Positions 1 to 28,638 of a stretch of 28,638 nucleotides of DNA are shown one piece after another. The notes under the pieces are model-generated. The model did no database searches, was not told the origin of the DNA, and worked only from the letters and a program-made list of their open reading frames with translations. The position numbers were made by a program, and so were the translations under genes. Location: positions 1 through 28,638 of IMG/VR virus record IMGVR_UViG_3300042691_040521. The stretch is one strand, 5' to 3'. The first letter of the stretch is position 1; each line of letters opens with the position of its first letter. This DNA is from a virus.

Positions 1-18
1 AAAAAATTTTCAAGCTTC

Positions 19-321
19 ATGTACAGACCTCTTCCCGATAACTGCACGATTAAACCCAGCTCCATCGATGGACTGGGTTTATTTGCGACAAAGTTTATCC
101 CAGTTGGACATGATCTAGGCATGACCCATATATTCGATAATAGAATGGAAGATGGTATTATCAGACTTCCTTTAGGAGGATTCTTCAATCACTCAGAAAC
201 TCCCAATTGTAAAGTTGAAGAGCATCTTTCGGATAATATACCTCACTTAAGATTAGTGGCAATTAAAGATATTGAACCTGGTGAGGAAATTACCGCTTAT
301 TACACACTTTATCAACCTTAA
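19..321 (+). CDS. Minimal SET-domain protein (possible lysine methyltransferase)
   Basis: A 100-residue protein made of little more than a SET domain, the fold that transfers methyl groups from S-adenosylmethionine to protein lysines. Visible motifs are GLGLFATKF (residues 18-26), the cofactor-binding GGFFNHSETPNC (53-64) and GEEITAYY (88-95), the last supplying the active-site Tyr. The layout resembles the small chlorovirus vSET enzyme (about 119 residues), and the post-SET Cys cluster of larger enzymes is absent. The substrate cannot be read from sequence; a host or phage protein is possible. The ATG follows an A/T-rich leader with no clear Shine-Dalgarno. The next gene begins 5 bases after the stop, suggesting co-transcription. 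Confidence 0.85.
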   Translation: MYRPLPDNCTIKPSSIDGLGLFATKFIPVGHDLGMTHIFDNRMEDGIIRLPLGGFFNHSETPNCKVEEHLSDNIPHLRLVAIKDIEPGEEITAYYTLYQP

Positions 322-326
322 AAATT

Positions 327-509
327 ATGAACAATCAACAAATGGAACAACTAGTAGAAAAGCAATCTGAATTAATACAGCTGCTGGAAGGGCAAATAGT
401 GGATCTCACAATGATGTCCAAGATTGAACTCGGCGATGATGTTATTGCCGAAGTTTGGAAACTGACGAAAGAAATAAATGCTCTTAAAGAGAATATTAAA
501 AAAAACTAG
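327..509 (+). CDS. Small helical hypothetical protein (60 aa)
   Basis: I do not recognise this protein. It is 60 residues, highly charged, and looks helical throughout, with heptad-like Leu/Ile spacing (MEQLVEKQSELIQLLEGQ, then VWKLTKEINALKENI), so a short coiled coil is likely. There is no signal peptide or membrane segment. It sits 5 bases after the SET gene and is probably in the same transcript. Confidence 0.6.
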   Translation: MNNQQMEQLVEKQSELIQLLEGQIVDLTMMSKIELGDDVIAEVWKLTKEINALKENIKKN

Positions 510-510
510 T

Positions 511-582
511 ATGAACAAGCTAGACATCATATACCAATGCCTCATAGGTTACATTCTCGAGAATGGGGTAGAGAACAACTAA
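511..582 (+). CDS. Possible micro-ORF (23 aa)
   Basis: An ATG one base after the previous stop opens a 23-codon frame (MNKLDIIYQCLIGYILENG...). It is too short for coding statistics and may be non-coding. It is listed because the position is typical of phage gene packing and the stretch is otherwise unexplained. Confidence 0.25.
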   Translation: MNKLDIIYQCLIGYILENGVENN

Positions 583-584
583 AA

Positions 585-604
585 AATAGAAAGTTACGAA
601 TAAC
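585..604 (+). repeat. Copy 1 of a junction repeat (aatagaaagttaYgaataac)
   Basis: This 20-base stretch matches 1522-1541 at 19 of 20 positions, and the first 14 bases recur with the same T at 1865-1878. In copies 2 and 3 the repeat includes the start codon of the downstream gene; here that ATG is ACG, so copy 1 looks like a decayed junction. Confidence 0.6.
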
Positions 605-624
605 AAAAAATAAATAAAAACAAC

Positions 625-798
625 ATGAAAAAATTCAGCGTAAGTGAACTACTAATTCTCGCAGTATGTATCGCATGTATCTTTATAAGCGAGTACATCT
701 ACATCTTTCAACACAATGTAGATAAAGCAATCTTTATAGGCCTATGGCCTCCAACGATGTTAGGAATTTTAAATTTCGTAAACGGTAAAAGAAAATAA
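625..798 (+). CDS. Small membrane protein (57 aa)
   Basis: The frame begins MKKFSVSELLILAVC and reads through two hydrophobic stretches, about residues 8-28 and 35-50, ending in a basic FVNGKRK tail. This predicts a two-pass inner-membrane protein with both ends in the cytoplasm. The ATG follows an A-rich leader as in other genes here, and the stop is one base from the next ATG, so the two are probably translated together. Function is unknown; small membrane proteins beside each other in phages are sometimes superinfection-exclusion or holin-like factors, but nothing specific shows that here. Confidence 0.6.
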   Translation: MKKFSVSELLILAVCIACIFISEYIYIFQHNVDKAIFIGLWPPTMLGILNFVNGKRK

Positions 799-799
799 A

Positions 800-1162
800 A
801 TGGAAAACTTAGACATCATAATCTTAACGTCAATTGTATGCACGTTGTTTGCTGTGTTTGGAATTGTTACGTACATAGAGATTCGTAAAGTCGGGAAAGA
901 CCCGACCTACGGTTCTAGCGAGACAGAGGTAAGCATAAGAGCCAATATGATAAAAGCTATTGGTTCACTATTCGATAATGATAACATATCAAAAAAAGAT
1001 AAAAAAATCATATACGGAACTATCAAACAAGCGATCTGTGATATGGAAAGTGATGGCGTCTATTTTCCTGAGAGTGTAAAAGATGATTTAAGGAAACAAC
1101 GAGATGAGCTGTACTGCGAGTATAGTAATTTACCTTCTGTAAAATCGTATGAAAATAAATAA
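800..1162 (+). CDS. Membrane-anchored hypothetical protein (120 aa)
   Basis: One N-terminal hydrophobic helix (about residues 5-25, IIILTSIVCTLFAVFGIVTY) is followed by a charged cytoplasmic part rich in Lys and Asp. The soluble part looks mostly helical (IRANMIKAIGSLFDN..., KDDLRKQRDELYCEYSNL). I recognise no family. It begins one base after the preceding membrane protein stops, so the pair may act together at the membrane. Confidence 0.75.
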   Translation: MENLDIIILTSIVCTLFAVFGIVTYIEIRKVGKDPTYGSSETEVSIRANMIKAIGSLFDNDNISKKDKKIIYGTIKQAICDMESDGVYFPESVKDDLRKQRDELYCEYSNLPSVKSYENK

Positions 1163-1164
1163 GT

Positions 1165-1536
1165 GTGGACTATAAAACAAGAAAGCTAGTAAAACCCGGT
1201 GACCTAAATTCAAGGGGAACCCTGTTTGGCGGACAGGTACTAAAGTGGATTGATGAAGAAGCGGCAATCTTTGCTATCTGTCAACTTGATTCACCAAACA
1301 TAGTAACCAAAGCCATATCGGAAATAAACTTTGCTAAAACAGCAAAACAGGGTGACATTGTTGAAATCGGTATGGAACTGGTATCAATAGGCAATACTTC
1401 AATTACAATGATGTGTGATGTCAGAAACAAAAACACCAAAGAAACAATTGTAAAAATAGACAAGATAGTATTTGTATTGCTAGACGAGGACGGTAAACCA
1501 AGAGCACATAACATACAAAACAATAGAAAGTTATGA
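1165..1536 (+). CDS. Acyl-CoA thioesterase, hotdog fold (YciA/ACOT type)
   Basis: A 123-residue hotdog-fold protein of the YciA/acyl-CoA thioesterase type, which hydrolyses acyl-CoA to free acid and CoA. The diagnostic segment is LNSRGTLFGGQVLKWIDEEA (residues 14-33): the turn NxxGxxxGG followed by the hot-dog helix with a catalytic Asp in WIDEEAAI. The later strand EINFAKTAKQGDIVEI also fits. Length is slightly short for the family (about 130-160) because the C-terminal tail is reduced. The start is a GTG two bases after the previous stop; no in-frame ATG precedes the conserved core. The gene's last codons are part of a repeat, and its stop overlaps the next start (ATGA). Hotdog thioesterases are uncommon phage cargo; the substrate is unknown. 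Confidence 0.85.
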   Translation: MDYKTRKLVKPGDLNSRGTLFGGQVLKWIDEEAAIFAICQLDSPNIVTKAISEINFAKTAKQGDIVEIGMELVSIGNTSITMMCDVRNKNTKETIVKIDKIVFVLLDEDGKPRAHNIQNNRKL

Positions 1537-1541
1537 ATAAC
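1522..1541 (+). repeat. Copy 2 of the junction repeat
   Basis: This copy spans the end of the thioesterase gene and contains the start codon (ATG 1533) of the following gene. Its first 14 bases recur exactly at 1865-1878, so the gene between is flanked by direct repeats that each include a start codon. Confidence 0.7.
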
Positions 1542-1883
1542 GAACAACAAGAACTATTGAATGAGGCGTATGAGAACTATAAGGATTCAAGGGAATGTCA
1601 GTGGACACCAACTTATTTTCCTACACCTTATACACAAGAAGAGTTCATCAACAAATGTAAAACCGATAATGAGTTCAGTGAAAAGTGGGGATTAAAGATT
1701 GATGAAAGGGAGTTGAGTTTGGAAGAAAGAATGGACTTATCCAGAGAAAAGCGACGTACCTACTGGAATTGGCAAAATTGGAGTATTGAAGAAATGGAAT
1801 ACCATTTGACGGATGTATGGAATATACCAACCAAACTAATCACAATAACATATAAAGGTAACACAATAGAAAGTTATGTCTAA
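1533..1883 (+). CDS. Small protein assembled from thymidylate-synthase segments
   Basis: A 116-residue protein that is not a whole enzyme but carries three blocks, in the same order, found in the synthase genes downstream. PYTQEEFINKCKTDNEF matches [17 protein letters not shown] in the synthase N-part and is also very similar at DNA level. ERELSLEER matches TRELSMEER, and IPTKLITITYKGN resembles IPTRAISLMWNQR, both in the C-part. The catalytic PPCH region and most of the fold are missing, so synthase activity is not expected. It could be a deletion derivative retained as a gene, or a decaying relic that stays open by chance. It is bounded by 14-base direct repeats, which suggests a mobile or recombining cassette. 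Confidence 0.6.
   Translation: MNNEQQELLNEAYENYKDSRECQWTPTYFPTPYTQEEFINKCKTDNEFSEKWGLKIDERELSLEERMDLSREKRRTYWNWQNWSIEEMEYHLTDVWNIPTKLITITYKGNTIESYV
1865..1878 (+). repeat. Copy 3 of the junction repeat
   Basis: The sequence aatagaaagttatg, identical to 1522-1535, again ends in a start codon (ATG 1876). It is read in a different frame from copy 2, so similarity at protein level does not explain its conservation. Confidence 0.7.
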
Positions 1884-2004
1884 AAAAATAAAAAAACGAA
1901 GTATAATTCAAATAGATTTGAGTGGTTGTAAAAATTCGAATGAATGTATTAAGGTAATAGAATTAATTACATCAGGTAAAGTTAAAATTAAAGTAAATGA
2001 ATAA
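1876..2004 (+). CDS. Small basic hypothetical protein (42 aa)
   Basis: A 42-codon frame starting [18 protein letters not shown] overlaps the previous gene by 8 bases and the thymidylate synthase start by 8 bases. It is basic at the N-terminus, has two Cys residues and no membrane segment. Its start codon is supplied by the third junction repeat. No family is recognised. The double overlap favours a real translated link between the flanking genes, but shortness limits certainty. Confidence 0.45.
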
Positions 2005-2686
2005 TTTAGATAAAGAATATCAACACCTATTAGAATACATTTTAGGTAATGGAACAGAAAAGAAAGATAGAACAGGAACAGGTACATTATCAATCTTTGG
2101 TTGGCAAATCAGACATGACATGAAGGAAGGCTTCCCACTACTAACAACAAAGAAGATGGCTTGGAAGTCAATCGTAACAGAGCTGTTATGGTTTCTACGT
2201 GGTGATACAAATATCAAATATCTTTTGGATAATGATTGTATGATATGGGTGGGAGATGCATACAAGTCCTACTTAAAAGGAGGTCACACAAAGTGGTTGA
2301 AGCAAGCCGAATATGATGTCGAAGGATTTGGGAAGATGACTATACCTGTACCCTACTCACAAGAAGAGTTCATCAACAAAATCAAAACCGATGATGAGTT
2401 TGCAAAGAAGTGGGGTGAATTAGGACCGATATACGGTAAGCAATGGCGAGATTGGTGCGGTATTGATGAGATGTGGAATAACTTTGATGAGAATGGTGAT
2501 AAATTTGTCAGAGCATCTGTAAAACATATAGACCAAATCGCAAACCTAATCTCCGAACTCAAAACAAACCCAGACAGCCGTAGGTTAATGGTTAATGCTT
2601 GGAACGTTGCAGATTTGCCGGTTACTGATTATAGAACAGATGATGAACTTTATCGAGATTACTTAAAAGATATAGGAAAATCATAA
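1997..2686 (+). CDS. thyA: Thymidylate synthase, N-terminal part (interrupted gene)
   Basis: Clear ThyA-type synthase (dUMP + methylene-tetrahydrofolate to dTMP). Present are the dUMP phosphate-binding DRTGTGT (residues 24-30), [32 protein letters not shown], and [18 protein letters not shown] near residue 200. Homology ends abruptly there; the last 20 or so residues ([15 protein letters not shown]...) match nothing in the family. The catalytic Cys and folate-binding C-terminal half lie in a separate frame at 3616-4248. This polypeptide alone therefore cannot be active. Either a removable intron joins the parts, or the gene is broken, or the two halves assemble as separate chains. The GIY-YIG endonuclease between them points to insertion by a homing element. 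Confidence 0.9.
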
Positions 2687-2690
2687 AAAC

Positions 2691-2730
2691 TATTACCTTC
2701 CTTAGATATATAAATAAAAAGGAGGTAATA
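2691..2730 (+). promoter_or_regulatory. RBS-sequestering hairpin upstream of the homing endonuclease
   Basis: Bases 2691-2703 (tattaccttcctt) pair with 2719-2730 (aaggaggtaata) in a 12-bp stem with one bulged T. The 3' strand is the strong Shine-Dalgarno AAGGAGG, 10 bases before the ATG at 2736, so read-through transcripts should have a masked ribosome-binding site. The 15-base loop holds a late-promoter-like TATAAATA. Confidence 0.75.
2709..2716 (+). promoter_or_regulatory. T4-late-like promoter element TATAAATA in the hairpin loop
   Basis: TATAAATA is the T4 late promoter consensus. Transcription starting several bases downstream would begin near the Shine-Dalgarno and lose the 5' arm of the hairpin, freeing the endonuclease start. 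This matches the logic described for T4 I-TevI. The octamer alone is weak evidence in AT-rich DNA; the position is what makes it notable. Confidence 0.45.
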
Positions 2731-2735
2731 CCATT

Positions 2736-3635
2736 ATGGTTATCTATAAGACAACAAATTTAGTGAACGATAAGATTTACATAGGACAAGACAAATATAA
2801 CAATCCAAGATACCTTGGTTCCGGAAAAATTTTACATCTTGCTTTCAAAAAGCATGGTATAGAAAATTTCAGAAAAGAGATAGTTGAAGTATGCGAATCT
2901 CAAGAAATACTAAATCAACGTGAAGAATTTTGGATAAGTTACTATAACTCGACTGATAGGAAAATTGGTTACAATATCGCAAAAGGCGGAAGTGGCGGAG
3001 ACACTATATCAAATCATCCTGAGAAAGAACAAATAGGAAAGAGGCACTCAGATTGGATGAAAGAAAATAACCCAACTAAGGGTAGAAAGAAGACAGAGAA
3101 TGAGATTAAAAATTGGAAAAACTCTTATGTTGGCAAGTGGAAAGGTGAAAAGAATCCAAACTTTGGTAGTAAAAGAAGCGAATCCTCTAAAGAAAAAATG
3201 TCTGAAGAAAGGAAAAGGTGGTGGGTTAATTTATCAGAAAGTGAAAGAGAAGAAATAGGGAAAAAAATAAGTGAAGCAAACATAGGAAAATCTGGAAATT
3301 CTTGGACAGAGGAACAGAAAAAAGCACACTCTAAATGGATGAAAGAAAATAACCCATTTAAAGAAAAAACTCATACTGATGAAGTTAAGAAAAGAATATC
3401 CTTAGCAAATTCAGGAAAACCTAAGTCTGAAGAAACTAAAAGAAAGTTAAGTGAGGCAAACAAAGGGCATAAACCGGGAAATATAGTAAAGGTTCAAATT
3501 GATAATATCATTTATGAAAGTTTAACAGATGCTTCAAATAAGACTGGTATAAACTTGTCAACACTAAGGAATAGAATCAAATCAAAAAGCATTAAATACT
3601 TAAATTACAAAATATATGAAGACCCCTCTAAGTAA
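2736..3635 (+). CDS. GIY-YIG homing endonuclease with NUMOD3 repeats
   Basis: A 299-residue homing endonuclease. The N-terminal catalytic domain (residues 1-90) shows VIYKTTN...KIYIG, the GIY and YIG strands, then HGIENFRKE with the conserved Arg and NQREEFWISYYN with the metal-binding Glu. Residues 100-245 hold several NUMOD3-type DNA-binding modules (NPTKGRKKTE, NPNFGSKRSE, ANIGKS, NPFKEKTHTDEVKKRIS, SGKPKSEETKRKLSEANKG). Residues 250-295 resemble a NUMOD1/IENR1 helix-turn-helix (IYESLTDASNKTGINLSTLR). It cuts DNA to spread its own gene. It has an unusually strong Shine-Dalgarno for this genome, masked by the upstream hairpin. Its 3' end overlaps the start of the synthase C-part by 20 bases. 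Confidence 0.93.
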   Translation: MVIYKTTNLVNDKIYIGQDKYNNPRYLGSGKILHLAFKKHGIENFRKEIVEVCESQEILNQREEFWISYYNSTDRKIGYNIAKGGSGGDTISNHPEKEQIGKRHSDWMKENNPTKGRKKTENEIKNWKNSYVGKWKGEKNPNFGSKRSESSKEKMSEERKRWWVNLSESEREEIGKKISEANIGKSGNSWTEEQKKAHSKWMKENNPFKEKTHTDEVKKRISLANSGKPKSEETKRKLSEANKGHKPGNIVKVQIDNIIYESLTDASNKTGINLSTLRNRIKSKSIKYLNYKIYEDPSK

Positions 3636-4248
3636 AGAAGAGTTTTTACAAAAACTTAAAACGGATAAGGAGTTTAATTTTAGATACGGAAGAAAACATA
3701 TTACAGAAGGAAAAATGGTTCTCCCACCATGTCATTATGGATTTCAAGTTTATACGAGAGAGTTGAGTATGGAAGAAAGAGTATATATTTTTAATAATAA
3801 AAAAGAATCTGGGGAGGTAATTGTTCCTGAATTTAAGACAGTTGGGGATATGAATGGATGGACAAATAAATTACTAGAAGAAACTATACCAACCAGAGCA
3901 ATCTCTCTAATGTGGAATCAACGCTCAGTAGATACATTCCTTGGTTTACCATTCAATATAGCAAGTTATGGTTTGTTGTTAGAGATTATTGCTAAGGAAG
4001 TGAATATGATTCCTGACGAACTGATTGGTAATTTAGGTGATGTGCACCTTTACAGCAACCACATCGAGCAAGCTAAGGAGCAAATTGGAAGAGAGCCATT
4101 TGAGTTACCAAAATTAAAAATTGATTTATTTGATGAAAACAACCACTATATTGGAGATAAAGATGATATCTCTGAATATAACATTGAACAATTCAAATTA
4201 GAAAACTACCAATCACATCCAAGTATAAAAGCACCACTGTCCAATTAA
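3616..4248 (+). CDS. thyA: Thymidylate synthase, C-terminal part with a replaced N-terminus
   Basis: From residue 34 on this is the C-terminal half of thymidylate synthase: MVLPPCHYGFQVY with the catalytic Cys39, the dUMP-binding RAISLMWNQRSVDTFLGLP, NIASYGLL, GDVHLYSNHIEQ, and the C-terminal HPSIKAPLSN. Residues 1-33 are not what should precede it. TPLSKEEFLQKLKTDKEF is instead a third version of the segment found near residue 120 of the N-part and in the gene at 1533. The frame opens inside the endonuclease gene (20-base overlap). If an intron is spliced, the exon junction should fall near 3710, joining ADLP to MVLPPCH. If not, this is a separate chain with its own start. Confidence 0.88.
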   Translation: MKTPLSKEEFLQKLKTDKEFNFRYGRKHITEGKMVLPPCHYGFQVYTRELSMEERVYIFNNKKESGEVIVPEFKTVGDMNGWTNKLLEETIPTRAISLMWNQRSVDTFLGLPFNIASYGLLLEIIAKEVNMIPDELIGNLGDVHLYSNHIEQAKEQIGREPFELPKLKIDLFDENNHYIGDKDDISEYNIEQFKLENYQSHPSIKAPLSN

Positions 4249-4250
4249 TT

Positions 4251-4559
4251 ATGAAAAAAAATAAAACCACCACTTTTGATTTAGACGAACATTTAATTTC
4301 AATAAAAGCAAGTACGATTGTAAAATTAAATGAGCAATTTTCCATTTACACTATGGATGGTCCGATTGACTTCAGGGTTGAAGTAAAATGCGACTTCGCT
4401 GATATTCCAGAAAAGTATCACGAAATATGTCTAAATGTATTGACATCAAAGTATGCTAACAAAGTTTCATTTGGTCGTAATCCTTTTTCGGAATGTAAAC
4501 CGATTGTAAAAAGAAAGTGGTGGCAGTTCTGGAAATCACAATACTTTGAAACTAACTAA
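4251..4559 (+). CDS. Hypothetical protein (102 aa) next to the synthase
   Basis: I do not recognise this protein. It is soluble, without signal or membrane segment, and ends in an aromatic/basic stretch (KRKWWQFWKSQYFETN). It starts 2 bases after the synthase stop. Directly after its own stop, in the same frame, comes a remnant of a second thymidylate synthase C-terminus. The gene therefore appears to have been inserted into, or fused onto, the tail of an older synthase copy. Confidence 0.75.
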   Translation: MKKNKTTTFDLDEHLISIKASTIVKLNEQFSIYTMDGPIDFRVEVKCDFADIPEKYHEICLNVLTSKYANKVSFGRNPFSECKPIVKRKWWQFWKSQYFETN

Positions 4560-4601
4560 TATCAATCACACCCAGCAATTAAAGCCGCTCTTTCCAACTA
4601 G
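4560..4601 (+). pseudogene. Remnant of a second thymidylate synthase C-terminus
   Basis: Read in frame, these 14 codons give YQSHPAIKAALSN and a stop. This matches the intact synthase end YQSHPSIKAPLSN at 11 of 13 residues, with about 71 percent base identity by hand alignment and many synonymous third-position differences. It has no start codon and follows a stop. It is a diverged remnant, not a recent copy. Confidence 0.8.
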
Positions 4602-4650
4602 AATTAATACAAATTCAGGATAAATACTAAAAGATATTATCCTAACATAA

Positions 4651-5334
4651 ATGAACCCCATATTATCAATTGTTATACCCTCAAAAAATGAGGGATTTAA
4701 CTTGATTCAGGTCTTAAATCTATTAAGGGGGCAAACAGATTGTCAAGTTATAGTAGCAGATTCATCCGACGATAACGATTCTTTAACGTTATTAAAAAGT
4801 TATGATTTACCTAATATCAAAATAGTAAATGGGGGGTTACCTTCAGTGGCTAGAAATAAAGGAGCGAGTTTAGTGGAGACCCCTTATGTTTTATTCATTG
4901 ACGCCGACACTTATATCTACGAGAAAGATCTGATAAATAACTGTTTAAAAACTGCTATTCAAGGGGATTATGATCTGGTGACTTGTAAATTTAAAACGGA
5001 TAAACCTTATAGATGGGTTTACAAGGCATTTACAGTAATACAGATGTTTACGTCATTCACTAAGCCTTTTGCGCTTGGAGGATTTATGCTGTTTAAAACA
5101 GAGACTTTTAAAAAATTAGGTGGATTCAATGAAGAAGATAAAATTGCCGAAGATTATCATCTCAGCTCCAAAATTAGACCTTCTAAATTTAAAGTACAAA
5201 ACAATTACGTTTATACTCCGAGTAGAAGATTTTGCAAGAAAGGTGTTTGGTATATGATTAAGCTAATGCTTCGTTGTTGGATTAATAGAAACAACAATGA
5301 TTTTTATAAAAAAGATTATAATTACTGGTCATGA
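4651..5334 (+). CDS. Family 2 glycosyltransferase (GT-A fold)
   Basis: A 227-residue GT2-type transferase that would move a sugar from a nucleotide-sugar donor to a glycan, lipid or DNA acceptor. The nucleotide-binding start is SIVIPSKNEG (6-15), VIVADSSDD is strand 2, and the metal-binding DxD is DAD at 84-86. The acceptor-side region reads GGFMLFKTETFKKLGGFNE followed by EDYHLSSK, with the ED as likely catalytic base. The hydrophobic segment WVYKAFTVIQMFTSF suggests membrane association. It precedes a tiny membrane protein and an LpxH-type phosphoesterase in a 4-base-overlap array, so surface glycolipid modification is the most natural guess. Base modification of phage DNA cannot be excluded. 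Confidence 0.88.
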   Translation: MNPILSIVIPSKNEGFNLIQVLNLLRGQTDCQVIVADSSDDNDSLTLLKSYDLPNIKIVNGGLPSVARNKGASLVETPYVLFIDADTYIYEKDLINNCLKTAIQGDYDLVTCKFKTDKPYRWVYKAFTVIQMFTSFTKPFALGGFMLFKTETFKKLGGFNEEDKIAEDYHLSSKIRPSKFKVQNNYVYTPSRRFCKKGVWYMIKLMLRCWINRNNNDFYKKDYNYWS

Positions 5335-5432
5335 AAAACAAAAAGATAGAATTGTTTTATAGCTTTGAAAAGCTGATTGTAGGATCGTCTTTATTGCTGA
5401 TAGCCCTAGTAAAATTAATTTCAGGAATATGA
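5331..5432 (+). CDS. Tiny membrane protein (33 aa)
   Basis: ATG overlaps the glycosyltransferase stop (ATGA), and its own stop overlaps the next ATG the same way. The sequence MKNKKIELFYSFEKLIVGSS leads into a hydrophobic stretch (SSLLLIALVKLISGI), a single membrane helix. The two 4-base overlaps strongly suggest real, coupled translation. It may anchor or accompany the flanking envelope enzymes. Confidence 0.55.
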   Translation: MKNKKIELFYSFEKLIVGSSLLLIALVKLISGI

Positions 5433-6142
5433 AGTATAAAGCCATAGTCGTATCAGATTTACATCTAGGAACTAAAGACTCGAAGGCAAACGAGTTTATA
5501 GAATTTCTGGATTCACACCCCACCGATCTTTTGATTCTAAATGGGGATATAATTGACGGATGGGCTTTAAATAGAGGTGCTAAATGGAAAAAGAAACACA
5601 CAAATGTCATATCAGCCCTTCTCAAAATGTCTAACAAAACAAAAATAGTTTGGATAAGGGGTAATCATGACGAGTTTCTAGATGATTTTATAGGTAGCAA
5701 ATTTGGAAACATTGAAATAAGAAGGGATTACGTTTTACCGGTAGGCGATAGAAATTACTACATATTTCATGGTGATGCTATAGATGTTTTTATCACAAAA
5801 TATAAGTGGCTATCAAAGCTAGGATCTGTAGGATATGATTTTGCTTTATGGCTTAATAGATGGTATAATAGATATAGGTTATGGAGGGGGTTATCGTATC
5901 AATCTATATCACAAAAAATAAAACTAGGGGTTAAAGCTGCAACAAACTATATAAATGATTTCGAAACAACTGCCGTGAAAATGGCATACAAAGAAGGATG
6001 CGACGGTGTTATATGTGGACATATCCATCAGCCGGCTGAATATAGAACACAAAATGGACACTATATGAACACTGGAGACTGGGTTGAAAATAAAACAGCT
6101 ATAATCGTGGATCAAGATAATAAAATCTCTCTTATAAAATAA
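5429..6142 (+). CDS. LpxH-type metallophosphoesterase (UDP-2,3-diacylglucosamine diphosphatase-like)
   Basis: A 237-residue calcineurin-like phosphoesterase closest in pattern to LpxH-type enzymes of lipid A synthesis (COG2908), which split UDP-diacylglucosamine to lipid X and UMP. Metal-site motifs in order are SDLHLG (9-14), NGDIIDG (38-44), RGNHDEF (77-83), FHGDAIDVF, CGHIHQP, and NTGDWVE near residue 215; GHIH with NxGDWVE is characteristic of this subgroup. There is a central amphipathic region (LWLNRWYNRYRLWRG) like the lipid-binding cap of LpxH. Full length for the family. It is coupled to the small membrane protein and glycosyltransferase upstream. A role in altering host lipopolysaccharide is inferred from context, not shown. 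Confidence 0.85.
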   Translation: MKYKAIVVSDLHLGTKDSKANEFIEFLDSHPTDLLILNGDIIDGWALNRGAKWKKKHTNVISALLKMSNKTKIVWIRGNHDEFLDDFIGSKFGNIEIRRDYVLPVGDRNYYIFHGDAIDVFITKYKWLSKLGSVGYDFALWLNRWYNRYRLWRGLSYQSISQKIKLGVKAATNYINDFETTAVKMAYKEGCDGVICGHIHQPAEYRTQNGHYMNTGDWVENKTAIIVDQDNKISLIK

Positions 6143-6175
6143 ACAATTTTTTTTAATCTTCTAAAAATTTAGCAA

Positions 6176-6448
6176 GTGAAAAAAATCATCTTAGCTGCAT
6201 TAGTTAGTATAATATTGACAGCAGCAACGATCCCCCAATTTTTCTATTACAATCAAACCAGAAAGGCTATTGCCATCAGAAGCGGACAGAGCGGAAGCGT
6301 TGAGATCCGAGATCGCTTAGGACAAGCCGTTATGAAAGCTGAGTACCCTGCCAACTCTAGCAGATGGATAAGCGTTAATCGATTAGCGCCCGGACTTTAC
6401 ACAGCCACAACAGATGGGGTAACAATTAATTTTTACAGACAACCTTAA
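6176..6448 (+). CDS. Exported protein: signal peptide plus type IX sorting-like domain
   Basis: A 90-residue protein starting at GTG. Residues 1-20 form a signal peptide (KKIILAALVSIILTAATIP). The rest (from about 38) reads VEIRDRLGQAVMKAEYPANS, then ISVNRLAPGLYTATTDG and a final NFYRQP. That is the pattern of the Bacteroidota type IX secretion C-terminal sorting domain: a 'D..G..V' strand turn, an 'I.V..L..G.Y' motif, and a last basic strand. There is almost nothing between signal and sorting domain, so no cargo. It could be displayed on the surface or compete for the secretion machinery. The alternative is a generic small beta-sandwich protein. Confidence 0.75.
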   Translation: MKKIILAALVSIILTAATIPQFFYYNQTRKAIAIRSGQSGSVEIRDRLGQAVMKAEYPANSSRWISVNRLAPGLYTATTDGVTINFYRQP

Positions 6449-6451
6449 TAA

Positions 6452-6730
6452 ATGAAAGCACTAGGCTACGTTATTTACCAGTTTTACGATTTCAAAACGC
6501 GGATGGACGATGGAGAAAAATTGGAGGTCAGCACCAGCGCTCCGCATCCTGAATTCAAGAAGAGAATCTACTCTGACCTGTTAAGCGCAGAAGATGCAGT
6601 TAAACAAATGAAAAGACTTGACTTCTCCAACACTTCATATCACATTTTGCCAATCTACACTCCGGAGGAAGGGTATGATAACATCAGGGAATCTTACAAA
6701 GAAAGAGTAAATGAAAACAAGAACAAGTGA
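6452..6730 (+). CDS. Hypothetical protein (92 aa)
   Basis: Unrecognised soluble protein starting MKALGYVIYQFYDFKTRM. The layout (a Y/F-rich strand, then 'AEDAVKQMKRLD', then 'YHILPIY') suggests a small alpha/beta domain of the kind common in phage accessory genes. Its C-terminus is strongly charged (YKERVNENKNK). It starts 3 bases after the preceding stop. Confidence 0.7.
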   Translation: MKALGYVIYQFYDFKTRMDDGEKLEVSTSAPHPEFKKRIYSDLLSAEDAVKQMKRLDFSNTSYHILPIYTPEEGYDNIRESYKERVNENKNK

Positions 6731-6745
6731 AGCTAGAGAAATTGT

Positions 6746-6973
6746 ATGGCCAGATATAGATTATTAGAAATAAAGGACACGTTGATAAACAATGGTGATC
6801 CTTTTTGGAGAATTGAAAAACACGTACTTGGTCTATGGTGGACTGAATACTTCGAAGAGCACTCAGAGTGGGGTGCAACTTTTTACAAGAGAGATGAAGC
6901 CGATAAGTGGTATAAGTATCACACAGATCCTCCTAGTAGGATCCAAGTAAAAGTGATAGCCCAAAATCAATAA
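6746..6973 (+). CDS. Hypothetical protein (75 aa), W/Y-rich
   Basis: A small soluble protein with a run of aromatic residues (FWRIEKHVLGLWWTEYFEEH, then EWGATFYKRDEADKWYKYH). The pattern 'GATFYxxDEAxxWYxY' resembles a small domain I associate with phage hypotheticals, without a known function. It has no export signal. It lies 15 bases after the previous gene and 9 before the next. Confidence 0.7.
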   Translation: MARYRLLEIKDTLINNGDPFWRIEKHVLGLWWTEYFEEHSEWGATFYKRDEADKWYKYHTDPPSRIQVKVIAQNQ

Positions 6974-6982
6974 ATCAAAAAT

Positions 6983-7597
6983 ATGGAATTGAAATCGAAA
7001 AATTCTCCAACTTTTGAGGAGATAGCAGTTATTGAAAAATCAACAGGAGGCAAGATAGAAATCCACGAGTGGTGGGTAGTCAAGGGTGTAGATGAAAACT
7101 TTACAACCAAACAAAAGCCTTCACATGAAGCTGATATCGTTTTTCACGGGTCTTTAGAAAATTCTTTTATGAGCCGTGGAGGAGAATATATCGGAGACTT
7201 TGACAGAGCTAAGTGGTATCAAAAACATAGGCTGAAAGTTTATGAACCGTATCCACACGGAGTTGCAGAGTCTTACAATGAGGATGGAAATCTAGAGGGA
7301 TATTGCGGATACACACACAGGGGAGCTAACATTTTCAGAATAGGCGATAGACTATTTGACGAAGCATATGAGCCCAAGGAAGAGGATTACCCACAGGAAC
7401 AATGGCAAGGATGGGTCAAAGAATATGAAGATGAAATCGCAGAATCTGAATCCAAAGGAGACACCTGGTGGGCTAATGATATCAGAAATGATGGAATCGG
7501 TCGATTTATTCCTTTTAAACTGAAAGGTCCTAAGGTTATTGAGAATTTCGAAGAAGCGGCACAAGCAGCCAGAAATCTCAGCGATCATTTAAGTTAA
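6983..7597 (+). CDS. Hypothetical protein (204 aa)
   Basis: An acidic soluble protein of unknown function. Recognisable features are repeated aromatic segments (IEIHEWWVVKGV, FDRAKWYQKHRLKVYEPYP) and a central GYTHRGANIFRIGDRLFDEAY followed by EEDYPQEQWQGWVKEYE. No catalytic motif is evident. It is the last gene before the region of structured RNAs. Confidence 0.8.
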   Translation: MELKSKNSPTFEEIAVIEKSTGGKIEIHEWWVVKGVDENFTTKQKPSHEADIVFHGSLENSFMSRGGEYIGDFDRAKWYQKHRLKVYEPYPHGVAESYNEDGNLEGYCGYTHRGANIFRIGDRLFDEAYEPKEEDYPQEQWQGWVKEYEDEIAESESKGDTWWANDIRNDGIGRFIPFKLKGPKVIENFEEAAQAARNLSDHLS

Positions 7598-7601
7598 TGT
7601 C

Positions 7602-7672
7602 TTTAATCCTGATGCAAAGTATAGGGTAGCGCAACCGGCTAGAAGTGCTTAGCTGGCCAGTACAGGATTAAA
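7602..7672 (+). ncRNA. Structured RNA element, tRNA-like in part
   Basis: Bases 7602-7611 and 7663-7672 form a perfect 10-bp closing stem (TTTAATCCTG/CAGGATTAAA). Inside, AGCGCAACCGGCTAGAAGTGC looks like a tRNA D-arm with GG in the loop, and CCGGCTA can alternatively pair with TAGCTGG. No T-loop (TTCRA) is present, so it is not a normal tRNA. It ends 3 bases before the next tRNA-like element. The decamer AGCGCAACCG also occurs in the element at 7883. Confidence 0.45.
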
Positions 7673-7675
7673 CAT

Positions 7676-7792
7676 AGTCAGGTGGCGAAATTGGTAGACG
7701 CTACAGTGGGACGACACCACTCTATAAAAACAGTGTAAGTTTTTCAATAAAGGCCTTTATTGAAAATGCAGGTTCAAGTCCTGTCCTGACTA
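7676..7792 (+). tRNA. tRNA-Leu-like gene with an oversized variable region
   Basis: Acceptor arms AGTCAGG (7676-7682) and CCTGACT (7785-7791) pair fully. The D-arm TGGCGAAATTGGTAGACGC is the hallmark of tRNA-Leu, and the T-arm GCAGG-TTCAAGT-CCTGT is normal. The middle is abnormal. The best anticodon stem is AGTGG/CCACT, with loop GACGACA lacking the invariant U33. The region up to the T-arm is about 46 bases and holds a 26-base perfect palindrome. Total 117 bases against about 85 normally. The anticodon cannot be assigned safely. It may be an interrupted or non-translating tRNA-like RNA. CCA is not encoded. Confidence 0.6.
7741..7766 (+). repeat. 26-base perfect palindrome inside the tRNA-like gene
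   Basis: TTTTCAATAAAGG is followed immediately by its exact reverse complement. As RNA it would form an 11-bp stem with a GGCC tetraloop, much longer than any normal variable-arm stem. It could be an inserted element or a processing signal. No poly-U run follows to suggest a terminator. Confidence 0.75.
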
Positions 7793-7796
7793 CAAA

Positions 7797-7882
7797 CGAG
7801 ACGATGCCCCAGCAGTAACGGCGTGAATCTAGATAAGTAGGCTGCAAGAAGCGTAAATGTCAGATGGGTTCCACATATCTCG
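7797..7882 (+). other. Possible structured spacer between two tRNA-like elements
   Basis: The ends CGAGA (7797-7801) and TCTCG (7878-7882) can pair, and GGGTTCCA near the 3' end is faintly T-loop-like. I cannot fold it into a tRNA. No protein frame of interest is present. It completes the 372-base stretch 7598-7969, which otherwise contains only the RNA-like elements listed here. Confidence 0.3.
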
Positions 7883-7952
7883 AGTCAGGTAGCGTATTGG
7901 TAAGCGCAACCGATCACAAGGGAGAAAGTAGGTTCGATTCCTGCCCTGACTA
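7883..7952 (+). tRNA. tRNA-like gene with reduced anticodon arm
   Basis: The acceptor AGTCAGG/CCTGACT is identical to that of the element at 7676. The D-arm GCGT-ATTGGTAA-GCGC and T-arm GTAGG-TTCGATT-CCTGC are sound. Only 19 bases remain for the anticodon arm and variable loop (ACCGATCACAAGGGAGAAA), and the best stem there is 2 bp, so no anticodon can be assigned. At 70 bases it is slightly short. A degenerate tRNA, or a tRNA mimic that shares acceptor and T-arm with its neighbour, are both possible. Confidence 0.5.
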
Positions 7953-7969
7953 CTAATAAAACAGGCTAA

Positions 7970-8296
7970 ATGAAAAAAGAAGAACATATACTTTGTTCAG
8001 CCGTCTGGTACAAAGAAATTCCGATTAAAAAAGAGCTACCCTCTGAAGCAATGATAAGACCTACTAATTGCGATCGGGGATTAGTCTTCTGCGGGTATCG
8101 ACATGCCCACTGTATGTACACCATGGTTAGTGTCACGGGTCTCAGAAGCGTAGAGACGGAAGTTGGTGAATATGTTCAAGGTTTTCTAACAAGCAAGAAT
8201 CGTTTTGTTGACCGGGAGGAGGGGGCAAAGATTCACAGAGCTAATGGTCACTCCACAGATTTTGAAAACAGATTATTCTCAGAAGATTTATACTAA
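7970..8296 (+). CDS. Conserved phage hypothetical protein (108 aa)
   Basis: A small protein with patterns I associate with a widespread phage family of unknown function: EEHILCSAVWYKE at the N-terminus, GLVFCGYRHAHCMYTM in the middle, VQGFLTSKNRFVDREEGAKI and a final LFSEDLY. The conserved Cys/His set (C58, H61, H63, C64 by count) might bind metal. There is no export signal. It is the first gene after the RNA region; an A-rich leader precedes its ATG. Confidence 0.8.
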   Translation: MKKEEHILCSAVWYKEIPIKKELPSEAMIRPTNCDRGLVFCGYRHAHCMYTMVSVTGLRSVETEVGEYVQGFLTSKNRFVDREEGAKIHRANGHSTDFENRLFSEDLY

Positions 8297-8298
8297 AA

Positions 8299-8403
8299 AT
8301 GATGCTGCTATTAACCATTGTGATATTATTCTCAACAGCCTGGATAACATGGAATCTGAAAGAACTTGTAAGAGTTCTTGATGAAATAAAAAACAAAATG
8401 TGA
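8299..8403 (+). CDS. Tiny membrane protein (34 aa)
   Basis: MMLLLTIVILFSTAWITW is a single membrane helix followed by a short charged helix (NLKELVRVLDEIKNKM). It starts 2 bases after the previous stop, and its stop overlaps a possible GTG start of the next gene. The single-pass layout is compatible with a holin/spanin-like accessory, but nothing specific supports that. Confidence 0.5.
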   Translation: MMLLLTIVILFSTAWITWNLKELVRVLDEIKNKM

Positions 8404-8423
8404 CATATGATTTAAAAAAAATC

Positions 8424-8726
8424 ATGTCAGAGAAAGAATCTGAAAAGAAAATTAAGATTGATCCTAAAATAAAGGATGCTCTTATTCTTTTCTTTATTCA
8501 AATAGCCAACTATAGTCTACTAGTTATTAATTACAGATCTGTTGCACAGGCACACTATTTTTGGTCTGCTGTTTCAGATTTTGCCTGTGCGTCATTCAGC
8601 TTCTTTGTTATTAAAAAAATAGCAACCTCAGATAACACTTTCCATGGATGGCTTGGTTATGCTATGGGCGGTGTGATCGGAAGCGTATTGGGTATTTGGA
8701 TTTCTAAACTCATGCTAACAGAATAA
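8424..8726 (+). CDS. Phage membrane protein, about three helices
   Basis: After a charged start (MSEKESEKKIKIDPKIKD) come three hydrophobic stretches: ALILFFIQIANYSLLVINYR, FWSAVSDFACASFSFFVI, and GWLGYAMGGVIGSVLGIWIS. The mixture of N-Y-R in the first helix and a Gly-rich last helix resembles small multi-pass phage membrane proteins of unknown function. I chose the ATG at 8424, with a strongly A-rich leader. A GTG at 8400, overlapping the previous stop, would add eight residues. A transport or holin-like role is only a guess. Confidence 0.75.
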   Translation: MSEKESEKKIKIDPKIKDALILFFIQIANYSLLVINYRSVAQAHYFWSAVSDFACASFSFFVIKKIATSDNTFHGWLGYAMGGVIGSVLGIWISKLMLTE

Positions 8727-8732
8727 AAAAAT

Positions 8733-9458
8733 ATGAAATTTTTAAGGTTAAGAAAAAGCAGCTATGGCAAACACACAATCTATAAAAATGATTGGCTAGA
8801 GTTTTGTACAGGATGGAAAAAAATAAATTTTAAGGTAGCCCCAGCAGGCTATTTCGATAACAGAGCACAGATTAGTTTTAGTCTAGGCTGGGGACAATTC
8901 TACATTCACATTCCTTTTATTAGAAGCAAGTATGACGAGTGTGATCCACCTCAATACGGATTCTATTTATATTCAATCTATGATTGGTTTCCTACCTCTT
9001 TTGTTCTTTGTCTAGGTAAGAGAACTAAATTTATCTATATGCCTTGGGATCATATATGGGTTAGAACATCTGCATTAAGAGTTGATGGTGGATGGGAACA
9101 TGAAACCACTATGGAAAAATTAGGAACTAGAAATAAAGAATTTTACAACAAGAAAAAATGGGACGGCATACTTTGGAGCGAGGCTTACCCCTACACTTAC
9201 GTTCTAAAAAATGGAACCGTACAGGAAAGAACTGCAACTCTAAAAGTCGAAGAAAGAGAATGGAGACCTCGTTGGTTTAAATGGACCCCATTATTTTCCA
9301 AAAAAAGAAGAACTATAGATGTTAGCTTTAACGATGAGGTTGGTGAAAGATCGGGTAGCTGGAAAGGTGGAACTTTGGGATGCGGATATGATCTATTACC
9401 AAATGAAACCCCACTGGAGTGTTTACGGAGAATGGAGAAGGAAAGAGAATTTAGATAG
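8733..9458 (+). CDS. Conserved phage hypothetical protein (241 aa)
   Basis: A basic, aromatic-rich soluble protein that fits a family of conserved hypotheticals in large phages. The N-terminal half is rich in beta-type segments (WGQFYIHIPFI, YGFYLYSIYDWFP). The C-terminal part carries the most conserved-looking stretch, DEVGERSGSWKGGTLGCGYD, then ETPLECLRRMEKER. No catalytic signature is known to me. Its partner at 27425 has a similar beta-rich, W/F-rich style but no clear alignment. Confidence 0.8.
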   Translation: MKFLRLRKSSYGKHTIYKNDWLEFCTGWKKINFKVAPAGYFDNRAQISFSLGWGQFYIHIPFIRSKYDECDPPQYGFYLYSIYDWFPTSFVLCLGKRTKFIYMPWDHIWVRTSALRVDGGWEHETTMEKLGTRNKEFYNKKKWDGILWSEAYPYTYVLKNGTVQERTATLKVEEREWRPRWFKWTPLFSKKRRTIDVSFNDEVGERSGSWKGGTLGCGYDLLPNETPLECLRRMEKEREFR

Positions 9459-9482
9459 AAAGGAGATTGTGATAAATACATC

Positions 9483-9770
9483 ATGGCAAAACCCGAATCT
9501 CAATACAAAAGTTTTTTAAAAGAAAATCCGGATAGTAATTTCACTTTTGATGAGTGGAAGTCCTGGTTAGGTAATAAGATAGCCAGCGTTATAGTTAATC
9601 TAGGGGAGGATCAAAAGATTTGTCACAACTGCAAGCATTTGCTATCGATGATTGCTTTAGGTCAAGGACTAAGGTGCGGGCATCCTAATAAAACTCCAAA
9701 AAACTATATGATACCCAGCAAGTGGAGCACCTGCGAAATGTTTGTAAAGAAATCAAAAAAGAGTGCATGA
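9483..9770 (+). CDS. Small Cys-rich (probably zinc-binding) protein (95 aa)
   Basis: The C-terminal half has a four-Cys pattern: CHNCKHL, then LRCGHPN about 17 residues later, then STCEMF. This is a plausible single zinc site. The N-terminal half (FTFDEWKSWLGNKIAS) is helical. A good Shine-Dalgarno (AAAGGAG around 9459-9465) lies 17 bases from the ATG, farther than optimal. The stop overlaps the start of the next gene by 4 bases (ATGA), implying coupled expression. Confidence 0.75.
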   Translation: MAKPESQYKSFLKENPDSNFTFDEWKSWLGNKIASVIVNLGEDQKICHNCKHLLSMIALGQGLRCGHPNKTPKNYMIPSKWSTCEMFVKKSKKSA

Positions 9771-10492
9771 TATTCCCGGTTAAATCGCCATATACTATTG
9801 GCGTGGATATTAAGAAACACGAAGGGGAAGTTCTAGACAATTATGTAGATTCAGAATATCTTATTCAGAAAAGAGGAGAGCTCGAATCACATCGTGAACT
9901 AATATCAGGTACATTTGAAAACGGGTACGCTAAATATCTTTCAGAATACACGGGTAAATCCGGATCAATAGAGGAGATTGCACTTCAAATGAATGAAGAC
10001 ATTGCAATACTAAAAGATGGAAGGGTGGTTGAGATCTGTTTTGCATTTCCCAGTGGATTTACCCCTAGCCATTTATTGGGGAAAAATTTCTTCGAAATTC
10101 ACGCACCCGTTCCAGAAGGGGATAAGCTTAGAAAAGCAAGTGATAATATAACATCGCTGATATCCAAAGAGGGCGGGATCTTCAGAAGATATGTTTGGAG
10201 TCTTTCGCCATTAAAATCACTCTCGCAACTTCCGGTTAAAGAGAGACCAGAGCCTTCCTCCATCTCAGATATCTGGTTTAGAACAGAAACACAGTCGTTG
10301 GTTGGTCTCAGAGATGGGGTGACTCTTTTTTTCATCAAGGTTAATATGACCCCTCTGAAGGACGTTTGGGGAGATCCCGAAAAAAGGACAAATATAGTTG
10401 ATTCAGTCAACTCCATGAGCCATGAGATTTTAAATTATAAGGGGCTCTCTCGGATAAAGGAGATTCTTAACGAAACCATGGCAGCTTCTTAA
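9767..10492 (+). CDS. DUF3445 / haem-dependent oxidative N-demethylase-like protein
   Basis: A 241-residue protein matching the pattern of the DUF3445/HODM-alpha family, whose studied members use haem to demethylate small amines. Seen here: ICFAFPSGFTPSHLLGKNFF (90-109), EIHAPVP with a conserved His (111), RRYVWSL (140-146), and FRTETQSLVGLRDG followed by LFFIKVNMTPL (171-197). The family's usual form is 'RxExQxLxRLPxxxAxxFxI', and this fits with small changes. I place the start at the ATG overlapping the previous stop (ATGA) because the frame's earlier start at 9722 lies deep inside that gene. The role in a phage is unknown; whether it still binds haem is open. Confidence 0.75.
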   Translation: MIFPVKSPYTIGVDIKKHEGEVLDNYVDSEYLIQKRGELESHRELISGTFENGYAKYLSEYTGKSGSIEEIALQMNEDIAILKDGRVVEICFAFPSGFTPSHLLGKNFFEIHAPVPEGDKLRKASDNITSLISKEGGIFRRYVWSLSPLKSLSQLPVKERPEPSSISDIWFRTETQSLVGLRDGVTLFFIKVNMTPLKDVWGDPEKRTNIVDSVNSMSHEILNYKGLSRIKEILNETMAAS

Positions 10493-10534
10493 TCTATAAA
10501 TCTTGTACTTAGCGGGATCAAATATATAGATTAA
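10489..10534 (+). promoter_or_regulatory. 10-bp inverted repeat upstream of the M15 peptidase
   Basis: TTAATCTATA (10489-10498) is the exact reverse complement of TATAGATTAA (10525-10534), 26 bases apart. The left arm overlaps the stop of the preceding gene; the right arm overlaps an AAATATATAG element and ends 12 bases before the peptidase ATG. It may be an operator dyad, a stem in the leader, or a pair of promoter-like TATA boxes. Confidence 0.4.
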
Positions 10535-10546
10535 AAAAATATAATC

Positions 10547-10963
10547 ATGGTTACTTCGGCACAATGTTTAAAAAAATACGGGGATCCTTCGCTTGAGAAA
10601 AATATGACCCTTTGGGACGTCCCACAAAATTTAGAAATAGGGGTTATTCCAAAAAGAATTTATTGCAACTCAGATCTTGTACAGCCACTAACCGGTGCTT
10701 TCCAAAACTTAATTCAAAATGGAAGAGTTAATGAATTGAAAACGTGGGATGGTTGCTTTAACATCAGGAAAAAAAGAGGGCTAAGCTCAATGTCCTTACA
10801 TAGCTGGGGGATAGCAATAGACGTAAATGCTGCTTGGAACGGGTTGGGTAAAGAACCCACGCTCACTCCAGAATTTGTAAAGTGTTTCACTGATGCCGGA
10901 TTTGATTGGGGAGGAACATGGAAGAGAAAGGATGGTATGCACTTCCAATTATCTAAGATATAA
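10547..10963 (+). CDS. M15-family peptidoglycan peptidase (endolysin-type)
   Basis: A 138-residue L-Ala-D-Glu or D-Ala-D-Ala peptidase of the M15 (VanY/M15_4) type, which cuts peptidoglycan stem peptides. Zinc ligands fit SLHSWGIAIDVN (H85, D92) and DGMHFQ (H132), with D129 as likely catalytic base. No signal peptide or membrane segment is visible, so release would need a holin or a tail-associated role. Length matches single-domain phage endopeptidases. It begins a run of envelope-directed genes. The upstream gap of 54 bases holds an inverted repeat and a TATA-rich element, so it may have its own promoter. Confidence 0.88.
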   Translation: MVTSAQCLKKYGDPSLEKNMTLWDVPQNLEIGVIPKRIYCNSDLVQPLTGAFQNLIQNGRVNELKTWDGCFNIRKKRGLSSMSLHSWGIAIDVNAAWNGLGKEPTLTPEFVKCFTDAGFDWGGTWKRKDGMHFQLSKI

Positions 10964-10972
10964 ATAAAGGTG

Positions 10973-11416
10973 ATGAAAAAAATATTTCTGATAGCATTTT
11001 TATTTATCTCTGTGGATTTAATGTCTCAAGACATTTCTAAAATAAAAGATTTTGTGAACGATTGGATTGGAAGGTCTTACCGGTTTGGTGGAGTTAGCAA
11101 ATCTTCAGGGATAGATTGTTCAGCCTTTGTCCAAAGGTTTTATTTGGACATCTACGATCTGAAAATTCCTAGAACTTGCTACTACCAGTATAAGGAAACG
11201 CAGAGAATAGAAAAGAAGGACCTAGAAATTGGTGACATAGTTTTTTTCACTAGTAAGGTTAGTCCTAGTGGTTGGCATGCAGGGATTTATATCGGAGAAG
11301 GCGAATTTATACACGCATCAAACTACAGAGAAGGAGTAAAGATAAGCAAACTTAGTGATTCTTTATATGATAGAATATACAAAGGAGCTGGGAGAATAAA
11401 GGAAAGTGTCGAATGA
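10973..11416 (+). CDS. Exported NlpC/P60 cysteine peptidase
   Basis: A signal peptide (KKIFLIAFLFISVDLMSQ) precedes an NlpC/P60 domain, which hydrolyses peptidoglycan peptides in the periplasm. The triad reads Cys49 in GIDCSAFVQ, His102 in GWHAGIYIG, and His114 in EFIHASN (147-residue numbering). YRFGG before the Cys is typical. I prefer the ATG at 10973; a GTG directly upstream (10970) is in frame. The 3' end overlaps the next ATG by 4 bases. A second lytic enzyme with its own export signal may act without a holin, or remodel the wall during infection. Confidence 0.88.
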   Translation: MKKIFLIAFLFISVDLMSQDISKIKDFVNDWIGRSYRFGGVSKSSGIDCSAFVQRFYLDIYDLKIPRTCYYQYKETQRIEKKDLEIGDIVFFTSKVSPSGWHAGIYIGEGEFIHASNYREGVKISKLSDSLYDRIYKGAGRIKESVE

Positions 11417-11952
11417 ATATTGAACTGATTTTGAGTATAACCGGAGCACTAGCTGCAGCATTCAAATGGATATATGAATATTCAAGAAAGCTCAAGTGGG
11501 AAATGAATGTTTTCCTTTTAGAGCAGATAGAAAAATTCAGGGGATTAGAGTCCACCAAAGCTATGGAAAAAATGCTGGACTGGAATGCCATTTACATTTC
11601 TCTCCAGGATGAAAGAATATTAGTAAATGATTTAATGTTAATTGGTGCTTTCAAAACGCACGACATCAAGCACACTTTCACAGGGGATGAAGCTAAACTG
11701 AGAAACGTATTTGATGAGTATTTTGACAATTTAACTAAGTTTATTTTCATGGCTCAAGCTGGCTTAGTTGATAAAAAAAATTTAGTTCTATTTTTAGAAT
11801 ACTGGTTTAAAATTCTGTCAGGAATTTCAAAAAGTAAATCCCACGAAGTTCTAAACGAAATGTGGAAATATATGAACTTCTATGGATATGTAGATCTTAT
11901 CCAATTTATAGAAGAATACAAGAATTCAATTAAAATTAAAAATAAAAAATAA
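11413..11952 (+). CDS. Membrane-anchored helical hypothetical protein (179 aa)
   Basis: A short N-terminal hydrophobic helix (IELILSITGALAAAFKWIY) is followed by a long, mostly helical cytoplasmic part (LDWNAIYISLQDERILVNDL, FDEYFDNLTKFIFMAQAGLV, YWFKILSGIS). There is no signal cleavage site, so it is probably anchored with the bulk inside. Coupled to the NlpC/P60 gene by an ATGA overlap. I do not recognise the family. Confidence 0.75.
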   Translation: MNIELILSITGALAAAFKWIYEYSRKLKWEMNVFLLEQIEKFRGLESTKAMEKMLDWNAIYISLQDERILVNDLMLIGAFKTHDIKHTFTGDEAKLRNVFDEYFDNLTKFIFMAQAGLVDKKNLVLFLEYWFKILSGISKSKSHEVLNEMWKYMNFYGYVDLIQFIEEYKNSIKIKNKK

Positions 11953-11957
11953 CCTAT

Positions 11958-12494
11958 ATGAAAAAAACACTTCTACTTTTAATTACCGTTCTTTTGTTCG
12001 GCCAGGCTAGATCACAAAACGGCGGACAGAACGGAGAAAATGAATCCGTAAAAATTACAGCTGGAGGGGTAACTAGCGACTGGAAACAAATAATCGTTGT
12101 AACTAACAAACAAAACTGTTCAGTGGACATTAGGTTTGAGCACAACGACAGAACCGCAATTAAAAATTTTCCTGCTCTTCATAGCGACACTTTCCATGTA
12201 ACACTTCCCAATTGTTCATTGAGAGTCAAGCCACTAGATAATTGCGGAGGTGCTAATATGGGATGGGTTGAGTTTAATGTGTGTTTTGCTCTTCCTGTTA
12301 AATTCGAATATTTTAAAGTTAGAAAAATTTCAGGCACACTACATGAGGTGGAATTTAAGATTCAAAGTTCTTCAAAGGAGAAGTATTTCAACATCCAAGT
12401 TTCTAAAGACGGGATCAACTACAAAAATGTAACTATAATCTTAGCTGACCAAATCCAGGCTGGACAAATATACAAAACCAAAATAAATCTGTAA
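11958..12494 (+). CDS. Exported protein with a Bacteroidota secreted-protein module
   Basis: A signal peptide (KKTLLLLITVLLFGQARSQ) is followed by a beta-rich region with several Cys (NCSVDIRFEH, PNCSLRV, NCGGANMGW). From about residue 112 comes LPVKFEYFKVRKISGTLHEV, then FNIQVSKDGINYKNV. That pattern (LPV.F..F, then F.I..S.DG..F) is typical of the domain that precedes sorting tails in Bacteroidota secreted proteins. The usual sorting tail is missing, and the protein ends shortly after. It is likely periplasmic or surface-located. Phage use could be receptor masking or adsorption, but that is inference. Confidence 0.75.
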   Translation: MKKTLLLLITVLLFGQARSQNGGQNGENESVKITAGGVTSDWKQIIVVTNKQNCSVDIRFEHNDRTAIKNFPALHSDTFHVTLPNCSLRVKPLDNCGGANMGWVEFNVCFALPVKFEYFKVRKISGTLHEVEFKIQSSSKEKYFNIQVSKDGINYKNVTIILADQIQAGQIYKTKINL

Positions 12495-12496
12495 AT

Positions 12497-12679
12497 ATGA
12501 AAAAAATTATTATTTTATTGCTTGCCTCCTTGGTAATGATTTCCTGCAATAAAGAGGATTCACCCTCCCCAGTAATTCAATACGAAAATGTTATGCTAAG
12601 AGTTGAAAGTGTTAGTTCAGATAGTGTTTTAACATATTCACCGATCATAAGCGTAGACGTGGAGAGAACTAACCCATAA
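12497..12679 (+). CDS. Small lipoprotein, probably surface-exposed (60 aa)
   Basis: The N-terminus KKIIILLLASLVMISC is a lipoprotein signal with lipobox VMISC; Cys17 would be lipidated. The residues that follow, NKEDS, put acidic residues just after the Cys, like the export signal that moves Bacteroidota lipoproteins to the cell surface. The mature part is only about 44 residues (YENVMLRVESVSSDSVLTYS). Phage-encoded lipoproteins of this size often block superinfection by masking a receptor; here that is a hypothesis from layout. It starts 2 bases after the previous gene. Confidence 0.7.
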   Translation: MKKIIILLLASLVMISCNKEDSPSPVIQYENVMLRVESVSSDSVLTYSPIISVDVERTNP

Positions 12680-12687
12680 ATAGAAAA

Positions 12688-13095
12688 ATGAACATAGCTA
12701 TAATAGCTCACGATAATAAAAAAGCCGACATGGTGGCTTTTGTTCTTAAGAGAATTGAATTCTTTAAAAGGAAAGATATAAACATAGTATCTACCGGAAC
12801 AACTGGGAATCATATGATTCATGCAGGCATAACAAATGTTGAATGTTTGCAATCTGGTCCTAAGGGAGGAGACGCACAAATAGCTTCAAGGATAGTTGAG
12901 GGTAAAATTAATGCAGTATTATTTTTTATAGATCCCATGTTTTCACATCCACATGAGGTTGATATACACATGCTGATGAGACTCTGCAATGTTTACGACA
13001 TTCCGTTAGCAACAAACTACGCAACTGCCAAATTACTAATTAAAGGCGTAAAGTACGAAGAAACTAAAGGGGAAAACAATAAAAAGAAACTGTAG
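12688..13095 (+). CDS. mgsA: Methylglyoxal synthase
   Basis: A 135-residue MgsA, which converts dihydroxyacetone phosphate to methylglyoxal and phosphate, bypassing lower glycolysis. Visible motifs: AHDNKK (7-12), VSTGTTG phosphate site (34-40), SGPKGGDAQIA (56-66) with the catalytic Asp62 (E. coli Asp71), LFFIDPMFSHPHEVD (78-92), and the ending IPLATNYATAKLLI. All key residues are present and length is near normal (E. coli 152). It is not exported. Reported phage carriage of this enzyme is unfamiliar to me; it could shift carbon flow or release phosphate during infection. Confidence 0.93.
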   Translation: MNIAIIAHDNKKADMVAFVLKRIEFFKRKDINIVSTGTTGNHMIHAGITNVECLQSGPKGGDAQIASRIVEGKINAVLFFIDPMFSHPHEVDIHMLMRLCNVYDIPLATNYATAKLLIKGVKYEETKGENNKKKL

Positions 13096-13097
13096 TA

Positions 13098-13430
13098 ATG
13101 TCAAAAATTTCGAAAAGTAAGTTTAAGTATAAGAAGATAATTAAAGAGTATAAAGATGCATCAAGTACTGAAATCTGGGAAGGTGTTAGAGATAACTTTA
13201 GCTTTGGATTTATTGGAGCAACTCTAGTTGTTTTCATTGCCACGAAAACAGATTTTGCCGTTTTAGCTGGATATTTTACTTACTACTACATGCTGGGCAG
13301 AATAGTAAACAGACCAAAATATGTTACAGATTTGGGAAAATTGATAGTTTTTCCAATTCCCTCTGCTTTAGGAGCATTTACTGGATATAAGTTAAGTTAT
13401 ATACTGCTGTCTTATCTTCATCAAATTTAA
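13098..13430 (+). CDS. Small multi-pass membrane protein (110 aa)
   Basis: A basic cytoplasmic start (MSKISKSKFKYKKIIKEYKD) is followed by three likely membrane segments: FGFIGATLVVFIATKTDFAV, LAGYFTYYYMLGRIV and IPSALGAFTGYKLSYILLSY. No known family. It starts 2 bases after the methylglyoxal synthase stop, so the two are co-transcribed. A hairpin lies between it and the next gene. Confidence 0.75.
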   Translation: MSKISKSKFKYKKIIKEYKDASSTEIWEGVRDNFSFGFIGATLVVFIATKTDFAVLAGYFTYYYMLGRIVNRPKYVTDLGKLIVFPIPSALGAFTGYKLSYILLSYLHQI

Positions 13431-13435
13431 AAATC

Positions 13436-13465
13436 GGATGGAATAAGATCAAAATAATTCCATCC
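13436..13465 (+). promoter_or_regulatory. 9-bp hairpin ending one base before a start codon
   Basis: GGATGGAAT (13436-13444) pairs perfectly with ATTCCATCC (13457-13465), with a 12-base loop. The next gene's ATG begins at 13467. No U-run follows, so it is not a typical terminator. A stem this close to the start would limit ribosome access, suggesting translational control of the glycosyltransferase. Confidence 0.55.
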
Positions 13466-13466
13466 A

Positions 13467-14513
13467 ATGAGCCAGCAACACCACCCCAAAGTTTTATTCA
13501 TCTTAAAGAAAAAGAAAATTTACGATCACGTATCGTACACTAAAGCCATTCATTCAGGACTTTTTAACAGTGCCACATTTGTTAATAAAATGCTGAATAG
13601 AAATGGGATCAAATCATATTGTGTTGAAGTAATAGATGGTAATGATATAGACAGGGAAGTGTGCAAGCTTAGACCTAATATTGTTATCATTGAGGCTTTA
13701 TGGGTGACCCCTGAAAAATTCATCGAGCTTCACAAACACCATCCTAAAGTTAAATGGATAGTTAGAATACACTCCGAAATACCCTTTATTGCTAACGAGG
13801 GATCTGCTATGGATTGGTGCTTCAAATATGACAAGCTATCGGAAAATATGAATATCACTATAGCTCCCAACACCGTCACGATGGTCAAAGATTTAGAAAA
13901 GTCAGGAATAAACAATCTAGCATATTTACCGAATTACTATCCAGTTAAGAAAAAAAGAAACAGAAAAGAGGTAAAGAAGAAATCTCATATTGATATTGGG
14001 TGCTTTGGTGCGGTTAGACCTATGAAAAATCAACTCATACAAGCGGTAGCTGCAATTGATTTTGGAAACTCTATTGGTAAGCCCGTGCATTTCCATATGA
14101 ACACTGAAAGGGTTGAAAAGGGTGAATCCGTTATTAAAAACATAAGGGCTCTTTTTGCAAACCAGGAAACACATGAACTCATAGAGCACCCATGGTACTC
14201 CCACGAAGATTTCGTTGAGGTCATTAAGGAAATGGATCTGGGTCTTCAGGTTTCGTTCAATGAAACATTTAATATAGTTGCGGCTGATTTTGCTTCTAAT
14301 AATATACCCATCATCGGATCAGATGAAATAAAATGGCTAAGCTTCATCTATAAGGCAAAAGCAACTTCATCGGATCAGATCGTTAGAAAAATGAAAATTT
14401 CTTACTGGCTCAGATGCCTGAATTTACAAAAGCTCAATAAAATAGGGCTTGAAAAAACTTCAAATCACTCTAAGGAAACTTGGATGTGGTATTTAAAAAC
14501 AAAGAAACATTAA
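13467..14513 (+). CDS. GT-B-like glycosyltransferase (GT4-like)
   Basis: A 348-residue protein with a two-domain Rossmann layout. N-domain: KVLFILKKKK, then VIIEALWVTPEKF and KWIVRIHSEIPFI. C-domain: IDIGCFGAVRPMKNQLIQAV, the usual donor-domain start with R/K contacts, then GLQVSFNETFNIVAADFASN, which matches the E-x7-E-like donor loop of GT4 enzymes in a reduced form. No membrane segments. The sugar and acceptor cannot be told; phage DNA or host glycan are the main options. Its ATG sits right after a hairpin, and the stop is one base from the next ATG. Confidence 0.8.
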   Translation: MSQQHHPKVLFILKKKKIYDHVSYTKAIHSGLFNSATFVNKMLNRNGIKSYCVEVIDGNDIDREVCKLRPNIVIIEALWVTPEKFIELHKHHPKVKWIVRIHSEIPFIANEGSAMDWCFKYDKLSENMNITIAPNTVTMVKDLEKSGINNLAYLPNYYPVKKKRNRKEVKKKSHIDIGCFGAVRPMKNQLIQAVAAIDFGNSIGKPVHFHMNTERVEKGESVIKNIRALFANQETHELIEHPWYSHEDFVEVIKEMDLGLQVSFNETFNIVAADFASNNIPIIGSDEIKWLSFIYKAKATSSDQIVRKMKISYWLRCLNLQKLNKIGLEKTSNHSKETWMWYLKTKKH

Positions 14514-14514
14514 C

Positions 14515-14712
14515 ATGGAAGCTCTTTACGACTATCTATTTTGGTACAATCATCACGATGGACTCTGGTACGCTGTTTGGAGAGAAACGCAGCTAGATTT
14601 CTTTAGTGGAAATCGGGAGAATTCTAAGTACTATAAATCTAAGGATCACTCTACCCTAGTTGAGATCATAACAAAACCAGGGATTCTCAAAAGTCTTAAG
14701 GAGAAGGATTAA
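14515..14712 (+). CDS. Small aromatic-rich hypothetical protein (65 aa)
   Basis: A soluble protein beginning MEALYDYLFWYNHHDGLWYA, then TQLDFFSGNRENSKYYKSK. The dense W/Y/F content resembles small phage proteins of unknown function. Its 3' end overlaps the end of the opposite-strand ParB-like gene by 4 bases, with no room for a terminator between them. Confidence 0.7.
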   Translation: MEALYDYLFWYNHHDGLWYAVWRETQLDFFSGNRENSKYYKSKDHSTLVEIITKPGILKSLKEKD

Positions 14713-15164
14713 TAGTCAGGGAATAGTTCGTGCGGAATATTCGGATTGAAACTCATGAATTTTTTCACATCGTCTGGATCTTTAACTACTATTAGTTTTC
14801 CGTTCATCCCATCATCTCCGGCGATTCTCACCCTGTGATTTCCGTCTATTAGAACCCACTCTCCATTAGACGTCTGGTCCTCTGGATTTTTAAATCTAAC
14901 CAGAAGACCGATAGGGTCTTCATACCTCATTTCTCTTCTAATCTTAGAAATCTTATTAGGATCCACCATCGAAAGATTTTCGTCTGAATATCTTCGAAGG
15001 TAGTAATTTGGATACTCCTCTATTCTGGATTCTATCCCGCCTGAGTTAATTAACTTGTAAGCCTTCGAGACATTAAAGAGATATCTTCCATTATAGGCTG
15101 AGAAGATCTCATCTTTCAAAAAACTCTTTGCTTCGTTAACAAAATCTTTAAATCTTTTAAGCAT
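14709..15164 (-). CDS. ParB-like domain protein with a possible capsid-targeting leader
   Basis: The 151-residue protein ends in a ParB/sulfiredoxin-like core: ISKIRREMRYEDPIGLLVRF, then WVLIDGNHRVRIAGDDG (GNHR 108-111), the motif that binds nucleotide in ParB-type domains. It has no helix-turn-helix. The N-terminus MLKRFKDFVNE is one of several aromatic-plus-(L/I/V)NE leaders in this window, so cleavage after Glu11 in the prohead is possible. In that case the protein would be packaged and injected. The alternative is a simple regulator or nuclease-like protein. The start lies 3 bases after the upstream gene's stop. Confidence 0.75.
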   Translation of the reverse strand: MLKRFKDFVNEAKSFLKDEIFSAYNGRYLFNVSKAYKLINSGGIESRIEEYPNYYLRRYSDENLSMVDPNKISKIRREMRYEDPIGLLVRFKNPEDQTSNGEWVLIDGNHRVRIAGDDGMNGKLIVVKDPDDVKKFMSFNPNIPHELFPDY

Positions 15165-15167
15165 GTT

Positions 15168-15368
15168 TTATATATCCGCAGGAGCCTCGGTCTGACCTCG
15201 GTCCTGGTTTTTTTTGTTAAGGTAATCTGTTGCAGATTGGCCTAACCAATCGCACACGTCAAATCCACCTCCCATTTTAGTCTGCTTAATTGACTCTGGT
15301 GTTATGTGAGGGTTTAGAGCTTCTAGCCTCTTGGCCAGTTGTTCCATGTATTCTTTAGATGGTTGCAT
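15168..15368 (-). CDS. Hypothetical protein (66 aa) between iscA-like and parB-like genes
   Basis: I place the start at MQPSKEYMEQ, two bases after the Fe-S carrier's stop; an earlier in-frame ATG lies within that gene. The protein is helical with a Gly-rich turn (KQTKMGGGFDVCDWLGQSAT). No family recognised. It is part of the three-gene minus-strand operon 15703-14709. Confidence 0.65.
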   Translation of the reverse strand: MQPSKEYMEQLAKRLEALNPHITPESIKQTKMGGGFDVCDWLGQSATDYLNKKNQDRGQTEAPADI

Positions 15369-15370
15369 AA

Positions 15371-15703
15371 TTAAACGGCAAATGATTCCCCGCATCCACA
15401 TGTGCGACTTGCGTTGGGGTTTATAAAATGAAATCCCTTCCCGTTTAGCCCATCGGAGAAGTCAAGCTCAGTTCCGAAAAGATACAGAAGAGATTTTTTA
15501 TTAACTGTGATTTTTAGTCCTTCCTCAGTTTGAATGATCTCATCATCTGGGTTTAACGAGTCATCAAAATCCATATCGTAGGAAAGTCCGCTGCAGCCTC
15601 CCCCTCTTACACCAACTCTAAGGTTGTGTGTTTCTGAAGATATTCCACTCTCGCTCATGAGCTTCAGAACCTGGGATAATGCTTTCTGGGTTATTTTTAT
15701 CAT
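15371..15703 (-). CDS. A-type iron-sulfur cluster carrier (IscA/SufA/ErpA family)
   Basis: A 110-residue A-type carrier that holds and transfers Fe-S clusters. All three ligand Cys are present: Cys37 in RGGGCSGLSYD and Cys102/Cys104 in SRTCGCGESF. Length is typical (about 105-120). It is first in a minus-strand operon; a TATATAAATG element sits about 11 bases upstream of the ATG. A phage copy may help mainture Fe-S enzymes, for instance a ribonucleotide reductase activase, but no such client is in this window. Confidence 0.93.
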   Translation of the reverse strand: MIKITQKALSQVLKLMSESGISSETHNLRVGVRGGGCSGLSYDMDFDDSLNPDDEIIQTEEGLKITVNKKSLLYLFGTELDFSDGLNGKGFHFINPNASRTCGCGESFAV

Positions 15704-15713
15704 AGCTTTCTTA

Positions 15714-15726
15714 CATTTATATATTT
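15714..15726 (-). promoter_or_regulatory. TATA-rich promoter-like element for the minus-strand operon
   Basis: On the minus strand this reads AAATATATAAATG, ending about 10 bases before the Fe-S carrier ATG at 15703. It resembles the GATATATA-type boxes ahead of other genes here. The short leader distance and AT-rich background keep this tentative. Confidence 0.35.
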
Positions 15727-15774
15727 AAACATTTTACAGGTGGAATTATTTCTTACTGTCTCTGTATAATTTCT

Positions 15775-16188
15775 ATGGAATATAAGAAATTTGAAAAAAT
15801 GGTGGAGTCATTAAAAGCTCACGACCAAAAAGTAAGCTCAGCGTACGAACTTAAAATAGATCTTATCGATTTCTTTGATGATCTACAGTGGGTTATATCA
15901 ATCCTTCTGGAAGAGGCGTACGGAAAAGAAGGACTGGATTGGTTTGACTGGTTCAGATTCGAATCCGATTACGGGGATAAAAAACGGAAAAACGTTCCAA
16001 TGTACGAATCTGGTCCCGACGGTAAGATGGTTGAAGTTAAAGGGAAGAGAGCTTCCAAATATGGAGCTCACGATGAGAATGGAAAGCCCATTTGTTATTC
16101 TATAAAATCAACTTGGGAATTTCTAGAAGAAAATTACGGTAAAAATAAAAAAGATGCCAAGAAAAAAGGAAAAAGCACCAGATGCTAA
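15775..16188 (+). CDS. Acidic/basic hypothetical protein (137 aa)
   Basis: A soluble protein with a helical, acidic N-terminal half (IDLIDFFDDLQWVISILLEE, FDWFRFESDYG) and a Lys-rich tail (NKKDAKKKGKSTRC). No family recognised. It is divergent from the Fe-S carrier operon, with a 71-base gap holding TATA-rich sequence in both directions, including TATAAT just before the ATG. Its 3' end overlaps the next gene by 35 bases. Confidence 0.75.
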   Translation: MEYKKFEKMVESLKAHDQKVSSAYELKIDLIDFFDDLQWVISILLEEAYGKEGLDWFDWFRFESDYGDKKRKNVPMYESGPDGKMVEVKGKRASKYGAHDENGKPICYSIKSTWEFLEENYGKNKKDAKKKGKSTRC

Positions 16189-16651
16189 AAAAGAAACTAG
16201 GTATTTAATTGAAATGAGTGATCGTCAAATGTCGGTCATGCAAGACGCCCTTGAATTCTACTCTAGATTTCTTCACGGCCAGTTAGAATATATCCCCAGT
16301 TGTCTTGATTGGAAGCTGAAGCAGGACCACAGAACCCACACTAATCCTCAGATAAAAGAGGCTATAAATACTTTAAAAAGGGAGATGTTTGGATTAGACA
16401 ACCCTAACTCAAATTGGGGGATAGGAACTTTTCACATACCAACGATGGAAGAGGGCAAAGAAATGGACGAGCCTCAGATTTCTTATGAGATGTACAAGAT
16501 GATTCTTTATACCTGGAGACAGGAAAGAATGGAAGAGTGTCAAAAGAGTGGGGAGGATCCAGGATGGACTGTTCACGACAGTCTGCCACTAAAATATTCC
16601 AAAGAGAGGTTAATCTCTATCTCAAAGAAGCAAACCCAAGAGGATATATAG
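16154..16651 (+). CDS. Conserved phage hypothetical protein (165 aa)
   Basis: A helical soluble protein (MSDRQMSVMQDALEFYSRFL) with a central GTFHIPTMEEGKEMDEPQIS and a later 'YKMILYTWRQERMEE'. The style matches a phage hypothetical family with no assigned function. It overlaps the previous gene by 35 bases. Its stop is read from a GGATATATAG sequence that lies just upstream of the SGNH/phosphatase start. Confidence 0.75.
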   Translation: MPRKKEKAPDAKKETRYLIEMSDRQMSVMQDALEFYSRFLHGQLEYIPSCLDWKLKQDHRTHTNPQIKEAINTLKREMFGLDNPNSNWGIGTFHIPTMEEGKEMDEPQISYEMYKMILYTWRQERMEECQKSGEDPGWTVHDSLPLKYSKERLISISKKQTQEDI

Positions 16652-16654
16652 TGC

Positions 16655-18022
16655 ATGTTTAAAGTGCAAGATTTTCAAGAATTTTTACATCTTAACGAAT
16701 CCAACGGGTCAGGTGCTAATATCATTATAGGAGATTCACAAACCCCCTTTATAGCTAAAAGGTCTCAGAATGTCAAAATGATCTCTAAAGTGGGATCCAA
16801 GTCTTCCCTCTGGTTAGGTGGGATGGGCTTAGGTTGGCTCAAAGATGCTGTTAGAGAATACCCAACAAGTCCTAATGTTTCAAATGTAGTTATCTGCATA
16901 GGAACCAACGGAGGATTCAACATCAGAGAGGACATTCAGGGTCTTTTCTCTCAACTTAAAAGGGCTTTTCCTAAAGCCAATTTTTACGCGGTTCAAGGAT
17001 CTTGGGGATGGGGAGGTAACAGATCAATAACTACTGATAGGGTCAAGACATATTACGACAAATTTGCCCAGCAAGGTGCCACTATAATAGAGCCGCCAAT
17101 TGGTAAAGTTAACGACCCCCACGGTAATCTTCCTGTCTATGCGCAAATAGGAAAAGCAATAGATTCTTATATAAAAACAGGCAGCACTTTTATCCCTGCA
17201 CCGGCTATCCAAACCACTTCGTCCGAAGTTCAGCAAAAGCAAGACGATGAAGAATCCCCTAAAGATATCGAGGGATTTCAAGACTGGCTGGACGAAAATA
17301 AACCAGGATGGGCTTGGGGATATACAGGTGGAGTTGTTAATAAATCCCCCGGCTATGGAAGATTCGGACCAAGAACAACTAAGGCTTGGAAAAGTTACGG
17401 CGAGGAGTATTTAAAAACCCAAAGAATACAAAGTTACACAAACATTAAATCGTCATTTTCTGGGAAAGACCCAGAAAAAGTGGATCCTATTATATCTAAA
17501 GATTTTAATTTTCACATCATACCAGACGGTAAGGGAACAAACTACAGAAGCGCACAGTTTACTCCAGACGTAATGAAAAAGATGTACGAGAAATATGGGA
17601 TCAAGAATGTGATTAGGTTTAACGGAGATGGTAAAGATTCTATTCACAGGAAGGGGAATATCCCAGTTTCAATTAAGCAAGAAGAAGACATTTGCAAGGA
17701 GATTGGATGTAACTTTTATAAACTATCTTCAACGAGGGATCAAGAAAAGGTTAACAAAATCCTATCAGAGGGAAACACCTTAGTGCACTGCGCTCATGGT
17801 GCAGACAGAACCGGCGGTAATGTTGGCGGGTATTTGTATAAGACCAAGAGAAATCCAGAACTCACAACACCAGAGTCAATCTGGGAATATACAACCAAGT
17901 ATAATGGATGGAACAGAATGGTGAAGACTAGTCCAGAGCAATTTAAAAATGGATATCTACAGCAGGCTCAAAAGTTCGGAGTGAGAGATTTTCTACATGC
18001 GTTAGAATTAGCTAAAAAATAA
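16655..18022 (+). CDS. SGNH hydrolase / tyrosine-phosphatase fusion with targeting-like leader
   Basis: A 455-residue, three-part protein. Residues 1-15 (MFKVQDFQEFLHLNE) look like a cleavable leader ending L-N-E. Residues 20-175 form an SGNH/GDSL hydrolase: IIIGDSQTPF with nucleophile Ser28, CIGTNGGFN, and NDPHGN carrying the catalytic Asp/His, typical of esterases that deacetylate glycans or lipids. Residues 205-257 (FQDWLDENKPGWAWGY..., GYGRFGPRTTKAWKSYG) resemble a peptidoglycan-binding-like module. Residues 285-455 hold a dual-specificity phosphatase core with LVHCAHGADRTGG: Cys379, Arg385, CX5R complete. I know of no standard protein with this order. If packaged in the head it could act on host proteins after injection; a tail-fibre-type role is the alternative. 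Confidence 0.85.
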   Translation: MFKVQDFQEFLHLNESNGSGANIIIGDSQTPFIAKRSQNVKMISKVGSKSSLWLGGMGLGWLKDAVREYPTSPNVSNVVICIGTNGGFNIREDIQGLFSQLKRAFPKANFYAVQGSWGWGGNRSITTDRVKTYYDKFAQQGATIIEPPIGKVNDPHGNLPVYAQIGKAIDSYIKTGSTFIPAPAIQTTSSEVQQKQDDEESPKDIEGFQDWLDENKPGWAWGYTGGVVNKSPGYGRFGPRTTKAWKSYGEEYLKTQRIQSYTNIKSSFSGKDPEKVDPIISKDFNFHIIPDGKGTNYRSAQFTPDVMKKMYEKYGIKNVIRFNGDGKDSIHRKGNIPVSIKQEEDICKEIGCNFYKLSSTRDQEKVNKILSEGNTLVHCAHGADRTGGNVGGYLYKTKRNPELTTPESIWEYTTKYNGWNRMVKTSPEQFKNGYLQQAQKFGVRDFLHALELAKK

Positions 18023-18031
18023 ATAATAAAT

Positions 18032-18313
18032 ATGGAAAAATTGGAAGTCCTTGATTTTTATGCCGAATGGTGTGGGCCTTGTAGAGCAATGAACCCTGCC
18101 ATACAGTCACTTATGGAAAAACACAACACAAGCGGATCAAGTGTAGAGATCAAAAAAATTAATGTTGATCAGGAAAAAGAACTCTCTGAAAAGTACGAAA
18201 TTAAAAGTATTCCCTCTATAATTTTCTTGAAGAATGGAGAAGAGGTTTACAGAACTATTGGTGCACAATCAAAGGAAAAGATAGAGTCAAAAATATCAGA
18301 GCTTAGCGCTTAA
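18032..18313 (+). CDS. Thioredoxin
   Basis: A 93-residue thioredoxin with the redox motif WCGPC (residues 13-17), the strand DFYAEW before it, and the cis-Pro region IKSIPSIIFLKNGEEV. It lacks a signal peptide, so it works in the cytoplasm as a disulfide reductant, for example for ribonucleotide reductase. It is slightly shorter than E. coli thioredoxin at the N-terminus. It sits 9 bases after the SGNH/phosphatase gene. Confidence 0.95.
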   Translation: MEKLEVLDFYAEWCGPCRAMNPAIQSLMEKHNTSGSSVEIKKINVDQEKELSEKYEIKSIPSIIFLKNGEEVYRTIGAQSKEKIESKISELSA

Positions 18314-18326
18314 AAAAATAAACCCC

Positions 18327-19886
18327 ATGAATAATTTTCAAAATTTCACCCAATACAGCGGAATTAATAGTCCTGGTATATTTTCAAATAGCGAAGAAAG
18401 AAATTCTGCTGTTTACACATTTTCTCAATTCAAAAACATTTTGAGAGCAGAACTTTATGAAGCTGAGGAGTATGTTGATGATCTAATCCTAGAAGAGGCT
18501 TACTCTTACTACGAGATTTCATCTTTTTTAGAATCTAAAGGAAATTGGATTTCTAATCCGGGAGGAAGCATCATGTACCTAGATGCTGGTGAAAATGTCA
18601 TTCTAATAAAGGAGTCAGATTCTTATATTATATCGAAGTCAACATTTGAAGCTATAAATGAAAATAAACCAGGAATGTTTGACAGAGCTAAAGGTGCTTG
18701 GAATAAAATGAAAGCCAAGACAACTTCAGCAATTTCTTCCATGTCTGCAGGAGCTAAAAAAGCTTGGAATGCCATGTCAGACGGAGCTAAGAAAGCTTGG
18801 GCATTTGTTAAGACAATACCATCTGTGGTAACTAAAATGGTTAAGAACATGGGATGGAAAGAATGGACATCTTTAACTTTAGGTGTAATTTCGGCTTTGT
18901 GTGGTTTGGTTGGTGCTGGTGTTCCTGGCGTTACCATTTTAGGTGGATGTTCAATGGTTCTTTTGGGTGCTATGGATATTTGGGATGGTTGGGGAAAATA
19001 CACAAACGCGACAAAGAAATTAGGTAAATTAAACCTTTCAAATTTCGGAAAAGACTATTCTCTCGTTACTGCCGCTTTGCCTGAAATTGCAACAGGAACC
19101 CTTTTACTATCTTTGGGAATAAAAGATGTTTTACAAGGATCTACTACCGCGTTGGCTAATCCTTCCGCGGGATCTGTTTCGTTGGCTGTAAAAGCTAAAG
19201 CAATGAGTGCATCAAAAAGCACCGTTGCTTCTTTAGGAAAAAATGCATCCGATGTAACTGCGGTTTACATTAAAAATGTGGTTCAAAAGGTTTCTAAAAA
19301 TCCTAAACTATCCTCTAAAATTCCGAATTCAGTAGGAAAAATTGCGGTTATGTCTTTAGGTAATCTCGTTTTAAGTAAAACCTTAGATTGGTTGTTCAGA
19401 GGAATTATGAAAGGCGCAGACCTTCTACTTTCTGCTTTTAATTTCTTAGTAAACATCCCTGAAAAAATATCAGGGGGAATAGAGAAATTTAGAAAGGAAG
19501 CGAAATCGTCGGTTGCAAAAATAGTTTCTAAGGGCCTTGCAACACTCGTAAAACCACTAACAGATTCTGCTACTAGAATGATCAATAAACACATTAAGCC
19601 ATTAATAAATGGTGCTAAAGCGTGGATAAAACAACAGATAGCATCTTACGATCTTTGTGTACAGACATTGAAGGAGGTTGAGAAAAAAAATCCAGGTAAA
19701 AAAATAGCGGATACTAAGGTTCCACCTTCTAAGGGGAAACCATTTATTAACCCTAAGGCCAAAGCGGCATCGATTAAACCTAATGATGTTAAAATGATCA
19801 AAAAGATAAAATCAGAGAAAAAAGTTAACGAAAGTGAATCATTCTATAATATTTACAACTTCGATCAATTCTTAAGATTAGCATAA
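18327..19886 (+). CDS. Large Lys/Ala-rich membrane-active protein, possibly processed at both ends
   Basis: A 519-residue protein without a family I recognise. Residues 1-112 are acidic and aromatic (TFSQFKNILRAELYEAEEYV), ending FEAINE. Next come amphipathic Lys/Ala/Trp repeats (KGAWNKMK, AGAKKAWNAMS, DGAKKAWAFVK at 122-160). Three hydrophobic regions follow: about 178-222 (LGVISALCGLVGAGVPGVTI), 243-270 (ALPEIATGTLLLSLGI) and 335-380 (NLVLSKTLDWLFRGIMKGAD). The tail is basic and ends VNESESFYNIYNFDQFLRLA. (I/V)NE tripeptides at 109-112 and 500-502 could be prohead-protease sites trimming both ends. It may be a head-internal or membrane-penetrating virion protein. A strong terminator follows it. 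Confidence 0.8.
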   Translation: MNNFQNFTQYSGINSPGIFSNSEERNSAVYTFSQFKNILRAELYEAEEYVDDLILEEAYSYYEISSFLESKGNWISNPGGSIMYLDAGENVILIKESDSYIISKSTFEAINENKPGMFDRAKGAWNKMKAKTTSAISSMSAGAKKAWNAMSDGAKKAWAFVKTIPSVVTKMVKNMGWKEWTSLTLGVISALCGLVGAGVPGVTILGGCSMVLLGAMDIWDGWGKYTNATKKLGKLNLSNFGKDYSLVTAALPEIATGTLLLSLGIKDVLQGSTTALANPSAGSVSLAVKAKAMSASKSTVASLGKNASDVTAVYIKNVVQKVSKNPKLSSKIPNSVGKIAVMSLGNLVLSKTLDWLFRGIMKGADLLLSAFNFLVNIPEKISGGIEKFRKEAKSSVAKIVSKGLATLVKPLTDSATRMINKHIKPLINGAKAWIKQQIASYDLCVQTLKEVEKKNPGKKIADTKVPPSKGKPFINPKAKAASIKPNDVKMIKKIKSEKKVNESESFYNIYNFDQFLRLA

Positions 19887-19890
19887 AAAA

Positions 19891-19919
19891 AACCAGCCAA
19901 TTGGCTGGTTTAATTTTTC
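19891..19919 (+). terminator. Bidirectional intrinsic terminator
   Basis: AACCAGCC-AATT-GGCTGGTT is an 8-bp perfect stem with a 4-base loop. It is followed by a T-rich run on the plus strand, and preceded by A8 that serves as the U-run on the minus strand. It separates the converging genes ending at 19886 (+) and 19933 (-). Confidence 0.9.
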
Positions 19920-19932
19920 TTTGAGTTTCTTT

Positions 19933-20763
19933 TTATTTCAATAAAGCGTAATATTCTTTAAAGAGTTTAAGTCTTTCAGCAAGTCCTATTGTTCCTCCGT
20001 TTACTCTTTTAGTCACTGAGATAACTGTTGCCTCATCAGCGCCTTTATCACATATTGACCAAAGTCCATTTTTATGAAAGAAGAATGCTGCAGAAGCCAG
20101 AGCATATTTCGTTGAAAGTAGATCTGGGTTCTCTAGAATGTTTTCCTCTACGATTTTATCAAAATCTGCGTAGTTTGACTTACCAGTTGTTTGAAGAGCA
20201 CCTCTACCTCTATACTTCCATCCATCTCCTGACTTTTCGTCTCCGTTGCCCATTCTTGAAGAGTAAACTTTATTAGCTATCTTCTCTGGATTTCTGGCGT
20301 AAGACTCGTTTAGATTTCCTGGAAAGTATTTTGGAAAAATCTTCTTCAGTCCATCCGCTGAGTAGTTTAAATTCTCACTGAAGGCTTTCCAGTGGCCAGA
20401 TTCGTGTGCTGCTTGGGAAAGCAAATGAGTTAGCCTTAGAACGTTGGTGATTCCGAATTTAGATGCAGTGTCTGGAATTTGTGCAATAACACTATCAGGA
20501 ACGTGTCCTTTCAAAGCTTCCAATTTGAATTGACTTGTTGGAATACTTACTGAAGCCTCGTTTACTGCCGGAGATGCTACGTCCAATCCCATTTTAGACC
20601 ATGTTGCTGGTCCTACTATTCCGTCAGCAGAAAGTCCATTGGCCGTTTGCCAACCTTTAACTGCTTTTTCTGTTCCTGGGCCAAAATCTCCGTCTGGAGT
20701 TAGCCCCAATTTAGCTTGAAGCTTTTTAACTTCTTCGCCTTTAGATCCGATTTTAAGATTCAT
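19933..20763 (-). CDS. GH19 endolysin with N-terminal peptidoglycan-binding domain
   Basis: About 276 residues in two parts. Residues 3-58 are a PG_binding_1 domain (IGSKGEEVKKLQAKLGLTPD, FGPGTEKAVKGWQ, DGIVGPATW). Residues 75-276 form a GH19 chitinase/lysozyme fold: LSQAAHESGHW with the catalytic acid Glu, ENLNYSADGLKKIFPKYFP, ARNPEKIANKVYSSRMGNGD, and YRGRGALQTTGKSNYADF. It cleaves the glycan strand for host lysis. There is no signal peptide. I chose the ATG at 20763, just before MNLKIGSKGEE. An earlier in-frame ATG at 20811 would add 16 residues that read through a promoter-like TATA box, which is unlikely. Confidence 0.9.
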   Translation of the reverse strand: MNLKIGSKGEEVKKLQAKLGLTPDGDFGPGTEKAVKGWQTANGLSADGIVGPATWSKMGLDVASPAVNEASVSIPTSQFKLEALKGHVPDSVIAQIPDTASKFGITNVLRLTHLLSQAAHESGHWKAFSENLNYSADGLKKIFPKYFPGNLNESYARNPEKIANKVYSSRMGNGDEKSGDGWKYRGRGALQTTGKSNYADFDKIVEENILENPDLLSTKYALASAAFFFHKNGLWSICDKGADEATVISVTKRVNGGTIGLAERLKLFKEYYALLK

Positions 20764-20775
20764 AGGGTTTTTTAA

Positions 20776-20789
20776 TTTTATATATCCCC
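20776..20789 (-). promoter_or_regulatory. GATATATA promoter-like box for the GH19 endolysin
   Basis: The minus strand reads GGGGATATATAAAA, ending 12 bases before the chosen ATG. It shares GATATATA with boxes ahead of 22857(-), 23008(+) and 2736(+). The position in a divergent intergenic gap supports a promoter. Confidence 0.5.
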
Positions 20790-20884
20790 TAAAATGGAAG
20801 ATTTGGAACATTTTACTGGCAGGGATCTAAAATTTGGACCGCACTAACGCGGATCATATTGTAAAATCTAAAAATTTTTAAGTT

Positions 20885-21424
20885 ATGATTACAAAGTTTG
20901 CCTCTATTTTAGTTCTAACCACAGCAACTTTTTTTGCGACTGGCTTTAACCGAGAGGAGCCCACAAAGTCCACGGAAAAAATCGCATATCAATCTCTCTA
21001 CGAAGAGATAGTTAAACAGGGAATAGAATATCCTGAGATAGTTTGGGCCCAAGCCATTTTAGAATCGGGTAATTTCAACAGCAAGGTCTTCCATAAAAAC
21101 AACAATCTATTTGGAATGAAAATGCCATCAAGGAGAAACACTGTGGCTCTAGGAACGTCAAGCGGATACGCAGTTTACGAATCTTGGCAGGAGTCAGTTC
21201 ACGATTACAAACTTTATCAGGAGTATTATTTTAAAGATCGACAAATATCCAAAAAATCCTATTACAATCACTTAAACCGTTCCTACTGTGAGATTGGTGG
21301 GCAGTATTCACAAAGGGTCAAAAGCATTATTTCAAAGATGTATTCTCCAAACTTTAAGACCCCTGATCATTTGAGTAATGGCGTATTCGGCGACGATCTA
21401 AACAAAGAGGTATGCACAAACTAG
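20885..21424 (+). CDS. Exported glucosaminidase-type lysin (GH73/FlgJ-like)
   Basis: A signal peptide (ITKFASILVLTTATFFATGF) is followed by a glucosaminidase domain that cuts the peptidoglycan glycan strand. The signature is WAQAILESGNFNSKVFHKNN then NLFGMKMPSR, with the catalytic Glu in ILESG. VYESWQESVHDYKLYQEYYF continues the family pattern. It is the fourth wall-degrading enzyme in the window. Its 3' end overlaps the next gene by 13 bases. Periplasmic release via the signal peptide would not need a holin. Confidence 0.87.
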   Translation: MITKFASILVLTTATFFATGFNREEPTKSTEKIAYQSLYEEIVKQGIEYPEIVWAQAILESGNFNSKVFHKNNNLFGMKMPSRRNTVALGTSSGYAVYESWQESVHDYKLYQEYYFKDRQISKKSYYNHLNRSYCEIGGQYSQRVKSIISKMYSPNFKTPDHLSNGVFGDDLNKEVCTN

Positions 21425-22095
21425 TGGACTATGAACTTGTAGAGATATCTCCCCGAATCTTTGCTCTCATAATCAAAGACGGGTATCAGAGGGCTATGCT
21501 TTTCCTAAGATGCCAAGAGTACTATGAGTCCAACTTTTCTGAGATTAGAGGGAAGAATTTCGATCTCTTTGAATATATGGAGATTTACAGAAAAAGAAAA
21601 GGTTCTGGGGTTTTCACGTATCCCAACGATTGGTCTGGATTCAACGTACCCGGGCAAATTATCGAAAATTGCATAAATGACGTTTTTTGTCAAAATAGCG
21701 GACTTTTGCCTACTGGGTATGACTACATAATGGAATCGGTAATAAGTCAAATTAAAGGCAAAATAAAGCCCAATAACAGGTGGTATCTGCTCGGTGCGGA
21801 TAAAGAGAGCAGCAAAATAATGGAACACGAGATGTGCCACGCACTTTACTATACAAATAGCAAGTACCGTAAAGAGAAATCCTCTATGATTAAAGAAATG
21901 CATGAGGTCATTAGCCAAAAAATGAGAGGGATCCTTTTAAATATGGGATATTGTAAAGGCGTTCTGAATGATGAGATACAAGCTTATCTGTCCACTGGGC
22001 TCACCGTGGAAATGCTAAAGATAAGAGGAATTAAAAAGCACCAGAAAGAATTTAGAAAACACTTCTTAAAATACAGGGAAACAAAAAAAGCATAG
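21412..22095 (+). CDS. HExxH zincin-like protein
   Basis: A 227-residue protein with HEMCHALYY at 139-147, the HExxH zinc site of metallopeptidases. The downstream NDEIQAYLST (about 186-195) supplies a Glu that could be the third ligand, as in gluzincins. Other parts are not recognisable (RGKNFDLFEYMEIYRKRKGS). There is no signal peptide. It overlaps the glucosaminidase gene by 13 bases, which suggests linked expression; a role in wall or virion protein processing is possible. Its stop lies inside the terminator stem. Confidence 0.75.
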   Translation: MHKLVDYELVEISPRIFALIIKDGYQRAMLFLRCQEYYESNFSEIRGKNFDLFEYMEIYRKRKGSGVFTYPNDWSGFNVPGQIIENCINDVFCQNSGLLPTGYDYIMESVISQIKGKIKPNNRWYLLGADKESSKIMEHEMCHALYYTNSKYRKEKSSMIKEMHEVISQKMRGILLNMGYCKGVLNDEIQAYLSTGLTVEMLKIRGIKKHQKEFRKHFLKYRETKKA

Positions 22096-22112
22096 TAAAA
22101 ACTATGCTTTTT
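22085..22112 (+). terminator. Bidirectional intrinsic terminator
   Basis: AAAAAGCATAG (22085-22095) pairs with CTATGCTTTTT (22102-22112), an 11-bp stem with a 6-base loop and T/A runs on both sides. It serves the converging genes ending at 22095 (+) and 22135 (-). Confidence 0.88.
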
Positions 22113-22134
22113 AATTTTATCTTAGTTCTGTTTA

Positions 22135-22857
22135 TTAGGCAAGACCTGCTTTTCCTCCTTTAATTCCTCCTTTAACTGCACCTTTAATCATTTTACCAAG
22201 TCCTTTCTTTCCTTTTGCACCCTTAAAAGCACCTTTAACTGCCCCTGCGTAACCTTTAACACCTTTTTTGATTGCGCCTTTGAAAATACCTCTTTGTAAA
22301 CCGGCTAAACCTAGACCCATCTTTTTGAAGGCTCCGATATCCAATTTTCCCTTAAATGTTTGAGCAGTCAATTGGTTAAATTGCGCTGCCATACCTGGTA
22401 AAAGAGACTGATTTTTCTTTCCCGCAAATTGAGGTCCAACATTTCCTGGAATTGGTTGTTGTAAGATTGCTTTAACCTCTTGAGGCGTTTTTGCCATTAA
22501 GATTTGTCCAGCCACTCTAGCCTTATAAGTTTTTACCATAGCTGCAGCTTTAGGGTCCATTTTTTTAGCTTTACCCATTAATTTCTTATTTTCAGAAATT
22601 TCTTCGTCTTCCTCTCCATAGTAAAAATCAAAAGATTCATCTAACTCGTAATCTTCTTCTGATGTGTACTCATCTTCTGATTCGTATTCATCTTCGTAAT
22701 CGTACTCTTCGTCTAGTTCATCGTATTCGAATTCCTCTTCTAGCTCTTCGTCTAGTTCATCGTAGATGTCCACGTCTTGGTCCATCTCTTGGTCAAGTAC
22801 AAATTCCTCTTCCTCGTTAAGGAATTCGTCAAAGTTTCTGATAATTTGATTTTTCAT
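22135..22857 (-). CDS. Acidic/basic two-part protein, candidate head-internal or scaffold protein
   Basis: A 240-residue protein of very uneven composition. The leader MKNQIIRNFDEFLNE ends L-N-E at residue 15. Residues 16-92 are almost entirely Glu/Asp/Tyr (ELDEELEEEFEYDELDEEYD). A helical middle (AAAMVKTYKARVAGQILMAK) leads to a Lys/Gly/Ala tail (GAVKGAFKGAKGKKGLGKM) to the end. Acidic and Lys-rich low-complexity parts joined to a protease-type leader are reminiscent of T4 prohead core and internal proteins. DNA contact through the basic tail is likely. No enzyme motif is seen. A TATA box lies about 30 bases upstream of the ATG. Confidence 0.8.
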   Translation of the reverse strand: MKNQIIRNFDEFLNEEEEFVLDQEMDQDVDIYDELDEELEEEFEYDELDEEYDYEDEYESEDEYTSEEDYELDESFDFYYGEEDEEISENKKLMGKAKKMDPKAAAMVKTYKARVAGQILMAKTPQEVKAILQQPIPGNVGPQFAGKKNQSLLPGMAAQFNQLTAQTFKGKLDIGAFKKMGLGLAGLQRGIFKGAIKKGVKGYAGAVKGAFKGAKGKKGLGKMIKGAVKGGIKGGKAGLA

Positions 22858-22883
22858 TTTTTGTTTGTTTTTTTTGTTGTTGC

Positions 22884-22894
22884 TTATATATCTT
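22884..22894 (-). promoter_or_regulatory. GATATATA promoter-like box (minus strand)
   Basis: Reads AAGATATATAA on the minus strand, about 27 bases before the ATG at 22857. The 5' leader between them is a low-complexity A/C stretch (caacaaaaaaaacaaac...), typical of unstructured Bacteroidota leaders. Confidence 0.5.
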
Positions 22895-22968
22895 CCGATT
22901 TTAGATTTTTTTAAATCAAACCAACTTTAGTCATTTTATTAAAATGGACATCTTTTGATTTTCCGGTC

Positions 22969-22980
22969 AAGATATATATC
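22969..22980 (+). promoter_or_regulatory. GATATATA promoter-like box (plus strand)
   Basis: Reads AAGATATATATC, 27 bases before the ATG at 23008. It shares the core AAGATATATA with the divergent box at 22884-22894. The 150-base gap 22858-23007 contains no gene. Confidence 0.5.
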
Positions 22981-23007
22981 TAATAAGATTAAAAAATCAA
23001 GCGCAAC

Positions 23008-24600
23008 ATGACAAAACATCAGATGTTTAGAACTTTCACTGAGAAGCATCCCTTATTGGAAAGCATACAGGACGCTAAGAATTACCTATTAAAGAGGTAT
23101 GCAACGGCTAAAAACATTAAAACCACTGAAATCCCTGAGGACATTAAAATGAAGATTTTAAACGATCCCAACTTTGCTCTAATCAGAAAGATGGTAGAGG
23201 AGAAAAATTTTCCCGGCTATGCCCCACTTTTTGTTAAGTTTTTCTACGATCAGAAAGCCACTATCCAGGAATTACAGGAGATCGCAGATTTGCTTTCCAC
23301 ATATAAGACCAATATTGCTAAAGATCTGGACATGCCGGTTCTTGATTACGGAAAGATAGTAGCTACTGCTGAGGACGTAAGACCAGGATTTGAGGTTCTT
23401 GCGGATGAGCTTAGAAGCATTCCCAGGAAGATGAAGCTTAGAAAACTGTATAACAGACTTATCCCCGAAATGAAAGCTCAATTTAATAAGGCTTCAGAGG
23501 AGGAGATAAAAAAACTAGAGGAGATATCCAACCAGTTAGACAGTCTTCAGGATATAACAGATGTCGACAAAAACGGGAATAAGGTAACAAGAAACGCCTG
23601 GGAGGAATTCACAGGAAATGCTAGAAAATATTCCGACTATCGGACATATCCCCGTTTTAAAGATCACCGAATAGCTTTTTTAGAGATGATCTCAGATGCG
23701 GAAGATAAAATAGACAAATGGAACGTTGGGGAAGATGATCTTATAAAAGATCTTATGGCACTAGATCTAGAAGTTGGTATTATGTATAACAAGAAGGGAT
23801 ATATTGTGATCTCGGCTAGAACAAATAAAGCAGTTAAAGCCGTGGCTGGAGACACAAACTGGTGTATCAGAGACGAATACACATTCTGGAGATATGCAGC
23901 TTCCAAACCTGGGGAAGAGAGAGTTCAATTAGTTATAGCTAATAAAAATATTTCATCAGTTGATCCTTTGAGTTTGATCGGGATCACTGCTTACGCAGAT
24001 GGCAAAATTTACAGTTCCGCCGATAGGCCAAACAGTCAAATTCACTCAAGACTGGGGGCAAAAACAGTAAAAGAGCTTTTAGATAAAATAGGGTATCCTG
24101 ACGACCTTAAGGAGAGAATAATAAGAAACCTTAGAATCGAGGCTGATATTAAATTTAGTATCGAACAGTTTCTTAAAGAGGGATCCAAACTCACTGCTAC
24201 CTCTTTGATTGAAAGTCTTATTAAAGCCAGAAGGGGAATCCTAAAAGGCATCATGACAGAAGATCAATGGGAAAATATATCGGGTGTCGTTTCCTCGATT
24301 TTAGCTCAATCTTTAAATTTAAAACCATCAGAATTTATAAAGGTTTACAAAGAGAGTGGAATTCTCACAAGGTCGAATTTAAATGTTTTCGATTATGTTA
24401 TCGGAGACAGCTACACTTCTAAAGACATTAAAGAGATAGTTGAAAAATCCAAAGAGCAAATGGAACAGGTGAGGGAGTTAATCGAACTCAATAAAGCCGG
24501 ATTTATAAATCTCAATGATAATCCACAAACAGCAGAGTTGGTTGAGGAAGTTGAAGAGCACGGAGAATCGGTTATGAAAGAACTAGAATCTAAAATCTAA
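23008..24600 (+). CDS. Large hypothetical protein (530 aa) with a 'TNWCI...F..Y' motif
   Basis: I do not recognise the whole protein. Residues 1-200 are helical and charged (LRSIPRKMKLRKLYNRLIPE). Residues 255-345 form a beta-rich core: VGIMYNKKGYIVISARTNKA, then GDTNWCIRDEYTFWRYA, VQLVIANKN, and LIGITAYADGKIYSSADRPN. I associate a 'WC...F..Y' followed by a short hydrophobic strand with phage hypothetical proteins, with no function known to me. The leader MTKHQMFRTFTEKHPLLES is a weaker match to the leaders seen nearby. It starts after a divergent promoter-like region and probably leads an operon with the two genes that follow. Confidence 0.8.
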   Translation: MTKHQMFRTFTEKHPLLESIQDAKNYLLKRYATAKNIKTTEIPEDIKMKILNDPNFALIRKMVEEKNFPGYAPLFVKFFYDQKATIQELQEIADLLSTYKTNIAKDLDMPVLDYGKIVATAEDVRPGFEVLADELRSIPRKMKLRKLYNRLIPEMKAQFNKASEEEIKKLEEISNQLDSLQDITDVDKNGNKVTRNAWEEFTGNARKYSDYRTYPRFKDHRIAFLEMISDAEDKIDKWNVGEDDLIKDLMALDLEVGIMYNKKGYIVISARTNKAVKAVAGDTNWCIRDEYTFWRYAASKPGEERVQLVIANKNISSVDPLSLIGITAYADGKIYSSADRPNSQIHSRLGAKTVKELLDKIGYPDDLKERIIRNLRIEADIKFSIEQFLKEGSKLTATSLIESLIKARRGILKGIMTEDQWENISGVVSSILAQSLNLKPSEFIKVYKESGILTRSNLNVFDYVIGDSYTSKDIKEIVEKSKEQMEQVRELIELNKAGFINLNDNPQTAELVEEVEEHGESVMKELESKI

Positions 24601-24626
24601 ACCCACAGAAAAATTACATAATTCGA

Positions 24627-25862
24627 ATGAACCATCAGATGACAAAATTCAGAAAGATAAATGAAAACAGCTCAAGAAGCACCGATGAACTTTATAGGGC
24701 TTTTAATGATACTGACGCTGGTCGAGACCTATATGCTCTCGGGGTTAGAATGAAAAGAGAATATGGAATGTACGGATTAATTAAATATGAGAGGAGAGGA
24801 TATAATAAATCCATGCCCAGAACGGCGGCTTATAAAAACGAGGATACTGGTAAATTCCATATAGAACACTACTCAAGTAAACCAGGATTAGAGGTTTACG
24901 GGGAGAAGGATTTTGACACTCCTGAAGAACTATACAGACATCTTTGGATGAGACTAGCCAAAAACTTAATCCCAGCTTCACTTATTAGCAGAAGAGAAGC
25001 TGAAAAGAAGATAAATCTGGAAACGCTTTTCCCTATAGGACACGGATCAAGCGAAACTGATTTCTTCGGTAGAATAAAGCCACTATTGGGAGGGGAAGAA
25101 TTAATCAAACCCTCTAATGAAGATCTATTAATATCTGAAACTGTTCAGGAGTTAATTAAACTTGAATTGATCGGTACTAAGGGATATGGTTACGGATCAA
25201 AAAATAGAATTATTAGTGACATTTCATCAAAAGGAAATATCAAATACAACTTTTATACCGAAGCAACAATCAGAGTTTCTGAGATCTACTCTCGACTCAT
25301 TTCTCAAATATTAGGGGCATCACTTTTCAATTCCTGCTCAGGCTGGATTACAGGAAGAAACAATTACGAAAGCTCTTGGACGGTAACGAACACAAATAGA
25401 ATACCTTTAAATTCTGTTAACTTCAGAACAGGGGAGAACACACTGAGATGCCACGTACAAGACGTGGATATGATGGCTGCTGTTTTCTTGTCTATTATTA
25501 AAAGAACATTTAAAAGGGCAAGAGCATCTTCTAATCTAAGCGAAAGAATTCTCTTTAATCAGGGAGTCGGCTTGGTTCAAGAATTAAACGGACTGCTATC
25601 AGATTATTTCTTTATGGCATCATCAAATCTAGACCCCAGTGTTTTTCCGGACAGAGAATCTATGCAACATGAAGTGGTTAAGATGAACGCACATGCTCTT
25701 CTTATCAAATACCTTTTGACAAACGGATCTCCAGAGCTCAAGGCAGGAATCGCAGAAAATGAGGATCTTAAAAAGCTGGTGGCATATTCAACTTCAAGAG
25801 AGGATCTCAGCACATCAGCAAGAAAGCTGCTCAATCTTATTAAATCAATTAAGTACGTTTAA
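24627..25862 (+). CDS. Large hypothetical protein (411 aa) with targeting-like leader
   Basis: Unrecognised soluble protein. The N-terminus MNHQMTKFRKINE ends I-N-E at residue 13, matching the leader pattern of several neighbours. The following text (STDELYRAFNDTDAGRDLYA, GVRMKREYGMYGLIKYERRG) is charged and mixed alpha/beta. The C-terminal half is helical (AAVFLSIIKRTFKRARASSN, AHALLIKYLLTNGSPELKAG). No catalytic signature is evident. It lies 26 bases after the 530-residue protein gene and 2 bases before the zinc-ribbon gene. Confidence 0.8.
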   Translation: MNHQMTKFRKINENSSRSTDELYRAFNDTDAGRDLYALGVRMKREYGMYGLIKYERRGYNKSMPRTAAYKNEDTGKFHIEHYSSKPGLEVYGEKDFDTPEELYRHLWMRLAKNLIPASLISRREAEKKINLETLFPIGHGSSETDFFGRIKPLLGGEELIKPSNEDLLISETVQELIKLELIGTKGYGYGSKNRIISDISSKGNIKYNFYTEATIRVSEIYSRLISQILGASLFNSCSGWITGRNNYESSWTVTNTNRIPLNSVNFRTGENTLRCHVQDVDMMAAVFLSIIKRTFKRARASSNLSERILFNQGVGLVQELNGLLSDYFFMASSNLDPSVFPDRESMQHEVVKMNAHALLIKYLLTNGSPELKAGIAENEDLKKLVAYSTSREDLSTSARKLLNLIKSIKYV

Positions 25863-25864
25863 TT

Positions 25865-26098
25865 ATGAGAAATCTGAAGACATACGAAGAGGCAATCAAC
25901 GAAAGGAAAAGACAAGACGCCTGTGAAGGATGTGGTCAAGCTATCGGAGATCCAGAAAAAGAGTGTCCTAGATGCGGAAGATTCCCACACAAGGCTTATC
26001 ACGAGAGAGCAGCAGCCAAAACACTCGGAATAGCCAAATGGCTTCAATCCTCCCCCACCATGCAGCCCAATCAGAAGCTAAGCGGATCGGAACATTGA
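25865..26098 (+). CDS. Small zinc-ribbon protein with targeting-like leader (77 aa)
   Basis: The N-terminus MRNLKTYEEAINE is close to T4 internal-protein leaders (MKTYQEFIAE) and ends I-N-E at residue 13. It is followed by a zinc ribbon: CEGCGQAIG then CPRCGRFPHK, two CxxC knuckles. The rest is a basic helix (YHERAAAKTLGIAKWLQSS). If cut at Glu13 the mature part is a 64-residue zinc-binding peptide, small enough for head packaging. An intrinsic terminator follows, making it the last gene of the operon starting at 23008. Confidence 0.75.
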   Translation: MRNLKTYEEAINERKRQDACEGCGQAIGDPEKECPRCGRFPHKAYHERAAAKTLGIAKWLQSSPTMQPNQKLSGSEH

Positions 26099-26120
26099 TT
26101 CAACTCACCAAATAATTACA

Positions 26121-26148
26121 AATTCCAGCAGATGCTGGAATTTTTTTT
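26121..26148 (+). terminator. Intrinsic terminator
   Basis: AATTCCAGC-AGAT-GCTGGAATT is a 9-bp stem with a 4-base loop, followed by a run of T. It ends the operon 23008-26098. Confidence 0.93.
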
Positions 26149-26170
26149 GCTTCCTGCCATATAGTTCTAT

Positions 26171-26914
26171 ATGAAGACACTTGTACTTGGCGACACCCAC
26201 GGGCGTTCATTTTGGAAACTAGCAGTTCAAATAGAGAGACCTGATCGCGTGATTTTTATTGGTGACTACTTTGATTCCTTTGATATTGGGGGATTAGATC
26301 AATTAAACAACTTTCAGGACATAATCGAATTTAAAAAGACTGGAGGATGTGAAGTTGTTATGCTTATTGGAAATCACGATCATCACTACTTTCCAGAAGT
26401 TGGAGACACCGGCACTAGCGGATTTCAAGCCTTAATGTCTCCTTCTATCCAGTACGTGATAGATCAAAATCGAGAGCACTTGCAAATGGCTTACCGGATG
26501 GGCGAATTTCTATTTACACATGCCGGGGTAAGTAGCATTTTTATGGATAAAGCTTTCAAGGATCACTCCGGATGGAGCTTAGAAACTGTAGCAGAAGATC
26601 TAAACAATCTCTTTAAATATAAACCAAAATCTTTTATCTTTGGAGAATACTGCGATCCCACAAGATACACGGATCCGTCAGGAGACGACGTAAATCAATC
26701 TCCCATTTGGATTAGACCAAGATCACTTATGAAAGCCAACTATGACACTTTGAGAAAGGAGATTATTCAAGTGGTCGGTCACACCCAAAAAGATAAAATA
26801 GATATTAAAGGATTCTCTACTGGCGGTCGTTATTATATGATTGACACTCTTGGTACGAGTGGAGAATACTTGGTGATAGAAGAAGGATCAGTAAGAACAG
26901 GAAAAATAAAATAA
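26171..26914 (+). CDS. Calcineurin-like metallophosphoesterase
   Basis: A 247-residue phosphoesterase with the complete two-metal site: GDTHGR (7-12), FIGDYFDS (29-36), LIGNHDHHYF, FTHAGVSS, and VVGHTQKDK. THAG with GHTQ is characteristic of protein-phosphatase/ApaH-like members such as lambda phosphatase. Candidate substrates are phosphoproteins, dinucleoside polyphosphates or nucleic-acid ends; sequence does not decide. It is distinct from the LpxH-type enzyme at 5429 (no GHIH, no GDWVE). It starts 22 bases after the preceding terminator, so it likely has its own promoter in that gap. Confidence 0.9.
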   Translation: MKTLVLGDTHGRSFWKLAVQIERPDRVIFIGDYFDSFDIGGLDQLNNFQDIIEFKKTGGCEVVMLIGNHDHHYFPEVGDTGTSGFQALMSPSIQYVIDQNREHLQMAYRMGEFLFTHAGVSSIFMDKAFKDHSGWSLETVAEDLNNLFKYKPKSFIFGEYCDPTRYTDPSGDDVNQSPIWIRPRSLMKANYDTLRKEIIQVVGHTQKDKIDIKGFSTGGRYYMIDTLGTSGEYLVIEEGSVRTGKIK

Positions 26915-26923
26915 AACTAAACT

Positions 26924-27385
26924 ATGGAACAAAAAAGAATGAAAGGCGAATTAGCTAAAACTAAATCAGGAACTTGGGTGATTTGGTATTGGAAAGAAGA
27001 CGAAAACTCTTTCGAAGGGGGTAAAATCCCAGTTCATCCTGATATTCAGGAGAAAATGAATCAGCTGGATTTTTTAGATCATTTGAGCGAGGGTAAAGAG
27101 GTAGATTTTATACAGGTCGTCGATGAGAGGATATGCAAAGAGTTCTCAACTAATGAATACGCTAAGATCGTTCCGCCTAACGGAGAGGGGATTTCAGAAT
27201 TTAAAAAAATAAGGGCATCTATTATCAGACAACTTCAAAACGTGGTTTACGATAACGGAGATATAGCTGATATTGGAAACGAAGTGGGCATTGCCATAGC
27301 AAGACACTTTGACGAGAATCAAACAATAGAAGATTTTATGGCTGGGGTTAGGCACGGGGTGTCTTTAATTGACGGGACACACTAA
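26924..27385 (+). CDS. Hypothetical protein (153 aa)
   Basis: An acidic soluble protein. The N-terminus is beta-type (GELAKTKSGTWVIWYWKEDE) and the C-terminal half is helical (IRASIIRQLQNVVYDNGDIA). It ends GIAIARHFDE...FMAGVRHGVSLIDGTH, a pattern I have no name for. It starts 9 bases after the phosphoesterase stop. Confidence 0.75.
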   Translation: MEQKRMKGELAKTKSGTWVIWYWKEDENSFEGGKIPVHPDIQEKMNQLDFLDHLSEGKEVDFIQVVDERICKEFSTNEYAKIVPPNGEGISEFKKIRASIIRQLQNVVYDNGDIADIGNEVGIAIARHFDENQTIEDFMAGVRHGVSLIDGTH

Positions 27386-27410
27386 TCATTTTTTTATGCC
27401 GAATTAATCA

Positions 27411-27418
27411 CATAAATT
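27411..27418 (+). promoter_or_regulatory. Bacteroidota-type -7 element (TAAATTTG)
   Basis: TAAATTTG fits the Bacteroidota -7 consensus TAnnTTTG, immediately before the ATG at 27425. A convincing -33 TTG was not found at the normal distance, and the leader would be very short, so this is tentative. Confidence 0.3.
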
Positions 27419-27424
27419 TGCTGC

Positions 27425-27940
27425 ATGTTTACGAAATTAAAAATTAGAGTCAAGTTTTTTTTGAACGACCTTAGGTTCTTAAAAATACTATTCAGTCCAT
27501 TTAGACCATTCGGTCTGAATTTTTATGCCGGAAGAATTGCCATAGGTACACCTTACTTCTATCCTCGGAGAGCTGTTAAGGATAAAGATAATCCAGGATG
27601 GCTTAAATTCGTTCCACGTAAAGTTGGATTTGATTTTGTGTCCCTAGGATGGAAGACTAAATGGTCTGATACGGATTTCAGATTCGAATGGGGACCTTTG
27701 TTGTCCTTTGTGTTCTTTGGATATCAGATAGTAGTAAGAACCAAAGTCAATGATCCCGATCAGTATTGGGAAGCATGGCTGTACTATGAATACGCCACAG
27801 ACAAGACTAAGTCCAGGAGAGAAAGAATAGCCCAGTGCAGGAAAGAATTCCCCCAGACGTGGACCACCCATCATGGTGACGACACTAAGGTAACAGTTGA
27901 TCACTACAATCTTATACTTAAACCCAAATATCTGAAATAA
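27425..27940 (+). CDS. Conserved phage hypothetical protein (171 aa)
   Basis: A basic, aromatic, beta-rich protein. The central stretch (AGRIAIGTPYFYPRRAV, VPRKVGFDFVSLGWKTKWSD, FRFEWGPLLSFVFFGYQIVV) resembles a conserved hypothetical family I associate with Bacteroidota phages. No catalytic motif. The segment SFVFFGYQIVV could be a membrane-touching strand or a buried one; there is no signal peptide. Its stop overlaps the next start at one base. Confidence 0.8.
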   Translation: MFTKLKIRVKFFLNDLRFLKILFSPFRPFGLNFYAGRIAIGTPYFYPRRAVKDKDNPGWLKFVPRKVGFDFVSLGWKTKWSDTDFRFEWGPLLSFVFFGYQIVVRTKVNDPDQYWEAWLYYEYATDKTKSRRERIAQCRKEFPQTWTTHHGDDTKVTVDHYNLILKPKYLK

Positions 27941-28587
27941 TGAAATACGTTGCGGTCACATATTTAGCCATAAATGAATACGGAACTCCACTCGTCACTG
28001 CAGGCACGTTCGATAATTTAAAGAAAGCATTAGACGAATACTATGGGATAGGGAGAGATAAAAGTGAGTGTATTGGATTTTTCCCATATATTACAAAATA
28101 TCCTGACGAGTATGAAGGGTATTATCAGTATAAATATGAATCTAAAGTTAGAGATTTTAAAACCGGAGAATTTATAACAGAGACTCAAACAGAGAAAATT
28201 AAAGTGTACTGTATTGTTTTTTACCCTTACACGTTGGTGGACGAAAACGGATACCCCCTAATAGAAGGCACGATGAATCTGTGTGAAGATATAATTGAGA
28301 AGGGAGAGTTTAACAAGGTGGTAAAGCTAGCCGAAGAGGAGTGGGAGGGGTGTGACGGATGTGATGATAATGATAAGTACTTTTGGATTAAAGGGTTCCA
28401 TGCAGGATATAACAGGGCAACTCCTATAGAAATATCTGACGAGGGAATAGACAATTCAGTAGTAAAGGAATATGAAAATGCTGGTGAGGAAAAGGTATTT
28501 CCAAATTTTACAAATAAAGATATTTGGATGAATGGGTTTTACGATGGTGCTAAATGGTATAGAGAACAACTAAAACAAAGACAATGA
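27940..28587 (+). CDS. Hypothetical protein (215 aa)
   Basis: An acidic soluble protein starting MKYVAVTYLAINEYGTPLVT. It has two similar-looking C-terminal segments, DKYFWIKGFHAGYNRA and DIWMNGFYDGAKWYRE, both of the type 'W(I/M).GF..G', which suggests an internal duplication of a short helical motif. No known family. The 5' end shares one base with the previous stop, and the 3' end overlaps the next start by 4 bases. Confidence 0.75.
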   Translation: MKYVAVTYLAINEYGTPLVTAGTFDNLKKALDEYYGIGRDKSECIGFFPYITKYPDEYEGYYQYKYESKVRDFKTGEFITETQTEKIKVYCIVFYPYTLVDENGYPLIEGTMNLCEDIIEKGEFNKVVKLAEEEWEGCDGCDDNDKYFWIKGFHAGYNRATPIEISDEGIDNSVVKEYENAGEEKVFPNFTNKDIWMNGFYDGAKWYREQLKQRQ

Positions 28588-28638
28588 GGATAAAAGTTGG
28601 AGATAGGTATAGAGATTATGTTAATACATCTTATGTTG
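28584..28638 (+). CDS. Start of a further gene, cut by the window edge
   Basis: ATG overlapping the previous stop (ATGA) opens a frame that runs to the end of the window (MRIKVGDRYRDYVNTSYV). The 4-base overlap supports a real gene; too little is visible to say more. Confidence 0.5.
   Translation, partial: MRIKVGDRYRDYVNTSYV

Follow-up and report, generated by a model that had tools for sequence, protein, structure and literature searches.

The window, a stretch of 28,638 nucleotides (positions 1 to 28,638 of IMG/VR virus record IMGVR_UViG_3300042691_040521), carries a homing endonuclease gene between the two halves of a thymidylate synthase gene (thyA), and the start of the endonuclease gene lies in a predicted hairpin with a promoter-like box in its loop (Table 1). 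Genes were called by a simple longest-ORF script, and certain start codons are possibly wrong. The endonuclease is 37% identical to I-TevI over 119 aa and matches the solved I-TevI domains 1i3j and 1ln0. Domains of the I-TevI family are present; the Pfam GIY-YIG match was below cut-off, and the alignment to I-TevI spans the GIY-YIG domain. The ORF of the thyA C-half begins within the end of the endonuclease ORF. A preliminary description of this DNA had overlooked two points: the gene that is split, thymidylate synthase, is also the one that hosts I-TevI, and the "Shine-Dalgarno" (SD) is part of a near reverse-complement copy of the thyA insertion point.

Table 1. Features of the split thyA locus in the window
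Feature	Positions	Strand	Basis
Thymidylate synthase N-terminal half with conserved tail	1997..2686	+	PF00303 positions 1-139, E 4e-49
Outer helix, 5' side; covers the thyA-N stop codon	2679..2686	+	Minimum-energy fold of 2670-2770
5' masking arm TATTACCTTCCTT, one bulged base	2691..2703	+	Fold; shuffles of box-spanning pairing
Promoter-like box GATATATA in loop	2705..2712	+	Motif enrichment in G001 and G010
Candidate transcript start region	2713..2717	+	Inferred from box-to-start-codon spacing elsewhere
3' arm with SD AAGGAGG (2719-2725)	2719..2730	+	Fold; SD accessibility prediction
Homing-site-like sequence TAATGGTATTACCTCCTT, possible autorepressor operator	2719..2736	-	17/18 to thyA junction
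I-TevI-like GIY-YIG homing endonuclease	2736..3635	+	NUMOD3 1.5e-11, I-TevI_DNA-bd 6.7e-8, weak GIY-YIG
Thymidylate synthase C-terminal half, N-terminal extension residues 1-32	3616..4248	+	PF00303 positions 140-265, E 2e-38

Intact thyA, with nothing between the halves, was found in the 123 loci fetched for comparison (100 distinct sequences). The same split point holds GIY-YIG inserts in L002/L003, L005 and L098, an HNH-like insert in L028, and other ORFs in L023, L025 and L100. The split-ThyA family (window 1997-2686 and 3616-4248, L003, L005, L018, L023, L024, L025, L028, L029, L098 and L100) shares a tail peptide on the N-half (DDELYQDYLK) and an extension on the C-half (LTKEEFLEKLKTDRDFNNRYG), and low pN/pS values for the tail (0.08) and the extension (0.15) across 11 split loci indicated that the split halves are translated. 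The locus resembles split genes of the Aeh1 NrdA type in having an insertion into an otherwise continuous gene and translation of both halves. The tail and extension are possibly docking peptides that join the halves. A second thyA split point, after GWRNW, was seen in L021, L022, L027 and L044, with similar tail and extension peptides and HNH-like inserts. L005 and L028 have a near-identical upstream control segment and thyA junction but encode a GIY-YIG and an HNH-like nuclease, respectively; the nuclease seems to have been swapped behind a retained regulatory segment. Elsewhere in the window, an ORF at 1533-1883 encodes a TQEEFINKCKTDNEFSEKWG peptide that is also found inside ThyA and in the split-ThyA extension, and 8733-9458 encodes an Acb3-type CBASS inhibitor (Pfam PF25187, E 2e-50).

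The preliminary description had placed AAGGAGG in the 3' arm of a 12-bp stem with one bulge, and every coordinate of this stem (2691-2703 paired with 2719-2730) was confirmed. The stem closes a 15-nt loop (2704-2718; AGATATATAAATA). In the predicted fold, the AUG of the endonuclease (ATG at 2736-2738) is also paired, in an outer helix (2679-2686 with 2734-2741). Folding of 2670-2770 gave z = -2.95, with 2 of 200 shuffles equally good, and the box-spanning duplex (-21.7 kcal/mol, z = -4.7) was matched by only 1 of 3000 dinucleotide shuffles. A plain fold restricted to -50..+8 was less striking (-11.5 kcal/mol, p = 0.06), so the significance hinges on the stretch that is folded. In partition-function calculations, the mean unpaired probability of the SD was 0.03 in read-through RNA and 0.57-0.62 in RNA starting at 2716-2720. 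By the energy model and the shuffles, the ribosome-binding site (RBS) and start codon are predicted to be sequestered by the stem in read-through RNA. Because only 5 nt separate the thyA-N stop codon from the 5' arm, ribosomes that terminate there might melt the stem for a short time. Among the seven box-bearing genes in the window, the endonuclease alone has such a stem (1/7).

The loop had been described as holding a late-promoter box, TATAAATA, which is that of T4. That location for a box stood, whereas the identity did not. TATAAATA is present at 2709-2716 and is overlapped by GATATATA, but as a word in the window it was not above chance (5 seen vs 3.3 expected); as the phage's own late box it was rejected and superseded by GATATATA. 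The latter is the dominant motif when the regions ahead of called genes are searched for words in excess (29 seen vs 0.68 expected) in a sister contig, G001 (126.8 kb, L178-L184), which is mostly colinear with the window and whose endonuclease is 69% identical to that of the window. In G001, GATATATA occurred 29 times in 7.5 kb of upstream sequence vs 7 times in 116 kb of coding sequence (p 3e-29), and in G010, the contig holding L098, it occurred six times upstream and never in coding sequence. Flavobacterium phage immuto (L175-L177, L198) and the contigs G002, G003, G004, G005 and G007 were instead enriched for (A)TATTTAT(A), and the endonucleases of this group have GATATTTATA or TATTTAT upstream, indicating that the box varies with the motif of the phage group.

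In immuto, strong enrichment of TATTTATA was seen in the regions ahead of genes, of which many encode virion proteins, and it precedes the terminase, portal, sheath, tube, hub and tape-measure genes. This argues for a late class, so that TATTTATA is likely a late promoter motif in that phage. GATATATA is likewise a likely late-class promoter as judged by its neighbours: in G001 and G010 it stands ahead of an endolysin gene, a gene for a YkuD protein and, two genes before a collagen-like tail fiber, a lysis-like gene, and no copy was found immediately ahead of the examined genes for the DNA polymerase, nrdA, the topoisomerase large subunit, thyA and RNA ligase. The lateness of the box claimed in the preliminary description is thus circumstantial, because few virion genes could be recognised in G001 and G010. 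A search for sigma-70 region 4 found none in the window, G001, G002, G003 or immuto, and a literature search on late promoter motifs of Bacteroidetes phages returned nothing usable. Other boxes lie as close as 11-13 nt before start codons; if those boxes are used, transcription would start no more than about 11 nt from the box G, which would put the start in the window at approximately 2713-2716 and exclude the 5' arm from the transcript. Boxes also cluster at approximately -12 and -30 from start codons in G001 (L178-L184) and in the window (14709-15164 and 16655-18022), and the -12 class would give leaderless mRNAs.

The same architecture recurred at other homing endonucleases. Among 32 box genes of G001 scored for box-spanning pairing, five were outliers (z -3.5 to -9.0; 0/200 shuffles as strong), and nothing else fell below z -1.7. 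Three of the outliers (37053, 12479 and 83255) are homing endonucleases by PHROGs and a fourth (60449) by homology to the window's enzyme; the fifth (25017) has a weak match (3e-5) to a homing endonuclease family and was counted as an endonuclease. With 25017 included, endonucleases made up 5/5 of the box genes with a stem vs 3/27 of those without one (Fisher p 3e-4). The five stems are unrelated in sequence, which argues for selection on the architecture and favours a delayed-expression switch. For four G001 endonucleases, the predicted accessibility of the start region rose from 0.11-0.40 to 0.53-0.83 when transcripts began at assumed start sites. A box-independent scan of 351 genes for start-region stems placed five endonucleases of the set among the nine strongest.

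Endonuclease 12479 lies between nrdA halves with intein parts on both sides (PF14890, below cut-off, E 4e-6 and 2e-6). This broken nrdA locus (L178:11342-14406 in G001) is a split-intein "fractured gene" whose endonuclease has a box-in-hairpin leader. Topoisomerase II is apparently broken likewise, with 25017 between intein-bearing pieces (L179:4470-7219, that is, G001 24470-27219), the intein there being read from the sequence and not from a profile hit. In G010, a 13-bp stem around GATATATA at 38271 (L310:18190-18654, that is, G010 38190-38654) precedes a small protein with a weak match to a phage hemolysin family, and the same box-in-stem design may therefore serve a possible lysis gene. 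In the TATTTATA group, 15-nt arms flank the box at five endonucleases downstream of intact thyA (L102, L105, L112, L148 and L158; z -3.7 to -5.7); these endonucleases are not independent cases because they are mutually related. The box-spanning scan cannot detect hairpins whose 5' arm overlaps the box, and its negatives are therefore not firm: it overlooked L006/L010 (plain fold marginal, p 0.05-0.13) and missed the T4-type I-TevI control (z -0.7), for which the plain fold gave p 0.007.

Conservation of the window's own stem was limited. Among thyA-type relatives, L004, L005/L007 and L028 keep the box and the SD and have no stem, and L098 has a weak stem (z -0.8). L006 and L010 form another small hairpin, marginal by shuffles, in which the 5' arm and the box overlap. 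The preliminary description had looked to relatives without both stem and box as evidence against its proposal; no such relatives were found, yet some lack the stem. It had also suggested a comparison of homologous loci for compensatory pairing, and this yielded no covariation, with no double change among three sequences; an apparent compensatory change in L098 was a register shift. The argument therefore rests on the recurrence of the architecture. A pattern scan for the box-SD cassette in viral contigs returned 92 stretches and no additional thyA-type endonuclease locus, a search for relatives of window 23008-24600 found none, and a full-text literature search combining Flavobacterium phage, homing endonuclease and thymidylate synthase returned no paper.

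These observations could be explained in several ways. The stem might be a chance pairing, with the box and start signal functioning without it; the stemless thyA-type relatives and the absence of covariation would fit such a view, but the shuffles (1/3000) and the independent recurrence at other G001 endonucleases make it quite improbable. The insert might instead be a self-splicing intron with the stem as part of the intron fold, since the td intron of T4 lies in thyA and the enzyme resembles I-TevI. We consider this very improbable: the tail and extension encode protein and show purifying selection, the ORFs leave only about 50 nt uncovered, and no Rfam match was obtained at gathering or up to E 10, so that a td-type group I intron, of which no core was found around the endonuclease, was rejected. 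A more serious alternative, although still rather unlikely, is that the inverted repeat is a DNA feature in which two opposed homing-site copies flank the promoter as an autorepressor operator pair; the SD would then be a reverse-read Pro-Pro CCT-CCT and the RNA pairing incidental. The reverse complement of 2719-2736 indeed matches an intact thyA at 17/18 positions exactly at the insertion junction (codons M-V-L-P-P), and 0/40 shuffles were as good, the thyA being the best match of 30 searched and the shuffles sharing that choice. For 8/8 thyA-type endonucleases tested, the best-match position was the insertion junction, but three of these matches (L004, L005 and L098) were individually not above shuffles. 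CCT-CCT is the Pro-Pro choice in 13/100 intact thyA genes, and this rarity means that common descent or additional selection for AAGGAGG is also needed. I-TevI is its own repressor, acting at an operator that resembles its homing site and covers its late promoter (PMC2988022), and the L102-type arm TAGGACTACCCTTTAA is nearly identical to TAGGACTGCCCTTTAA, which lies upstream of I-TevI in a T4-type phage. Compared with the T4 td intron site, the L102-type arm had its best match there (16/18), but not above shuffles alone. Against the operator pair, the homing-site likeness of the G001 nrdA, topoisomerase and 37053 stems was not above shuffles, although the targets there are less certain, and the 5' copy in the window has an extra base, which an RNA stem can accommodate but a protein-binding site less obviously. 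As a separate observation, the loci L102, L105, L112, L148 and L158 contain TAGGACTACC(C/T)TTTAA, 15/16 to the I-TevI upstream sequence of a T4-type coliphage (L308), and the endonucleases of this group carry an inverted copy of it, unlike T4.

The SD itself could also be the key element, read mainly by ribosomes without bS21, as in Flavobacterium rpsU, so that the endonuclease is tied to the ribosome state and the stem only tunes its expression. AAGGAGG as a word was not above chance in the window (6 seen vs 5.1 expected). The endonuclease nevertheless has the only 6-mer SD at -20..-4 among the 50 called genes, and the remark in the preliminary description that neighbouring genes mostly lack SDs was correct. 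With an assumed 16S tail sequence, which may differ from that of the window's host, the endonuclease ranked first in predicted pairing in G001, G002, G003 and G005 and second in the window; 6-mer SDs otherwise numbered 0-2 per genome in these. At window 9483-9770, an upstream GAAAGGAGATTGTGAT that adjoins the end of the previous gene was predicted to equal the endonuclease SD in the strength of its pairing with the 16S tail. The host of the window is probably a member of the Bacteroidetes as judged from sequence: the ThyA relatives include a Flavobacterium phage, and G003, G004 and G005 were enriched for TATCTTTG, which fits the Bacteroidetes promoter consensus TAnnTTTG. A specialised role for the SD in such a host is possible. 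Bacteroidetes ribosomes generally ignore SDs, the anti-SD being sequestered by bS21 and its neighbours, and F. johnsoniae ribosomes without bS21 use strong SDs (PMC9976891). G003 and G005 encode bS21, but no bS21 gene was above cut-off in the window, G001 or G010 (possibly fragments). Moreover, the other G001 hairpin endonucleases have no SD, and the SD may alternatively derive from the homing-site copy. Given this balance, we assign little probability to the SD as the key element.

The reading that we favour, and hold to be fairly probable, is that the segment is a delayed-expression switch like those of T4 I-TevI and mobE, attached to a homing endonuclease that splits thyA in a phage related to phages of Bacteroidetes. 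The stem, the motif enrichment, the recurrence of the architecture, the thyA split and the homing-site match are properties of the sequences, and from these we infer a late-class promoter, its start site, translational silencing, autorepression, host and timing. Under this switch, mRNA read through from upstream promoters would carry the 5' arm, leaving the SD and AUG paired, and both thyA halves would be made but not the endonuclease. Later, the loop promoter GATATATA would fire, and the transcript from approximately 2713-2717 would have no 5' arm, so that both the SD and the start codon would be accessible. The endonuclease may in turn repress its own synthesis by binding to the homing-site copy that the 3' arm contains. 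The preliminary description had likewise proposed that read-through RNA is silent for the endonuclease and that internally started RNA loses the masking arm. This control logic is well supported by comparative sequence and predicted SD accessibility, because the promoter-like motif is genome-wide in the sister phage, the architecture recurs with unrelated stems, and the SD accessibility is 0.03 vs about 0.6. The choice that it offered between convergent control and an acquired module proved not to be either/or: the SD/operator segment travels with the endonuclease family, whereas the box varies with the motif of the phage group and the stems vary with the endonuclease.

If the switch is real, T4-style control of homing endonucleases has a further occurrence in another phage lineage, which uses a promoter motif and stems of its own, and the arrangement would have been reached repeatedly by selection where a selfish endonuclease sits in an essential gene that is needed early. 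For an uncultured phage group the analysis also defines a promoter-like motif, GATATATA. It further describes a family of split thymidylate synthases whose tail and extension peptides are conserved, and offers a case for studying the function of a lone SD in a probable Bacteroidetes host. A broader and unlikely proposal is that one rule governs the lineage, in which essential genes broken by endonucleases (the split thyA, the split-intein nrdA and the intein-bearing topoisomerase) are combined with a start-hiding hairpin that has the phage's own promoter inside, and in which one short sequence at thyA would act at once as operator, hairpin arm and specialised SD for bS21-poor ribosomes late in infection.

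Fractured genes, in which split inteins are accompanied by a free-standing endonuclease, are a known system. The window resembles them in having the endonuclease between the halves of a broken essential gene, and the G001 nrdA locus is such a case; unlike in fractured genes, the thyA halves have no intein and carry tail and extension peptides. The nearly unique strong SD in an SD-poor genome recalls rpsU of Flavobacteriales, which is autoregulated by bS21-less ribosomes (PMC9976891), but here the gene belongs to a phage, and the SD is buried in a stem and is likely of homing-site origin. Control by an RBS hairpin and an internal promoter is established for T4 I-TevI, I-TevII, I-TevIII and segB and for Aeh1 mobE (PMC2988022). 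As with mobE in the split nrdA, a free-standing endonuclease splits an essential gene of nucleotide metabolism, an RBS hairpin is predicted and both halves are kept; the differences are a GIY-YIG and not an HNH enzyme, thyA and not nrdA, another phage lineage and promoter, and a split enzyme known here from sequence. The window is like T4 I-TevI in td in having a GIY-YIG endonuclease in thymidylate synthase, an RBS hairpin on long transcripts, an internal (here candidate) promoter that would give transcripts without the 5' arm, and a homing-site-like sequence over the promoter and RBS. In contrast to T4 td, no intron was found, thyA is split into two proteins at another insertion point, and the box GATATATA lies wholly in the loop, whereas the T4-type sequence has its promoter in the 5' arm.
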